Source of the DNA: Achromobacter spanius
Lineage (GTDB): Bacteria > Pseudomonadota > Gammaproteobacteria > Burkholderiales > Burkholderiaceae_B
Assembly: GCF_002812705.1 (NCBI RefSeq)
Contig: NZ_CP025030.1
Coordinates: 558,001-622,000, forward strand
Length of the DNA: 64,000 nucleotides
Reading direction: 5' to 3'
Both the position numbers and the translations under genes were made by a program. Position 1 is the first letter of the stretch. The number at the start of each line of letters is the position of its first letter. The notes under the pieces were generated by a model. The model was not told the origin of the DNA and made no database searches. It saw only the letters and a program-made list of their open reading frames with translations. Of the stretch, positions 1 through 64,000 are shown in pieces.

Positions 1-60
1 CCACATGACACCCATTTTTCACAAAGATGAAGATTTATAGGGACGCACCCTTTCAAGAAA

Positions 61-160
61 GGCGTGCACCTATATATGGAGGTGCGCCGGTAGCACCACG
101 AACGTGGGCAGGCCCTCTATATATAGAGCACACCACTTCCTATATAGAACACACCACTCC
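61..160. repeat. AT-rich iterated repeats and palindromes
   Basis: In otherwise GC-rich sequence a CTATATA-type core occurs three times (about 70-77, 117-125 and 140-146). The last two begin imperfect direct repeats, 117-139 and 140-160, that share a CACACCACT tail. Positions 115-128 form a perfect 14-base palindrome (CTCTATATATAGAG), and 61-71 with 80-88 form an inverted repeat around the first core. No open gene covers this stretch. It lies downstream of the Lrp gene and may belong to a promoter or protein-binding region of a gene outside the window. Confidence 0.55.
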
Positions 161-179
161 CCCATCTCCGCCCCCAATG

Positions 180-656
180 TCAAAGCCTTAGCTCGGTCGT
201 TTCCTTGATCTGCTGTAACGCGAAGAAGGAACGCATATCCACGACGGCGGGGTGGCGCATCAGCGTGTCCATGGCGAATCGGGAAAAGTGCGCCAGGTCG
301 GCCACCTGGATTCGAAGCAGATAGTCCATATCGCCGGACATTGCATAGCACTCCACCACTTCAGGCCAAAGCTGCACGTCGCGCGCGAAGTCGCTCATTG
401 GCGCGTGACTGGAGCCGCTATGCTTGTTCAGGCGGATGTTGACGTAGGCCAGCAGACCGAGCCCGACTTTCTCAGCGTCGATCAGCGCTACGTACTTTTT
501 GATATAGCCCTTCTCTTCCAGTCGGCGCACCCGCCGCAAGCAGGGGCTGGGCGACAGCGACACGCGGTCGGCCAATTCCTGGTTGCTAAGGCGTCCATCG
601 CGCTGCAGTTCGGCCAGAATCCTTAGATCTGTCCTATCAAGCTCGATATCAGACAT
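180..656 (-). CDS. Lrp/AsnC family transcriptional regulator
   Basis: The 158-residue protein has the normal Lrp/AsnC length and layout. An N-terminal winged helix-turn-helix (about residues 5-50, with LSPSPCLRRVRRLEEKGYI) is followed by a C-terminal RAM/AsnC ligand-binding domain (about 65-150). The start at MSDIELD is chosen because the family normally opens with a short tail before 'LDRTDLRILAELQ'; an in-frame ATG ten codons upstream adds only an atypical extension. The gene is divergent from hppD across about 155 bases, so control of hppD in response to an aromatic amino acid is likely. That role is inferred from position, not shown. Confidence 0.92.
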   Translation of the reverse strand: MSDIELDRTDLRILAELQRDGRLSNQELADRVSLSPSPCLRRVRRLEEKGYIKKYVALIDAEKVGLGLLAYVNIRLNKHSGSSHAPMSDFARDVQLWPEVVECYAMSGDMDYLLRIQVADLAHFSRFAMDTLMRHPAVVDMRSFFALQQIKETTELRL

Positions 657-682
657 TTTTTGCCCTTGAATTTTCATATACG

Positions 683-695
683 GCAATATTATTGC
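683..695. promoter_or_regulatory. Small AT-rich inverted repeat in the lrp-hppD intergenic region
   Basis: GCAAT-N3-ATTGC lies about 30 bases upstream of the Lrp start codon and on the far side of hppD. Lrp/AsnC proteins bind AT-rich dyads of this kind, so it could be an autoregulatory or hppD control site. The arms are only five bases long, so chance is a real alternative. Confidence 0.3.
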
Positions 696-727
696 TCAAA
701 TAGGGCACTCCGACGCCATGTTTGCAA

Positions 728-755
728 TTGTCTGCTCGTCGATCCTACCTACAAT
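728..755 (+). promoter_or_regulatory. Candidate sigma-70 promoter of hppD
   Basis: TTGTCT (728-733) and TACAAT (750-755) are separated by 16 bases and lie about 60 bases upstream of the hppD start. The match is reasonable but not consensus. It was found by eye in the only intergenic space available to hppD. Confidence 0.4.
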
Positions 756-812
756 CTTCTTCTAGACTTGAATAACAAGTCGTCCTGAAAAACGATGCAA
801 GGGAGCAGACTT

Positions 813-1925
813 ATGAGCAGCGCTTTCCAACCCTGGGACAACCCGATGGGCACCGCCGGGTTCGAGTTCATTGAATATGCCGCGCCGGATCCCGCTGCGC
901 TGCGCAAGGTGTTTGAACTTTTGGGCTTCAAAGCCATTGCCAAACACCGCCACAAGGACGTCACTCTGTACCGTCAGGGCGGCGTCAATTTCCTGATCAA
1001 TGCCGAACCGGATTCCTTTGCCCAGCGCTTTGCGCGCCTGCACGGACCGTCGATCTGTGCAATTGGTTTCCGCGTTCAAGATGCCAATGCCGCTTACAAG
1101 CGCGCATTGGAACTGGGCGCATGGGGATTCGACTCGCATAGCGGCCCCATGGAACTGAACATTCCAGCCATCAAAGGCATCGGCGACTCGCTGATCTACC
1201 TGGTTGACCGCTGGACTGGCAAGGAAGGCCATGGCGGCATTGGTGACATCAGCATCTATGACGTGGACTTCGTCCCCGTGGATCCGGGCAATGCGCAGGC
1301 GGACCTGAACCACCGCGGAGCCGGCTTGACGTTGGTGGACCACTTGACGCACAACGTGCACAAGGGCCGCATGGCTGAGTGGTCGGAATTCTACGAGCGC
1401 CTGTTCAACTTCCGTGAAGTGCGCTACTTCGACATCGAAGGCAAGGTGACCGGCGTGAAGTCGAAGGCGATGACGTCGCCGTGCGGCAATATCCGCATTC
1501 CGATCAATGAGGAAGGCACCGAGGAGAAGGGGCAGATCCAGGAATATCTGGACCTGTACCGCGGCGAAGGCATCCAGCACATTGCCATGGCGACGGATGA
1601 CATCTACAGCACCATTGAAGCGCTGCGCGAGTCGGGCGTGGTGTTTCTGGATACGCCGGAAACGTACTACGAACTGCTGGACCGCCGCCTGCCCAATCAC
1701 GGGGAAGATGTAGCGCGCCTGCAGAAAAACCGTATCCTGCTGGATGGCGCGCCCGGTGGCGGCCTTTTGCTGCAGATCTTCACGGAGAACCAGATCGGCC
1801 CGATCTTCTTCGAGATCATCCAGCGCAAAGGCAACGACGGGTTTGGCGAAGGCAACTTCAAGGCCCTGTTCGAATCGATCGAACTGGACCAGATGCGCCG
1901 CGGCGTGGTGAAGAACGTCGAGTAA
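813..1925 (+). CDS. hppD: 4-Hydroxyphenylpyruvate dioxygenase
   Basis: Converts 4-hydroxyphenylpyruvate to homogentisate in tyrosine catabolism, a cytosolic non-heme Fe(II) enzyme. The 370-residue length is typical. The C-terminal vicinal-oxygen-chelate half carries the expected iron ligands: His177 in [11 protein letters not shown], His256 in [13 protein letters not shown] and Glu334 in [12 protein letters not shown]. The C-terminal helix [18 protein letters not shown] is also characteristic. The start at MSSAFQPW is preferred over an upstream ATG because AGGGAG lies a proper distance before it. A rho-independent terminator follows. The neighbouring divergent Lrp gene is the likely regulator. 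No other tyrosine-degradation gene is in the window. Confidence 0.97.
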
Positions 1926-1977
1926 GCGCTTCCCCCGCCAGTGCCCAAGTGCCCTAGCATCGGCACTGGCTTTGTAG

Positions 1978-2003
1978 CCTCACCTTGTGGTGAGGTTTTT
2001 TTT
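1978..2003 (+). terminator. Rho-independent terminator after hppD
   Basis: A perfect 7-bp stem (CCTCACC / GGTGAGG) with a TTGT loop is followed by eight T residues. It begins 52 bases after the hppD stop codon. Confidence 0.9.
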
Positions 2004-2038
2004 GCCCGTTCGAACCGGCCCGGGCGTCCACGCAGCAG

Positions 2039-2593
2039 TTAGCGCTTCAGACGATCCTGGAATTGCTTGCGGAACTTGGCAACCTTGGGTGCGATCACGA
2101 ACTGGCAATAACCTTGCTCGGGGTGCAGGGCAAAGTAGTTGCTGTGGTAATCCTCGGCTTGCCAGAATTTGGCGGGCGCCAATAGCTTGGTGACGATGGG
2201 CGCGTCGTAAACCTGTTGCGCCTCGACCTCGGCGATGACTGCTACAGCTTGCTCACGCTGAGACTCGTTCTGCCAAAAGATTGCCGACTCGTACTGCGGA
2301 CCGATGTCGTTGCCTTGGCGGCCCGGCGTGGTGGGATCATGCGTGGCGAAGAACACGCGCAGCAAATCACTGAAGGACAGCTCGGTAGGGTCGAATTCGA
2401 TTCTGGCGACCTCGATATGGCCCGTGTCCTTGCCGCACACCTGCTCGTAGCTGGGGTTGTCGACGTGCCCGCCGCTGTAGCCGGGCAACACGCTCTTCAC
2501 GCCGCGCAGATCGACGAAGACCGCTTCGACGCACCAGAAGCAGCCGCCGCCAAGGACGGCAACCTCATTGCCTGGGGATGGTTGTTCTGTCAT
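2039..2593 (-). CDS. msrA: Peptide-methionine (S)-S-oxide reductase MsrA
   Basis: Reduces the S-epimer of methionine sulfoxide in free and protein-bound methionine. The 184-residue protein carries the MsrA signature GGGCFWCVEAVF with the catalytic cysteine at residue 18, followed by the family motifs GYSGGHV, GHIEVARIEFDP, FFATHDPTTPGRQGNDIGPQY and YHSNYFALHPEQGYC, the last holding a likely resolving cysteine. It has no signal peptide, so it should be cytosolic. It is 76 bases downstream of the cytochrome c gene on the same strand, so it may be the last gene of an ilvD-cytochrome-msrA transcript. Confidence 0.96.
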   Translation of the reverse strand: MTEQPSPGNEVAVLGGGCFWCVEAVFVDLRGVKSVLPGYSGGHVDNPSYEQVCGKDTGHIEVARIEFDPTELSFSDLLRVFFATHDPTTPGRQGNDIGPQYESAIFWQNESQREQAVAVIAEVEAQQVYDAPIVTKLLAPAKFWQAEDYHSNYFALHPEQGYCQFVIAPKVAKFRKQFQDRLKR

Positions 2594-2669
2594 GACAATT
2601 CCTCATTGATAAGGGGCCACGCCGCGCGGCCCACTTCCCGCGCTTCACGCCGGGGCATCAAGAATAAGA

Positions 2670-2988
2670 CTACTGCTTGGCCGGCGCCAGCGACAGTATC
2701 CATTCGGCCAGCAGACGGGCGTCTTCCTGGCTGACATGGGTCTGGGCTGGCATGGGAACCGCGCCCCAGGCACCGCGGCCACCCCCGCGAATCTTGCCGG
2801 CCAGGTAATCCACCATGGCGTCGCCCTGCTCCGCATAACGTTCCGCCACACTCTTCAAAGGCGGGCCCACACGCTTGGCCTCTACCTGGTGACAAGCCAT
2901 ACAGGCCTTGCTCTTGGCCAGGTCCAGGCCGGTCGTTTGCGCCTGGACCGCGCCTGCGCTCAACACGCAGGCGACGGCCGCCAACAGA

Positions 2989-3005
<17 letters not shown>
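2670..3005 (-). CDS. Small periplasmic class I cytochrome c
   Basis: A 111-residue precursor with a Sec signal peptide (hydrophobic core about residues 5-20, cleavage after VQA) and one CxxCH heme-binding site (CMACH, about residues 35-39). A candidate Met axial ligand lies in GAVPMPAQ near the C-terminus. This resembles the cytochrome c551/c552 fold, whose members shuttle single electrons in the periplasm; the partner is not evident. The ATG lies inside the 3' end of ilvD, a 17-base overlap, so translation is probably coupled. A longer upstream reading frame exists but has no signal peptide and merely shadows ilvD. Confidence 0.9.
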
Positions 3006-4674
<1,669 letters not shown>

Positions 4675-4805
4675 GGTCTGTCTCTCCTGTCGGCGTCGGG
4701 GCGCGGACATGGCGAACGCACCCGGGAAGCTGGCTCGCTTGCATGCATGCGAATCTTCAATGCTCGCCGGTTATTATCATTCAACTTCATTGTGTCGGGC
4801 AGAAC

Positions 4806-5594
4806 ATGCTGCAATATCCAAAATTCGATCCCGTAGCCTTGCAGATCGGGCCGCTTGCCATCCACTGGTACGGCCTGATGTATTTGGCGGGCTTCGCCCT
4901 GGTGTACGTGCTTGGCCGCCGGCGCATCACCAGCGGGCACACCACATCGCTGAACGTGCGTGATCTGGAAGACCTGATTTTCTACAGCGTGCTGGGCGTC
5001 GTGCTGGGCGGTCGACTGGGGTATGTGCTGTTCTACAAGCCTGCCTACTATCTGGCGCATCCGCTGGAAGTGGCGTACTTGTGGCAAGGCGGCATGTCGT
5101 TCCACGGGGGCCTGATCGGCGTGATCCTCGTGATGCTTCTGTTTGCGAGGAAGAAGAAGCTGCCCTTTTTCGCGGTCAGCGATTTCATCGCGCCGCTGAT
5201 CCCGCTGGGCCTGGGGTTTGGCCGCTTGGGCAACTTCATCAATGGCGAGCTTTGGGGCCGACCGACCGATGTGCCGTGGGCCATGGTGTTTCCCGACAGC
5301 GGCGATGGGCTGGCGCGCCACCCGTCCCAACTCTATGAGCTGGGCCTGGAAGGCATTGTGCTGTTTGCGCTGCTGTGGTGGTTTTCGAGCAAGCCGCGTC
5401 CACTTGGACAAGTGAGCGGGCTGTTTTTGATGGGCTACGGAACGTTCCGCTTCCTGGTGGAATTCACCCGCGAGCCAGACAACTTCCTGGGCCTGCTCGC
5501 GGGCGGATTAAGCATGGGACAGTGGCTGTCCCTGCCGATGGTCGCCTTGGGCGCCATCATGTTCAGCCTTACTGCAAAACGATCGTCCCGTTGA
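4806..5594 (+). CDS. lgt: Prolipoprotein diacylglyceryl transferase
   Basis: Transfers the diacylglyceryl group of phosphatidylglycerol to the lipobox cysteine of prelipoproteins at the inner membrane, the first step of lipoprotein maturation. The 262-residue polytopic protein has the Lgt landmarks: [11 protein letters not shown] near the N-terminus, the [11 protein letters not shown] segment with the essential-type His at about 100, and the signature [16 protein letters not shown] (about 139-154). The start at MLQYPKFDP gives the usual family length. The last 26 bases overlap convergently with the SIMPL gene. Clients in this window include Pal, the TAXI lipoprotein and the Bug lipoprotein. 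Confidence 0.96.
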
Positions 5595-6330
5595 CGGCAA
5601 CGCTGACCGTGACGTCTCCCGCTTCCAGCGGGACGTCCGGGCTGTAGCCGCCAGAGGCGTCTTTGGCCATGGCCGCGCCAAGCATGCGCGGCATCGGCAC
5701 GGGGCCGCCCGAGCCGCCGAGTTCCAACTTGGACAAGCGGTAACCCGAAAAGCCGAATGCGTTGGCAGCAGCCAATGCACGATCCTTGAACGCTTGTGCC
5801 GCTTCTTTCAGCAGCTTGCGTTCTTCGGCCTCGCGCGCCGGACGCGACAGCGAGAACCCGATGTTGGAAATAGCGGTCTTGTCCGACAGCTTGGCTGCCA
5901 GTGCGGCAGCGGCTTCGAAGTCCTTGGACTCCAGCACGATCTCGCCCTGACCGCGCCAAGACGCAATCTTGCCCTTGCTGTTCGTGTTGGGCCACACGTT
6001 GAAGCCGCCCGTGCGGACTTCCACGCCTTTGGTGTCGCGCGCGCGCTTGACCACATCGTCCAGCACGGCCGTCAGCTTCTTGCCGGCGGCGGGCTGATCA
6101 GGCGCCTCGACCTCGGCGGACAAGGAAATGCGAACGGTGTCCTGCTTGACCTCCGACGAGGCGGCCGCTTGCAGTGTCATTTCCGGCGAACGGTTCGTGG
6201 ACGCTTCCGCCGTTGCGGGTGCGCTGGGCGCCTGCGTCTGTGCGAATGCGGGTTGAACAGCAGCAATGGCGGCCACGGCTGCGCACGCTGCGCCGAGTTT
6301 CGTCAGCGAGAGAACAGGGTGTTTAAACAT
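5569..6330 (-). CDS. SIMPL (DUF541) domain protein, exported
   Basis: A 253-residue protein with a Sec signal peptide (cleavage near AFAQTQ, about residue 30) followed by a SIMPL/DUF541 domain over most of the mature chain. Family features include the N-terminal '[20 protein letters not shown]' strand, the mid-protein '[10 protein letters not shown]' segment and the C-terminal '[15 protein letters not shown]'. SIMPL proteins are periplasmic or outer-membrane-associated; E. coli YggE is linked to oxidative-stress defence, but the biochemical activity is unclear. It lies between lgt (convergent) and the 6S RNA gene, with no evident operon partner. Confidence 0.9.
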
Positions 6331-6429
6331 GGACGGGTCCTAGGAGGGAGGACAGAGAGAAAGAGAGGGGGATGGTTTGGCACCCGACGCGGACCTGCGC
6401 TGTTGGCAGGCCCGCTGGGTAAATGCCCC

Positions 6430-6600
6430 GCCTGTGCCGTCAAGGCCGGCATCTCGAACCCTAGGGTAAGAGGTGGTCGCGTTCCGCAGAGCGTCGGGTT
6501 CGTCTACGAGAGACGATCACTCCAGCTCTACACTCCCGCAACCATATGCCGAAAGCATAGGTTCAGAGAATGTATGGCCTAGTCACGAACACGGCAGGGA
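6430..6600 (-). ncRNA. ssrS: 6S RNA (SsrS)
   Basis: Read on the minus strand, about 6596-6435 folds into the long imperfect rod of 6S RNA. A terminal stem pairs TGCCGT, AGGCC and TCTCTGAACC on the 5' side with GGTTCGAGA, GGCCT and ACGGCA on the 3' side. A small ATGC...GCAT hairpin sits in the central bubble. The upper arm pairs TGGTTGCG with CGCGACCA and ends in a GTCT...AGAC hairpin. The 3' segment GGGTTCGAGATGCCGG resembles the conserved 3' arm of known 6S RNAs. The position directly downstream of zapA matches ssrS in many proteobacteria. 6S RNA sequesters housekeeping RNA polymerase in stationary phase. The ends are approximate. Confidence 0.8.
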
Positions 6601-6635
6601 CAAACTGAAAATTCTTGAATACAGCTTTATGAACG

Positions 6636-6947
6636 TTAGAGCAGTTTTTCCTGACCCGACAAGGCGTCATCGAGTACTGCGTTCATGTCCTCAATTCTAC
6701 GCTTGAAGTCGCCAACCGCCAAACCCCCTAGCGGACCATCGGGCGCTTTCATGGCAAGAAGCTCGCCGGCGACCTGCAACGCCGCCATGACGGCGATGCG
6801 TTCGTTGCTGGAAATTTTGCCGGTTCCCTGGATGCGGAGCATCAGTTGGTCGACGTGGCGCACAGCGGCCATCAGCGTGGGCTTCTCTTCAGCGGAGCAA
6901 GCCAGCGAATAGTCGCGTCCCAATATGGTTACGTCTACGCGTTCCAT
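6636..6947 (-). CDS. zapA: Cell division protein ZapA
   Basis: A 103-residue FtsZ-ring-associated protein that bundles FtsZ filaments. The N-terminal strand-helix part (VDVTILGRDYSLACSAEE) and the long C-terminal coiled-coil (KISSNERIAVMAALQVAGELL onward) match the ZapA family in length and sequence. Its start codon shares one base with the stop codon of the preceding coiled-coil gene (TGATG), so the two are translationally coupled. The 6S RNA gene follows downstream, the usual neighbourhood. Confidence 0.95.
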   Translation of the reverse strand: MERVDVTILGRDYSLACSAEEKPTLMAAVRHVDQLMLRIQGTGKISSNERIAVMAALQVAGELLAMKAPDGPLGGLAVGDFKRRIEDMNAVLDDALSGQEKLL

Positions 6948-7393
6948 CAGTGTTGCTCTCCAGCCGGTGCACCCGGCAGGCGGGCCAGCACGGCGTCAAT
7001 GCGCTCGCGGGCCGAGGCGGCGGCCACGCGCAAGCGTTGTAGTTCGGTGTCGCGGGATTGCAGGCTGCCCTGCAGTTCGGTTTCGCGCGCAGTGAAACGT
7101 GACTCCAGCGATTGCCGTTCGGCGGATTCTCGGGCAAGCTGCTCGCGCAAGGCGGCTTCGGCCTGCTGGGCTTGCTCGAGCATTGAGGAAACCGCGCCGT
7201 CGTGATCCTGAAGCTTGCTTTGCAACGTGGCGATGTCAGCCTCGCGCTCTGCCGCGCGTTGCTTCAGCACGCGCTGTTCGGCTTCGAATTCGTTCAGACG
7301 GAGGCGCAACGCATCACGCTCTGCGTGGAGTTGGCGGGTGCGATGCACCAGTTGCCCGATTCGGGCGGCGAGTTGGTCTAGGTCTTGCAGCAT
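6947..7393 (-). CDS. Coiled-coil protein upstream of zapA (ZapB-like position)
   Basis: A 148-residue soluble protein that is almost wholly coiled coil (residues about 5-135, heptads rich in Leu, Glu, Arg and Gln), starting MLQDLDQLAARIGQLV. Short coiled-coil proteins preceding zapA are annotated as ZapB-like or as a TIGR02449-type family. This one is longer than E. coli ZapB (about 80 residues), so equivalence is inferred from position and coiled-coil nature only. The start is chosen at MLQDLDQ because the sixteen upstream residues are atypical. It overlaps zapA by one base. Confidence 0.75.
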   Translation of the reverse strand: MLQDLDQLAARIGQLVHRTRQLHAERDALRLRLNEFEAEQRVLKQRAAEREADIATLQSKLQDHDGAVSSMLEQAQQAEAALREQLARESAERQSLESRFTARETELQGSLQSRDTELQRLRVAAASARERIDAVLARLPGAPAGEQH

Positions 7394-7702
7394 GGGCGCT
7401 ATCGTAAACCATCCTGAGGTGAACCGGGCCACTTCACGCAAGGTGAGAAACCCGGCAATATTCGGTAGGAAATTCGGTGTTGAGTGGGGCGGCGCGAGAC
7501 TAACCGATTCCGGCAGAACAAGAAAAGCGCCTCCTCCAAAATCCCCGCATCCGGCCGATTCGGCTTTCGCATTTCTTTCTATAAACTTTCACTTAGCTTT
7601 CAAAAAACCCTCATTCTTCCTGTGGCGTTACATCTGAGGCTGGGGAGTACCCGAATTCTAGGGAAAACCCCAGCCTTTCACCGACCTTACAGGGTTTGCA
7701 GC

Positions 7703-7762
7703 ATGGCAGGCGTCCATTACCATTCGCCCTTTCAAGAAACCACGCCGCCGCTTTCAGAATAA
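7703..7762 (+). CDS. Possible 19-residue leader or small peptide
   Basis: ATG with AGGG eight bases upstream, then 19 codons (MAGVHYHSPFQETTPPLSE) and TAA, ending six bases before a terminator hairpin. The good ribosome site and the tight coupling to a terminator favour translation. The length is too short for coding statistics. It could be a leader peptide or an independent microprotein. Confidence 0.35.
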   Translation: MAGVHYHSPFQETTPPLSE

Positions 7763-7767
7763 CTAAT

Positions 7768-7789
7768 GGCACCCCGAAGTGCCTTTTTT
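7768..7789 (+). terminator. Intrinsic terminator upstream of tctBA
   Basis: GGCAC stem (7768-7772) with GTGCC (7779-7783) and a CCCGAA loop, followed by six T residues. No full-size gene on this strand precedes it, so it ends a small transcript or acts as an attenuator. Confidence 0.75.
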
Positions 7790-7871
7790 GTGCCTGTCAC
7801 TCGCCTTTCGGCGAGTCCCATCCGGCTACAAACTTTTTTATCTACATGCTGTAAATAGGAGCCAACCAATC

Positions 7872-8336
7872 ATGCAGCTACGCAATCGACAGGACTTCTG
7901 GTCGGGGGTGATGTTCATCGCCCTTGGACTGGGATTCGCCTGGCAGGCCAGCAGCTACCAAATGGGTACTGCCGCCCGAATGGGCCCAGGGTACTTTCCT
8001 TTCTGGCTAGGCATTGTTCTGGCTTTGCTGGGCGCCATCGTGCTGCTTGGCTCGCTTTCCAAGAAAGCCCACGAGACGCATATCGATAAGTTCGATTGGC
8101 GCATTGTCTTTCTCGTCGTGGGTTCCGTGGTCTTGTACGGATTCATCCTCAAGCCGCTGGGCATCTATCTTTCGGTATTCATCCTGGTTGTCGTAAGCAG
8201 CCTGGCCAGCCATGAGTTCAGCCTGAAGGTCGCCGTTGCCAACGCGATTTTCCTGGTGCTCTTCTCGTATCTGGCATTCGTCAAGGGGCTGGGGCTGATC
8301 TTCCCGCTGTGGCCGTCCTTTCTGGGCATGAACTAA
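7872..8336 (+). CDS. Tripartite tricarboxylate transporter small subunit TctB (copy 1)
   Basis: A 154-residue membrane protein with about four hydrophobic segments. It opens LRNRQDFWSGVMFIALGLGF and contains the family's MGTAARMGPGYFPFWLG segment. TctB is the small, poorly conserved membrane subunit of TTT-type secondary carriers that import citrate or other carboxylates with a periplasmic TctC/Bug protein. The start follows AGGAG. tctA begins 13 bases downstream, so the two form an operon. There is no tctC gene beside them; the binding protein must be encoded elsewhere. Confidence 0.92.
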   Translation: MQLRNRQDFWSGVMFIALGLGFAWQASSYQMGTAARMGPGYFPFWLGIVLALLGAIVLLGSLSKKAHETHIDKFDWRIVFLVVGSVVLYGFILKPLGIYLSVFILVVVSSLASHEFSLKVAVANAIFLVLFSYLAFVKGLGLIFPLWPSFLGMN

Positions 8337-8349
8337 GGAGCAACCGGTC

Positions 8350-9854
8350 ATGGAATTGTTTGACAACCTAATGTTGGGCTTCTCGGTGGCGTTTACGCCC
8401 GAGAACCTGGCTTACGCACTGCTGGGCTGCATCCTGGGTACGCTGATTGGCGTGCTGCCGGGCATCGGCCCGGTCCCGACCATCGCGATGCTGCTGCCGA
8501 TCACGTATGTGTTGCCCCCGATTGCCGGCCTGATCATGCTGGCCGGCATCTATTACGGCGCGCAATACGGCGGTTCGACCACGGCGATTCTTGTGGCGCT
8601 GCCAGGGGAAACGTCCGCGGTGGTGACCGTGCTGGACGGTCACCAGATGGCCCGCAATGGCCGTGCGGGCGCCGCGCTGGCCATCGCCGCGCTGGGCTCG
8701 TTCTTCGCCGGTTGCGTGGCAACGCTGTTGTTGGCCGCGTTTGCTCCTCCGTTGGCTGAAGTGGCGTTCAAGTTCGGCCCCGCCGAGTACTTCTCGCTGA
8801 TGTGCCTGGGCCTGGTCGGCGCCGTGGTGTTGGCTTCGGGCTCGCTGCCCAAGGCGATCGCGATGATCATCCTGGGCCTGCTGTTGGGCATGGTGGGCAC
8901 TGACGTCAACTCGGGCGTTGCCCGCTACGACTTCGGCATTCCCGAACTGCAAGACGGTATTGACTTCGCCATCGTGGCCATGGGCGTGTTCGGCTTCGCC
9001 GAAATCATGACCAACCTGGAGCAGAAGGAAAACCGCGTCGACATCACCGACAAGATCGGCACGCTGTACCCGAACCTGCAGGAATTCAAGGAAGCCGCTC
9101 CCGCCGTGCTGCGCGGTACGGCCCTGGGTTCGGCCTTGGGTATCCTGCCGGGCGGTGGCGCCGTGCTGTCGTCGTTCGCGTCCTACACGCTGGAAAAGAA
9201 GATCTCGAAGAATCCGGAACGCTTCGGCAAGGGCCACCCGGCCGGCCTGGCTGGCCCGGAATCGGCGAACAACGCTGCCGCACAGACGTCGTTCATTCCG
9301 CTGCTGACGCTCGGTATCCCGGGTAACGCCGTGATGGCGCTGATGGTCGGCGCAATGACGATCCACAACATCCAGCCCGGCCCGCAGTCATGACGAGCCA
9401 CCCGGAGCTGTTCTGGGGCCTGATCGCTTCGATGTGGATCGGCAACCTGATGCTGGTGGTGCTGAACCTGCCGCTGATCGGCCTGTGGGTCAAGCTGCTG
9501 AAGGTGCCCTATCGCATCCTGTTCCCGGCAATTCTGGTGTTCTGCACGATCGGTGTGTATTCGTTGAACTACAACTCGTTCGACATCTTCACCACGGCCA
9601 TGTTCGGCATCATCGGCTACGTGTGGTCGAAGCTGAAGTGCGAAGGCGCACCGCTGCTGCTGGGCCTGGTTCTGGGCCCCATGATGGAAGAGAACTTCCG
9701 CCGTGCCCTGCTGCTGTCGCGTGGCGATTTCAGCACCTTCGTGACCCGTCCCCTGTCGGCTTCGTTGCTGGCCGTGGCGGCCTTCCTTGTGATCCTGGTG
9801 GCGCTGCCCGCCATCCGCAAGAAGCGCGAAGAGACCTTCGTCGAAGAAGAGTAA
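8350..9854 (+). pseudogene. TctA large subunit (copy 1), split by a one-base deletion
   Basis: Encodes a TctA-family permease of about 500 residues, but in two frames. The first part (8350-9393, 347 residues) carries the N-terminal repeat with GVLPGIGPVPTIAMLLPIT and ends at ...HNIQPGPQS. The second part (9390-9854, 154 residues) resumes exactly where the family continues, MTSHPELFWGLIASMWIGN. Restoring one G at about 9387 would give PGPQVMTSHPELFW in one frame; the intact second TctA in this window reads PGPQLITEHPDIFWGLIAS. The stop and the next ATG overlap as ATGA, so reinitiation could in principle make two polypeptides. A sequencing error is the main alternative. Confidence 0.85.
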
Positions 9855-9895
9855 AAAGCGGTCAGGCCGCCCAGCGCGGCGCCTTGCCTCTTTCC

Positions 9896-9929
9896 AAAAC
9901 CCCTGGGCTTGCCCCAGGGGTTTTTTTTT
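9896..9929 (+). terminator. Rho-independent terminator after tctA copy 1
   Basis: An 8-bp GC-rich stem (CCCCTGGG / CCCAGGGG) with a five-base loop is followed by nine T residues, 46 bases after the tctA stop. Confidence 0.92.
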
Positions 9930-10013
9930 GATGGACTGGCCGCCGGCTTTTGGATTGCGTTAAGGTTAGTTCCCTAAGACTGACCTTACTCACATTGAGC
10001 GGAGTTTCCTGCA

Positions 10014-10919
10014 ATGGCAACGATCGGTACCAAGAGCTACGACGCGGTCGTAGCCCAGAAAGTCGCTTTCCTCGGCCTGGGTGTCATGGGCCTGCCCATG
10101 GCCGGCCATCTGGCCCGCGCCGGGCACGACGTGACGGTCTATAACCGCACGCCCGCCAAGGCTCAGGCCTGGGTCGCGGAGTTCGGCGGCCGCCATGCGG
10201 GCACGCCGCGCGAAGCGGTGGCAGGTGCACAGATCGTCTTTGCCTGCGTGGGCAACGACGACGACCTGCGCAGCGTCGTGCTCGGACCCGACGGTGCGTT
10301 TGCGGGCATGGCGCCCGGCGCCGTGTTCGTCGACCACACCACCGCGTCGGCCGATGTGGCCCGCGAACTTTACGCGCAAGCCAAGGGCCTGGGCCTGAAT
10401 TTCGTGGATGCGCCCGTGTCCGGCGGACAGGCCGGCGCCGTCAATGGCGCGCTGACCATCATGTGCGGCGGTGAAGAAGCGGTATTCGAAGCCATCAAGC
10501 CCGTGGCCCAGTGTTTTGGCCGCGCCGTAACGCTGGTGGGCGCGCCCGGTTCGGGCCAATTGGCCAAGATGGTCAACCAGATTTGCATCGCCGGCCTCGT
10601 GCAAGGCCTGTCCGAAGCCGTGGCTTTCGGACAGGCGGCCAAGCTGGACATGAAGTTGGTGCTGGACGTGATCAGCAAAGGCGCGGCGCAAAGCTGGCAG
10701 ATGGAGAACCGGGGCGGCACCATGGTCGACGACAAGTTCGACTTTGGCTTTGCCGTGGACTGGATGCGTAAAGACCTGGGCCTGGTGCTGGCGGAAGCGC
10801 GCAACAACGGCGCGCGCGTACCCGTGACCGCGCTGGTGGACCAGTTCTATGCCGACGTTCAGAAGATGGGCGGCGGCCGCTGGGACACGTCCAGCCTGGT
10901 GAAGCGGCTACGCGACTAG
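10014..10919 (+). CDS. NAD(P)-dependent beta-hydroxyacid dehydrogenase (3-hydroxyisobutyrate dehydrogenase family)
   Basis: A 301-residue cytosolic oxidoreductase. The Rossmann nucleotide site is AFLGLGVMGLPMAGHLARAG (about residues 18-37), the substrate signature DAPVSGGQAGAVNGALTIM, and the catalytic-type lysine lies in GSGQLAKMVNQ. This family includes 3-hydroxyisobutyrate dehydrogenase, tartronate semialdehyde reductase and glyoxylate/succinate-semialdehyde reductases. The exact substrate cannot be read from sequence. It stands alone between two terminators, so it is probably monocistronic. Confidence 0.9.
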   Translation: MATIGTKSYDAVVAQKVAFLGLGVMGLPMAGHLARAGHDVTVYNRTPAKAQAWVAEFGGRHAGTPREAVAGAQIVFACVGNDDDLRSVVLGPDGAFAGMAPGAVFVDHTTASADVARELYAQAKGLGLNFVDAPVSGGQAGAVNGALTIMCGGEEAVFEAIKPVAQCFGRAVTLVGAPGSGQLAKMVNQICIAGLVQGLSEAVAFGQAAKLDMKLVLDVISKGAAQSWQMENRGGTMVDDKFDFGFAVDWMRKDLGLVLAEARNNGARVPVTALVDQFYADVQKMGGGRWDTSSLVKRLRD

Positions 10920-10940
10920 GCACTTAGCATGCAGCAATGA

Positions 10941-10970
10941 AAAGGCGAGCCACGAGGCTCGCCTTTTTTT
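10941..10970. terminator. Bidirectional terminator between the dehydrogenase and azoR
   Basis: A perfect 8-bp stem (GGCGAGCC / GGCTCGCC) with an ACGA loop, flanked by A residues on the left and seven T residues on the right, serves the two convergent genes. Confidence 0.9.
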
Positions 10971-10989
10971 CAACCAGCGGATGAGGCGA

Positions 10990-11619
10990 TCAGGCGGCCA
11001 AGCCGTCCTGAGCCGCGTCCAGCACCAGGGCATCGATACGCTGCTTGGCCAGCGTCACGCCTTCCAGCGCAGCCACTTCGCCCATCGCCATGCCTTCGGC
11101 GGCGATGAACGTGACGTCGTCCATGCCAAGGAAACTGAGCATCTGACGCAGGTACGGCGTCATCGTGTCGGACGGCGTGCCTTCGGCTTTGCCGCCACGC
11201 GCCGTCAGCACGAACACCTGCTTACCCTTGACGAGGCCTTCCGGCACGCCTTCGGGCGTATAACGGAACGTGACGCCGGCACGGGCTACGAGGTCAAGAT
11301 AGCTCTTGAACTGAGCGGGCAGATTGAAGTTGTAGACGGGCACAGCGAACACGATGCGGTCGGCTTGCATCAGTTCGGCAACCAGCGAATCGCTGAGCTC
11401 GACGATGCGTTGCTGCTCCACGCTACGGGCCTCTGCAGGGGTGAACAGCGCGCCGGCCGTGTTGCCGTCGAAGTACGGAATGGGCTGCGCGCCGAGGTCG
11501 CGGATTTTCACGGTATCGGCCGGGTGGGCGGCTTTGACGCGCGCCATGAAATGGTCGGCCAATTCCGTGCTGTGGGAACGGTTGCCAAGAATCGAGGACA
11601 GGATGACAAGGGTCTTCAT
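10990..11619 (-). CDS. azoR: FMN-dependent NADH-azoreductase
   Basis: A 209-residue flavodoxin-fold quinone/azo reductase. The N-terminus MKTLVILSSILGNRSHSTELAD and the segment FAVPVYNFNLPAQFKSYLDLVARAGVTFRYTPEGVPEG are the FMN-binding and active-site hallmarks of AzoR. It reduces quinones and azo compounds by two-electron transfer, probably protecting against electrophiles. The start follows GGAG. An in-frame extension to the left has no family similarity. It is divergent from a LysR gene across 200 bases, the usual arrangement for inducible AzoR. Confidence 0.95.
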   Translation of the reverse strand: MKTLVILSSILGNRSHSTELADHFMARVKAAHPADTVKIRDLGAQPIPYFDGNTAGALFTPAEARSVEQQRIVELSDSLVAELMQADRIVFAVPVYNFNLPAQFKSYLDLVARAGVTFRYTPEGVPEGLVKGKQVFVLTARGGKAEGTPSDTMTPYLRQMLSFLGMDDVTFIAAEGMAMGEVAALEGVTLAKQRIDALVLDAAQDGLAA

Positions 11620-11792
11620 TGCGAATTTCTCCAGTGGTGGCCTGGCAGGGGCAGGCGAGGGATCCGTCAGCGCCACGTCCGATTCATAAGGGGTCGCGGA
11701 CTGGGCTGGGCGCCGGGTGGCGTTGGCAGATCCCGAGTGCATGGCGTCACTGTAGACCGGTTCATTATTCACATAAACCCAGCTATGATGAA

Positions 11793-11811
11793 CTATTCGT
11801 TCCAGGAATAG
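11793..11811. promoter_or_regulatory. Inverted repeat at the LysR gene start, candidate operator
   Basis: CTATTC-N7-GAATAG lies immediately upstream of the LysR start codon, overlapping its likely ribosome site. LysR proteins commonly bind dyads of about this span and autoregulate. Assignment to this regulator is inferred from position. Confidence 0.4.
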
Positions 11812-11818
11812 AACAATC

Positions 11819-12754
11819 ATGCAAGACCTAAACGACCTCTACTACTTTTCCCAAGTCGTCGAACAAGGCGGCTTCAGCGCGGCGGCCCGAGCGCTGGACA
11901 TACCAAAATCCCGCCTTTCAAGGCGGATTTCGCATCTTGAGGAAAGCCTTGGCGTGCGCCTGCTGCAACGCACGACTCGACGCCTGAGGCTCACGTCCGC
12001 AGGCGAACGCTACCTGCATTACTGCCGTGAAATGGCGGCATCCGCGCGCGCCGCGGACGACGCCATGCGGCAACTGCAATCCGAACCAGCAGGCCCGGTG
12101 ATCGTCAGTTGCCCCGTCTCCATAGCGCAGGATGTGCTGGCGCCCCTGCTGCCCGAATTCCTGGACGCATGGCCGGCGATATCGGTGCAGTTGCTGGTGA
12201 CCAACCGGCGCGTGGACCTGATCCGCGAAGGCGTGGACCTGGCCTTGCGCGTGCGGACCAAGCTGGATACCGACGCCGAGCTGGTAGTGCGCCACCTGGG
12301 CACGGCGCGCGGCACACTGGTGGCCAGCCCGGGCTACCTTCAGCGCCATGGCACGCCGGACACGCCACAGGACCTGGCGTCACACACCACGCTGAGCTTT
12401 TCAGATCCGCAAAACGAAGTGCGCTGGCCACTGCGCAATGACAAGGGCGAAGAGCTGCAGGTTGAGCTCAAGCCGCAACTCTCGTGCAACGACTTCATCG
12501 TTCTGACCGCGGCCGCGGTGCGTGGCCGCGGCATTGCGCTGCTGCCATCCATCGCCACGCAAGAGGAACTGCGCCAGGGCCAGTTGGTGCAGGTGCTGCC
12601 GCAGTGGCAATCGCCGGAAGGGATCGTGCATTGCATCTATCCGTCTCGGCGCGGCATGATGCCGGCGGTCAGGACGTTGCTGGATTTCCTGTCTCAACGC
12701 CTGCCGTCGATGTATCAGCGGCTGGAAAAAGCCGCAACGCCTCCGGCTCAGTAG
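11819..12754 (+). CDS. LysR family transcriptional regulator
   Basis: A 311-residue LysR protein. The N-terminal helix-turn-helix spans about residues 4-62 (DLYYFSQVVEQGGFSAAARALDIPKSRLSRRISHLEESLG), with a C-terminal effector-binding domain. The subgroup resembles quinone- or azo-responsive regulators of the CrgA/QseD type. Its start is about 200 bases from the divergent azoR start, so azoR is the likely target. The 3' end overlaps the convergent ghrA gene by seven bases. Confidence 0.93.
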   Translation: MQDLNDLYYFSQVVEQGGFSAAARALDIPKSRLSRRISHLEESLGVRLLQRTTRRLRLTSAGERYLHYCREMAASARAADDAMRQLQSEPAGPVIVSCPVSIAQDVLAPLLPEFLDAWPAISVQLLVTNRRVDLIREGVDLALRVRTKLDTDAELVVRHLGTARGTLVASPGYLQRHGTPDTPQDLASHTTLSFSDPQNEVRWPLRNDKGEELQVELKPQLSCNDFIVLTAAAVRGRGIALLPSIATQEELRQGQLVQVLPQWQSPEGIVHCIYPSRRGMMPAVRTLLDFLSQRLPSMYQRLEKAATPPAQ

Positions 12755-13677
12755 CCCCGAGTGCGTTCGACCACGCCTGTGATGGGTTCACCGCGCATAA
12801 GTTGCGCCACCTTGCCGGCGATTTGCTCGATGCTTTCATCTCGCAGCGTGCGCGCGGCAATGTGCGGCGTGACATGCACACGCGGATCGCGCCAGAAGGG
12901 ATGATCGCTGGGCAGTGGCTCGGTGCGGAATACATCCAGCGTAGCGCCAGCGATCTCGCCTTCTTCGAGCATTTGAACCAGGTCGTCTTCGACCAGGTGT
13001 TCGCCACGGCCCACGTTGACCAGGTGCGCGTCAGGCAGCAGTTGCGAGAGCGTGTCGCGATTCAGGATGCCGTGCGTGTCGGGCGTCAGCGGCAACACAT
13101 TCACCAAAAAGCGCGTTCTGGCCAAGAAGGCCGGCAAGGCGGCTTCGCCCGCGAAGGATTCCACGCCAGGCAAATCGCGCGGGGACCGCGACCAGCCCGC
13201 CACGGGGTAGCCGAAGTCAGCCAGGGTCTGCGCGACGCGCGCGCCCACCTGCCCCAGGCCCAGCACGCCAACGGGCCAATCCGCCTGGCGCGTGCCTTCG
13301 CGGGTATCCCAATGCTGGCGCGCCTGCGCCTGGTCGAACGCTTCGAAATCACGCGACACGCGCAGCAGCGCATACAGGGCGTATTCGGCCATCTGCACGG
13401 ACATGCCGGCGTCTTCGAGGCGCACGATGCGAACGTGCTCGGGAATCTCGGGCATCTTCAGCAGGGCATCCACGCCCGCGCCCAGATTGAATAAGGTCGA
13501 GATGTTGGTTTCGTGCTTGAACAGTTCCACGGGCGGACGCCAGACCAGCGCCACTTCCGCCCCCGAGGGCGGGCCATCGGGGTTCCACACCGAAATGCGG
13601 CAGCCGGGCATTGCGGCTTCCAGACGGGGCACCCAGACATCGGGATCGTGTAGGGGGCAAGCAAAAAGGATATGCAT
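12748..13677 (-). CDS. ghrA: Glyoxylate/hydroxypyruvate reductase A (2-hydroxyacid dehydrogenase)
   Basis: A 309-residue D-2-hydroxyacid dehydrogenase. It has the NAD(P) site GVLGLGQVGARVAQTLADFG and the catalytic triad region: Arg in VNVGRGEHLVEDDL, Glu in DVFRTEPLP and His in VTPHIAAR. The lack of the N-terminal extension and the opening MHILFACPLHDPDVWVPRLE match GhrA, which reduces glyoxylate to glycolate and hydroxypyruvate to glycerate. The start at MHILF is preferred to an upstream frame with no similarity. It follows tctBA copy 2 on the same strand, behind a strong hairpin. Confidence 0.9.
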   Translation of the reverse strand: MHILFACPLHDPDVWVPRLEAAMPGCRISVWNPDGPPSGAEVALVWRPPVELFKHETNISTLFNLGAGVDALLKMPEIPEHVRIVRLEDAGMSVQMAEYALYALLRVSRDFEAFDQAQARQHWDTREGTRQADWPVGVLGLGQVGARVAQTLADFGYPVAGWSRSPRDLPGVESFAGEAALPAFLARTRFLVNVLPLTPDTHGILNRDTLSQLLPDAHLVNVGRGEHLVEDDLVQMLEEGEIAGATLDVFRTEPLPSDHPFWRDPRVHVTPHIAARTLRDESIEQIAGKVAQLMRGEPITGVVERTRGY

Positions 13678-13741
13678 GGTGGCGGCTCTGCAAGGCGGTT
13701 TTCGAAACCGCAAGCATGCAGGATGGCGCCTCACAAATCAA

Positions 13742-13766
13742 ACGGCCCGGCATGAAGCCGGGCCGT
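13742..13766 (-). terminator. Strong hairpin between tctA copy 2 and ghrA
   Basis: A perfect 10-bp stem (ACGGCCCGGC / GCCGGGCCGT) with a five-base loop. On the minus strand it is followed by TTGATTTG, a weak T-tract, so termination of the tctBA transcript may be only partial. Confidence 0.6.
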
Positions 13767-13790
13767 CTTGCACCTGCGCAGCAGCCTGGT

Positions 13791-15320
13791 TTAAGCCGTC
13801 TGTGGAACTTCGGGCTTGTTCTTGCCCTTACCCTTGCCACGGCGCGCGAACGCCCAAATCTGCAGGAAGATCAGCAACGCGCTGGCACCGATGAACCACG
13901 CACTGATGGGGCGCTCCACGAACACCGCCAGGTCGCCGCGCGAGAGCAGCAGCGCGCGGCGGAAGTTCTCTTCCACCATCGGCCCCAACACAAAGCCGAG
14001 CAAGATGGGGGCCACCGAGAACTCCAGTGTCATCAGGATCGCGCCGATCACGCCGAACGCCAACACTTCCCAAATCTGAAAGAGGCTGTTCTGGGTACTG
14101 AACACGCCCACCGCGATGAAGAAAAGCGCGGAAGGGAACAGATAGCGATACGGCACTTGCAGCAGTTTGACCCACACGCCGATCAGCGGCACGTTCAGCA
14201 CCATCAGCAGAACGTTCCCTACCCAGAAGCTGGCGATCAAGCCCCAGAAGATGTCCGGATGCTCGGTGATCAACTGCGGACCCGGCTGGATGCCTTGAAT
14301 CAAGAGCGCGCCCAGAATCAGCGCCATGACCGCGTCGCCCGGAATGCCCAGACTCATCGTGGGGATGAAGTCGACCTGCGTCTTCGAGTGCGACGACGCT
14401 TCGGGTGAGGCCACGCCGGCGATCATGCCGGTGCCGAACTTTTCGGGCGTCTTGGATATCTTGCGCTCCAGCGCGTAGGCGACGAACGTGGTGATGGTCG
14501 GCCCCGTGCCGGGCATGGCGCCGAACAGCGTGCCCACCGCGGTGCCGCGCACCATGGGCCAGAACGCCGTCTTCAGCTCCTGCTTTGTCGGCCGCATGTC
14601 TCGAATGCGCAGCTTGGCGCCGCTGCCGATGATGGTCATTCGGTTGACGCTCATCAAGAAGTCGGCCACACCGAACAGGCCCATCGAAATGGCCACCAGT
14701 TCCAGGCCGTCGGACAAGTCCAGCAAGCCAAACGAGAAACGGATGGTGCCCGTGTTCACATCCGTGCCGACCACGCCGCACATCAGGCCGAAGAGCGTCA
14801 TCGCAACGCCCTTGAGAGGCGACCCGCGCGACATCGTCGCCCCGGCCAACAGGCCCAGCAGCATGATCGAGAAAATTTCGGTCGGGCCGAACTTGAATGC
14901 CACTTCGACCAGCAACGGCGAGGCAAAAATCATGACGATGATGCCGACCGACGCCGCGAAGAACGAGCAGATCATCGTGATGCCCAGCGCCGTTCCCCCC
15001 TTGCCCTGCTTGGTCAATGGATAACCGTCAAGGCAGGTCACCGCGTGCGGCGGGTGCGAAGGCAGGTTGAGCAGGATCGCGCCGATGGCGCCGCCATATT
15101 GCGAGCCGTAGAAAATACCGGCCAGCATCAGGATGGCGGGCACGGGATGCATCACATACGTAAGCGGCAACAGAATCGAGATTGCCGACAAGGCGCCCAT
15201 ACCAGGCAGCACGCCGATCAGGTTGCCCACCAGCACGCCAAAGAACGACCACATCAGGTTGTGCCACTGAAACGCAACGCCGAAGCCGTACCACAGGTCC
15301 ATCAAAGATTGAGAGATCAT
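13791..15320 (-). CDS. tctA: Tripartite tricarboxylate transporter large subunit TctA (copy 2)
   Basis: A 509-residue, roughly 12-segment permease. The two internal repeats are marked by GVLPGMGALSAISILLPLTY near the N-terminus and GAMPGTGPTITTFVAYALE in the middle. IPGDAVMALILGALLIQGIQPGPQ and MVEENFRRALLLSRGDLAVF are further family signatures. It moves the substrate delivered by a TctC/Bug protein across the inner membrane, using an ion gradient. It begins six bases after tctB and lies downstream of tctDE. It is intact, unlike the first TctA copy. A citrate-type substrate is inferred from the tctDE neighbours. Confidence 0.95.
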   Translation of the reverse strand: MISQSLMDLWYGFGVAFQWHNLMWSFFGVLVGNLIGVLPGMGALSAISILLPLTYVMHPVPAILMLAGIFYGSQYGGAIGAILLNLPSHPPHAVTCLDGYPLTKQGKGGTALGITMICSFFAASVGIIVMIFASPLLVEVAFKFGPTEIFSIMLLGLLAGATMSRGSPLKGVAMTLFGLMCGVVGTDVNTGTIRFSFGLLDLSDGLELVAISMGLFGVADFLMSVNRMTIIGSGAKLRIRDMRPTKQELKTAFWPMVRGTAVGTLFGAMPGTGPTITTFVAYALERKISKTPEKFGTGMIAGVASPEASSHSKTQVDFIPTMSLGIPGDAVMALILGALLIQGIQPGPQLITEHPDIFWGLIASFWVGNVLLMVLNVPLIGVWVKLLQVPYRYLFPSALFFIAVGVFSTQNSLFQIWEVLAFGVIGAILMTLEFSVAPILLGFVLGPMVEENFRRALLLSRGDLAVFVERPISAWFIGASALLIFLQIWAFARRGKGKGKNKPEVPQTA

Positions 15321-15326
15321 GGCGCT

Positions 15327-15800
15327 TCAACCCCAACGAAACAGCGGCAACTGCAATTGCAGCGCCCACCAGAATACGACGACCGCGATCGCGGACATCG
15401 CGATAGACAGCAGGATGGCTTGCTTGATGGTGTTTTTGCGGTCACCCAACGCCGAGATGAAGACGATGGCGAAGGTGGCCGGCAACAGGCCGCCGTACTC
15501 GCCCAGCAGCAGAAACGCCAGGATGCCAAGAATGATGCAGACGCTGCCGCGCAGGTCGGGCAAGCCGTGTGCATGGCCGTCGCCCGGCGCGGGAGGCGTG
15601 GAATCACCCGACCGCGCGGACATCGCGATCAGCACGCCCGTCAATGCAAGCAGGCCGCCAAGCGCGGCCGGAAAAAATCCGGGTCCCATGTGGCTCAACG
15701 TGCCAATGTGATAGTCGGTGCCGCCGTATATCGCCCCCAACCCGATCAGGACCATCAGCGCACCGCCGTAGTAGTCCTTTCTGTTGATATTTTTTTGCAC
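15327..15800 (-). CDS. tctB: Tripartite tricarboxylate transporter small subunit TctB (copy 2)
   Basis: A 157-residue membrane protein with four hydrophobic stretches. It opens MQKNINRKDYYGGALMVLIGLG and includes the family's LSHMGPGFFPAALGGLLALTG. It pairs with the TctA gene six bases downstream. The 220 bases separating it from tctE would normally be a place for tctC, but no binding-protein gene is there. The hydrophilic segment about residues 62-82 (Pro/Asp/His-rich) is a cytosolic or periplasmic loop. Confidence 0.92.
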   Translation of the reverse strand: MQKNINRKDYYGGALMVLIGLGAIYGGTDYHIGTLSHMGPGFFPAALGGLLALTGVLIAMSARSGDSTPPAPGDGHAHGLPDLRGSVCIILGILAFLLLGEYGGLLPATFAIVFISALGDRKNTIKQAILLSIAMSAIAVVVFWWALQLQLPLFRWG

Positions 15801-16019
15801 TTGCTTCCTCCTTCCGGGTGCAGGACCGTGCTGGCCCTTGATGCGCCGCTCGACACGAGCCTCGCCCGGTCCTTAACAACGAACCGGAGCGCAGATTACG
15901 AAGGGAAGCTGCTAATCCGCTTTCTATGCGCTGTCGCATTCCTGAATCCGGGGGTTATCCCTGACAGAAATAGGATTAAGAAAGGGGAAGAAGAGAAAAA
16001 AATCTGAAAGCCAGACGGC

Positions 16020-17552
16020 TTACTGCTCGCCGTTCAGGTCCACATCCGCAGGACGCGGATACTGCGAAACAGTGGGCGCCAATGGCAGCCACAGCACTGA
16101 CGCCAAGCCCATGCCGCCTTGCGCGTTGGGTTCGCCGTCACGCAATTCGATATCGCCGTCGTTGCGGCGCGCGTAGGCCCGGGCGATCGCCAGGCCCAGC
16201 CCGGAACCCGACGACACCACAGGCTTGTCGGTGCCGACCCGCTCGAAACGCGCAAAGGCCCTGCCGCGCAACACGGGATCCAGGCCCGGACCGTTATCCG
16301 ACACAGACACCTCGGCGCGATTTTCCAGGCGGCTGACCGATACCGTGATGCGCGCGCCGACCGGCGCGTAGTTGATGGCGTTGTGAACCAGGTTGGACAA
16401 GGCTTCGTGCAGTTCGGCTTCGTTGCCCGACACCGGTGCGGACGTTTCCAGTCCCTCTTCGGAGCCCGCTTGCACCCATCCCAGGTCTTGCTGCTTTTCG
16501 TGAGCCAGCGGCAGGTATTGCAGCACGACCTCGCGCGACACCGCGTTCATGTCGAGCAACTGTCGCGGCAGTGGCTCCGCCTGGTTGGCGTGCGCCAGGG
16601 ACAGCAATTGTTCGGTCAGGCGGCGGGTACGGCCCAACTGGTCGACGATGGCTCTCAGGCCTTCGCGTGTGCGCGCGGGGTCGCGCTCGCGCAGCGCGTA
16701 TTGCGCCTGCGTCAGCATGATGGCCAGCGGTGTGCGCAGTTGATGCGAGGCGTCGGCCAGAAAATGGGATTGCTCATCCAGCACCCGCCGATAGCGGGCA
16801 ATGTGATGATTGACGGCATCGACCAGCGGCGCCACCTCGCTGGGTACGCGCGAGGCGTCCAGCGGCGTCAGGTCATCGGGACGGCGGTTGCGGATATCGG
16901 CGCGCAGGCGGCGCAACGGTTTGAGCGCCCAGGACACGCCCCACCACACCAGCAGCACCACCAAGGCCAGCATGCGGGTATCGCGCAGGATCTCTTGCCG
17001 CCGAGCGTTGTTTTCGGCTTCGATCCGTTTGCCCGTGCTTTCGGCGACCACGACCAGCACCTGGCGATGCAGGCCTTGGTAGTAAAGATCGCGGACCACG
17101 GCCACCACCCGCACCGGGTCATTGCGGTAGACGCCGTCGTAGAAGACGGGCTGTCCATTCGAACGTGGCCAAGTCGGCGGGCGCGGCATCTCCGGCATGC
17201 CAAGAAGGGTCTTGCCCTGCTCTTTAGGTACCGCCGATTCGTCCGGGATGGGCGGGTCAATCTGTTCGATGCGGAAGTACTTGCGCAGGCCGGCCCGGGA
17301 TTCCAGCATGACCTACGCGTACAGCGGCGTTGCCACCTGCAGATTGCCCTCGGGCGTGAATTCCAGGCTGCTTTCAAGCACACGGGCGGGTTCCACCAGC
17401 GCGCTGTCATAGGCTTCGTTGGTGATCTCGGACAGAGTGCGGTAGTCGTTCAGGCTGTCGATGACCAACAGCACCACCACGCCGGGCAGCAGCAGGATGA
17501 TAAGCAGCGCGCGGATGCCGACGCGCGGCAATCCGGGGATCCGCAGGCTCAC
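16020..17552 (-). pseudogene. tctE: TctE sensor histidine kinase interrupted by an in-frame amber codon
   Basis: The reading frame from GTG 17552 to 16020 would give a 510-residue kinase. The order is a first membrane segment (residues about 14-32), a 2CSK_N-type periplasmic sensor, a second segment (LALVVLLVWWGVSW), HAMP, the H-box SHFLADASHQLRTPLAIML (His about 270), the N-box HEALSNLVHNAINYAP, and the G-boxes VSDNGPGLDP and GSGLGLAIA. Codon 80 (17315-17313) is TAG, inside the sensor domain, where family logic expects a glutamine (one C-to-T change from CAG). Translation could restart at ATG 17309, giving a 429-residue kinase without the first membrane segment and part of the sensor. Overlaps tctD by four bases. 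Confidence 0.85.
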
Positions 17553-18238
17553 TCAGCTTCCGTGGATTCGCTGGCCACGCTTTCCAGCATGTAACCCAGG
17601 CCGCGCACCGTCACGATGCGCACATCGCTGCCGGCGAGCTTTTTGCGAAGGCGGTGCAGCACGACTTCGATGGCGTCGGGATTGGCTTCGCTATCGTGCG
17701 TGAAGACCTTGCCGAATAGCTGGGATTTGTCGACGGGGTAACCGCTGCGGGTCAGCAGCGCCGCCAGCGCGGCATGTTCGCGCGGGGTCAGGAACAGCAG
17801 CGAACCGTCCAGCGTGAACGCCCGGCTTTCACTGTCGTAGGAAAGCGAGCCGCATTGCAGACGCGGATGCTGGCGGCCACGGCTGCGGCGTACCAGGGCG
17901 GTCAGCCGCGCTTCCAGTTCTTCCAGCGCAAAGGGCTTGGTCAGGAAATCGTCCGCGCCCAGGTTCAGCCCACGCACCCGGTCTTGCAACGCGCCTTGGG
18001 CGGTCAGCAAGAGCACGGGGGTGCGGTCGTCACGGTTACGCATTTCGCGCAGCACCACCAGCCCGTGCTTGTCGGGCAGGCGCAGGTCCATCACGATGGC
18101 GTCATACTCGGTGCCCGCCATGAAGGCCTCGGCCGTGCGGGCGTCGGCCGCGTGATCCGGCACGAATCCGCTTTGGGCGAGCGCACGCATCAACCAGGAC
18201 GCCATGTCCCGTTCGTCTTCAACCAACAATATGCGCAT
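17549..18238 (-). CDS. tctD: TctD-type response regulator (OmpR/PhoB family)
   Basis: A 229-residue response regulator. The receiver domain (about 1-115) has the acidic pocket VEDERD, the phospho-acceptor Asp in [13 protein letters not shown] and the lysine in [15 protein letters not shown]. The OmpR-type winged helix occupies the C-terminus ([17 protein letters not shown] ... [26 protein letters not shown]). With TctE it should control the tricarboxylate transporter genes downstream. The start at MRILLVEDE overlaps the end of rppH by 20 bases, and its stop overlaps the tctE start (GTGA). Confidence 0.94.
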
Positions 18239-18791
18239 GACCGTCCGTTCCTTCGGGCAAATTCTCTGCTGCCCGCTGCCCATGCACGCGCTGGCGCAGG
18301 TAGCGGGTTTCGTGATGACGCCGAAAGAGGATCGCCGACAACTCGTTCAACGCCTGGGTGTAGACGTCTCGCTTGAACTCGATCACCGCGTCCAGGGGCA
18401 CCCAATACTGGCTCCAACGCCAGGCATCGAATTCCGGATGCTGCGTCGCGCGCAGGCAAACATCGCTGTCGCGTCCTACCAGGCGCAACAGGAACCAAAT
18501 CTGCTTTTGTCCTTTATAGTGGCCACGCCACTCACGCCGGACGAAGTGATCGGGCACGTTATAACGTAACCAATCTCGTGTACGCCCCAAAATACGGACA
18601 TGCTCGGGCTTCAAGCCCACCTCTTCATGGAGTTCGCGATACATGGCCTGCACCGGGCTTTCGCCATATTTGATGCCGCCCTGGGGGAACTGCCATGCAT
18701 GTTCCCTGATACGCTTGCCCCAAAAGACCTCGTTTCGACTGTTGACGAGAATGATGCCGACATTGGGGCGGTAGCCTTCGCGGTCAAGCAT
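18219..18791 (-). CDS. rppH: RNA pyrophosphohydrolase
   Basis: A 190-residue Nudix hydrolase that removes pyrophosphate from 5'-triphosphorylated RNA and so starts 5'-end-dependent mRNA decay. It opens [28 protein letters not shown], typical of RppH, and carries the Nudix box [23 protein letters not shown] (about 38-60). The longer C-terminal tail is usual for betaproteobacteria. It is divergent from proS by 65 bases, a common beta arrangement, and overlaps tctD by 20 bases. Confidence 0.95.
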
Positions 18792-18856
18792 GGGCCACCC
18801 CCACCGAATTCAATACAATTACAGTCGATTATACGTATCTGCTGCCACCTTTAAAC

Positions 18857-20587
18857 ATGCGCGCATCCAACTACCACATCAACACCCTCAAAGAAGCCCC
18901 TTCCGAAGCCGAAGTCGCCAGCCATCAGCTGATGACCCGGGCTGGAATGATCCGCAAGCTCGCGGGCGGCATCTACACCTACATGCCCCTTGGGCTGAAG
19001 ATCATCCGCAAGGTCGAGGCGATCGTCCGGGAAGAAATGAATGCGTCGGGCGCCATCGAGCTGCTGATGCCGGTGGTGCAACCCGCCGAGCTCTGGCAGG
19101 AATCGGGCCGCTGGGAGCAGTACGGCGCCGAACTGCTGCGCATCAAGGACCGCCACCAGCGCGACTTCGTGCTGCAGCCGACGTCCGAAGAGGTCATCAC
19201 CGACATCGCGCGCAATGAAATCCACAGCTATCGCCAACTGCCGCTGAATTTCTATCACATTCAGACCAAGTTCCGCGACGAACGCCGTCCGCGCTTCGGG
19301 CTGATGCGTGGCCGCGAGTTCACCATGAAGGATGCCTATTCCTTCGACCGTGATGAAGCCGGCGCCTTGAAGAGCTACGACACCATGTACGCCGCGTACA
19401 TGCGAATTTTTGGCCGCCTGGGCCTGCAATTCCGCGCGGTGGCGGCTGACACGGGTTCCATTGGCGGCACGCGCAGCCATGAATTCCAGGTCATCGCCGA
19501 CACCGGTGAAGACCTGCTCGTCTACAACGCCGAAACCGACTACGCCGCCAACATCGAGCTGGCCGAAGCCGTGGCGCTGTACCCCACCCGCGGGGACGCC
19601 ACCCAAGCCATGGCCGACGTCGCCACCCCTGGCGCAGCCAAGTGCGAAGACGTGGCCAAGCTGCTGGGCCTGCCGCTGGAAAAGACGATCAAATCCATCG
19701 TGCTTGCCACCGATGGCGACAAGGGCAAAGTGGACATCTGGCTGCTGCTCTTGCGCGGCGACCACGAGCTGAACGAAATCAAGGCAGGCAAGCTGCCTGG
19801 CCTGGCGGGCTTCCGCTTCGCCACGGAAAGCGAGATCGTTGAGTACTTCGGCTGCAAGCCCGGCTACCTGGGCCCCGTCAAGACGGTCAAGCCCGTACAC
19901 GTGATTGCTGACCGCACCGTCGCCCACATGGCCGATTTCGTCTGCGGCGCAAACAAGGAAGACTTCCACATCCAGGGTGTGAACTGGGGCCGCGACTTGC
20001 CCGAACCCGAGCTGGTGGCCGATCTGCGCAACGTCGTCGCGGGCGACCCGTCGCCGGACGGCAAGGGCACGCTGTCAATTCAGCGCGGCATCGAAGTCGG
20101 ACACGTCTTTTATCTGGGCAAGAAGTACTCCGAGGCCTTGAAGGCGACCTTCCTGGACGAAACCGGCAAGCCGGCCGTCCTGGAGATGGGCTGCTACGGC
20201 ATTGGCGTGACCCGGATCGTGGGCGCGGCCATTGAGCAAAACCACGATGCGCGTGGCATTATCTGGCCGCGCGCGATCGCGCCTTTCGAAGTGGTGATCT
20301 GCCCGGTGGGCTGGGGCAAAAGTGAAACGGTGCGTGACACCGCCGTGAAGCTGTATGAATCGCTGTTGGCGCGGGGCGTGGATGTCATTCTGGACGACCG
20401 CGATGCGCGCCCCGGCGTGATGTTCGCCGAGTGGGAATTGATCGGTGCGCCCTTGCGTGTAACAGTTGGAGAACGCGGCTTGAACGATGGTGTGGTGGAA
20501 TTGCAAGCGCGTCGGGAAACCGAAGCCGCCAAGATTCCGGTAGAGTCCGCGCTTGAAATGGTGCTGACGAAACTCGACACCCTTTAA
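18857..20587 (+). CDS. proS: Prolyl-tRNA synthetase
   Basis: A 576-residue bacterial-type class II synthetase that charges tRNA-Pro. It opens [30 protein letters not shown] and shows motif 1 (about '[23 protein letters not shown]'), motif 2 ([25 protein letters not shown]) and motif 3 ([19 protein letters not shown]). The YbaK-like editing insertion lies between motifs 2 and 3 (about residues 235-380), and a C-terminal anticodon-binding domain follows. The in-cis editing domain complements the free YbaK-type deacylase at 27.9 kb. Confidence 0.97.
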
Positions 20588-20631
20588 ACCCTATAGTAGA
20601 TACGGACTTCCCCGCGTCCCGACCCGCTTCA

Positions 20632-21069
20632 TTGCTTATCCGTACCGTGACCGATCCGAAGTCCAGCGAATCCCTCCTGCAGGTCCGTGTCTATTACGAA
20701 GACACGGATGCGGGCGGGGTCGTTTTCTACGCCAACTACTTGAAATTCCTGGAACGCGCACGCACTGAGTGGTTGCGCGACCTGGGAGTCAACCAGTCCG
20801 GGCTGGCCGCCAGCGAACAACGCTTGTTCGTTGTCCGCTCCTTGGACATGTCCTACCGGAAACCGGCCAAACTGGACGATTTGCTTACCATACGCAGCCG
20901 AATCACCAAACTCGGCCGCGCTTCGATACACTTCGCGCAGCGCGCGGAACGCAACGGGGAACTGCTCGCCGAGGGCAACATCCAAGTCTGCTGTGTCGAT
21001 GCCATTCATATGCGGCCGGCGGAGTTGCCGGCCGACGTTCGCGCAAAACTGGAATTCATTCAGGAATAA
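20632..21069 (+). CDS. ybgC: Tol-Pal-associated acyl-CoA thioesterase YbgC
   Basis: A hot-dog fold thioesterase of about 140 residues with the 4HBT signature VYYEDTDAGGVVFYANYLKFLERARTEWL, whose Asp is the catalytic residue. It hydrolyses short-chain acyl-CoA or acyl-ACP and is the conserved first gene of tol-pal clusters, where it may influence phospholipid metabolism. The start is unsure: TTG at 20632 or GTG at 20647, and neither has a clear ribosome site. The stop is two bases before tolQ. Confidence 0.93.
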   Translation: MLIRTVTDPKSSESLLQVRVYYEDTDAGGVVFYANYLKFLERARTEWLRDLGVNQSGLAASEQRLFVVRSLDMSYRKPAKLDDLLTIRSRITKLGRASIHFAQRAERNGELLAEGNIQVCCVDAIHMRPAELPADVRAKLEFIQE

Positions 21070-21071
21070 CC

Positions 21072-21752
21072 ATGCAAGTCACCAACGACATGTCGTTGCT
21101 TTCGCTGATTTCGCACGCCAGCGTGCCGGTCCAGCTGATCATGCTGATGCTGTTGGGCATCTCGATCATGTCCTGGACCTACATTTTCGCCAAGCGCTTG
21201 GCCATCAAGCGCGCACACACCCAAACCCGCCGTTTTGAAGACGACTTCTGGTCCGGCGGCGACCTGTCCATGCTGCAACAAGCGGTGGCTTCGCGCCGCG
21301 ACGAGCAAGGCGCCCTGGCGCGCATCTTCGATGCCGGCATGACTGAATTCCTGAAAGCGCGCCGCGGCAATTCCGCCGGCGACGCCACCGCCCTGCTGGA
21401 CGGCCCGCGCCGCGCCATGCGCGCTGCCTACCAGCGCGAAATGGACGCGCTGGAATCGCACCTGAACTTCCTGGCATCCGCCGGTTCCGTGTCGCCGTAC
21501 ATCGGCCTGTTGGGTACGGTTTGGGGGATCATGCACGCCTTCATCGGCCTGTCGAACATGCAGCAAGCCACGCTGGCTTCGGTGGCGCCCGGCATTGCGG
21601 AAGCGTTGATCGCAACCGCCATCGGCCTGTTTGCCGCCATCCCCGCAGTGGTCGCCTATAACCGTTTCACGAATGATATCGACCGCATCTCGATCCGTTT
21701 CGACAGCTTCGTCGACGAATTCCTGAACATTCTGCAACGGCAGGTACGCTAA
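21072..21752 (+). CDS. tolQ: Tol-Pal system protein TolQ
   Basis: A 226-residue inner-membrane protein related to ExbB and MotA. It has three membrane segments (about 18-38, 130-155 and 170-190) and the conserved region GSVSPYIGLLGTVWGIMHAFIGLS. TolQ and TolR form the proton-driven stator that energises TolA, stabilising the outer membrane and its constriction at division. The stop overlaps the tolR start as TAATG. Confidence 0.97.
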   Translation: MQVTNDMSLLSLISHASVPVQLIMLMLLGISIMSWTYIFAKRLAIKRAHTQTRRFEDDFWSGGDLSMLQQAVASRRDEQGALARIFDAGMTEFLKARRGNSAGDATALLDGPRRAMRAAYQREMDALESHLNFLASAGSVSPYIGLLGTVWGIMHAFIGLSNMQQATLASVAPGIAEALIATAIGLFAAIPAVVAYNRFTNDIDRISIRFDSFVDEFLNILQRQVR

Positions 21753-22213
21753 TGCCCTCGGTAAGCTCACGCGGCAGGTCCGGCCGCCGCATGAAGGCCG
21801 ACATCAACGTGGTGCCGTACATCGACGTGATGCTGGTGCTGCTGGTCATCTTCATGGTGACCGCTCCCCTGATCACGCCCGGACTGATTCAGTTGCCCTC
21901 GGTTGGCGCGGCCTCGGACGTGCCCGTGAAGCCGCTGGAAGTCCAGATTTCGGAAGATGGCAAGATCGCCCTGCGTCTGCGCGAACCCGGCGCCACCATG
22001 CAGGACATCGCGCGCCCCGAACTCGTGGCGCAAGTGCGTTCGCGTATTACCGCTGAAACGCCGGTGGTGATCGCTGCGGATGGCAAGGTGCCTTACGAGA
22101 CGGTCGTGAAGGTGATGGACGAATTGCGCACCAACGGCATCACCCGCCTGGGCTTGCTGGTGGACCAATCCGCCGCCGGCACTTCCCAGCCCGCATCCGC
22201 GACTAAACGCTAA
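21752..22213 (+). CDS. tolR: Tol-Pal system protein TolR
   Basis: A 153-residue ExbD-like protein with one N-terminal membrane segment. It contains the proton-pathway aspartate in INVVPYIDVMLVLLVIFMV (the ID-V-LVLLVIFM core) and a periplasmic domain ending in an ITRLGLLVD-type strand. It works with TolQ. Its start is fused to the tolQ stop, and tolA begins 39 bases after its end. Confidence 0.97.
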   Translation: MPSVSSRGRSGRRMKADINVVPYIDVMLVLLVIFMVTAPLITPGLIQLPSVGAASDVPVKPLEVQISEDGKIALRLREPGATMQDIARPELVAQVRSRITAETPVVIAADGKVPYETVVKVMDELRTNGITRLGLLVDQSAAGTSQPASATKR

Positions 22214-22252
22214 CGCGCCGCCTTCCGCCGGCTCGGCCGGCATGCAACGCCC

Positions 22253-23425
22253 ATGACGCCACCCATTATTAGACACCGCAGCGGCCCACCGGCCACCCCG
22301 CCCAACAACGACAACCGGAATGCGCTCATTCTGGCCGTATCGGTGCATTTGCTGCTGCTGGTCGCCTTGATCCTGGGCGTGAACTGGCGCACGGAGGCCC
22401 CCGGCCCCGTCGAGGTCCAGCTCTGGGCCGACGGCAATTCGCCCGTCGCCCCGCCGCCCACGCCGCAACCCGAACAACCCAAGCCGCAAGCCAAACCCGA
22501 GCCGCAGCCGGAGCCCGAGCCTGAAAAGGCGCCCGAGCCGCCACCACCGCCGCCCCCTCCTCCGCCTCCGCCGCCCGAACCCGAGGTTCAGCCGAAGACT
22601 GAGGAAGTCGACCCCGAAATCGCGATTCAGGAAGCAAAGAAGAAGCGCGAGCAGGAAGAAAAGGCGCGTGAGACCGCTGAAGCCAAGGAAAAGGCACGCC
22701 TGGAAGAAGAGCGCAAGCAAGCCGAACTGAAAGAAAAGAAGCGCCTGGAGCAGGAACGCCAGGCTGCCGAGAAGGCTGCTGCTGAAAAGGCGGCTGCTGC
22801 AAAAGCGGCCGCCGACAAGGCAGCGGCTGAAAAGGCGGCGGCTGAAAAGGCCGCTGCCGACAAGGCCGCCGCGGAAAAGAAGGCCAAGGACGACGCAGCC
22901 AAGAAGGCTGCCGCCGAAAAGGCAGCGACTGAAAAAGCCGCGGCCGAGAAAGCAGCGGCTGACAAGGCTGCGGCAGCCAAAGCCGCCGCGGAAAAGGCCG
23001 CTGCTGAAAAGGCGGCTGCCGAGAAGGCCGCCGCCGCCAAGAAGGCGGCCGCGGACAAGGCGCTGAAGGACGCGTTCCGCAATGACGCCCTGGGCGCCGC
23101 AGGCATCCCGGGCGGCACGGCAGACCGCAACCAAGCGGGCGGCGGCCGAGATAACGGCTATGCCGCGAAGGTCCGCGCGTGCATTCTTCCCGGCGTCGCT
23201 TACCAGCCTCCGCCGCGTAATGGCTCGGCGAATCCCACCGCACAATACCGGGTACAGTTAGGAACTGACGGGAAAGTGAACGGCGTGAACTTGACCCAAT
23301 CTTCGGGGAATCCGGCCTTCGACCGCGCGGTCGAGACGGGCATCCGCCGTTGCAACCCCTTCCCGAAGCCCTCGACGGGCGGCTACGACAAGTTCATTGA
23401 CGTAGTGCACAAAATGTATGATTGA
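22253..23425 (+). CDS. tolA: Tol-Pal system protein TolA (TonB-like energy transducer)
   Basis: A 390-residue protein spanning the periplasm. The parts in order are a membrane anchor (about 23-45, ILAVSVHLLLLVALILGV), a Pro-rich linker with a run of prolines (about 65-118), a long Ala/Lys/Glu alpha-helical domain of imperfect AAEKAAADKAAAEK repeats (about 120-280), and a globular C-terminal domain (about 295-390) that contacts TolB and Pal. The low-complexity repeat produces spurious open frames on the opposite strand. TolA couples the TolQR proton force to the outer membrane. Confidence 0.96.
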   Translation: MTPPIIRHRSGPPATPPNNDNRNALILAVSVHLLLLVALILGVNWRTEAPGPVEVQLWADGNSPVAPPPTPQPEQPKPQAKPEPQPEPEPEKAPEPPPPPPPPPPPPPEPEVQPKTEEVDPEIAIQEAKKKREQEEKARETAEAKEKARLEEERKQAELKEKKRLEQERQAAEKAAAEKAAAAKAAADKAAAEKAAAEKAAADKAAAEKKAKDDAAKKAAAEKAATEKAAAEKAAADKAAAAKAAAEKAAAEKAAAEKAAAAKKAAADKALKDAFRNDALGAAGIPGGTADRNQAGGGRDNGYAAKVRACILPGVAYQPPPRNGSANPTAQYRVQLGTDGKVNGVNLTQSSGNPAFDRAVETGIRRCNPFPKPSTGGYDKFIDVVHKMYD

Positions 23426-23441
23426 CAGGAGATTGATGAAT

Positions 23442-24761
23442 ATGACTCCCGCTTATAGCCGAAGAGGTTCCCTCCTCGCTCTCTGGCGATCGTATGGGCT
23501 CGGTTTGCTGATGATCGCGTTATGCCTGATGGCAGCCAAACCCGTCCATGCGCAACTGCGCGTTGATATTTCCGGCACGGGCGCCACGCAATATCCCGTG
23601 GCGATCGCCGACTTTGCCGTCGACGATACCCACGGCCGCGCCTTGGCTGAAGTGATCCGCGCCGACCTGACCCGCACGGGCCAGTTCCGCCTGATCAACG
23701 CCGCCGGCTCCGGCCTGAATGTCGACTCCCCCGTTGCCCACGATGATTGGCGCGGCAAAGGCGCCGACTTCCTGGCCTATGGCAGCATCACCCGTGGCGC
23801 CGATGGCCGGTACGACGTGCGCTACCGTCTGGCCGACACGGTCAAGAAGGGGCAATTGGACGGCGTGGCGTTTTCGGGTACCGAGCAGGAACTGCGCCGC
23901 GTCGCCCACCAGATCGCGGACCGTATCTACGAGAAGATCACCGGCGTTCGCGGCGTGTTCTCGACCCGCATTGCCTATGTGCTGAAGAAGGGCGCCACCT
24001 ACGAACTGCAAGTGGCCGATGCCGACGGGCAAAACCCGCAGGTTGCCCTGCGTTCGCGCGAGCCCATCATTTCGCCGTCCTGGTCGCCCGATGGCGCCAA
24101 GCTGGCCTATGTAAGCTTCGAGTCCGGCAAACCCGTTGTGTACGTGCATACGCTCGCCACCAGCGCACGTGTACCGGTTGCCAACTTCAAGGGTAACAAC
24201 AGCGCACCTGGCTGGTCGCCCGACGGTTCCAAGCTGGCAGTGGCCTTGACCCGAGACGGTCTGTCGCAAATTTACGTCGTTGGCGCGACGGACGGGGCCA
24301 ATCCCACGCGAATTACGCGTTCTCCCGGGATTGACACCGAACCGACCTTTACGCCGGACGGGGCTTCCATTATCTTTACGAGTGACCGCAGCGGCGGGCC
24401 GCAAATCTATCAGACCGGCTCGACAGGTGGCGAAGCTCGCCGCCTCACGTTTAATGGTGGTTACAACATATCACCCCGAATTTCCCCCGATGGATCGACG
24501 CTGCTGTACGTTGCAAGACGCGACGGCGCGTTTCGAATCGCATCGTTGAACCTGTCCACAGGCTCCGAATCCTTGATCACTGATGGTCGTGACGATCAGT
24601 CGCCAAGCTTCGCGCCGAATGGCATGCAAGTCCTATACGCCGCCATTCAAAATGGTCGTAGCGTACTTGCGGGTGTCTCGAGCGATGGCCGCGTACGACA
24701 GACGCTTTCGGTACTGAACGGGGAAATACGTGAACCGACTTGGGGCCCATTTACCCGATAA
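23442..24761 (+). CDS. tolB: Tol-Pal system beta-propeller protein TolB
   Basis: A 439-residue periplasmic precursor with a signal peptide ending near KPVHAQ. An N-terminal alpha/beta domain (about 35-180) is followed by a six-bladed beta-propeller of WD40-like PD40 repeats, seen as recurring SPSWSPDGAKLAY, APGWSPDGSKLAV, EPTFTPDGASIIF and SPRISPDGSTLLY. It links Pal and TolA. The start at 23442 is preferred because AGGAGA lies nine bases before it; an ATG six bases earlier would be too close. Confidence 0.95.
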   Translation: MTPAYSRRGSLLALWRSYGLGLLMIALCLMAAKPVHAQLRVDISGTGATQYPVAIADFAVDDTHGRALAEVIRADLTRTGQFRLINAAGSGLNVDSPVAHDDWRGKGADFLAYGSITRGADGRYDVRYRLADTVKKGQLDGVAFSGTEQELRRVAHQIADRIYEKITGVRGVFSTRIAYVLKKGATYELQVADADGQNPQVALRSREPIISPSWSPDGAKLAYVSFESGKPVVYVHTLATSARVPVANFKGNNSAPGWSPDGSKLAVALTRDGLSQIYVVGATDGANPTRITRSPGIDTEPTFTPDGASIIFTSDRSGGPQIYQTGSTGGEARRLTFNGGYNISPRISPDGSTLLYVARRDGAFRIASLNLSTGSESLITDGRDDQSPSFAPNGMQVLYAAIQNGRSVLAGVSSDGRVRQTLSVLNGEIREPTWGPFTR

Positions 24762-24792
24762 CACGTGTGACTCTCTTTGCAAAGGAACTATC

Positions 24793-25293
24793 ATGAAGTC
24801 GCGCATTGCCAAAAGCCTGACCATTGCCGCTCTGGCCGCCACCCTGGCGGCTTGCAGCTCCGTCCCTCTCGACGATAAAGCGGGTCAGGGCGGAGGCGCT
24901 GGCCAAGGATCTTCGGCCTCTGGCCAAATCCTTGATCCCTTTAACCCCCAAAGCATCCTGGCGCAACAGCGCTCGGTGTACTTTGATTTCGACAGCTACA
25001 CCGTGTCGGACCAGTACCGCGGCTTGGTCGAAACCCACGCCCGCTACCTGGCTTCGCACCAGCAGCAGAAGGTCAAGATCGAAGGCAACACCGACGAACG
25101 CGGCGGTGCTGAGTACAACCTGGCCCTGGGCCAGCGTCGTGCAGACGCCGTGCGTCGCATGATGACCCTGCTGGGCGTCAGCGACAACCAGATCGAAACC
25201 ATCAGCTTCGGCAAAGAAAAGCCGAAGTCGACGGGTACGTCGGAAGCCGACTTTGCTGAAAACCGCCGCGCCGATATCGAATATCTGCGTTAA
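24793..25293 (+). CDS. pal: Peptidoglycan-associated lipoprotein Pal
   Basis: A 166-residue outer-membrane lipoprotein with lipobox LAAC (Cys 21). The OmpA-like peptidoglycan-binding domain covers the C-terminal two thirds (VYFDFDSYTVSDQYRGLVETHARYL, KIEGNTDERGGAEYNLALGQRRADAV, ENRRADIEYLR). It anchors the outer membrane to the wall and partners TolB. AAAGGA precedes the start. A strong terminator follows, separating it from cpoB. Confidence 0.97.
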   Translation: MKSRIAKSLTIAALAATLAACSSVPLDDKAGQGGGAGQGSSASGQILDPFNPQSILAQQRSVYFDFDSYTVSDQYRGLVETHARYLASHQQQKVKIEGNTDERGGAEYNLALGQRRADAVRRMMTLLGVSDNQIETISFGKEKPKSTGTSEADFAENRRADIEYLR

Positions 25294-25324
25294 GCTTTTC
25301 GCTTAGTCCAAGAGCCCTACCACG

Positions 25325-25364
25325 CGTCGGGACGGTCAGCCGGCCGTCCCGACGTTTGTTTTTA
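25325..25364 (+). terminator. Terminator between pal and cpoB
   Basis: A perfect 11-bp stem (CGTCGGGACGG / CCGTCCCGACG) with an eight-base loop is followed by TTTGTTTTTAT. It sits inside the tol cluster, so it would reduce rather than abolish expression of cpoB unless cpoB has its own promoter. Confidence 0.85.
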
Positions 25365-25378
25365 TACCGGGAATATTT

Positions 25379-26065
25379 ATGCGCGATAACGTTCTGTCCC
25401 TGCGTCCTCTGATTGTGGCCACCGGCCTGGTGCTTGCGGCTCTGGCGGCACCCGCTCACGCTTTTTCCGACGATGAGGCCCGCAAGGCCATCCTGGATTT
25501 GCGCCAGCAGGTTCAGCAGCAGAACGAGCAAAGCCAACGCGCCAAGCTTCAACTGGCCGACCAAATTCAAGCCTTGCAGCAGGAAGTTGCCCAACTGCGC
25601 GACCAACTGGAACTGGTGTCCCGCCAGCAGCCCAGCGCCAAGCCGGGTGCTCCCAGCGGCACGAACCCGCCGGGCGCCGCCGCCGGCGACCCGCAAGAAC
25701 AGGCCGCCTATGACGGCGCGATGGACCTGTTCCGCAAGGGCCAGTACAAGGACGCCGCCGAATCGCTGGCCGCCTTTACCGCGCTCTACCCGAACAGCCA
25801 GCTTGCACCCAGCGCCCAGTTCTATCTGGGCAGCAGCCGCTACGGCATGAAAGACTTCAAGGGCGCCATCGAGCAGTTGACCGCCATGGTGCAGAAGTCG
25901 CCCGACAACGCACGCGCGCCGGACGCCTTGTTGATCATCGCGGGCGGCCAGATCGAACTGAATAACCGCGCAGGCGCCAAGGCCACCTTGCAACGCATCG
26001 TTCGCGACTATCCGAACGCCCAGGCCGCCAGTACCGCCAAGAGCCGCCTGCAATTGCTGCAGTAA
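25379..26065 (+). CDS. cpoB: Cell division coordinator CpoB (YbgF)
   Basis: A 228-residue periplasmic protein with a signal peptide (cleavage after AHA), an N-terminal trimerising coiled coil (about residues 30-78, Gln-rich), a linker, and a C-terminal TPR domain (about 100-228, opening AAYDGAMDLFRKGQYKDAAES). CpoB links Tol-Pal activity with peptidoglycan synthesis at division. Its TAA stop overlaps the ATG of the ABC permease gene (TAATG), so the two are translationally coupled. Confidence 0.95.
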   Translation: MRDNVLSLRPLIVATGLVLAALAAPAHAFSDDEARKAILDLRQQVQQQNEQSQRAKLQLADQIQALQQEVAQLRDQLELVSRQQPSAKPGAPSGTNPPGAAAGDPQEQAAYDGAMDLFRKGQYKDAAESLAAFTALYPNSQLAPSAQFYLGSSRYGMKDFKGAIEQLTAMVQKSPDNARAPDALLIIAGGQIELNNRAGAKATLQRIVRDYPNAQAASTAKSRLQLLQ

Positions 26066-27108
26066 TGTCGAACGCCGCAAGCGCGGTCAGCGCCTACCGG
26101 CGCATCGTGCGCCGCCGCGCAGGGCTTATCGCCCTGCTGCTGGCGGCGATTTTCATGGCGCTGCTGATCGACTTCACCATCGGGCCTTCCGGCCTGCCCT
26201 GGCGAGATCTATGGCGCACTTTGACCACGCCCGCCTCCGCCGACGCCACATATCGTGTGATTGTCTGGGACATCCGGCTGCCGTCCGCGTTGATGGCGGC
26301 GCTGGTGGGCATGGCCCTGGGACTGGCCGGCGCCGAGATGCAGACCATCCTGAACAACCCGCTCGCCAGCCCCTTCACGCTGGGCGTGTCATCAGCCGCC
26401 GCGCTCGGCGCTTCGCTGGCGATTGTTCTGGGGTTGGGCGTGCCGGGCATTCCCGACGCCTGGCTGATCACCGGCAACGCTTTCCTGTTTGCGATGCTGG
26501 CAGCGCTATTGCTGGACGTGGTGGCACGATGGCGCGGCATGAACACCTCGGGCGTCGTGCTGTTCGGCATCGCGATGGTGTTCTCGTTCAATTCGCTGGT
26601 GTCGCTGGTGCAGTTTCTGGCCAGCGCCGAGGCGCTGCAAAGCCTGGTCTTCTGGACCATGGGCAGCCTGTCCCGTTCGAATTGGACAAGCGCCGGGGTG
26701 GTGGCCCTGTCCGTGGCCATTGGCCTGCCCCTGGCGATGCGCCAGTCATGGAAGCTGACCGCACTGCGGCTGGGCGAAGACCGAGCCGCCAGTTTTGGCG
26801 TTGATGTACGCCGCGTGCGCGTGGCGGCGTTGGCGCGGGTCAGTCTGCTGTCGGCATTGGCCGTGGCGTTTGTCGGCACGATCGGCTTCATCGGCCTGGT
26901 GGCGCCGCATATCGCCCGACGGCTATTCGGCGAAGATCATCGCTTTTATCTACCCGGCAGTGCGCTGGTGGGCGGCTTGATCCTGTCGCTGGCGTCGGTC
27001 GTGTCCAAGAACCTGGTGCCCGGCGTGGTCGTGCCCGTGGGCATCGTCACGGCGCTGGTCGGTATTCCATTTTTTATCGCGGTGATCTTGCGCCGCCAAC
27101 TGCCATGA
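26065..27108 (+). CDS. FecCD-family iron-siderophore ABC transporter permease
   Basis: A 347-residue inner-membrane permease with about ten hydrophobic segments. The FecCD/BtuC signatures are RLPSALMAALVGMALGLAGAEMQTILNNPLASP, the mid-region FWTMGSLSRSNW and GFIGLVAPHIARRLFGEDH. This family imports ferric siderophores, heme or cobalamin with a periplasmic binding protein and an ATPase. The ATPase gene follows with a four-base overlap. No binding-protein or TonB-receptor gene is nearby, so the substrate is unknown. Its coupling to cpoB is unusual. Confidence 0.92.
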   Translation: MSNAASAVSAYRRIVRRRAGLIALLLAAIFMALLIDFTIGPSGLPWRDLWRTLTTPASADATYRVIVWDIRLPSALMAALVGMALGLAGAEMQTILNNPLASPFTLGVSSAAALGASLAIVLGLGVPGIPDAWLITGNAFLFAMLAALLLDVVARWRGMNTSGVVLFGIAMVFSFNSLVSLVQFLASAEALQSLVFWTMGSLSRSNWTSAGVVALSVAIGLPLAMRQSWKLTALRLGEDRAASFGVDVRRVRVAALARVSLLSALAVAFVGTIGFIGLVAPHIARRLFGEDHRFYLPGSALVGGLILSLASVVSKNLVPGVVVPVGIVTALVGIPFFIAVILRRQLP

Positions 27109-27902
27109 CGCGCGGCATGGCCTTGAACGTGCACCAACTGAATGCGGGCTATGCCCGCGACGATGTACTGCATGCGCTGTCGATACCGTCGCTGGCCGCG
27201 GGCGAAGTCACCGCCCTGCTTGGACCGAACGGCAGTGGTAAATCGACCCTGCTGAAAGCCCTGGCGGGCTTGGTGCGCACCCGCAGCGGCAGTGTCTTGC
27301 TGGACGGCCAAGACCTAAGCCGGCTGGGGGTGGGAGAACGCGCCCGGCATCTGGTCTACCTGCCGCAGAGCCTGCCCGCCGCTGTGCATTTGCGGGTGTT
27401 TGAATCCGTGCTGGTCGCGGCCAACGCCAGCCGGCACTCGCAGGCGCCCCCGCTGGCATTGACGGATATCGACCGCCTGCTGGAGCGGCTGGGCATTGCG
27501 CACCTTGCGCTGCATTACCTGGATGCGCTTTCCGGCGGACAGAAGCAATTGGTGGGATTGGCGCAAGCGCTGATCCGCCAACCTCGCGTGCTGCTGCTGG
27601 ACGAACCCCTGTCCGCGCTGGACCTGAACTACCAATTCCACGTGATGCGACTGCTGAAACAGGAAACGCAGGAACATGGGCTGATCAGCGTCATCGTGCT
27701 GCATGACCTGAACGTGGCGCTGCAACACGCCGACCGGGCGGTGATGATTCAACACGGTCGGCTGCACGCGCAAGGCACGCCGGCCGAGGTGATCACACCG
27801 GATTCACTGGCCACGGTGTATGGCGTGCAGGGCCGCGTGGAAGCGTGTTCGCGCGGACTGCGGCAGGTGCTGATCGACGGGCTGGACGAGCATCCGCGCT
27901 GA
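27105..27902 (+). CDS. Iron-siderophore-type ABC transporter ATP-binding protein
   Basis: A 265-residue FepC/BtuD-like ATPase. It has Walker A LLGPNGSGKSTLLKAL, the Q-loop at LVYLPQ, the ABC signature LSGGQKQLVGLAQALIRQP, Walker B VLLLDEPLSALDL and the switch His in VIVLHDLNVAL. It overlaps the permease gene (ATGA) and should power it. An alternative start four codons later (MALNVHQLN) is possible. Confidence 0.93.
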   Translation: MTRGMALNVHQLNAGYARDDVLHALSIPSLAAGEVTALLGPNGSGKSTLLKALAGLVRTRSGSVLLDGQDLSRLGVGERARHLVYLPQSLPAAVHLRVFESVLVAANASRHSQAPPLALTDIDRLLERLGIAHLALHYLDALSGGQKQLVGLAQALIRQPRVLLLDEPLSALDLNYQFHVMRLLKQETQEHGLISVIVLHDLNVALQHADRAVMIQHGRLHAQGTPAEVITPDSLATVYGVQGRVEACSRGLRQVLIDGLDEHPR

Positions 27903-27952
27903 ACTCGGCGCTTGGCCGACGTGCTCGCCAATCATGGCCTATACGTGCGGGC

Positions 27953-28465
27953 TCAGCCGCGCTGGGCCACGTCCACCACGGGAGCGCCAGTCATGTCGGC
28001 AAGCTGCTTCGGCGTCAGGTTGAACACCGCGTGCGGGTGGCCGGCGGCGGCCCACAGGCTGTCGTAATTGAAGAGATCCGCGTCCAGCAGCATGACCGGT
28101 TTGACGGCGTGGCCGATCGGGCAGACGCCGCCGATGGCGTAGCCTGTCATGTCGCGCACGAATTTGGCGTCGGCCTTGGCAAGCGCCCCCACCTGCTCCG
28201 CCACCTTGGCCTCGTCCACGCGGTTGGCCCCGCTGGCGATGACCAAGACCGGTGCGTCATCGGACGCGCGTCGGAAAATGATCGACTTGGCAATCTGCGC
28301 CACCTCGCAGCCCAAGCCCGCTGCCGCCTCCGCCGAGGTCTTGCCGGTTTGCGGCAGGACCACGACCGGCTTGTCATGCCCAATTTCCAACAACAGGCGG
28401 GCGACACGTTGGGCGGATTCGGGCAACAGGGCAAGAGACTCAGGGGACATCGTGACAGACTCCAT
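27953..28465 (-). CDS. YbaK/EbsC-family aminoacyl-tRNA deacylase
   Basis: A 170-residue single-domain protein of the YbaK/ProX editing superfamily, shown by the conserved AQIAKSIIFR lysine segment and GYAIGGVCPIGH. Such proteins hydrolyse mischarged aminoacyl-tRNA in trans, often Cys- or Ala-tRNA-Pro; the specificity of this subtype is not clear. MSPESL five codons in is an alternative start. It is a single gene, convergent with the ABC ATPase. Confidence 0.88.
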   Translation of the reverse strand: MESVTMSPESLALLPESAQRVARLLLEIGHDKPVVVLPQTGKTSAEAAAGLGCEVAQIAKSIIFRRASDDAPVLVIASGANRVDEAKVAEQVGALAKADAKFVRDMTGYAIGGVCPIGHAVKPVMLLDADLFNYDSLWAAAGHPHAVFNLTPKQLADMTGAPVVDVAQRG

Positions 28466-28607
28466 GAAGACAAGACGGCAGCGATGCAGGCGCTGCGTTC
28501 GGAAAGCCGACGATGAGTTTATCAGCGCTGCCCGAGGTGATCGGCCAGATGGGCAGCCGGCAGTGCCGGGCTAGAATGCGGACCTGGCCTTTCCGCTTTC
28601 TTCCCCC

Positions 28608-29417
28608 ATGCGTTCCGAACCCGTTCTCCCCCTGCAAACCGCCCTGATTGGCGGCTACGCCATGTCCTACACCGAGTACGGCAGCGGCGTGCCGCTGGTG
28701 CTGGTGCACGGGTCGCTGTCAGACTGCCGCTACTGGAAGTCGCAGATGGCGCCGCTGGGCAAATCGTTCCGCGTGCTGGCCGTGTGCCTGCGCCGGTATT
28801 GGCCCGAGACCTGGGACGGCGAAGGCGAGGGCTTTTCCATCGAGCAGCACGCCGCCGACGTGCTGGAATTCATCGATACCGTGGCCGGTGGCCCTGCCCA
28901 TCTGGTGGGCCATTCCCGTGGCGGCCGCGTGGTGCTTGAAGCAGCGCTGGGCCAGCCTGATGCCGTGCGCAGCCTGACCTTGGCCGACCCTGGCCTGCCG
29001 CTGCCTGGCGGTGGCGATGCGCGCGGCGGCTTTCGCCAGCGGGCATTGGGGCTGATCCGCCAGGGTGAGGTCGAGCAAGGCCTGGCGCTGTTCGTCGACA
29101 CCGTGACGGGGCCGGACACCTGGCAGCGCATGGTGCCCTGGTTCAAGGAAATGGTGCGCGACAACGTGGGCACGCTCTTCGGCCAAGCCGACGAACACCC
29201 CGAGGCGCTGACCCCGCAACAGATCCGTACCCTGAAGCTGCCCACGCTGTTGATCGGCGGGGCACTGAGCCCCGCCCCCTATCCCGCCGTGCTTGATGCC
29301 TTGTCGGAATGGCTGCCGCACGCGCAGCGCGTGACCGTCGTGGGTTCTTCCCATGGCATGAACCTGGGCAACCCCCGCGCCTTCAACGGCGCCATCCAGG
29401 AGTTCATCGGAGGCTAA
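28608..29417 (+). CDS. Alpha/beta hydrolase
   Basis: A 269-residue soluble alpha/beta-hydrolase. The oxyanion region is VLVHGSLSDCRYW, the nucleophile elbow is GHSRGGRVVLEA (Ser103) and the likely catalytic His is in SSHGMNLGN near the C-terminus. It resembles haloalkane dehalogenase/epoxide hydrolase or ester hydrolase types, but the substrate cannot be named. It has no signal peptide. It is convergent with fusA and has no operon partner. Confidence 0.88.
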   Translation: MRSEPVLPLQTALIGGYAMSYTEYGSGVPLVLVHGSLSDCRYWKSQMAPLGKSFRVLAVCLRRYWPETWDGEGEGFSIEQHAADVLEFIDTVAGGPAHLVGHSRGGRVVLEAALGQPDAVRSLTLADPGLPLPGGGDARGGFRQRALGLIRQGEVEQGLALFVDTVTGPDTWQRMVPWFKEMVRDNVGTLFGQADEHPEALTPQQIRTLKLPTLLIGGALSPAPYPAVLDALSEWLPHAQRVTVVGSSHGMNLGNPRAFNGAIQEFIGG

Positions 29418-29451
29418 GGCTCAAGCGCTGCGCTGCACCGCGCGTGAGCGC

Positions 29452-31563
<2,112 letters not shown>

Positions 31564-31684
31564 GGCCTCTTCCTTGCAGTAAACCACTAGGCAGTACGGC
31601 AAGCCCGACCGGGCGCTGCCGCGGCGGGCGCCATGCCGCGTTTCGTGTGGGGTGATGCGTAACCGCGCCCGCGCTGATGCGTGA

Positions 31685-31712
31685 ATATTACGCGCCGCGC
31701 GCCAAGTTTCAA
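31685..31712 (-). promoter_or_regulatory. Candidate fusA promoter in a 323-base gene-free stretch
   Basis: On the minus strand TTGAAA (31712-31707) and TAATAT (31690-31685) are 16 bases apart and about 120 bases upstream of the fusA start. The rest of 31564-31886 holds only the usp terminator and GC-rich leader sequence; I see no gene in it. Confidence 0.5.
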
Positions 31713-31795
31713 GCTTTGCCACTACGGCCGACAAGGAAACCCGGCATCGCGGCTTTACCGCCGCCCCGCCGGGCGGCAACGCGTGCGCAACGCCC

Positions 31796-31824
31796 ACAAA
31801 AAAGCCCCTCTTGAAAGAGGGGCT
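31796..31824 (-). terminator. Rho-independent terminator after the universal stress gene
   Basis: On the minus strand an 8-bp stem (AGCCCCTC / GAGGGGCT) with a six-base loop is followed by six T residues. It lies about 60 bases past the usp stop and before the fusA promoter. Confidence 0.92.
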
Positions 31825-31886
31825 GTGCACGGCACGCGAGGCAGCAGCGATAGGCGAGGCGCGCACGCCCGGCCTTGCCGCCCGCC

Positions 31887-32351
31887 TTACTTCTTGTCTT
31901 CTTTGACGCGATACACCAGCACGGCGGTGGTCGCCAGCGACAGCACCTTGGCGGTGACGCTGCCCAACAGCAGGCGCGACAGGCCGCTGCGGCCGTGGCT
32001 GCCGATGAAGATCAGGTCGCAGCCGACGTCGGAAGCGGCTTGCACGATGCCGTCCGCAACGTTGAAGTTGGACACGGCGCGCGATTCGGATTTGACCCCG
32101 GCGGTATCGGCGCGGTCGGTGATCTGCTTCAGATACTTGTCGGCTTGCTCTGCCGATGCCTTCTCGTAGTCTTCGTCGGTGATGGCGTAGGCGGCGGCCA
32201 TGCCGTCAAACCCGATGGTGGCCGCAAACGGCTGGGTGACATACAGCGCGACGACTTCCGCGCCGACCGAACGTGCGAAGGAAATGCCCGCATTGGCGGC
32301 TTGGGCCGACAACGGCGAACCGTCGGTGGGAATCAGGATCTTCTTGAACAT
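31887..32351 (-). CDS. Universal stress protein (UspA family)
   Basis: A 154-residue single-domain Usp. It opens [19 protein letters not shown] and ends with the nucleotide-binding motif [21 protein letters not shown] (G-x2-G-x9-G-S), so it is of the ATP-binding subtype. Usp proteins are induced by starvation and stress; the molecular role is undefined. It is followed by a terminator. The preceding TIGR01244 gene is 88 bases upstream. Confidence 0.93.
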
Positions 32352-32439
32352 CTTGCCTGCTCCTGTTTGAGAGGGATCTTTATGCTACCGGAAAGCCGCC
32401 CGGCCCACATCAATGTGAGCCCGGCGATCTTGACGTGCG

Positions 32440-32784
32440 TCAACCTAATTGCTGAGCGGCGGCGTACAGGTTGGTGCAACGGGTGCCGGTGCGGCAATAG
32501 GCCAGCACGGGGCCCGGCAGGGTCTTAAGCAGTTCGGCAAAGCGAACGACATCCGACACCGTCATGGCGCTGCCCACCACGGGTTGGTATTCGATTTTCA
32601 GGCCGGCCGCTTCGGCGGCCTTGGACACGTCGGCGGCGGTGGGCTGGTCCGGGCCGCCTTCGAAGTCGGGGCGGTTGATGATGACGCTCTTGTAGCCTGC
32701 GGCGGCCACTTCAGCCATGTCGTCGGGGCCGAGTTGCGGCGCGACGGCGAAGTTTTCAGTCAGGGGTTTGATCGGTGCGGACAT
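32440..32784 (-). CDS. TIGR01244 family sulfur transferase/phosphatase-like protein
   Basis: A 114-residue protein with the beta-lactamase-hydrolase-like (Blh/DUF442) fold. It carries a Cys-x5-Arg active-site loop in LAYCRTGTRCTN, as in rhodanese-like or dual-specificity phosphatase enzymes. Relatives occur alone or fused to persulfide dioxygenases and are linked to sulfide detoxification. No such partner is adjacent. Catalytic specificity is not predictable. Confidence 0.85.
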   Translation of the reverse strand: MSAPIKPLTENFAVAPQLGPDDMAEVAAAGYKSVIINRPDFEGGPDQPTAADVSKAAEAAGLKIEYQPVVGSAMTVSDVVRFAELLKTLPGPVLAYCRTGTRCTNLYAAAQQLG

Positions 32785-32813
32785 GGCGGTTCCTTCAAAT
32801 AGATAGCTGCATA

Positions 32814-34274
32814 TTATTGATTGTAGGAGCCGTTTTGCGCGAAGAGTTTTTCCAATTGGGTCCAGATCCCACGGTCGTCGGCGATCGAGACGGAAAAGCG
32901 CAGCATGGTCGACGGCGCCTGCGACGGCGAAAACAGCGTGCCCGGCGCCAGCAGCATCCCCCGGTCGGCGGCCTCGCGCGCCAGCACCTCGCTATCGCGT
33001 CCGCAGTCAGCCCAGACAAACATCCCGGCATTGGGCTCGTGGGGCACTGTCAGGCCCAGCTTCAGCAAGCCTTTCAGGCAGCGCTGGCGCGCGTCGTCCA
33101 CCCTTGCGCGCACGCGCTCGATGTGGCGCCGGTACTGCCCTTCCATCAGCACGCGATGGATCACGCGCTCGCCCAGTTCAGGCGAAGTCAGGCCGGCCAG
33201 CATTTTCAAGTCGGCCAATTTCTGAAGAATGTCGGGGTTGGCCGCGACATAGCCCACGCGCAGGCTCGCGGCCAGCATCTTGGAATAACCGCTGACCAGG
33301 ATGACGCGGTTCAGCCGGTCAAGCACGGCCAGCTTCATGGCGCCGCCCGGATGCAGTTCGCCATAGGTGTCGTCTTCGACGACCATGAAGTCGTGGCGTT
33401 CGGCGATGCGCAGGATGTCGTAGGCCACACCGGCCGACAGCGTATGGCCGGTGGGGTTGTGGACGGCGCTGTTGATGATGAACAGCTTGGGCTTGTGCTC
33501 GGCGGCCAGTTGCTCTAACAGGGCGATATCCGGGCCATCGGGCCCACGCGGCACGCCGATCAGGCGGGCGCCAAATGCCGCCAGGCGGCCGAAGATGACG
33601 AACCAGGCGGGGTCCTCGACCAATACGGTGTCGCCGGGTTTGACCAGGTACCGGGCGATCAGGTCCAGACCGTGTGTAACCCCGTTCGTGGTCAGCAGAT
33701 TCAGTTCGGGGTGCGCGGGCACCCCGTCGTTCTGCAATGTGGCCGCAATCTGCTGCCGCAACGGCGCAAAGCCCTGCGGGTGGCCGTAACTGACCAGGTT
33801 GGCGCGTACCGACCGCCCCACCGCGCGCACCGCGCCGGCCACCATTTCCGGATCCAACCAGTCGGCCGGCAACAAGCCCGCGCCGCCCGGCATGCCCTGA
33901 GCAGTGGTTTCGCGAAACATACTGCGCAGCAACCAGGCGATATCGATGCGCGCGGGCGGCGCGAGCGATGCGGCAGGGGCCGTGGCCACCGCCGCCAAGG
34001 GGCCGCTGCGCGCGCGGACGAAGAAACCAGCCCCACGACGCGACTGCACCAGCCCTCGAGCGACCAGGCGGTCATAGGCCTCGACCACGGTGAACCGGCT
34101 GACGCCGGACTGCTCGGCCATTTTGCGAATGGACGGCAGCCGCGTTCCCGGACGCAGGCCTTGTTCGTCGATACGGCGCGCCAGGCCGTCGGCCAACTGC
34201 GACACCAACGAGGCATCGGCCTGACGCACGGGTAGCCAAGGCAGGGAGGAAGCGGGGGGAGGAGCAACTGTCAT
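32814..34274 (-). CDS. MocR family regulator (GntR helix-turn-helix with aminotransferase domain)
   Basis: A 486-residue MocR/GabR-type protein. An N-terminal GntR winged helix (about residues 20-85, GTRLPSIRKMAEQSGVSRFTVVEAYDRLVARGLV) is joined by a linker to a type I aminotransferase-like domain, with the PLP lysine in VSGYSKMLAASLR. MocR proteins sense PLP-linked amines or amino acids. The start MTVAPPPASS (ATG) is preferred to a TTG thirteen codons earlier. It is divergent from an EamA-LysE exporter pair, which it probably controls through direct repeats in between. Confidence 0.93.
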   Translation of the reverse strand: MTVAPPPASSLPWLPVRQADASLVSQLADGLARRIDEQGLRPGTRLPSIRKMAEQSGVSRFTVVEAYDRLVARGLVQSRRGAGFFVRARSGPLAAVATAPAASLAPPARIDIAWLLRSMFRETTAQGMPGGAGLLPADWLDPEMVAGAVRAVGRSVRANLVSYGHPQGFAPLRQQIAATLQNDGVPAHPELNLLTTNGVTHGLDLIARYLVKPGDTVLVEDPAWFVIFGRLAAFGARLIGVPRGPDGPDIALLEQLAAEHKPKLFIINSAVHNPTGHTLSAGVAYDILRIAERHDFMVVEDDTYGELHPGGAMKLAVLDRLNRVILVSGYSKMLAASLRVGYVAANPDILQKLADLKMLAGLTSPELGERVIHRVLMEGQYRRHIERVRARVDDARQRCLKGLLKLGLTVPHEPNAGMFVWADCGRDSEVLAREAADRGMLLAPGTLFSPSQAPSTMLRFSVSIADDRGIWTQLEKLFAQNGSYNQ

Positions 34275-34315
34275 GGGAATTTGACCAGGCCAGTGATTAA
34301 AGTGATATGCCAAAG

Positions 34316-34336
34316 TGTACCGGTACTGTACCGATA
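34316..34336. promoter_or_regulatory. Tandem direct repeats, candidate MocR operator
   Basis: TGTACCGGTAC at 34316-34326 is followed directly by TGTACCGATA at 34327-34336, an 11-base period that places both on one face of the helix. MocR/GabR proteins typically bind direct repeats in the divergent promoter of their target, and these lie between the MocR gene and the EamA gene. Confidence 0.5.
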
Positions 34337-34404
34337 ACTATGCGTAGAGTGACAGCAATACGGCTTGCCCGCAATGGGTGACGTCCTCCTGTTTCGGTAA
34401 TCAC

Positions 34405-35325
34405 ATGACCCGCTCCACGCTCTATCCCCCGGCCCCGACGTTGCCCGCCGCGCCCTCCTCTGTCTGGGAAGGCTATGGATACGGCTTCCTGGGTGTCCTG
34501 GTCTTTTCCCTGACGCTGCCCATGACCCGCTTGGCCGTGGCCGAACTGGCTCCGCTATTGGTCGGGCTGGGACGAGCGCTGGTGGCGGCGGTACCGGCCG
34601 TCGCCCTGCTTTGGGTGACGCGCAGCCGGCGACCGAACCGGCAGGAATGGCCCGGCGTCATTCTTGCCGCCTTGGGCATCGTGGTGGGCTGGCCCCTGGC
34701 GTCGTCCATGGCAATGCAGACGGTGCCTGCCGCGCACGGCGCCGTGTTCAACGGGCTGCTGCCGCTGTCGACCGCTGCCTTTGCCGCATTACGCAGCGGC
34801 GAACGACCTTCCGCCTCCTTTTGGAGCTGGGCGATCGTCGGCGCCGCGCTGGTAACGGTTTATGCGCTGCGCCAGGGCGACGGCACCTTGAGCACGGGCT
34901 ACCTGTGGTTGCTCGTGGCGGTTGTGCTGGGCGGCATGGGCTATGCGGAAGGTGGACGCGCCGCGCGCACGCTGGGCGGCTCGCGCACCATTTGTTGGGC
35001 GCTGGCGATCAGCGCGCCCGTCGTCGCCGCGCCGGTTGGCTGGATGGCGGCGCAAGCCACCTGGCCAAGCGCCGCAGTGGTGTCAGCTTGCGCGTATCTT
35101 GCGATCGGATCTATGTTTCTTGGCTTCTTCGCCTGGTATCGCGGCCTGGCCGTGGGCGGCATTGCCCGGGTAGGCCAAGTGCAGTTGCTGCAGCCCTTCC
35201 TGACCGTCGTCGCGGCCGCATTGTTGTTTGGCGAAACCGTGGAGGCGTCGACATTCGTCTTTGCCGCTGCCGTGATCGCCGTTATTGCCGGCGGACGCCG
35301 CGCCATCGTAAGGACCCAAAAATGA
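34405..35325 (+). CDS. EamA/DMT family transporter
   Basis: A 306-residue inner-membrane protein with about ten hydrophobic segments in two EamA repeats (about 20-145 and 165-300). It is a drug/metabolite transporter-type exporter, often of amino acids or toxic metabolites. The start follows GGTAATCAC and the gene overlaps the next by four bases (ATGA). Pairing with a divergent MocR regulator and a LysE exporter suggests amino acid export, but the substrate is unknown. Confidence 0.9.
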   Translation: MTRSTLYPPAPTLPAAPSSVWEGYGYGFLGVLVFSLTLPMTRLAVAELAPLLVGLGRALVAAVPAVALLWVTRSRRPNRQEWPGVILAALGIVVGWPLASSMAMQTVPAAHGAVFNGLLPLSTAAFAALRSGERPSASFWSWAIVGAALVTVYALRQGDGTLSTGYLWLLVAVVLGGMGYAEGGRAARTLGGSRTICWALAISAPVVAAPVGWMAAQATWPSAAVVSACAYLAIGSMFLGFFAWYRGLAVGGIARVGQVQLLQPFLTVVAAALLFGETVEASTFVFAAAVIAVIAGGRRAIVRTQK

Positions 35326-35966
35326 ATCTGTTCCCGACCAACTGGGCCGACGTGCCCCTGGCTTCCATGTCGCTGTTGGGGCCGCTGGCCCTGTTTGCGC
35401 TGGTCAGCTCGATTACGCCGGGACCCAATAACGTCATGCTGGCGTCGTCCGGCTTGAACTTTGGCTTTCGCCGCAGCCTGCCCCACCTGCTGGGGGTGAA
35501 CCTGGGATTCACCTTGATGATCTTCCTGGTGGGCATCGGACTGGGTTCGGCGTTCCAGCAGGTGCCCGAGCTTTACACCGCTCTGAAGTACGCCGGCGCG
35601 GCCTACCTGCTTTACCTGGCCTGGAAGATTGCCAACTCCGGCGACATGGAAGATGGCGAGGCGCGCGGCAAGCCGTTCACTTTCCTGCAAGCGGCGGCGT
35701 TCCAGTGGGTCAACCCGAAGGCCTGGGTCATGGCGGTGGGCGTGGTGGCCACCTATACGCCGCAAAACGGCTTCTTCGCCAATCTGGTCATCGCCACCGT
35801 GGTGTGCGGCGTGGTCAACCTGCCCAGCATCGGCGTGTGGGTCACATTCGGCACCGCCCTGCGCCGCGTACTGCACAAGCCCTGGGCGATTCGCGCGTTC
35901 AACGTGGGCATGGCGCTGCTGCTGGTGGCATCCCTGTATCCCGTGGCGCTGGATCTGCTGCGCTAA
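35322..35966 (+). CDS. LysE family amino acid exporter
   Basis: A 214-residue RhtB/LysE translocator with about six membrane segments and the signature ITPGPNNVMLASSGLNFGFRRSLPHLLG (about 28-55). These proteins export lysine, threonine, homoserine or other amino acids. The ATG overlaps the EamA stop codon. Both are probably co-transcribed from the promoter facing the MocR gene. Confidence 0.92.
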   Translation: MNLFPTNWADVPLASMSLLGPLALFALVSSITPGPNNVMLASSGLNFGFRRSLPHLLGVNLGFTLMIFLVGIGLGSAFQQVPELYTALKYAGAAYLLYLAWKIANSGDMEDGEARGKPFTFLQAAAFQWVNPKAWVMAVGVVATYTPQNGFFANLVIATVVCGVVNLPSIGVWVTFGTALRRVLHKPWAIRAFNVGMALLLVASLYPVALDLLR

Positions 35967-36067
35967 AGCCAAAGGCTGGCGGGCGGGCGCGGAGTGTTGA
36001 CGGCCCCGCCGCATCCGGGAGTATGCTGACGGCGGAACCCAGCCGGCCCGACAGGGTCATATTTTCC

Positions 36068-36955
36068 ATGCCCGCCCTGACCCGCTTTTCGCCCCGCCGA
36101 CTATTCGTCGCCGCCCTGCTGGCCGCCGCCAGCGTGGTCGGCTGCTCGCAGCTGGACTCCTGGCAACGCCAGACGATCTTCTCCCCCCAGTCAGAACCGC
36201 AGACATGGTGGCGCGAACCCGCCGCCGGCACCGAGGTCTACGACCTGAAGCTGGCCAACGGCGACCAGATTCGCGCCTGGTACCGGCAAAGCGCCCAGGC
36301 AAACGCGCCCACCGTGCTTTACCTGCATGGCGCGCGCTGGAACCTGAACGGCAGCGCCTTTCGCATCGACGGGTGGGCGCGCATGGGCTATTCGGTGCTG
36401 GCCATCGACTACCGGGGCTTCGGGGCCTCGACGCCGCGCCTGCCCTCGGAAGAAAGCGCGCTGGAAGACGCCATGGCGGGGCTGAAGGAATTGGCCCGGC
36501 TGCAACCTGACCCCGCCCGCCGTTTTGTCTATGGACATAGCCTGGGCGGCGCCATCGCCATCGACCTGGCGGCCCGCCCCGAACAACCCGATTTTGCCGG
36601 CCTGATCGTGGAATCCAGCTTCACCAGCATCGGCGCCATGCTGGGCACGTTGCGCTGGGGCAAGGTGCCCGGCGCCGGGCTGCTGGTCACGCAGCCCTTT
36701 GACTCGGTGGACAAGCTGGCGCGCATGCATACGCCCATGCTGTTCATGCACGGCACGGCCGACCGCGTCGTGCCGCACACGATGAGCGACGAACTGTTCG
36801 CCGCCGCGCGCAACGTGGCCCCGGAGCTGAAGCGCTTGGTCAAAATCGAAGGCGCCTCGCACTCGGGCGCCTTTCGTAGCGGCCCGCAGTACGAGGCCGC
36901 CGTAAGAACCTTCATGCAGGACGCGTCGCGCGCCTACACGCGCAAGGAAGGCTGA
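36068..36955 (+). CDS. Lipoprotein-type alpha/beta hydrolase
   Basis: A 295-residue exported hydrolase with a signal peptide and lipobox VVGC (Cys 26). The alpha/beta hydrolase core contains LYLHGARWNLNGS, the nucleophile elbow YGHSLGGAIAIDLA, the acid in FMHGTADRVVP and the catalytic His in GASHSGAF. It resembles the BAAT/prolyl-oligopeptidase-like family seen as membrane-anchored esterases. The substrate is unknown. A start at ATG 36023 is possible but would put a charged stretch before the signal peptide. It is 101 bases after the LysE gene. Confidence 0.88.
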   Translation: MPALTRFSPRRLFVAALLAAASVVGCSQLDSWQRQTIFSPQSEPQTWWREPAAGTEVYDLKLANGDQIRAWYRQSAQANAPTVLYLHGARWNLNGSAFRIDGWARMGYSVLAIDYRGFGASTPRLPSEESALEDAMAGLKELARLQPDPARRFVYGHSLGGAIAIDLAARPEQPDFAGLIVESSFTSIGAMLGTLRWGKVPGAGLLVTQPFDSVDKLARMHTPMLFMHGTADRVVPHTMSDELFAAARNVAPELKRLVKIEGASHSGAFRSGPQYEAAVRTFMQDASRAYTRKEG

Positions 36956-37054
36956 GCGCGCCTTCGCTCGCGCCAATGCGCTAGGTTACGATACGGATCG
37001 GCGCAAACAGCTGGCCGGCAAGCAATGGTGCAAACCGAAGGAAAGCAATAATTC

Positions 37055-37705
37055 ATGGCTGGAGCAGAGCCCAAGCGACGCGCTGCGGACGTCGCCTACG
37101 GCCAGATCGAAAGCATGATCGCCACGCTGCAATTGGAACCCGGCAGCGCGGTCGTGGAAGCGGATCTGGTTGAAAAAACCGGCCTGGGGCGAACGCCGCT
37201 GCGGGAAGCGCTGCTGCGCATGGTGGCTGCCGGCCTGATCCGCCAGGAACCCAGGCGCGGCCTGCGTGTATCGATGATCCAGTTGGCGGATCACATGGAT
37301 CTGATTCAGACCCGCCGCGCGCTGGAACATCTGATAGCCGCCAACGCCGCACGCCGGGCCACGCCCGTGCAACGCAGCCAGATCGTGGAATGCGCGGCGC
37401 AGATGATCCGCGCCTCGGAAGGCGGCAACCTGGACGACTACATGCACGCGGACCAGTTGTTGGACCATGTCTGCCATGAGGCCTGTCGTAATGAGTCGGC
37501 GGTGAACGCCGTCGAGCCACTGATCATCCAATGCCGGCGCTTCTGGTACGCCTATCAGCATGAAGGTGACATCGCCGAGGGTGCGCGCCGCCACATGTTG
37601 ATGGCCCAAGGCATCGCCACCGGCAACGAAGCCGACGCCATCAAGGGCGCCGATTCGTTGATGGACTACCTGGAAATGTTCACGCGCAAGGTGATCAACG
37701 CGTAA
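37055..37705 (+). CDS. GntR family transcriptional regulator (FadR/FCD subgroup)
   Basis: A 216-residue regulator with a GntR winged helix (about 10-75, VEADLVEKTGLGRTPLREALLRMVAAGLIRQ) and a C-terminal all-helical FCD ligand domain (about 85-210). FCD members sense organic acids and usually repress catabolic genes. AAGGAAAG precedes the start. No obvious target operon is adjacent; the convergent PACE gene ends five bases away. Confidence 0.92.
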   Translation: MAGAEPKRRAADVAYGQIESMIATLQLEPGSAVVEADLVEKTGLGRTPLREALLRMVAAGLIRQEPRRGLRVSMIQLADHMDLIQTRRALEHLIAANAARRATPVQRSQIVECAAQMIRASEGGNLDDYMHADQLLDHVCHEACRNESAVNAVEPLIIQCRRFWYAYQHEGDIAEGARRHMLMAQGIATGNEADAIKGADSLMDYLEMFTRKVINA

Positions 37706-37710
37706 TTTAA

Positions 37711-38220
37711 TCAGCGCGTAATGGGAGCGACCGTCGGGGGAGCGACCGTCGGCGGCGCCTCGTCCGCCTTGCCCCGGCCCAGCCACTGCATGACGCGCGG
37801 GCGCGAGCGGTCGTAGGCCAGGTTGTACAGGAAGGCGTAGGGCAGGTAGAACAGCACCAGCGCGATGTCCAGCACGAAGGCTTCCCACAGGCTGATATTG
37901 AGCCACCAGGCCGCCAGCGGGATCACGATCAGAATCAGGCCCAGCTCGAAGCCGAAGGCGTGAACAACCCGCACGCGCATGTTGCGGGTGAACCCCAAGC
38001 GGTTTTCCAGCCGGTCGAATCCGGCGTTGTAGATCATGTTCCACACCAGCGCGATCCAGGCGATCACCGCGGTCAGCACGCCCATTTCGAACAAGGATTT
38101 GCCCATGGCCCAGGCGGCAGCCGGCGCGCACAGGCCGATGGCCAGGATTTCAAACAGGAAAGCGTGGAAGAAACGTTCTTTGAGGGTTTTGGTGCTTGGG
38201 ATTTTGGAGGATTGCGACAT
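37711..38220 (-). CDS. PACE family biocide efflux transporter (AceI-like)
   Basis: A 169-residue four-segment membrane protein built from two tandem bacterial transmembrane pairs. The PACE signature motifs are RFFHAFLFE in segment 1, WNMIYNAGFDRLE, RVVHAFGFELG and YNLAYDRSRP. AceI-type members export chlorhexidine, other biocides and possibly short polyamines. It has a Pro-rich C-terminal tail with a repeated APPTV. The LysR gene is divergent across 95 bases, matching the aceI-aceR layout. Confidence 0.93.
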   Translation of the reverse strand: MSQSSKIPSTKTLKERFFHAFLFEILAIGLCAPAAAWAMGKSLFEMGVLTAVIAWIALVWNMIYNAGFDRLENRLGFTRNMRVRVVHAFGFELGLILIVIPLAAWWLNISLWEAFVLDIALVLFYLPYAFLYNLAYDRSRPRVMQWLGRGKADEAPPTVAPPTVAPITR

Positions 38221-38294
38221 GACCCACCTGCGGTCTATTTAAAGGAACGGCAACGATTTTCGACGATATTTCCGGTACGATAAAGATACTATCC

Positions 38295-38309
38295 ATCGGA
38301 AAACCCGAT
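38295..38309. promoter_or_regulatory. ATCGG-N5-CCGAT dyad between the PACE and LysR genes
   Basis: An inverted repeat of five-base arms around a five-base spacer, seven bases before the LysR start codon and about 75 bases upstream of the PACE gene. Its span fits a LysR-type recognition site. Confidence 0.4.
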
Positions 38310-38315
38310 ATAACC

Positions 38316-39197
38316 ATGCGCCACTCGCTTGAATCCCTGGCGGCGTTCGCCCAAGTCGCCTCTGAAGGTTCCTTTTCTGCCGCCGCCCGCAAGCTGGGCA
38401 AAAGCCAGTCCACCATCAGCGAGACCATCGCGAACCTGGAGGTGGACCTTAACGTCACCCTCTTCAACCGCAGCCAGCGGCAGCCCGCCCTGACCGAAGC
38501 CGGCCAGGTGCTGCTGGGCCAGGCGCTGCAGGTGCTGGCCGCCAACGACCGCTTCAACCGCAGCGCCAACCAGTTGGCCGACGGCCTGGAACCCCGGCTG
38601 ACCGTGGTGCTGTCGGACACGTTCCAGTCGAAGACATTCGAGAACATGCTCAGCCAGATCGACCGGCGCTACCCGGCGCTGCGCTTTGAATGCCTGATCG
38701 CCGAATACGAAGACGTGGTGGCGCTGGTGCAGCAAGGCCGCGCGCATTTGGGCCTGATGGCCGCGCAGGACGATTACCCGCCCGACGTGGCGCACGCAAC
38801 GTTGTCGGAGCTTTCCGAAATCGTCTTGTGCGTGGGCCGCAACCATCCACTGGCCAGCCAGCCCAGCGTCGGCACCGATGCGCTCAGGCTCGAACGCGAA
38901 CTGCGCCTGAGCACCTACGAGCTTGACGACAAGGACGCCGCGCCGCCGAACGCAACCTGGTCGGCGCCGGGTTACCTGATGCTGCTGGAAATGGCGAGCC
39001 TGGGTTTTGGCTGGGCCGAACTGCCCCGCTGGATGATCCAGCGCTTTGGCCGCGACCAACTCGTGGAACTGACGGTGCCGGGCTGGCCGCGTCACATCCG
39101 CGTGGACGCCGTCTGGTCCACCCGACGTGCGTTGGGGCCGGCAGGCGCGTGGCTGCTGGATAGCCTGACCCGCGACGCATCCCCGCAGGCCGCCTGA
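38316..39197 (+). CDS. LysR family transcriptional regulator, divergent from PACE efflux gene
   Basis: A 293-residue LysR regulator with an N-terminal helix-turn-helix (about 1-60, LAAFAQVASEGSFSAAARKLGKSQSTISETIANLEVDLN) and a substrate-binding domain. By position it is the likely activator of the PACE gene, as AceR is for AceI. It is not close enough for a confident name. The gene is convergent with the ydjC-type gene 18 bases away. Confidence 0.92.
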   Translation: MRHSLESLAAFAQVASEGSFSAAARKLGKSQSTISETIANLEVDLNVTLFNRSQRQPALTEAGQVLLGQALQVLAANDRFNRSANQLADGLEPRLTVVLSDTFQSKTFENMLSQIDRRYPALRFECLIAEYEDVVALVQQGRAHLGLMAAQDDYPPDVAHATLSELSEIVLCVGRNHPLASQPSVGTDALRLERELRLSTYELDDKDAAPPNATWSAPGYLMLLEMASLGFGWAELPRWMIQRFGRDQLVELTVPGWPRHIRVDAVWSTRRALGPAGAWLLDSLTRDASPQAA

Positions 39198-39215
39198 TTC
39201 GCGCCCTTCCCCCCT

Positions 39216-40025
39216 TCAATACGCAGGCAGCCGAGAGATGCGCACGCCATTGGCGTTCATCCAGTCACCCAGCTTGGGGCTTGCCAGCACATCGAACTCG
39301 GCACGGCGTTGGCTCGACATCGGATTGCCGTCTTGCACGCGCATGGCGGGATGGCACATCAGCAAGTCGCCGTCGCGCGCATTGAACAGCCAGTGCTGCA
39401 GCAGATCCGCATAACGCCGCTTGCCGCCTTCGAATCCATACACGCCCAGCAGCCGGCGATTGGTACGCAGCCCGACGCGGCTGGCCTGACGCGCCAAGGC
39501 CCCCGCACCCAGCGCCCCGATGACGCGCGCCTTGATCGACTCCTTGAGCGGAATGCCGCAAAGCATGCCCGGGGCGGTCTGACGCAACCAGGGCCTGTGC
39601 GCACCCTGGCGACGCTTCAACTGCGACAGCACCTGATCGCGTATGCCCGGCAGCTGATGCACGTGCTGATGGCCATCGACATAATCCGGCACGCGGCCGA
39701 ACGCGGCTTCAAACGCATCGAACTGCTGGTCCAGTTGTGCCTGAACCCAGTCCGTGTCCAGGCGGCCCGCATAGGCGTTGAAGATCAGCTTGCCCAAGGC
39801 AGGCATGGGCTCAGCCCCGGCGCCCAGCGATTCGGTCAGGTTCACGTGCAGGCCGATATCGACATTGCGCTCGCCCAGACGGTGGGCGTTGGCGGCGAAC
39901 GTAGGGCCCAACGCCAGGCAACTGACCGCGCTGATTCGGCCCATGTCGGCCAGTGCGATCATGCCTTCATCGATGTCGGCATTCATGCCAAAATCGTCGC
40001 CGCAGACTATGACTCGTTTGCTCAT
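39216..40025 (-). CDS. YdjC/ChbG-type carbohydrate deacetylase
   Basis: A 269-residue protein of the YdjC/HpnK deacetylase superfamily. Metal-site motifs are CGDDFGMN near the N-terminus, a His in GLHVNLTES and DGHQHVHQLPGIR in the middle, with CHPAM near the C-terminus. ChbG removes an N-acetyl group from chito-oligosaccharides and HpnK acts in hopanoid synthesis. Here the divergent gtrA gene 36 bases away and the glycosyltransferase beyond suggest action on a lipid-linked or envelope sugar. Confidence 0.88.
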   Translation of the reverse strand: MSKRVIVCGDDFGMNADIDEGMIALADMGRISAVSCLALGPTFAANAHRLGERNVDIGLHVNLTESLGAGAEPMPALGKLIFNAYAGRLDTDWVQAQLDQQFDAFEAAFGRVPDYVDGHQHVHQLPGIRDQVLSQLKRRQGAHRPWLRQTAPGMLCGIPLKESIKARVIGALGAGALARQASRVGLRTNRRLLGVYGFEGGKRRYADLLQHWLFNARDGDLLMCHPAMRVQDGNPMSSQRRAEFDVLASPKLGDWMNANGVRISRLPAY

Positions 40026-40061
40026 CGCGTTTACCTCAAGATTCTCATTCACGCCGGCCCA

Positions 40062-40454
40062 ATGCGCGCCTTGCTTCACCAGATCAGCCTCTTTGTTGCC
40101 GTTGGATGCGCCGCAGCCGCAACCCATTGGGCAGTTGCCGTCGGCTGCGTCGAGGCCTTCGCCATGCGGCCGCTTGCCGCCAACCTGATCGGATGGCTGG
40201 TCGCCTTCGCGGTGTCGTTCGCTGGCCACTATCGGCTGACGTTCCAACATGCCCAAATTCCCTGGACCATAGCAATCCGTCGTTTCTTCTTGATTTCAGC
40301 AGCGGGCTTCGTCATCAACGAGTCGGCCTATGCGCTGTTGCTGCGCACCACCAACATCCGCTATGACCTCTTGCTGGCCCTGATCCTGATTGGCCTGGCG
40401 TTCGCCACGTTCGTAGCGAGCAGGCTGTGGGCCTTTCGCAAGCCCGCCAAATAA
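40062..40454 (+). CDS. GtrA family membrane protein
   Basis: A 130-residue protein with four membrane segments. The GtrA signature is NLIGWLVAFAVSFAGHYRLTFQ, with a later FATFVASRLWAFRK end. GtrA proteins are proposed to flip undecaprenyl- or dolichyl-linked sugars made by a GtrB glycosyltransferase. The GtrB-like gene is next door but convergent (ends 44 bases apart). The start is in-frame at MRALLHQIS. Confidence 0.88.
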   Translation: MRALLHQISLFVAVGCAAAATHWAVAVGCVEAFAMRPLAANLIGWLVAFAVSFAGHYRLTFQHAQIPWTIAIRRFFLISAAGFVINESAYALLLRTTNIRYDLLLALILIGLAFATFVASRLWAFRKPAK

Positions 40455-40498
40455 GCGGCGCACGTGCCGGGATGAGACGCCAACGCCAGACGCCAGGC

Positions 40499-41578
40499 TC
40501 AGTCCCCAGGCTTGCCGGGCTCCGTGTCGGCATCCATGGGCCGGCCACGGCGCTGGCGCACCACATACAGCGGCCGCCCCTTGACCTCGTCAAAGATGCG
40601 CGCGACGTATTCGCCCACGACTCCCAGCGAAATCATGTTCACGCCAGCAAAGAAAAGCACGGCGGTGACGATGGTCGTCCACCCCGAAACAGGGTTACCC
40701 GAGCGCAGGTAGTCGCCCACCAGAAAGGCCGCGTAAGACATCGCCGCGAACGCGAAGACCACGCCGGCCAGGCTCACCAGCCGCAGCGGCCAGGTGGTAA
40801 AGGCCGTCAAGCCATCCAGCGCCAGGCGAAACAGGCGCAGGCCGCCGAAGCGGCTGTCGCCATGCATGCGCTCGTCAGGGGTGTAGGGCAACGCTTCGCC
40901 TTTGAAGCCGACCCAGGCGTACAAACCCTTCATGAAGCGAGTGCGTTCGGGCAAGGCGTTCAGCGCGTCCACGACGCCCCGGTCCATCAAGCGAAAGTCG
41001 CCGGCGTGTGCCGGCACATCGACGCCCCGCGCACTGCTCAACAGCTTGTAGAACCAGCGCGCGCCGGAACGCTTGAACCAGGATTCGTCCTGCCGGGTTT
41101 CGCGCACGGCGTAAACCATCTCGGCGCCCGCGGCCCAGCGGGCCAGCATCTGCTCAATCAACGCGGGCGGATGTTGCAGGTCCGCATCCAGGCAGATGAC
41201 GGCGTCGCCGATGGCGGCTTGCAGCCCGGCGCTCAGCGCGGCTTCCTTGCCAAAGTTGCGTGATAACTGCACGTAGCGAAAGCCCGCGTGTTGCGTCCAT
41301 TCGGCCATAAGTGATTCCGTGGCGTCTGTACTGCCGTCGTCCGCCACGATGATTTCCCAGCGGCTGCAAAGCGCCGACAGCCGACTGCGCAAGAGCGGCA
41401 GCAAGACGCGTAGATTCTCGGCTTCGTTCAGGCAGGGAACCACGCAGGAGATACAACTGTCATATGGCACCGCCGCCGCGGACGCGACCGCTGCTCTCGC
41501 GGCCCAAGGCGTTTCCAGCGGGTACGGGTGAGTCAGCACGCGCTGAGGAATCGGGTCAGACCGGAAATGAAGATGCAT
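40499..41578 (-). CDS. GtrB/DPM1-like family 2 glycosyltransferase
   Basis: A 359-residue polyprenyl-phosphate glycosyltransferase. The GT-A domain carries CVVPCLNEAENL, VADDGSTDAT and the DxD-type CLDADLQHPP; the C-terminus has two membrane segments (LRLVSLAGVVFAFAAMSYAAFLV and TTIVTAVLFFAGVNMISLGVVGEYVARIF). It should transfer a sugar from a nucleotide donor to undecaprenyl phosphate for GtrA to flip. The third partner, a GT-C transferase, is not in the window. The start is uncertain: ATG 41578, or GTG 41632. Confidence 0.88.
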   Translation of the reverse strand: MHLHFRSDPIPQRVLTHPYPLETPWAARAAVASAAAVPYDSCISCVVPCLNEAENLRVLLPLLRSRLSALCSRWEIIVADDGSTDATESLMAEWTQHAGFRYVQLSRNFGKEAALSAGLQAAIGDAVICLDADLQHPPALIEQMLARWAAGAEMVYAVRETRQDESWFKRSGARWFYKLLSSARGVDVPAHAGDFRLMDRGVVDALNALPERTRFMKGLYAWVGFKGEALPYTPDERMHGDSRFGGLRLFRLALDGLTAFTTWPLRLVSLAGVVFAFAAMSYAAFLVGDYLRSGNPVSGWTTIVTAVLFFAGVNMISLGVVGEYVARIFDEVKGRPLYVVRQRRGRPMDADTEPGKPGD

Positions 41579-41794
41579 ACGACGGTGGTCTAGGAATGCA
41601 GGGAGTGCAATGACGCGAAGTATGTGCGGCACTGCGTCAAATTTTCATGAAATGCCCAAGCGCCAACCTGCCGGCCCGGCCGGCGCAGGCCCCATGGCCG
41701 CAGTTATACGTCCCTGATTCGTCACGCCCCGCGAAGCGGCGTCCCGGCCCGCATCGGTAAAATGCGCGGCAGATTTTTGTCTTTACAGGTTGTT

Positions 41795-42331
41795 ATGCAA
41801 TACCGAGTCCGACCTATGCTTGCCAGCGACGTGGACGGCATCTTGGATACCCAGGCCCTTGCCTATCCCGACTTTCTGCTGGAAAGCGCTGCCTTCTTTT
41901 TGAATCGCTTGATGCTCGCGCCCGATCACTGCTGGGTGGCTTGCGCGTCAGACGATGACGCCGTGCTGGGTTATCTGATTTCGTATCCCTGGGACGCGGG
42001 CTTGCCGCCTGCCCTGGGGGTGGCGTTGACGGCGCTGCCCACGCAGGCTGACCACTGGTTTCTGCACGACTGCGCCGTGGCGCCGTCCGCGCAAGGGCTG
42101 GGCGTGGGCCAGGCGCTGCTGCGCACAGCGGCTTCACGTGCCATGGAATGCGGACTGCAACGCGCCAGCCTGGTGTCGCTGGCGTCGGCGACAAGCTACT
42201 GGCATCGCCACGGCTACCGTCCCATGTCCGAAACAAACGCCGCGCCCGATGAAAACGATTTGGCCTTGGCCGACAAATTGGCGGGCTATGGCCCTCAAGC
42301 CAGCTACATGGCGCGCAGCTTCCCGCTGTAG
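41795..42331 (+). CDS. GNAT family N-acetyltransferase
   Basis: A 178-residue acetyltransferase. Motif A is LHDCAVAPSAQGLGVGQALLRTAASRAMECG, containing the Q-x-x-G-x-G/A acetyl-CoA loop, and motif B contains SATSYWHRHGYRPM. The substrate (small molecule or protein N-terminus) cannot be predicted. The start MQYRVRPMLASD is the canonical N-terminal strand. A terminator-like hairpin follows 13 bases after the stop. Confidence 0.88.
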   Translation: MQYRVRPMLASDVDGILDTQALAYPDFLLESAAFFLNRLMLAPDHCWVACASDDDAVLGYLISYPWDAGLPPALGVALTALPTQADHWFLHDCAVAPSAQGLGVGQALLRTAASRAMECGLQRASLVSLASATSYWHRHGYRPMSETNAAPDENDLALADKLAGYGPQASYMARSFPL

Positions 42332-42343
42332 CCGCCCTGTCCC

Positions 42344-42364
42344 GGGCCTTGCATCGCAAGGCCC
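42344..42364 (+). terminator. Terminator-like hairpin after the GNAT gene
   Basis: A perfect 9-bp stem (GGGCCTTGC / GCAAGGCCC) with a three-base loop. It is not followed by a clear T run (a T-rich TTCTTTTCT starts 14 bases later), so its strength is uncertain. Confidence 0.4.
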
Positions 42365-42494
42365 CGCGCGTTGACGCTTCTTTTCTATACATCACGACAT
42401 TCGCGGCCGTAATATAGGGCCGCGGTTCATTGATGTGGCCGCAACGGTTCCGATAGTCTGACTTGCTGCGCCCCGCCCGGGCGCGAAGGTTTAT

Positions 42495-43703
42495 ATGATC
42501 TCGCTTTCGCCCGTCCAGTCCCTGCTAGCCTGCTGCCTGGTGCTGGTCATCGGCCGCGTGCTGACCACCAACATCGGCATCCTGCGCCGCTACAGCATTC
42601 CCGACCCCATCGTAGGCGGCCTGTTGTTCGCCATACTGGCCTACGCACTGGCGAACTGGGGCGGCGTTTCCGTCTCGCTGGAAACCAGCATCAGGCCCAC
42701 CTTGCTGCTGCTGTTCTTCGGCTGCATCGGCCTGACGGCAAACCTGAAATTGCTGGCCAAGGGCGGCCCCCGCCTGATCGCCTTTCTACTGGCGCTGATC
42801 CCCTTCCTGATTTTGCAGAACGCCGTGGGTCTGGGCATGGCCTGGCTGCTGGACATGCATCCGCTGATGGGCCTCCTGGGCGGCACGATCACTCTTGTGG
42901 GTGGACATGGAACCGGCGCAGCTTATGCGACGCGCTTTGCCGACTTCAACAACATCCAGGACGTCATGGCTTTGGCGATGACCTCCGCCACCTTGGGTCT
43001 GGTGCTGGGCGGCGTGGTGGGCGGCCCGGTCGCGGAATGGCTGATGCGCCGGCACAAGCTGGCCGGCAGCCTGGACCCGCGGGCAGATACCGGCAACAAG
43101 GTGCCAGACCTTGCCGAGCCCACGGAACCCGCCACCGCCGGGTCGTTCATCGTGTCGATGACGGCGGCGTTTGTCTGCCTGGTCGTGGGCGGCTATCTGG
43201 CCATGCTGGTCGAGGGTGCCCCCGTCAGCCTGCCCAACTTCCTGTGGTGCCTGGCCACCGGCGTGCTCATCCGCAACGGCGGCGCGCGCCTGGGTCTGAA
43301 GCTGGACGACCGAGCCACCGAGATCATCGGCACCATCGCGCTGTCGCTCTTCCTGGGCATGACCATGATGACGCTGGACCTGTCCAGTGTGGCGCGGCTG
43401 GCCGGCCCGCTGGCCCTCATGCTGATAGTGCAGACGCTGTTTTGCGCGCTGTACGCCGCATGGGTGGTCTTCCGGCTGCTCAAGCGCGACTACGAAGCCG
43501 CCATTATGTCGGCAGCCTTCTGCGGCTTCGGCCTGGGCGCCACCGCCACCGCCATCGCCAACATGCAGGCCTTGACGCGCCGCCACGGCCCAGCGCCGGA
43601 GGCGTTCATCGTGGTGCCGGTCACGGGCGCGTTCCTGGTCGACATCCTGAACGTCATCGTGCTGACGTCCTTGATCTCCTTGCCGTTCGTGGGGGGGATG
43701 TGA
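42495..43703 (+). CDS. gltS: Sodium/glutamate symporter
   Basis: A 402-residue inner-membrane symporter with about ten to twelve segments in two inverted halves. It opens MISLSPVQSLLACCLVLVIGRVLTTNIGILRRYSIPDPIVGGLLFA, as in GltS, and has reentrant-loop-like GGTITLVGGHGTGAAYATRF and GFGLGATATAIANMQALTRRHG. It imports L-glutamate with Na+. The next gene, a TAXI-family lipoprotein, starts three bases after its stop, so the two are almost certainly co-translated. Confidence 0.95.
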   Translation: MISLSPVQSLLACCLVLVIGRVLTTNIGILRRYSIPDPIVGGLLFAILAYALANWGGVSVSLETSIRPTLLLLFFGCIGLTANLKLLAKGGPRLIAFLLALIPFLILQNAVGLGMAWLLDMHPLMGLLGGTITLVGGHGTGAAYATRFADFNNIQDVMALAMTSATLGLVLGGVVGGPVAEWLMRRHKLAGSLDPRADTGNKVPDLAEPTEPATAGSFIVSMTAAFVCLVVGGYLAMLVEGAPVSLPNFLWCLATGVLIRNGGARLGLKLDDRATEIIGTIALSLFLGMTMMTLDLSSVARLAGPLALMLIVQTLFCALYAAWVVFRLLKRDYEAAIMSAAFCGFGLGATATAIANMQALTRRHGPAPEAFIVVPVTGAFLVDILNVIVLTSLISLPFVGGM

Positions 43704-43705
43704 CC

Positions 43706-45202
43706 ATGTTCAAACGCCTTGTCCTGATCGCGCTCTGCCTGATGCTGGCCGCTTGCGGCCGCGCACCCGACGCCGATGCGCTACGTGCCGACGTCAACAC
43801 CGCCCTGGCCACCACCTATGGCGAAGGTCTGTTCCGCATCACGGACCTGAAACGGCGCGGCTCCGCCTCCGACAGCAATGCGCCCGCGGGCGAAAGCCGT
43901 CGCGTGGTGTATTACGACGTCGAACTGACCTTGGGGCGCGACATCGCGCTGGGCGCCTGGGACCAACCCGGCGCCGCGTCGCTGGTGACATTGCTGGGTG
44001 CGGGTCCCCGCAGCATCACTGGCGTGAAATCTGGCGGGAACCAGGCAGGCGACCGCCTGGTGGCGCACGCCAGCGCCATCTATCGCCAAGAGGGCGACAC
44101 CTGGAAACGCGTTACGCCGGCGGGATTCAAGGCCGCCGAAGCGCCGTCGCTGGATACCGGCGCCCCGCCCCCCGTCACCCGGCGATTGCTGGACGCGCTG
44201 GACCAGATCACCCATTCCGTCGCCTATAGCGCGTCAAGCACGGCACAGAATGTCGTGCAGCAGGAACTTGAGCGGTCGGTCGCGCGCATCAACGGCCGGT
44301 TGGCGCGCCTGCAACAAGGCTACCCGCTGGCGGGCGGCCCCGATGGTGGCGAATACGTGGCGTTCGCGCGCGCCCTCAGCGCCGTGGCGCGCGCCCGCCA
44401 GATCCGTGTAACACCGCTTATTACTGGCGGCGGCGCCGAGAACATCGCGCTGCTGCGCAGTGGCGACGCCGTGGTGGGGTTGGCGCAAGCCGACACCGCG
44501 CGCCTGGCCTATGAAGGCCGTGGCCCATTCGCCGCGCAGGGGCCCTTCGGCAGCCTGCGCGCGCTGGGCAGCCTGTATCCGGAACTGGTTCACATCGTGG
44601 TGCGCGACGACCCCGCATTGCGGGGCGTGCGTGATCTGAAGGGCAAGACCATTGCGTTGGGGCCGGAAGGCTCCGCCGTGCGCGCCACATTGGAGGCCGT
44701 GCTGGCCGCCCACGGGTTGCAAGCGGGCCGCGATTACACGGTGGCCGACACCCCGTTCGCCGCGTCATTACCTGCGCTGAACGCCGGCTCGGTGGATGCG
44801 GCGGCTCAAGTGATCGGCGTGCCCGCCACGCCGCTGCGCGATGCGCTGACCCAGGCCCAGTTGAAACTGCTGCCCCTGGACCCTGCCGCCATCAAATCGC
44901 TGACGGCCGGCAACGGCGACCTGATGCCGTTGGAAATCGCGGCAGGCACGTATCCCAACCAGACCGCGCCCATCGCCACCGTCGGCACGGCGGCGCTGTT
45001 GCTCACCACGGCAAACCTGACCCGCGACGAAGCGCTGGTGGTGGTGCGCGCCGTCTATCAAACCGGCCAGGACCTGCTGGCTGCCGGCTCGACCCAAGGC
45101 GCGCAGGTGTCGGTCGCCAATGCGCGACGCGGCCTGAGCGTGCCGCTGCACGACGGCGCCGAGGAAGGTTTGGCGGGGTTGGAGCACGCCAAGCCGCGCT
45201 GA
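43706..45202 (+). CDS. Long TAXI-family solute-binding lipoprotein
   Basis: A 498-residue lipoprotein (lipobox LAAC, Cys 17). The C-terminal part (about 205-480) is a TAXI-type TRAP binding protein, with GGPDGGEYVAFARALS, ITGGGAENIALLRSGDAVVGLAQADTA and LKGKTIALGPEGSAVRATLEAVLAAHG. TAXI proteins are usually near 320 residues; here about 180 extra residues lie between the lipobox and the TAXI domain, of a type I do not recognise. No TRAP membrane subunits are adjacent; the only transporter beside it is GltS. Possible roles are delivery of substrate to GltS or an independent sensory function. Confidence 0.85.
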   Translation: MFKRLVLIALCLMLAACGRAPDADALRADVNTALATTYGEGLFRITDLKRRGSASDSNAPAGESRRVVYYDVELTLGRDIALGAWDQPGAASLVTLLGAGPRSITGVKSGGNQAGDRLVAHASAIYRQEGDTWKRVTPAGFKAAEAPSLDTGAPPPVTRRLLDALDQITHSVAYSASSTAQNVVQQELERSVARINGRLARLQQGYPLAGGPDGGEYVAFARALSAVARARQIRVTPLITGGGAENIALLRSGDAVVGLAQADTARLAYEGRGPFAAQGPFGSLRALGSLYPELVHIVVRDDPALRGVRDLKGKTIALGPEGSAVRATLEAVLAAHGLQAGRDYTVADTPFAASLPALNAGSVDAAAQVIGVPATPLRDALTQAQLKLLPLDPAAIKSLTAGNGDLMPLEIAAGTYPNQTAPIATVGTAALLLTTANLTRDEALVVVRAVYQTGQDLLAAGSTQGAQVSVANARRGLSVPLHDGAEEGLAGLEHAKPR

Positions 45203-45244
45203 TCGCGGATGCGCTTATGATTGCGCTCCTAATCAGGAATTCCC

Positions 45245-45511
45245 ATGAATAAATTCGACCTCCAAAAAACCCAGGCCTTGAAATTGGCCGGCCAGCTCAA
45301 GCAGTCCGCCACCCCCGACCGCTTCGGCGTGGCCTCGCAGGCGCCCGACCGCCGTGAACAGCGCAAGCTGGACCAGGCGGCTGGCCTGGTGCCGTTTCCG
45401 CTGAAGCTGTCGCAGGCGCATGCTGACAAGCTGCGTGCCCTGGCCGCCGAACGCGGCGTGTCCACGAATGACATCGTGGCCGACGTCCTGCAGAAAGCCT
45501 TGGGCGAATAA
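45245..45511 (+). CDS. Small conserved-looking hypothetical protein
   Basis: An 88-residue basic, Gln/Lys-rich soluble protein. The C-terminal half (PLKLSQAHADKLRALAAERGVSTNDIVADVLQKAL) looks like a strand followed by two helices, reminiscent of ribbon-helix-helix DNA-binding folds. The N-terminal half is helical and charged. AGGAATTCCC precedes the start. yaiI begins six bases after its stop, so they probably form an operon. No function is assigned. Confidence 0.75.
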   Translation: MNKFDLQKTQALKLAGQLKQSATPDRFGVASQAPDRREQRKLDQAAGLVPFPLKLSQAHADKLRALAAERGVSTNDIVADVLQKALGE

Positions 45512-45517
45512 GCCCGT

Positions 45518-45970
45518 ATGCACATCTGGGTCGATGCGGACGCCTGCCCCGTAGTCATCAAAGACATTTTGTTCCGCGCGGCGCAGCGCTGGCAGGTGCC
45601 GTTGACCTTGGTGGCCAACCAGGCGCTATTCACGCCCCCTTCGCCGCTGATCCGCGCGGTGCAGGTGCCACGCGGCTTCGACGTAGCCGACGCGCACATC
45701 GTCGAACGCGCGGAACCCGGCGACCTTGTCATTACCGCCGACATTCCGCTGGCCGCCGAAGTGCTGGCCAAAGGCGCGATGGCGCTCAACCCGCGAGGCG
45801 AGCGCTATTCACCTGAAACCATCCGGGAAAGGCTGACGGTGCGCGACATGATGGAAGAACTGCGAGCCGCCGGCATCGATACGGGCGGCCCGCCCTCGTT
45901 CAGCCAGGCCGACCGCAAGGCGTTCGCCAATCAGCTGGATACGCTGCTGGCGCGTCTCAATAAAAAGTGA
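45518..45970 (+). CDS. yaiI: YaiI/YqxD family protein (UPF0178, PIN-like)
   Basis: A 150-residue protein that opens [18 protein letters not shown], with conserved acidic residues of a PIN-like nuclease fold ([28 protein letters not shown]). It ends with [30 protein letters not shown], typical of the family. The biochemical activity is unproven. It follows the small gene above by six bases and overlaps the convergent membrane-protein gene at its 3' end. Confidence 0.92.
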
Positions 45971-46124
45971 TGTAGGCCTTGTACAAGATGGTGCCGATGG
46001 CCGTGATCAGGCCAACGCCCATCAATCCCATCCCGATATTGCGGTCGCGAAAACCGAAACCGACCAGCATCATCGCCACGCCCGTGACGATGATGATCAA
46101 CATGGTGTTGGTGTGGGCATACAT
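45957..46124 (-). CDS. Small two-segment membrane protein
   Basis: A 55-residue protein (start [15 protein letters not shown]) with two hydrophobic segments (about 8-26 and 32-50) joined by the charged GFRDRN turn, so a helical hairpin in the inner membrane is likely. GGGAG is well placed before the ATG. The 3' end overlaps yaiI by 14 bases convergently. No function is recognised. An upstream in-frame extension is unlikely. Confidence 0.7.
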
Positions 46125-46281
46125 GGACGTCTCCCAGGCGCCGACAAGCGCCGCTTCCCTATGTTCCGGCAAGCGCCGCTGAAGGATTTCCTTCCGCGAG
46201 TTGCCGCAAAACAATCATAGGGACCTGGGGACACGCTGGCGCACAACGGCAAGCGCCATGCTTGCGCCAAGTCAAGAAAAC

Positions 46282-46309
46282 AAAAAAGCCAACCGGTTAG
46301 GGTTGGCTT
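46282..46309 (-). terminator. Rho-independent terminator downstream of tRNA-Val
   Basis: On the minus strand a 9-bp stem (AAGCCAACC / GGTTGGCTT) with a six-base loop runs into a T tract (46287-46282). It lies about 150 bases after the tRNA 3' end in a stretch (46125-46457) that has a T-rich run at 46317-46350 (plus strand) and otherwise no gene I can support. Confidence 0.85.
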
Positions 46310-46457
46310 GCTTTGCTTTTTTTTCCTTTCTTTTTCTTTCTTCTTTGCTCCCCAGCTTTTCAACTGGTTTGCTGGTTCCAAATGACACTGCGCTTTCACG
46401 CTTTGCTTGGGCAACAACGGCAATGAATAAATTCCTGCGCTGTCTTCCAAGGGTCTT

Positions 46458-46532
46458 TGGTGGGTGGTACAAGTTTCGAACTTGTGACCCCTGCCGTGTG
46501 AAGGCAGTGCTCTACCACTGAGCTAACCACCC
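46458..46532 (-). tRNA. tRNA-Val (anticodon CAC)
   Basis: A complete 75-base cloverleaf on the minus strand. The acceptor stem is GGGTGGT/ACCACCC with an encoded ACCA end. The D arm carries AGCTCAGTGGTAGAGC, and the anticodon arm CTGCC-TTCACAC-GGCAG has anticodon CAC, reading GUG valine codons. The T arm is ACAAG-TTCGAAA-CTTGT. It lies just downstream of dnaQ, with its own promoter between them and a terminator beyond. Confidence 0.96.
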
Positions 46533-46545
46533 TGAAAGAGGCGAA

Positions 46546-46575
46546 ATAATAGCATAGATTTAAAAACGTGCGCAA
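46546..46575 (-). promoter_or_regulatory. Promoter of tRNA-Val
   Basis: On the minus strand TTGCGC (46575-46570) and TATTAT (46551-46546) are 18 bases apart, and the -10 box ends 14 bases before the tRNA 5' end. The location between the dnaQ stop and the tRNA is what an independent tRNA promoter needs. Confidence 0.6.
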
Positions 46576-46593
46576 GCGGACTGCGGCGATTAT

Positions 46594-47316
46594 TTACGTC
46601 GCAGTCACCGGCGCATCCAGCTTGCGCCACACGCACTCGCCGCCCACCGACTTGTCCAGCGCAGCCAGATAGGCGTCATGCTCGGTCAGCTCTTCATCGC
46701 TGGCCTTCAGTACGATCAGACCCGAAGCGTCAAACTTCGCCAACACGATGCCGTCGCTGCCCGCGCCGTCGTTGTCGTCAACATCGATCAGCAGCGCGTC
46801 CTGGCCGCGCGTCATGGCCAGCCACACTTCCGCCAGCAATTGCGAGTCAAGCAATGCGCCGTGCAGCGTGCGGTGCGCGTTCGAAATGCCGAAGCGGTCG
46901 CACAGGGCGTCCAGCGAGTTGCGCTTGCCCGGGAACAACGAACGGGCGTGCAACAGCGAATCGGTGATGGTTTCGCAGAATTCCGAGATCGGACCCCGGC
47001 CCGTCTTCGCCAGTTCGGCGTTGAAGAACTTCACATCGAACGCGGCGTTGTGCGCGATCAGTTCGGCGCCCTGGATGAATTCGACGAACTTGTCCGCCAC
47101 CTCGGCAAAGCGCGGCTTGTCGGACAGGAACTCCGTTGTCAGCCCGTGCACGGCCAAGGCCTCGGGGTCGCTGTCGCGGTCCGGGTTCAGGTAGATGTGC
47201 AGGTTATTGCCCGTGGGCATCCGGTTGACCAGTTCCACGCAGCCGATCTCAACGATGCGGTGACCCTGTGCGGGGTCCAGTCCGGTGGTTTCCGTGTCAA
47301 AGATGATCTGGCGCAT
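46594..47316 (-). CDS. dnaQ: DNA polymerase III epsilon subunit (3'-5' proofreading exonuclease)
   Basis: A 240-residue DEDD-family exonuclease. Exo I is FDTETTGLDPAQGHRIVEIG, Exo II HNAAFDVKFFNAEL and Exo III AHRTLHGALLDSQLLAEVW, with the DEDDh His; the C-terminal tail binds the polymerase alpha subunit. It proofreads the replicative polymerase. The ATG is only three bases after the stop of the RND permease gene, so it may be read through from the efflux operon as well as from its own promoter. Confidence 0.96.
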   Translation of the reverse strand: MRQIIFDTETTGLDPAQGHRIVEIGCVELVNRMPTGNNLHIYLNPDRDSDPEALAVHGLTTEFLSDKPRFAEVADKFVEFIQGAELIAHNAAFDVKFFNAELAKTGRGPISEFCETITDSLLHARSLFPGKRNSLDALCDRFGISNAHRTLHGALLDSQLLAEVWLAMTRGQDALLIDVDDNDGAGSDGIVLAKFDASGLIVLKASDEELTEHDAYLAALDKSVGGECVWRKLDAPVTAT

Positions 47317-47319
47317 AAC

Positions 47320-50300
47320 TTATTCCGACGCTGCATTGGCCGACGACGGCGGCGTGTGGGCGCCCGGCGGGTGAGCCGGCGGGTGCTCCGCGCTACCGGC
47401 GTGGCCGGGTTTCTTGCGTGCGGTGGCAATCAGCGTATAGGCCACCGGCACGACGAACAAGGTCAGTAGTGTACCCAGCAACAGCCCTCCCACCAGCACC
47501 CAGCCGATCTGCTGGCGCGATTCCGCCCCCGCCCCCGTGGACAAGGCCAGCGGCACGGTGCCCAGCACCATCGCCCCCGTCGTCATCAAGATCGGGCGCA
47601 GCCGCAGCACGCTGGCCTCGATCACGGCGGTGAAAAGCTCTTTGCCTTCGTCCCGCAACTGGTTGGTGAATTCCACGATCAGGATGCCGTGCTTGGTAAT
47701 CAAGCCCACCAGCGTGATCAGGCCGATCTGGCTGTAGATCGACAGCGTGCCGCCCGTCAGCCACAGCGCCAGGAGCGCCCCCGTCATGGACAGCGGCACC
47801 GACAACATGATGATGAAGGGGTTGCGCCAGCTTTCGAACTGCGCGGCCAGCACCAGGTAGATGAAGGCCAGCGCCATGCCGAAGACCAGATAGATGCTGC
47901 CCGATGAATCGCGGAACTCGCGCGACTGGCCGTCCAGGTCCGTGATGATGGTGTTGGGCAGTACGTCACGCGCCACCTGATGCATGTGCGTCAGCACCTC
48001 GCCCAGCGCGTAACCCGGCGCGACCGCCGCATCAATTTTGACCGCGCGCAGGCGGTTGAAGTGGTTCAGCGACTGCGGCGACACGCCTTCATGCACGCCC
48101 AGCAGGTTGTCCAGCTGCACCATGCTGCCGTCGCGCGCCCGCACGTAGATGCCGGAAATATCGGTGGGGTTGGCGCGGTCGCGCGGCGTCACCTGGACGA
48201 TCACGTCGTACTGCTCGCCCTCGTCCTTGTAGCGCGTGACCTGGCGCCCGCCCAGCATGGACTCCAGCGTGCGGCCCACGGTGTCCACGTTGGCGCCCAC
48301 GTCGGCCATCTTGTCGCGGTCCACGCGCACCCGCAATTCGGGCGTGTTCAAGCGCAGATCCGTATCCAGGTTGAGCAAACCGGGATACTTGCGCAGCTCG
48401 GTCAGGAAGACCTCGGTCAGACGCGCCAGCTCTTCGTACGACGCCTGGCTCATGATGATGAATTCCACCGGCTTGGACCGGGCGGACTGGCCCAGCGACG
48501 GCGGGTTGGTGGGAAACGCACGCACGCCAGGCAGGGACGCAAACTGCGGCTGCAACTGCTGGGTGATTTCCTGCTGCTTGCGGGTGCGCTCTTCCCACGG
48601 CTTCAGGCGCAGAATGGCGGTGCCGTCCGTCACGGTGGGAAAGCCCACCGTGACCTGGCTGCCGCTGGCCTCGGAAATCTGTGAATAGAACTTCTCGATA
48701 CCCAGCATGCTGTCCAGCGTGTAGTTCAGCGTCGCGCCTTCCGGCGAATTGACGATGCCGAACACCACGCCCCGGTCTTCGACCGGCGCCAGTTCGCTTT
48801 TCACCACCGAGAACAGTACGCCACTGCCCCCCGCCACCGCCGCGCCTATCACCACCACCAGCCAACGATGACGCAGCGATGCGCCCAGCAGGCGGCGATA
48901 GCCGTTGCTCATGCCGTTGAGCCAGCCTTCGATCAGGTTGTACCAGCGGTTGTGATTGCTTTGATGGCGCAGCAGCACCGAGCACATCATGGGCGTCAGC
49001 GTCAGGGCCACGAAACCCGACACCAGCACCGCACCGGCCAGCGCCAGCGCAAATTCAATGAACAAACGACCGGTGCGGCCCGTGGCGAAGGCAAGTGGCG
49101 CGTACACCGTCACCAGCGTCATCGTCATGGCCACCACCGCGAAGCCGATTTCCTTGGACCCTCGCAGCGCCGCTTCCTTGCGCGGCATGCCGTCTTCGAT
49201 ATGCCGGTAGATGTTCTCCAGCACCACGATGGCGTCATCCACCACCAGCCCGATCGCCAGCACCATGGCCAGCAGGGTCAGCGTGTTGATCGAAAAGCCG
49301 AAGAAGTACATCAGCGCACACGCCCCGACCAGCGACACGGGGATCGTGACGATGGGGATGATGCTGGCGCGCAGGTTGCGCAAAAAGAAAAAGATCACCA
49401 GCACCACCAGGACGATGGCCTCGCCGATGGTGTGGAACACGGAATCAATGGAGCGCTCGATGAACACCGACGAGTCATACGCGATGTTCAGCTTCATGCC
49501 CGCCGGCAGCGTTTCGTTCAGCCGCGCGACTTCCTGGCGCGCCGCCGTGGACAGTTCCAGCGGGTTGGCGGTGGATTGCCGCGTGACACCGATGTTGATG
49601 GCGGGCTTGCCGTTAAAGCGCGAAAGGATGCGGTCGCTGGCCGCGCCGATCTCCACATTGGAGACATCGCGCAGGCGCACCGGGTAGCCCTTCACGTTCG
49701 CCACGATCACGTCTTCAAACTGCGCGGGCGTTTGCAGGTCGGTGGACGACACCACGGAAAACTCGCGGGCCCGCGATTCGATGCGGCCGGCCGGAATCTC
49801 CACGTTCTGGCTGCGCAGCGCGGCCTCTACGTCCTGCACGGTCAAGCCGTACGCGGCCAGCTTGTCGCGGTCAACGTAGATGCGCATGGACGGCAGGCGT
49901 TCGCCGAACACACGCACTTCCGCCGCGCCGGGCAAGACGGACAGCCGGGTCTTGATATAGCGATTGATGTAGTCGGACGTCTGGATCGCCGAGTACGACC
50001 CCGACTCCACCGCGATGTAGATGATGGGCTGGGAATCGGCTTCAACCTTGCCGATGATGGGCTCGTCGATCTCATCGGGCAAAAAGCGCCGCGCGCGTGA
50101 GACTTTGTCGCGCACTTCGGCCGCCGCCGCGTCCGGGTCGCGTGACAGGTTGAACTTGATGTTGATCAGGCTGCGCTCGGAACGGCTGCGCGAGGTCATC
50201 ACGTTCACGCCCTCGATGCCGGCCAACTGGTCTTCCAGCGGCTTGGTCACCTGGGACTCGATCACCTCGGGCGAGGCGCCCTTGTAGGTCGTATCCACCG

Positions 50301-50436
50301 AGACAATGGGTTCGTCGATCTTCGGATATTCGCGCACCGTCAGGCGCGAATACGAGATCAGTCCAATCAGGACAATGATCAGCGACAGAACCGACGCAAA
50401 CACCGGCCGCTTGATGCAGGTTTCCGAGATACGCAT
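47320..50436 (-). CDS. RND-family multidrug efflux permease (HAE1 type)
   Basis: A 1038-residue inner-membrane pump, the right length for AcrB/MdtC-type proteins. It opens MRISETCIKRPVFASVLSLIIVLIGLISY and contains the proton-relay segment MVLAIGLVVDDAIVVLENIYRH with the Asp-Asp pair, the porter and docking domains in the two large periplasmic loops, and a second set of membrane segments. The Pro/His-rich C-terminal tail is variable. The adaptor gene is 33 bases upstream. No outer-membrane factor gene is adjacent, so it must borrow a TolC-like protein. Substrates are unknown. Confidence 0.95.
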   Translation of the reverse strand: MRISETCIKRPVFASVLSLIIVLIGLISYSRLTVREYPKIDEPIVSVDTTYKGASPEVIESQVTKPLEDQLAGIEGVNVMTSRSRSERSLINIKFNLSRDPDAAAAEVRDKVSRARRFLPDEIDEPIIGKVEADSQPIIYIAVESGSYSAIQTSDYINRYIKTRLSVLPGAAEVRVFGERLPSMRIYVDRDKLAAYGLTVQDVEAALRSQNVEIPAGRIESRAREFSVVSSTDLQTPAQFEDVIVANVKGYPVRLRDVSNVEIGAASDRILSRFNGKPAINIGVTRQSTANPLELSTAARQEVARLNETLPAGMKLNIAYDSSVFIERSIDSVFHTIGEAIVLVVLVIFFFLRNLRASIIPIVTIPVSLVGACALMYFFGFSINTLTLLAMVLAIGLVVDDAIVVLENIYRHIEDGMPRKEAALRGSKEIGFAVVAMTMTLVTVYAPLAFATGRTGRLFIEFALALAGAVLVSGFVALTLTPMMCSVLLRHQSNHNRWYNLIEGWLNGMSNGYRRLLGASLRHRWLVVVIGAAVAGGSGVLFSVVKSELAPVEDRGVVFGIVNSPEGATLNYTLDSMLGIEKFYSQISEASGSQVTVGFPTVTDGTAILRLKPWEERTRKQQEITQQLQPQFASLPGVRAFPTNPPSLGQSARSKPVEFIIMSQASYEELARLTEVFLTELRKYPGLLNLDTDLRLNTPELRVRVDRDKMADVGANVDTVGRTLESMLGGRQVTRYKDEGEQYDVIVQVTPRDRANPTDISGIYVRARDGSMVQLDNLLGVHEGVSPQSLNHFNRLRAVKIDAAVAPGYALGEVLTHMHQVARDVLPNTIITDLDGQSREFRDSSGSIYLVFGMALAFIYLVLAAQFESWRNPFIIMLSVPLSMTGALLALWLTGGTLSIYSQIGLITLVGLITKHGILIVEFTNQLRDEGKELFTAVIEASVLRLRPILMTTGAMVLGTVPLALSTGAGAESRQQIGWVLVGGLLLGTLLTLFVVPVAYTLIATARKKPGHAGSAEHPPAHPPGAHTPPSSANAASE

Positions 50437-50469
50437 GGCGTCACCGCTAGAAAGAGAGAGGGGCCGCGC

Positions 50470-51555
50470 TCACGAGCCGCCGCCGACGACGTTCACGGCG
50501 GCGCCGTCCGTCACGCGCTGTATGCCCGCCACCACAAGTTGGTCGCCCGCCGCGACGCCGGTCAAGATTTCGACACGGCCTTCGCGGCGCTCGCCGATGG
50601 TGACTTCGCGCCGCTCGGCCTTGCCATCCTTGACCCGGTAAACGTACTGCGTTTCACCCGATGGAGACAATGCGGCTTCCGGCGCCACCAGGGCCTTGTC
50701 CTGATTGAACAGCAACTGCACGCGGGCGAACATGCCCGGGCGCAGCACGGCGTCGCTGTTGGCCACCGTGGCGCGCAGCAGGATCGACCGGCCGCCCGCG
50801 TCAACCAGCGGGCTGACGGCATAGACCTGCCCTTGGCGCTCCTGCCCCGGCAGCGCGTCCAGGCGCAGCGTCAGTTGCTGGCCCACCCGCACCTTGCTCA
50901 AGTACATTTCCGGCACGCGGAAGTCCACTTTCAAGGGGTCGATCGCCTCCAGCGGCGCCAGGTCCTGCCCCTGGTTGACGTAGTCGCCCACGGACACGCT
51001 GCGCAAGCCCACGATGCCGGCGAACGGCGCCGAAATCGTCATCTTGTCCAGGCGCGCCTGCGCCAGCGCCACGGCCGCTTCCTGCACTTTCAGCGTGCTG
51101 GCGGACTCATCGCGCGCCTGCTGGCTGACGAAACCCTTGCCCTGCAATTCCACGGCGCGCCGGTAATGGCTTTGCGCCAGCGTCAAATTGGCGCGCGCCT
51201 GCGCCAGCTCGGCGCGCGGCACGGAATCGTCCAGCCGTACCAGCACCTGGCCCCGGGCAACCGGCTGGCCTTCCTTGAATTCAATGGCTTGGATCCGCCC
51301 CACCACTTCCGGCCGCAGCACGACGGATTCATCCGAACGCAAGCTGCCCACGGCGGACAGGCCGCGCGCGAACGGAATTTCCTTGACGGTGGCAACCTCG
51401 ACCCGAACGGGAGCGGCAGGCGTCGCAACCGGCCGGGCGGTGCTCTGAGCGGGAGGCGTTGCGCCGGGCGCTAGCCACCGCGGCACGAAAACGCCCAATG
51501 CGGCCCCCGCGGCCAACCCGGCCGCGACGGCGGCCAGCAGTACAGCTTTTTTCAT
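50470..51555 (-). CDS. RND efflux periplasmic adaptor (membrane fusion protein)
   Basis: A 361-residue MFP. An N-terminal uncleaved or signal segment (about 4-24) is followed by a barrel-sandwich/lipoyl-like domain (VVLRPEVVGRIQAIEFKEGQPVARGQVLVRLD), an alpha-helical hairpin (about 110-155), the second lipoyl half (KMTISAPFAGIVGLRSVSVGDYVNQGQDLAPLEAI) and a beta-barrel domain. It bridges the permease and an outer-membrane channel. It is the first gene of the pump operon, 176 bases from rnhA. Confidence 0.94.
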   Translation of the reverse strand: MKKAVLLAAVAAGLAAGAALGVFVPRWLAPGATPPAQSTARPVATPAAPVRVEVATVKEIPFARGLSAVGSLRSDESVVLRPEVVGRIQAIEFKEGQPVARGQVLVRLDDSVPRAELAQARANLTLAQSHYRRAVELQGKGFVSQQARDESASTLKVQEAAVALAQARLDKMTISAPFAGIVGLRSVSVGDYVNQGQDLAPLEAIDPLKVDFRVPEMYLSKVRVGQQLTLRLDALPGQERQGQVYAVSPLVDAGGRSILLRATVANSDAVLRPGMFARVQLLFNQDKALVAPEAALSPSGETQYVYRVKDGKAERREVTIGERREGRVEILTGVAAGDQLVVAGIQRVTDGAAVNVVGGGS

Positions 51556-51731
51556 GCGCGAATGTGGCTTTGATGCGGCGCGCCCCGGATTCCCCACTTG
51601 GACGACACCACAGGAACTGGAATGGGGAAGGCACTGTAGCACCCGAATTTACATACTGGAACAATCCAGAAGCCGGATGAAAGAACTAAATCCCCCTGTC
51701 CAGGCGGATTTCAGGGTATTTCCCGATGTCT

Positions 51732-52193
51732 TCAGGCCCGTCGAGCCACTTCCACGCCCAGATTCGCCAACTGGTCGGCCCGCTCGTTGCCCTCGTCGCC
51801 CGTGTGGCCGCGCACCCAGCGCCACGACACCTGGTGCCGTTGCACCTGCTCGTCCAGCGCCTGCCACAGCTCGGCGTTCTTGACCGGCTTCTTCTCCGCG
51901 GTCATCCAGCCGCGGCGCTTCCAGTTCACCAGCCATTCGGTCATGCCTTTCATGACGTACTGCGAGTCCGTGTGGATCGTGACGACGCAAGTGCGCTTGA
52001 GCGCCCGCAGGCCTTCAATGACGGCCATGAGCTCCATGCGGTTGTTGGTGGTTTGGAGTTCTCCGCCATGCAGGGTTTTCTCGTGGCCACCCGCGCGCAG
52101 CAAGACGCCCCAGCCGCCCGGACCGGGGTTGCCCTTGCAGGCCCCGTCGGTCCACATTTCCACTTTCTGGTCGATCGCTTTGTTGTCCTGCAT
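51732..52193 (-). CDS. rnhA: Ribonuclease HI
   Basis: A 153-residue RNase H that degrades the RNA of RNA-DNA hybrids. All four acidic catalytic residues are in place: Asp16 ([18 protein letters not shown]), Glu54 ([13 protein letters not shown]), Asp76 ([10 protein letters not shown]) and Asp140 (NERADQLA). The basic handle [16 protein letters not shown] is present. A longer upstream frame overlaps the methyltransferase gene and is rejected. It sits in the mltD-gloB-yafS-rnhA order, but dnaQ is 4.4 kb away because the RND genes lie between. Confidence 0.97.
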
Positions 52194-52245
52194 GGTGCTG
52201 CTTGATAGTCCTTGTTGGTGCAAAGTAAAACGCGTGGCGCCGCGC

Positions 52246-53025
52246 TCAAGAAGGGTCGAAACCGTCGTCCGCCTGGCGGTTGACCACCACGGAAGCGGCG
52301 CGTGCGCGCTTGGGCTTGGTCTTCCAGGGGGCCCCGATGATACGCATGCCGGCCACGCGCTTGACGGCCGACACCATGTACACCGCGCCGCCCACGCTCC
52401 ACCAGCGGGCGCCGGCCGACTCCAGGAAGCCCCAGCGCTGGAGCCATTTTTCGCTGCGGCAAGCCGGCGCATAGCAGCCGAACTGGCTTTCCTCGACCTC
52501 AAGCGACAGCAGCTTGAACCAGTCTTTCAGGCGCGGCAGCGACACTTGCGACGAGGGCGGTTGCGGCAGCCAGGGTTCCATGCCGGGCATGCGCGTGCGT
52601 GCGCCCCACATGCTCCAGGGATTGAACCCGGAAATCACGACCCGCCCTTCCGGCACCAGCACGCGCTCGACCTCGCGCAGGACGTTGTGCGGGTCCTGCG
52701 TGCACTCAAAGGCATGCGGCAGAATCAGCAGGTCCACGCTTTGGGATTCGAATGGCAGGGCCTCGGGCTCGGCCAGCACCACGCGCGACTGCCAGTCGGC
52801 CACGCTTTCCGCCGAGGGGGTTTCCGTGCCCACATAGCCCTTGAAAGGCATGCGATTGGCGCGCAGCAGATTCATGTCGGCCAGGCCGACCTGCCAGGCA
52901 TAATAGCCAAACACATCCGCGACAGCCGCGTCGAACTGCGCCCGTTCCCAGGCCAGGGCGTACTGCCCCGGTGGCGTCTGGAACCATTCGGCCAGTTCTA
53001 CAATCGGCGGAGTTTCTTCTGCCAC
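52246..53025 (-). CDS. YafS-like class I SAM-dependent methyltransferase
   Basis: A 259-residue protein with a Methyltransf_11-type core: [54 protein letters not shown] (core [17 protein letters not shown]). The classical GxGxG motif I is weak here. The gene occupies the position of E. coli yafS between gloB and rnhA, and the family is of unknown substrate. Its start codon is only 20 bases from the divergent gloB start. The C-terminus is basic. Confidence 0.85.
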
Positions 53026-53045
53026 GTTCTATTCCTTCGAATCTC

Positions 53046-53867
53046 ATGCAAGCCTTGACCGCCCCCGCAGGCGGCCGCGAGCAACATGCCGCGGTCTTGC
53101 CTCTACCCGCCTTCACCGACAACTACATCTGGGCCATCGTCCATGGCGAAAACGCCGCCGTGGTGGACCCGGGCGAAGCCGGCCCGGTCGTGCAATGGCT
53201 GGAGCAGGAAGGCTTGAGGCTGCGCGCCATTCTACTCACGCACCATCACGGCGACCATGTGGGCGGTGTACTCGAATTGTCACGCATGGCGGACCTTACC
53301 GTATACGGTCCGGCGCGGGAAAGCCTGCCGCGCTGCGATGTCGCGTTGGCCGAAGGCGACCGCGTAGCCCTGCCCGAACTGGACCTGGACCTGCGCGTGC
53401 TGGACGTGCCCGGGCACACCGCCGGGCACATCGCTTACACCGGCCGGGCGGCCGGAATAGAACCCGTTCTGTTCTGTGGTGACACGCTGTTTGCCGGGGG
53501 CTGTGGTCGGCTTTTCGAGGGAACTCCCGCGCAAATGCATGATTCCTTGGAAAAATTTTCCGTTTTACCGCCAGATACACAGGTTTTTTGCGCGCACGAG
53601 TACACTCTAGCGAACTTGCGCTGGGCATTGGCTGTGGATCCCGCCAACCGCACCCTGCATCAGTGGTATCAGCGAGCCCAGCAATTACGAGCAGAAGGTC
53701 TTCCCACGCTTCCATCGACGATCGGTCAGGAACGCGCGACGAACCCGTTTTTGCGTACGCAGCAAGTGGACGTCATCCGCGCCGCAGCCAACTGGGCCGG
53801 AAACAATCAACCTACGCCGGTAGAGGTCTTTGCCTCCCTGCGTGAATGGAAGAACGACTTCAAGTGA
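53046..53867 (+). CDS. gloB: Hydroxyacylglutathione hydrolase (glyoxalase II)
   Basis: A 273-residue metallo-beta-lactamase-fold enzyme that hydrolyses S-D-lactoylglutathione in methylglyoxal detoxification. The metal motif is THHHGDHVGG (His66, His68, Asp70, His71), followed by VPGHTAGHIAY, FCGDTLFAGGCGRLFEG with the bridging Asp, and FCAHEYTLANLRWAL with the C-terminal glutathione-site domain. The start at MQALTAP follows its divergent neighbour by 20 bases. mltD begins seven bases after the stop. Confidence 0.96.
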   Translation: MQALTAPAGGREQHAAVLPLPAFTDNYIWAIVHGENAAVVDPGEAGPVVQWLEQEGLRLRAILLTHHHGDHVGGVLELSRMADLTVYGPARESLPRCDVALAEGDRVALPELDLDLRVLDVPGHTAGHIAYTGRAAGIEPVLFCGDTLFAGGCGRLFEGTPAQMHDSLEKFSVLPPDTQVFCAHEYTLANLRWALAVDPANRTLHQWYQRAQQLRAEGLPTLPSTIGQERATNPFLRTQQVDVIRAAANWAGNNQPTPVEVFASLREWKNDFK

Positions 53868-53874
53868 CCGCCTG

Positions 53875-55293
53875 ATGAATCTATCCCGACTCCTTCTGCC
53901 ACTCATGTTGGCAGTCCTCGCCGGTTGCGCAGGAACCAAAGCCCCCGACAGTAAAAACCTCACCACCAATTCCCAAGGGCGTTACATCGCCCGGGATACG
54001 TCCCGAACGGTTGACCTGACCAACCCGCCGAGCGACGCCTGGGACCGCATCCGCCGCGGTTTCGCCATCCCCAACCTGAACACCGAGCTCTCGCAGCAGT
54101 GGACCGATTACTACGCGTCCCACCCCGAGGCCGTTCAGCGCATGGCCGAGCGCGCGGGCAAGTACCTGTACTTCATCGTCGACGAAATCAACCGCCGTGG
54201 CCTGCCCACGGAATTGGCGCTGCTGCCCTTTGTGGAAAGCGCCTACAACCCCACCGCCCTGTCGCGCGCACAGGCGTCGGGCCTGTGGCAGTTCGTGCCG
54301 GCCACCGGCCAGCACTTCAACTTGAAGCAGGACTGGTGGCGCGACGAGCGCCGCGACCCCATCGCGTCGACCAACGCCGCCCTGGACTATCTGGAAAAGC
54401 TGTTTGAGATGCAGGGCGACTGGTATTTGGCGCTGGCGTCCTACAACTGGGGCGAAGGCTCGGTGCAGCGCGCCATGGCCAAGAACGAAGCGGCCGGCCA
54501 GAACACGGACTACCTGTCCCTGAACATGCCCAGCGAAACCCGCAACTACGTGCCCAAGTTGCAGGCCATCAAGAACATCATTGCCGACCCGCAGCGCTAC
54601 GCGGTGGCGCTGCCCCCCGTGGGCAACACGCCCTACTTCGTGACGGTGCAGAAGAACAGCGACATCGACGTTGAAATCGCCGCCAAGCTGGCCGAGATGC
54701 CGGTGGACGAATTCAAGGCGCTGAACCCGTCGTTCAACCGCCCGGTCATTCGTGGCGATCACGGCCCGACCCTGCTGCTGCCGGCCGACCGCGTCGAGAT
54801 CTTCAACGCCAATTTGACGAACTACAAGGGCGACCTGAGCGCCTGGAAGATCTATCACTCGCGCCGCGGGGAATCCTACGCCGCGATCGCGAAGCGCTTT
54901 GGCGTGACGCTGGCCGAACTGCGCGAAACCAACGACATCAGCTCGCGCCAGAAAGCCGCGTCAGGCCAGGCCCTGCTGGTGCCCGGCGAACCCGGCAACG
55001 CTGGCGTGCAACTGGCATCGCTGGCAGCACCGGTGGGCGCGCTGGAGCAGGCGCCGTCGGACAACAAGGCGGTTGCTCCGCGCGGCCGCGCCGCCCCGGC
55101 GCCCGCCTCCCGCGTGGCCAGCGCCCGCCCCAATGTGCGCACCCACAAGGTCCGCCAGGGTGACACGCTGTTCTCATTGGCCAAGCAGTACGGCACCTCG
55201 GTCGATGCCTTGCGTGCCCTGAACAACATCAAGGGCAGCGCCCTGAAGATCGGCACCCCTTTGCGCGTGCCGGGCACCAACGCCCGCGGCTGA
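53875..55293 (+). CDS. mltD: Membrane-bound lytic murein transglycosylase D
   Basis: A 472-residue lipoprotein (lipobox LAGC) that cleaves peptidoglycan glycan strands with 1,6-anhydro product formation. The SLT family 1D core has catalytic Glu in [32 protein letters not shown] and the later [17 protein letters not shown]. Two LysM wall-binding repeats occupy the C-terminal region (about 320-370 and 425-470, the last [18 protein letters not shown]). It is in tandem with gloB. A terminator follows. Confidence 0.95.
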
Positions 55294-55315
55294 TATTCTC
55301 CAGTCGTCCACACAG

Positions 55316-55343
55316 AACGGCGCCCCCAGCGGGCGCCGTTTTT
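55316..55343 (+). terminator. Rho-independent terminator after mltD
   Basis: A 10-bp stem (AACGGCGCCC / GGGCGCCGTT) with a CCAGC loop and a T run, 23 bases after the mltD stop. Confidence 0.92.
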
Positions 55344-55414
55344 ACAAGTACGCGAAGCCGCCAAACTCCTTAAAATGGGCGGTCTTTCTGCAGGAAAAAA
55401 CTAAAGGAACCATC

Positions 55415-56200
55415 ATGGGCTTTCTCGCCGGCAAGCGCATTCTCGTAACGGGAGTGCTTTCAAACCGATCCATCGCCTACGGCATCGCGCGCGCCTGTCA
55501 CAAGCAAGGCGCCGAACTGGCGTTCACCTATGTGGGCGACCGCTTCAAGGATCGCGTGGTCGAATTCGCCGCTGAATTCGGCAGCAAGATCGTGCTGCCT
55601 TGCGATGTGGCCGAAGACAGCCAGATTGAAGGCGCCTTCACGGAACTGGCCCAGCATTGGGACGGCCTGGACGGCCTGGTGCATTCCATCGGCTTCGCCC
55701 CCCGCGAAGCCATCGCCGGCAACTTCCTTGATGGCCTGTCGCGTGAAGGCTTCCGCATCGCCCACGACATTTCCGCCTACAGCTTCGCCGCCATGGCCAA
55801 GGCCGCGCTGCCGCTGATGGAAGGTCGCAACGGCTCGGTGCTGACCCTGACCTACCTGGGCGCCGAGCGCGTGGTTCCCAACTACAACACCATGGGCTTG
55901 GCCAAGGCATCGCTGGAAGCCAGCGTGCGTTACCTGGCCACGGCGCTGGGCCCGCGCGGCATTCGCGCCAACGGCATTTCGGCCGGCCCCATCAAGACGC
56001 TGGCCGCAAGCGGCATCAAGGACTTCTCGTCCATCCTGAAGTTCGTGGAATCGCAGGCGCCGCTGCGCCGCAACGTCACCATTGACGACGTGGGCAATGT
56101 GGCGGCGTTCATGCTGTCGGACCTGGCCGCAGGCGTCACCGGCGAGATCACCCATGTGGACGCCGGCTTCTCGACCGTCGTCCCGGGCATGGAAGACTGA
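55415..56200 (+). CDS. fabI: Enoyl-ACP reductase (NADH)
   Basis: A 261-residue short-chain dehydrogenase-fold enzyme that reduces trans-2-enoyl-ACP in the last step of each fatty-acid elongation cycle. The FabI features are [19 protein letters not shown] at the NADH site, Gly93 in HSIGFAP, and the Tyr157-x6-Lys164 catalytic pair in [25 protein letters not shown]. The triclosan-contact residues look like the sensitive E. coli type. AAAGGAACCATC precedes the ATG. It is a single gene between terminators. Confidence 0.97.
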
Positions 56201-56207
56201 TTCTTCA

Positions 56208-56241
56208 CCTGGGGCGGGGCGGTTTACCTCCCCACCCCAGG
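56208..56241. terminator. Bidirectional hairpin between fabI and the OsmC gene
   Basis: A two-part GC stem (CCTGGGG/CCCCAGG outside GGGG/CCCC, with one mismatched pair) seven bases after the fabI stop and before the convergent OsmC stop. There is no T run, so it is a weaker or factor-dependent terminator. Confidence 0.5.
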
Positions 56242-56247
56242 GTCGGT

Positions 56248-56646
56248 TCAAGCCGGCCGCACCACCAGCGTGGACACCTGCACGTCCACCGCCGTCATCA
56301 GCTTGTGGATCGGGCATTTCTCGGCCACGGCCAGAAGCTCATCGATCTGGGCGTCTGACAGCTCACCATGCAGCGTCAGCTTGGCCGTCAGGCGATACAC
56401 GCCCTTGCGCTCCTCGCTGGCGTCGCGCACCACCTCCACATCCACCGACTTCAGCGGCAGCTCCTTGCGCTGCGCGTAGACCATCAGCGTCATTGCCTTG
56501 CAGCCACCCAGCGCGGTGTCGAAATAGTCATGCGGATCGGGGCCCTCTCCTTGCGGCCGCGGCATCGCCAGCGGCAAGTCGTGGCCCTCGGCCGTGGCGG
56601 TGAACTGCAACGTGTCGGGTGCATTCTGATGGACGCGGATGCTCAT
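56248..56646 (-). CDS. OsmC family protein (peroxiredoxin-like)
   Basis: A 132-residue OsmC/Ohr-fold protein with two conserved cysteines, in DYFDTALGGCKAMTLMVYAQRKE and LLAVAEKCPIHKLMTA, which together form the hydroperoxide-reducing thiol pair. The charged DASEERKGVYRLTAKLTLHGELSD loop is usual. This subgroup (YhfA/OsmC-like) is not proven to be a peroxidase. The start is at MSIRVHQNAPD. It is convergent with fabI and divergent from the DUF533 gene. Confidence 0.9.
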   Translation of the reverse strand: MSIRVHQNAPDTLQFTATAEGHDLPLAMPRPQGEGPDPHDYFDTALGGCKAMTLMVYAQRKELPLKSVDVEVVRDASEERKGVYRLTAKLTLHGELSDAQIDELLAVAEKCPIHKLMTAVDVQVSTLVVRPA

Positions 56647-56803
56647 GAATCGGATCTCCTGGAGTTGGCATCCGTCGCGGACGCCGCAAGCCCACTTGTA
56701 GCATCCGCCGGCGTCATCCACACCTGACGGAATGCTGAACTTATTCTTAAGCCACTGGTCGGATATCCCTATCCGCAATTCACGAACTGACTTAGGGGGA
56801 CGC

Positions 56804-57496
56804 ATGAGCGCCAGACAACTTCTTGATCAATTGCTGCAATCGGGCCAAGGCCTGCTTTCGGACGCCACCAACCGCGTGCAAGGCGCGACGGGCGGCTCGG
56901 CAGGCGGCAAGGGTTCGTTCCTGACCGGCCTGGGTGGGGGTGCGCTGGGCGCAGGCGCGCTGGGCTTGTTGATGGGCAGCAAGAAGGCACGCAAGATCGG
57001 CGGCAAGGTCGCCATGTATGGCGGCATGGCGGCGCTGGGCGCGCTGGCCTACCGTGCTTACGGCGACTGGCAGCGCAACCAGGCCGGTGGCGCGCAAGCC
57101 GCGCCGCCTCAAACGCTGGACCGCCTGCCCGCGCCGGAAGCCGAGCAGCACAGCAACGCCGTGCTGACCGCCATGATCGGCGCGGCCAAGGCCGACGGCC
57201 ACATCGGCCCCGAAGAACGCGGCCTGCTGGAAACCGAATTGGCCAAGCTGTCATCCGACGCGCAGGACCGCCAGTGGCTGGAAACGGAATTGTCGCGGCC
57301 GCTGGACCCGGCTGCCGTGGCCCAGTCCGCCAAAACACCCGAAATGGCCGCCGAAATGTATCTGGCCAGCCTGCTCGTCGTGGACGAGGAAAGCTATATG
57401 GAACGCGCCTATCTGGACGAATTGGCGCGTCAGCTTCGGCTGGAACCCGGCTTGAAGGAAAAGCTGGAACAGCACGCCAAAAGCGCGGTCGCCTGA
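56804..57496 (+). CDS. DUF533/TerB-like inner-membrane protein (YebE type)
   Basis: A 230-residue protein. A Gly-rich N-terminal part (about 30-95) contains two short membrane-prone segments (GGGALGAGALGLLMGSKK and VAMYGGMAALGALAYRAYG), and a C-terminal TerB-like all-helical domain (about 120-230) includes AMIGAAKADGHIGPEERG and AEMYLASLLVVDEESYMERAYLDELARQL. YebE-type proteins respond to envelope stress; the role is unknown. The start is preceded by AGGGGGAC; an earlier ATG is unlikely. Confidence 0.88.
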   Translation: MSARQLLDQLLQSGQGLLSDATNRVQGATGGSAGGKGSFLTGLGGGALGAGALGLLMGSKKARKIGGKVAMYGGMAALGALAYRAYGDWQRNQAGGAQAAPPQTLDRLPAPEAEQHSNAVLTAMIGAAKADGHIGPEERGLLETELAKLSSDAQDRQWLETELSRPLDPAAVAQSAKTPEMAAEMYLASLLVVDEESYMERAYLDELARQLRLEPGLKEKLEQHAKSAVA

Positions 57497-57548
57497 TCGG
57501 CAGAGATGGCGTCAGCACACCGCCGACGCCATCGACACCACCGCCCTG

Positions 57549-58538
57549 TCAATCCGCGCGCAGGCCGATGGACGCCGTCAACGCCGTATAGCGGTCGATG
57601 TCAGCATTGATCATCGACTGAAACTCTTTCGGTGTGCTGCTGGCGGGCGTGAAACCTTGTTCGCGCAGCGCGGTCTGCGTCTCGGGCCGCCGCACGATCT
57701 TCGTCACGGCGGCATTCAGTTTGTCGACCACGGCGCGCGGCGTGGCGGCTGGCGCCAGCAAGCCATGCCACTGGTCCAAGGCGTAGCCCGCAACGCCCTG
57801 CTCGGCCACCGTGGGCACGGTGGGCATCAACGGCGAACGCGACGGTGACGTCACCGCCAACGCGCGCAGCTTGCCCGCGGCAATCAGCGGCGCCGCGCTG
57901 GACGCCGTCACGACACCCATCGCCACCTGGCCTGCCGTCACATCCTTCAGCGCGGGGCCGCACCCCTTGTAGGGCACTTGCTGCAACACCGCGCCGCTGG
58001 CTCGCGCCAGCATTTCCCCGGCCAGGTGTTGCGGCGTGCCGTTGCCGCACGAAGCAAACGGCAAGGGTGCGCCCGGCACGGCCACGGCCAGCGCGTCCCC
58101 CAGGGATTGCAGCGGCGATGCGGCCGGCACCACGAAGACGGACGGCACGAACGCCACATTGATCACGGCGGCAAAATCCTGCTTCGGCGAAAAATCCAGG
58201 TTCCGATAGACCCCCGGATTGATAGCGAATGAACTGTTCACCATCAACACCGTGTAGCCATCTGGCGGCGCCTCGGCCACGATGCGTGCGCCGATGTTGC
58301 CGCTAGCGCCGGGCCGGTTCTCGACGATCACCGGCTGGCCCAATTCTTCTTGCAGGCTGGCGCCGATGCGACGCGCCAGCAAATCCGTGCCACCGCCCGG
58401 CGGAAATGTCACCACGATTGTGATGGGGTGCGTGGGGTAGGTGGCGTCGACCGCCGCGTCGCCCGACGGCGAATTGCCGCAGGACGCCAGCGGAAGAACG
58501 GCAGACAAGGCAAGACTAGTTCGAAGCAGGCTTTTCAT
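57549..58538 (-). CDS. Bug/TctC-family substrate-binding lipoprotein in the nadC operon
   Basis: A 329-residue tripartite-type binding protein. The Bug signatures are ITIVVTFPPGGGTDLLARRIG, ENRPGASGNIGARIVAEAPPDGYT, FASCGNGTPQHLAGEML and VPYKGCGPALKDVTAGQV. Unlike most Bug proteins, which are soluble, it has a lipobox (LASC, Cys 20). Cys164 and Cys193 replace residues that are usually Pro/Ser in the two ligand-loop motifs, so a disulfide near the pocket is possible. It begins nine bases after nadC. Together with the known nicotinate/quinolinate binding of some Bug proteins, this points to an NAD-precursor ligand (inference). Confidence 0.9.
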   Translation of the reverse strand: MKSLLRTSLALSAVLPLASCGNSPSGDAAVDATYPTHPITIVVTFPPGGGTDLLARRIGASLQEELGQPVIVENRPGASGNIGARIVAEAPPDGYTVLMVNSSFAINPGVYRNLDFSPKQDFAAVINVAFVPSVFVVPAASPLQSLGDALAVAVPGAPLPFASCGNGTPQHLAGEMLARASGAVLQQVPYKGCGPALKDVTAGQVAMGVVTASSAAPLIAAGKLRALAVTSPSRSPLMPTVPTVAEQGVAGYALDQWHGLLAPAATPRAVVDKLNAAVTKIVRRPETQTALREQGFTPASSTPKEFQSMINADIDRYTALTASIGLRAD

Positions 58539-58547
58539 GATGCGCTC

Positions 58548-59432
58548 TCAGGCATCCAGGCCGATGTCCAGCACCTTGGCGCTGTGGGTCAACCAACCGA
58601 CGGCAATCTGGTCCACGCCGGTGGCGGCCACGGCGGCGGCAGTGTCGGGAGTGATGCGGCCCGAGGCTTCGGTAATCGCGCGGCCACGCGCCATGTCGAC
58701 GGCGCGGCGCAGGTCATCCAGGCTCATGTTGTCCAGCAACACCACGTCCACGCCTAGCGACAGCGCCACTTCCAGTTGCGCCAGCGTGTCCACTTCCAGC
58801 TCGATCTTGACCATGTGGCCCACGCTCGCGCGCGCACGCTGCACGGCGTTGGCAACGCCGCCCGCCAGCGCAATGTGGTTGTCTTTGATGAGCACGGCGT
58901 CATCCAGGCCGAAACGGTGATTGCTGCCCCCGCCCACGCGCACCGCGTACTTTTGCACGGCGCGCAAGCCAGGCAGGGTCTTGCGGGTGCAGGTCACGCG
59001 CGCGCCGTAGCTGGAAATGGCACGCGCAATCGACGCCGTGGCGCTGGCCACACCACTCAGGTGGCACAGGAAGTTCAGCGCCACCCGCTCCGCGGTCAGC
59101 ATCGCCCGGGCATTGCCATGCAAACGTGCAATCTCGGTTCCGGGTGACAGATCGGCACCGTCGCGCAGCGATGCGCTGAAGCGGATGCCCGGGTCCATGG
59201 CTTGAAACGCCAGGCGCGCCAGGTCCAAGCCGGCCAACACGCCCTCTTGGCGCGACACCAACCGGGTTTCCGCGATGGCGTCGGCCGGCACGATTGCGTC
59301 GGTGGTCAGGTCGCCGGCGCGGCCCAGGTCTTCAAGCAAGGCCGCTTGAACCAGCGGCACGAGCATGATGTCCGGCAGAGGCGCGACATTCAGGCGAAAG
59401 GCATTCGTAGGCACTTCGGCATTAATGCTCAT
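58548..59432 (-). CDS. nadC: Nicotinate-nucleotide pyrophosphorylase (quinolinate phosphoribosyltransferase)
   Basis: A 294-residue enzyme that converts quinolinate and PRPP to nicotinate mononucleotide in NAD synthesis. Diagnostic segments are ALLEDLGRAGDLTTDAIVP, FLCHLSGVAS, CTRKTLPGLRAVQKYAV and VRVGGGSNHRFGLDDAVLIKDNHI. nadA and nadB are not in the window. The promoter region carries a 21-base palindrome, so expression is probably repressed by the adjacent Nudix-type regulator. The bug gene follows in operon. Confidence 0.96.
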   Translation of the reverse strand: MSINAEVPTNAFRLNVAPLPDIMLVPLVQAALLEDLGRAGDLTTDAIVPADAIAETRLVSRQEGVLAGLDLARLAFQAMDPGIRFSASLRDGADLSPGTEIARLHGNARAMLTAERVALNFLCHLSGVASATASIARAISSYGARVTCTRKTLPGLRAVQKYAVRVGGGSNHRFGLDDAVLIKDNHIALAGGVANAVQRARASVGHMVKIELEVDTLAQLEVALSLGVDVVLLDNMSLDDLRRAVDMARGRAITEASGRITPDTAAAVAATGVDQIAVGWLTHSAKVLDIGLDA

Positions 59433-59480
59433 TTTGAGTATTTATGAGTTAAAAAAAGGCGCGCAGAGGTTGCGCACCAG

Positions 59481-59511
59481 TTATGCTAAATACGAGCATA
59501 AACCTTGTCAA
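59481..59511 (-). promoter_or_regulatory. nadC promoter with overlapping 21-base operator palindrome
   Basis: On the minus strand TTGACA (59511-59506) and TAGCAT (59488-59483) are exactly 17 bases apart, a near-consensus sigma-70 promoter. TTATGCT-N7-AGCATAA (59481-59501) overlaps the spacer and the -10 box, so a bound repressor would block polymerase. It is 49 bases upstream of the nadC start and 14 bases from the stop of the NadQ/NrtR-type gene, its most likely ligand. Confidence 0.75.
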
Positions 59512-59514
59512 GCG

Positions 59515-60501
59515 TCACAAGGTTCGTGACAAGGGCAATTTGCTACCGGCAATGGCGCGTTCCAGCAGCACGTCGCGCCGGAAACGGAACAGCTTGGCCG
59601 GCCGGCCCGCCGTGCCCGTCGCCATCTCGCCCGTTTCTTCAACCAACGCCTGCTGTTCGATCAGGCGACGGAAATTCTGTTTATGCAGCGCCCTGCCCGC
59701 CAAGGCCTCGACCGCCAATTGCAGCTGCAGCAAGGTGAACTGGGCCGGCATCAATTCAAACACCACGGGCCGATACTTGATCTTGGCACGCAAGCGCGCA
59801 ATACCGGTCGCCAGAATGCGGCGGTGATCGTGGCGCATCGGCTCGCCCGGCAACACCGCCTTGCCTCCCCCGCGCCGCACGGCCTCGGGCACCGCCCCCG
59901 CCTCGAACAGAAGCTCGTAGCGCTGCAACACCATATCTTCATTCCATGCAGCGCCGTCCAGGCCGAAGGTAATGGCGGCGCGCTGCTGGCGGCGCGTGCG
60001 CACGGCGGGGTCAGCACTGGCCTCGCACCATTGCGCCAACCACGGCACGATCACATCCTCGACCAATGCGGGCGCACCGGCACGCCGGTCTTCCCACGGG
60101 AAATAGCGGTACCAGTCTTGCCAGCCCACCTGCGCCACGCCGGTTTCGCCGGCTTCGCGCGTCAGGCCCAGATAGCTGACCGACATGACGCGCGCGCCGG
60201 ATTCGTCGGAACGGTCGCCGTCGGCAAAGGTGTAGAGCTGCTCAACATAGCCCAGCGGATGATGGGTTTGCGTTTCCACCCAGGCGCGCAGGCCGGCCTG
60301 CAAGGAACGATGCGATAGTTCGAACGGCCCGGCCGGCAAGGCGCTTGCGTCATCCGTGGTCAACACGCGCGGCTCGCCATTGGTCACGGCCACCAGCACG
60401 GCGACGAGTTCGGTATGGACGGAGCGTTCGACGGATTCGGTCAAGGATGGAGGTCGTGAAGGGTGGACGAAGGGGTGAGCAAAGGGCGTAAGCAAGCGCA
60501 T
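59515..60501 (-). CDS. NadQ/NrtR-type Nudix-like regulator of NAD metabolism
   Basis: A 328-residue protein. A Nudix-fold N-terminal domain (about 25-220) lacks the catalytic REXXEE box: the equivalent region, SLQAGLRAWVETQTHHPLG, has none of the metal-binding glutamates. A C-terminal winged helix of NrtR type follows (about 240-320, KYRPVVFELMPAQFTLLQLQLAVEAL and KQNFRRLIEQQALVEETGE). Such proteins sense NAD-related metabolites and repress NAD synthesis genes. The gene directly precedes nadC. The start at MRLLTPF is chosen because the upstream frame has no similarity. I avoid a symbol because NadQ and NrtR are not separable here. Confidence 0.88.
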   Translation of the reverse strand: MRLLTPFAHPFVHPSRPPSLTESVERSVHTELVAVLVAVTNGEPRVLTTDDASALPAGPFELSHRSLQAGLRAWVETQTHHPLGYVEQLYTFADGDRSDESGARVMSVSYLGLTREAGETGVAQVGWQDWYRYFPWEDRRAGAPALVEDVIVPWLAQWCEASADPAVRTRRQQRAAITFGLDGAAWNEDMVLQRYELLFEAGAVPEAVRRGGGKAVLPGEPMRHDHRRILATGIARLRAKIKYRPVVFELMPAQFTLLQLQLAVEALAGRALHKQNFRRLIEQQALVEETGEMATGTAGRPAKLFRFRRDVLLERAIAGSKLPLSRTL

Positions 60502-60678
60502 TGCGCAAGCCTCGCCGCGAAACGGCGAGGAGCCGGAATTATAAGGTTCTGGCGCTGCAACAGCCCCTTGCAAACGTGACAGGCCGGATGGCCGCCAGAG
60601 CGTGCCCAAGGTCTAAGATAAATCGTAGGTATACAGGCGCGTCGCCATCCTGGGACGCCCGCAAGCGGAGCAAGAGCC

Positions 60679-60909
60679 ATGTTGAAAACTGCCCCCGACC
60701 CCCAAGCCCCGACTAACCCCAAGGCGGTCGACCCACGCCCGCCCACCGACCCGCGCAAAGGTACGGAAACGCTGCCGATGCCGGACCAAAGCAAGCAAGT
60801 GGCAGGCATGCCACGCGACGGACGCGCCATTGCGCAACCCGGCGAACCCGGCGTCATCACGCCCGAGGACGATGTGCTGGATACGTCTTACGAGAACCGC
60901 AAAACCTGA
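60679..60909 (+). CDS. Small Pro/Asp-rich hypothetical protein
   Basis: A 76-residue hydrophilic protein, rich in Pro, Asp, Thr and Lys, with no hydrophobic segment and probably disordered (MLKTAPDPQAPTNPKAVDP). GGAGCAAGAGCC precedes the ATG. The frame is open and codon use looks GC3-rich like its neighbours, but the low complexity makes chance harder to exclude. It ends in EDDVLDTSYENRKT. No function is recognised. It is separated from the pilus chaperone by about 190 bases. Confidence 0.65.
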   Translation: MLKTAPDPQAPTNPKAVDPRPPTDPRKGTETLPMPDQSKQVAGMPRDGRAIAQPGEPGVITPEDDVLDTSYENRKT

Positions 60910-60959
60910 CGCAGCGCAACAAGCGATGGTGCGCGAGCCGCATCGACACGGTTAGCGTG

Positions 60960-60987
60960 CGGGCCGGACCGGCAACGGTCCGGCCCG
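60960..60987. repeat. Perfect 12-bp inverted repeat with GCAA loop
   Basis: CGGGCCGGACCG and CGGTCCGGCCCG flank a GCAA tetraloop. It lies between the small hypothetical gene and the pilus chaperone. No T run follows, so it is not a classical intrinsic terminator on the plus strand. Confidence 0.6.
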
Positions 60988-61097
60988 TCGCGCTTGAACG
61001 CGGGAAATAGGCGCTCGCCTATATCAAGCGGGGGCCACCCGTTTCTACACTGCTACGCTTTCAAGGCCCTTTGGGCCGATGCCTTCGCGATATCCCC

Positions 61098-61805
61098 ATG
61101 TTCAAAAATTCCTTTCCGCGCATCGTCGCGGCATCTCTATTCGCCCTCCTTTTCCCCACCAGCCAAGCCCTTGCAATGGGCATCCAGCCTGAAACGTCGG
61201 TCGTGCTCGTGCACGAAAATACCGGCGAAGGCACGATCGGCATCAAGAACACGGGCGACGAACCCGTGCTGCTGATCTCCACGATCGAACACATTGCCGA
61301 AGACCAAGACAATTGGGTCATGGTGTCGCCGCCCGCTGCCGTGGTGGCTCCCGGCAAAACGCAATTGGTGCGCTTTTTGCTCACCCACGACAAGCCGCTG
61401 GACGTGCAGCGCATGAAGCGCGCCATCTTCGAAGGCATTCCGCAAACGGGTGAACAAGGCAACAAGCTGCACCTGACCATCCGGCAGGATCTTCCGCTGA
61501 TCGCGCTGCCCAAGAAGGTCGCCAACGACAATGCCCCGTGGCGCTCGCTGCAGTGGGCAGCGCATGACGGCAAGCTGAAGGTGCACAACCCCAGCCCCTA
61601 CATCGTGCGCATGGACCAACGCGTCAATGTGCAGCCGTCGGATCAGGCGCTGACCCTGCCCAAGACCTACGTCTTGCCGGGTGAAACGCTAGAACTGGTC
61701 GGCGCGGATGCCCCCCTGCAAGAGGGCCAGTCAAGCGTTCGCCTGTATCCCGCCAGCGTCTACGGCTATCAAGTCTCGTCCTTCGACGCGCCGATCAAGA
61801 ACTGA
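61098..61805 (+). CDS. Chaperone-usher pilus periplasmic chaperone
   Basis: A 235-residue precursor with a signal peptide (cleavage after SQALA). It has the two immunoglobulin-like domains of PapD-family chaperones: the G1 strand and F1-G1 loop around NWVMVSPPAAVVAPGKTQLVRFLL, and the C-terminal domain from about 145. The conserved RAIFEGIPQ segment and the NPSPYIVRMDQRVNV edge are typical. It binds pilin subunits by donor-strand complementation and delivers them to the usher. No pilin gene precedes it. An in-frame start nine codons upstream is possible. Confidence 0.92.
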   Translation: MFKNSFPRIVAASLFALLFPTSQALAMGIQPETSVVLVHENTGEGTIGIKNTGDEPVLLISTIEHIAEDQDNWVMVSPPAAVVAPGKTQLVRFLLTHDKPLDVQRMKRAIFEGIPQTGEQGNKLHLTIRQDLPLIALPKKVANDNAPWRSLQWAAHDGKLKVHNPSPYIVRMDQRVNVQPSDQALTLPKTYVLPGETLELVGADAPLQEGQSSVRLYPASVYGYQVSSFDAPIKN

Positions 61806-61849
61806 CGGCATCACTGCCCCCACGGGGTATCAACACGCTTGGCCATGCT

Positions 61850-61876
61850 CGCAATACCCGGCTACCGGGTATTGCG
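61850..61876. repeat. Perfect 12-bp inverted repeat between chaperone and usher genes
   Basis: CGCAATACCCGG and CCGGGTATTGCG are separated by a CTA loop, 45 bases after the chaperone stop and 33 bases before the usher start. It lacks a T run. As RNA it would be a very stable hairpin in the intercistronic leader of the usher. Confidence 0.7.
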
Positions 61877-61909
61877 GGCGTTGCGCGCCGGCTCCACTCA
61901 TGGCTTTTC

Positions 61910-64000
61910 ATGTTCTGCACCCGCTTACGCAATGCTCGCGGTGGCGCCTTCGTCGCCGCGAGCCTCCTGCTGTGCCTGCACCGGGCTGCCATCGCGCAGT
62001 CCGGCGCGGGCGGGTTCGACCTTGAAACGCTGAAAAGCCGCGGCTTGAATCCAGCCATCGCATCGCACTTCAAGAACGGGCCGCAATTCCTGCCAGGCCA
62101 ACACACCGTGCACGTGAGCGTCAACGGGCGCAGCGTCGGGCGCGCCTTGGCCACATTCGATACCGGCGGCAAACTCTGCCTGACCTCGGAACTGCTGACC
62201 CTGGCCGACCTGAAGGTGCCTGAAGCGCAAGGCGGCGACTCACAGGCCTGTCCTGACGCATTTCTTCAAGCCTGGCCCACCACCACCATCGCGCTGCAGC
62301 CCGAACGCTTGGCCGTGGACATCGTCGCGCCCCCGGGCGCAATGGACCGATCGGCCAGCACCACGAACTATCAATCGGGGGGCCGCGCAGCCATCCTGAA
62401 CTACGACGTGCTGTCCAGCCAGACGCGCCATACCGGCGGAAAGTCGAATTATCTGCAGGCTTATACCGAACTGGGCCTGAACGCGAACGATTGGATCCTG
62501 CGCAGCAACAGCACCTATTCCAATAGCGGCGGGAAGTCGACGTGGAACCACGTCGATGCTTACGCCCAGCGTACATTGCCCACCTGGCACACCACCTTTC
62601 AGGCGGGGCAAATCAATCTGCGAGGCTCGCTGTTTGCCGGCGTTCCCGTCAACGGCATGCAGTTTTTCCCGGAAACCGCGCTGCAAAGCAGCAAGCAGGA
62701 GGGTCCACCCATCACCGGCATCGCCCACACGCAGGCGCGCGTCGAAGTGTTGCAGAACGGCATTCCGCTTGCGTCCGCCATCGTGCCCCCAGGTCCGTTC
62801 ACCATGACCGATGTACTGCCCCGGTCATTGACGCAAGACCTCAAGGTTGTCATCCACGAAACCTCGGGCGAAGAGCGCGTGTTCTACGTGCCCGCGGCCG
62901 CGTTGCAGGTGGACCGTGTAGGCGCGCCCGCCGGATTTACCGGCGGCTTGGGCATGCTGCGCCAAACGGGTGCTGGAGGTGGCGAGACCATGCCGGTCGC
63001 GGCGGCGGAATACGGTATCGCGTTGGGCAGGCGCGCCAACGTCGCGGCCGGACTATTGCTGACCCAGGACTATCGCTCGCTGGGCGCCCGCTCGGATATG
63101 GCTCTGCCAGGCAGCATCCACACCGGCGTACAAAGCACGTTCTCGCAAAGTTCGCGTACCGGGCGCAGCGGCGCGCAGCACATCGTGTCGGTCTCCGGGC
63201 AAGTGCTGCCGGGCGTGTCTACGAACCTCTCGCTCTTGCGGCGTACCGACGGCTACAGCGAGGTGCTGGACAGCGCCAGCAGGCCGACGGGCGGTGCGCA
63301 GTGGTATCCAAATTTTCGCGAGGACCGCATCAAGCAGCAGATCAGCGCAGGATTGGGCTGGAGCGGATCCACGCTGGGCGGCTTCAATATGAACGTCAGC
63401 GAGTCCCGGAGCACGCGCGGCAACTTGTCGCGTCGTGGCATGTTTAGCTGGGGCAAGAGCTTCGGTCGGGCCAGCGTGTCGCTGTCATACGAACGCGACA
63501 TGGGTTCCAGCCACCGCAATCAGGGCAGCCTTATGTATCTGAACCTGAGCTTGCCCTTGGGCAAGCAAAGCGTCAGCGCGTCGATGCAACGCCAGGACAG
63601 CGGCACAAGCTACGGCGTCAATACCGGCGCCTCCATCAACGAGCAGAGCAGCTACACCCTGGCGGCCACCTCCAGTTCGCACGGCCGGACCAGCTATTCC
63701 GGTTCGGTCGGCGTCAACTCAGCCTATACGCATCTGAACCTGGCGGCCAGCAGCTTCAAGGGCGGATACAGTCATTCCGCGCGCATGCGCGGCGGGTTGG
63801 TCGGGCACGCACATGGCTTGAGCTTTTCGCCCTACCGGGTGCAGGACACGTTCGCCATCGCGTCCGTGGGCGGTCTGTCCGGCGTCCGCTTGAGCACGCC
63901 GGCGGGCAGCGTGTGGACTGACCCCTGGGGCCGGGCCGTCATCGCGTCGCTGCCTGCGTACCGTAACGGGCAGATCCAGGTCGCCACGCCATCGCTGGCG
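61910..64000 (+). CDS. Outer-membrane usher protein (partial, runs off the window)
   Basis: The frame is open from ATG 61910 to the right edge, 697 codons, so the stop and C-terminus are outside. A signal peptide (cleavage after AAIA) is followed by the usher N-terminal domain (GFDLETLKSRGLNPAIASHF, VNGRSVGRALATFDTGGKLCL) and the translocation pore region (AYTELGLNANDWILRSNSTYSN ... PFTMTDVLPRSLTQDLKVVIHETSG, FYVPAAALQ). Long Ser/Gly/Thr-rich beta strands follow. It assembles and secretes pilin-chaperone complexes across the outer membrane. Mature ushers are about 800 residues, so some 80-150 residues are likely missing. A start at 61900 is in another frame. Confidence 0.9.
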   Translation, partial: MFCTRLRNARGGAFVAASLLLCLHRAAIAQSGAGGFDLETLKSRGLNPAIASHFKNGPQFLPGQHTVHVSVNGRSVGRALATFDTGGKLCLTSELLTLADLKVPEAQGGDSQACPDAFLQAWPTTTIALQPERLAVDIVAPPGAMDRSASTTNYQSGGRAAILNYDVLSSQTRHTGGKSNYLQAYTELGLNANDWILRSNSTYSNSGGKSTWNHVDAYAQRTLPTWHTTFQAGQINLRGSLFAGVPVNGMQFFPETALQSSKQEGPPITGIAHTQARVEVLQNGIPLASAIVPPGPFTMTDVLPRSLTQDLKVVIHETSGEERVFYVPAAALQVDRVGAPAGFTGGLGMLRQTGAGGGETMPVAAAEYGIALGRRANVAAGLLLTQDYRSLGARSDMALPGSIHTGVQSTFSQSSRTGRSGAQHIVSVSGQVLPGVSTNLSLLRRTDGYSEVLDSASRPTGGAQWYPNFREDRIKQQISAGLGWSGSTLGGFNMNVSESRSTRGNLSRRGMFSWGKSFGRASVSLSYERDMGSSHRNQGSLMYLNLSLPLGKQSVSASMQRQDSGTSYGVNTGASINEQSSYTLAATSSSHGRTSYSGSVGVNSAYTHLNLAASSFKGGYSHSARMRGGLVGHAHGLSFSPYRVQDTFAIASVGGLSGVRLSTPAGSVWTDPWGRAVIASLPAYRNGQIQVATPSLA

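Follow-up and report, generated by a model that had tools for sequence, protein, structure and literature searches.

A conserved nadQ–nadC–bug unit in Achromobacter: probable quinolinate salvage with a predicted lipoprotein receptor

In the 64-kb stretch of the Achromobacter spanius genome that was analysed (hereafter the window; host genome 6,425,783 bases), nadQ, nadC and a gene for a TctC-family solute-binding (Bug) protein stand consecutively on the minus strand. The best explanation for this arrangement, and one in which we place considerable confidence, is a NadQ-controlled unit for the salvage of quinolinate. The unit itself is real, conserved and previously described: for each of the 80 Bug69-cluster members, which come from Bordetella and Achromobacter, bug69 was reported to follow nadQ and nadC in one operon, with B. 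pertussis Tohama I as the exception (Sorci 2024, PMC11452294). Thus, both the unit, including its occurrence in Achromobacter, and the doubt as to whether it is needed for uptake are already in print, while what is added to that account is the lipoprotein form of the receptor, an operator-like site at the nadC start codon and the mutual exclusion with NadA. With Bug69 of B. pertussis, the window's protein shares the gene order, the NadQ and NadC neighbours and most of the pocket residues, and Achromobacter is listed in cluster 1 of that study.

The observations at the sequence level are the gene order, the operator-like sites, a lipobox, the pocket residues and the lack of NadA and of any NadB over the cut-off; from these we infer that NadQ controls the unit in response to a signal, that the protein is lipid-modified, that the genes are co-transcribed, and that transport takes place through a carrier. 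Quinolinate binding by the Achromobacter protein would follow, by analogy, from the in vitro binding by B. pertussis Bug69. The first-pass annotation had proposed a possible NAD-precursor uptake unit. Good support for a link to NAD-precursor capture comes from the binding of the published relative, the NadQ-type sites, the missing de novo genes and the conserved pocket; a role in uptake is less secure, as the protein has no known membrane partner and a B. bronchiseptica bug69 knock-out, as related in PMC11452294, grew on quinolinate without defect.

Layout and control region of the locus

The identity of NadC, judged from its match to TIGR00078, is certain, and the Bug protein matches PF03401 (TctC) over practically the whole profile (E 4.3e-68, residues 55–326, profile positions 2–274 of 274). 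The upstream gene encodes a C-terminal NrtR-type winged helix of the kind described for NadQ in the available text of PMC5343134; its open reading frame as listed opens with TTG, and the real start probably lies further inside (Table 1). The nadC stop and the ATG of the Bug gene are separated by nine bases (58539–58547), so that the first-pass statement on this spacing is borne out by the coordinates of the reading frames, and it is from the spacing that co-transcription of the two genes may be presumed.

Table 1. Features of the nadQ–nadC–bug locus, in window coordinates (residue numbers in the last line)
Feature	Position	Strand	Remarks
Bug69-type TctC-family solute-binding protein, predicted lipoprotein signal	57549–58538	-	329 aa
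nadC, quinolinate phosphoribosyltransferase	58548–59432	-	294 aa; TIGR00078 320.9 bits (cut-off 198.4)
Predicted NadQ operator 2, ATACTCAAAATGAGCAT	59425–59441	-	covers the nadC start codon; exact core as given in the available text of PMC5343134
Terminator-like hairpin, then seven T	59458–59478	-	between predicted promoter and nadC
Predicted NadQ operator 1, TTATGCTCGTATTTAGCATAA	59481–59501	-	overlaps spacer and -10 of predicted promoter; one deviation from the core as given in the same text
Predicted sigma-70 promoter of nadC–bug, TTGACA-N17-TAGCAT	59483–59511	-	from promoter scan
nadQ, predicted NAD regulator	59515–60609	-	C-terminal NrtR-type winged helix (NrtR_WHD matched)
Pocket positions of the Bug69-type protein	F45, G50, T51, N101, S102, S103, C164, Q170, C193, T211, D255		

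The first-pass annotation had placed both genes under a putatively NAD-regulated promoter, and this holds as a prediction. The promoter scan of positions 57300–60900 gave one promoter against 0.7 expected by shuffling, which is no better than chance, and the case for the promoter therefore rests on conservation: it is present together with both operator-like sites in 32/32 loci of the genus (here and below, the genus as assigned by the search tool). Among 20 loci from other genera with nadC, both sites are found in 13, the start-codon site in 14 and the promoter in 14.

Like the NadQ regulon as presented in the available text of PMC5343134, the nadC sites fit the consensus ttATRCTCannntGAGYATaa given there; they differ from it in that the sole exact core match here is at nadC. 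In the whole 6.43-Mb genome, ATRCTCNNNNNGAGYAT is matched exactly only by predicted operator 2. With at most one mismatch to the core, 14 genomic sites are found (two at nadC and 12 elsewhere) versus eight for the reversed pattern. Looser scans give no enrichment, either with at most two mismatches in the window (three sites versus 4.56) or with at most three mismatches allowed relative to operator 1 genome-wide (50 versus 58, where the exact match at operator 1 is expected, the pattern having been derived from it). A NadQ regulon limited to this one operon is likely in this genome.

The hairpin sits right where the nadC transcript is predicted to begin and is conserved in the alignment of 32 loci of the genus. 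Its folding energy is -14.5 kcal/mol (z -5.27). The terminator scan as a whole returned two candidates versus 3.5 by chance. Double changes occur at three of its pairs, in one sequence each, a level reached by 7/500 shuffles, and the covariation is weak because its score of 0.065 is no better than the 0.067 obtained with the partner slid by 2. The hairpin may serve to end nadQ transcripts or to cap the nadC mRNA. That the leader holds a known RNA element was also considered and rejected: the sole Rfam match (RF02959) scored 24 bits versus a gathering score of 40.6, lies on the opposite strand inside nadC and was taken as chance.

Lipoprotein signal and ligand pocket of the receptor

The N-terminus of the Bug protein (MKSLLRTSLALSAVLPLASC, followed by GN) fits a lipobox (LASC-GN, Cys20), with the positively charged start, the hydrophobic stretch and the cysteine of such a signal, and a lipid at Cys20 appears to anchor the protein in a membrane. 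Loci were scored by a rule that combines a start codon, K or R with no acidic residue, a hydrophobic run and [LVI][ASTG][GAS]C. It is passed by 32/32 loci of the genus versus 0/24 loci from other genera in the family sample, two of which (L023 and L032) have the motif and fail the rule, and the motif that follows the cysteine, GN[SP]PSG, is kept in the genus. Of the 129 TctC paralogues of the genome, 47 were sampled in two sets, with 0/7 and 1/40 passing; the single one that passes, a doubtful case (L171, with WTAPAAAA after the cysteine), was judged to be secretory. Of other paralogues with a comparable motif, L177 has a VAAC too near the start, and in L176 and L204 the motif lies upstream of the likely start. 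The first-pass remark that this Bug protein is a lipoprotein was thus correct, and it is the sole part of that reading, as regards Achromobacter Bug69, that was not found in print: lipoprotein, lipobox and signal peptide each have zero occurrences in the main text of PMC11452294, and no paper on a lipoprotein form of Bug69 was found in the open-licence literature searched.

Among the 40 named loci whose identity is 55% or above, 25 pass the rule: 24/25 from Achromobacter (the sole exception, L117, has an N-terminus that was not read), 1/2 from Comamonas, 0/4 from Bordetella and 0/9 from others. The signal in Achromobacter, being of lipoprotein type, therefore differs from that of Bordetella Bug69, for which 4/4 named loci fail. 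Among the 120 close proteins listed, of which those at 95–96% identity carry the name Achromobacter, a CGN lipobox is present in 75; of the remainder, 16 begin at an inner methionine (MDAAYP), P0008 has a short start and the others are without a lipobox, as is P0118, labelled 'unclassified Ach' and apparently from genome G120 of another genus of the family. In Comamonas the picture is mixed: four proteins from Comamonas or Comamonas-like bacteria (P0121–P0124) carry A[AG]CGN[QH]KA, one locus (L108) passes the rule, another (L107) has LLAC and fails, and one protein named Comamonas sp. (P0151) is without a lipobox. An origin of the lipobox in Achromobacter only is ruled out, since some Comamonas proteins carry one.

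The closest solved relative of the window's protein is Bug27 (PDB 2qpq; E 2.3e-118, aligned residues 33–329), a member of the same TctC family with the same two cysteines. Cys164 and Cys193, which the first-pass annotation had put in the ligand-loop motifs, correspond to Cys136 and Cys165 of Bug27, which are both part of the docking site as published, and their equivalents are both absent from 7/7 paralogues of the same genome. These two cysteines, together with F45, G50, T51, N101, S102, Q170 and T211, are invariant in 56/56 Bug69-like loci (32 of the genus, 24 others), and position 103 is occupied by S in 54 loci and by T in two. The published quinolinate contacts are kept except for one, D255 in the window's protein standing for N227 of Bug27; Asp is found there in 52/56 loci (32/32 of the genus, 20/24 others). 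PMC11452294 gives this contact, with the ring nitrogen, as Asn228; its Phe12 and Asn228 do not match the letters of the 2qpq chain, and the nearest residues, F16 and N227, the latter the one Asn beside position 228, were used instead, so that the assignment of N227/D255 as the ring-nitrogen position is tentative. The exchange may change the hold on the pyridine nitrogen.

The KD for quinolinate is about 70 nM for B. pertussis Bug69 and 136 nM for Bug27; in thermal shift both markedly prefer quinolinate to nicotinate, while by fluorescence quinolinate is bound by Bug27 only about threefold better than earlier values for nicotinate (all PMC11452294). Quinolinate is favoured over nicotinate as the ligand, and nicotinate or nicotinamide as the main ligand was discounted in view of the marked preference in thermal shift (PMC11452294).

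Quinolinate supply and the readings of the unit

No NadA was found in the host genome by a search that was positive in 12/14 control genomes. The best hit of the NadB model (359.8 bits versus a cut-off of 452.75) was rejected, being SdhA (TIGR01816, 926 bits, cut-off 727.35). Across the 74 nadC-positive genomes of the family, Bug69 and NadA show a tendency to mutual exclusion: 28 genomes have Bug69 without NadA, 28 NadA without Bug69, nine both and nine neither (Fisher p 2e-5, uncorrected for kinship). The exclusion is also seen at the genus level (Spearman -0.61 over 26 genera, p 0.0009) and is marginal within genera (CMH z -1.94); in the genus sample, 5/6 genomes are without NadA and one (G098) has both NadA and Bug69. 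The lack of NadA and of a NadB over the cut-off, together with this comparative backing, supports the salvage of quinolinate from outside.

In the mechanism that we propose, NadQ would sense a shortage of NAD or of an intermediate and release both operators, one at the nadC promoter and one at its start codon, so that the nadC–bug mRNA could be produced. The Bug69-type protein would be exported, receive lipid on Cys20, be kept on the periplasmic side of a membrane and, thus anchored, capture quinolinate there; an inner-membrane carrier, shared or unknown, would import the ligand, and NadC would convert the imported quinolinate to nicotinate mononucleotide. By the sorting rule of E. coli, Gly at +2 would direct the protein to the outer membrane. 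A bolder version, which we advance tentatively and as doubtful, is that in Achromobacter and some Comamonas a stand-alone lipid-anchored quinolinate receptor, probably at the inner face of the outer membrane, together with NadC and perhaps a one-operon NadQ regulon, replaces the missing de novo pathway with no dedicated permease.

Several points count against a salvage unit: the growth of the knock-out on quinolinate and the advantage of only about threefold for that ligand by fluorescence (PMC11452294), the lack of an adjacent membrane partner, D255 in place of N227, the presence of a 3-hydroxyanthranilate dioxygenase gene and of a nicotinate phosphoribosyltransferase, which the host genome also encodes, and the distribution of NadA, which is present in 9/37 Bug-positive genomes (one of them in this genus), lacking in 9/37 Bug-negative nadC genomes and only marginally exclusive with Bug69 within genera.

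As for the membrane partner, neither tctA nor tctB lies beside the Bug gene, which is flanked by nadC and by a gene for a DUF533 protein, and in this the locus differs from the TctABC tripartite tricarboxylate transporter, with which it shares TctC homology. The first-pass claim that TctAB partners are lacking thus holds for the neighbourhood and fails for the window, which has two tctBA sets (7779–9854, plus, with a split tctA; 13791–15800, minus). With seven tctA loci in the genome (nine matches, two of the loci being split), a shared carrier is possible. Among the 130 TctC matches of the genome, the one closest to the window's Bug protein is 45% identical, and hence there is no Bug27-like copy; a second Bug copy at 57–59% occurs in 2/43 genomes of the genus. 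The redundancy invoked for the silent Bordetella knock-out should therefore not apply here. Two testable points are thereby added to the published prediction, namely the lack of a Bug27-like backup copy and a lipid anchor without TctAB, and a lipid-anchored TctC receptor with no TctAB neighbours poses the question of how its ligand is handed on. The split tctA in the window comprises overlapping frames (8350–9393 and 9390–9854, plus), each matching part of the TctA profile, and another tctA of the genome (G000:C1:4966-6223) is split likewise.

Of the alternatives, the one that survives best, unlikely as we hold it to be, is that the protein is a quinolinate-binding sensor or buffer that signals to a kinase or chemoreceptor instead of serving as a transport receptor. 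The non-adjacency of TctAB and the growth of the bug69 knock-out fit such a role, signalling is raised by PMC11452294 itself, a receptor working on its own would be well served by a lipid anchor, and another TctC protein, BctC, activates a sensor kinase according to the available part of PMC9602780. However, no sensor gene is present among the neighbours examined, and the NadQ-type sites held in common with nadC and the NadA exclusion fit nutrient capture better.

Less probable still is the internal feeding of NadC via 3-hydroxyanthranilate breakdown, with the Bug protein binding another carboxylate. The dioxygenase gene (G000:C1:2448374-2448820), which belongs to a family found in 0/14 control genomes by the same search and which also passed the NCBIfam model, is a possible source of quinolinate inside the cell. 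However, its context looks catabolic: in the stretch L076:5847-8836, a probable catabolic cluster to judge from its genes, it is accompanied by an Amidohydro_2 protein and a Peripla_BP_6 protein beside ABC-transporter-like reading frames. The Amidohydro_2 neighbour could possibly be an ACMS decarboxylase that diverts the product, a name that NCBIfam does not give. Moreover, the dioxygenase is found in 3/6 sampled genomes of the genus while nadC and Bug69 are found in 6/6, and the Bug pocket residues are conserved.

Adjacency of nadC and Bug69 across genomes

A check proposed beforehand was whether the adjacency is confined to this strain, and it is not: nadC lies upstream of the Bug gene in 32/32 loci of the genus, with nadQ in 30/32 (1.5-kb flank), and in 25/25 named Achromobacter loci, the two sets sharing many contigs and thus not being independent. 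In the genus, a Bug69 match at E<=1e-105 is present in 42/43 genomes (the exception, G138, has a contamination of 6), and 32 of these 42 supplied the loci analysed. In the family, the same threshold gave 43 matches in 37/121 genomes, with 30 loci taken into the analysis; nadC is present in 37/37 of these genomes and in 37/84 of those without a Bug69-like protein. In 31 of the 37 genomes, the two genes share a strand and lie no more than 300 bp apart; they lie within 3 kb in three more and elsewhere in three; one of the pairs within 3 kb is in opposite orientation, and its nadC is only 43% like that of the window.

A total of 78 named loci were compared with a 2.5-kb flank: of the 40 with an identity of at least 55% (L079–L118), nadC is upstream in 39 and nadQ in 35, while of the 38 at 41% or less, nadC is upstream in none. 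That the adjacency reflects chance or shared history with no functional link could draw on the very large number of TctC genes (130 matches in this genome), yet it is already contradicted by these counts, with nadC as a neighbour only in the Bug69 branch (39/40 versus 0/38 distant relatives), and is hardly credible. In the two Comamonas loci among the 40 (L107 and L108), NadC is 82–83% identical to that of the window, versus 73–76% in the four named Bordetella loci, and the Bug protein is only 60–63% identical to the window's; horizontal transfer is possible.
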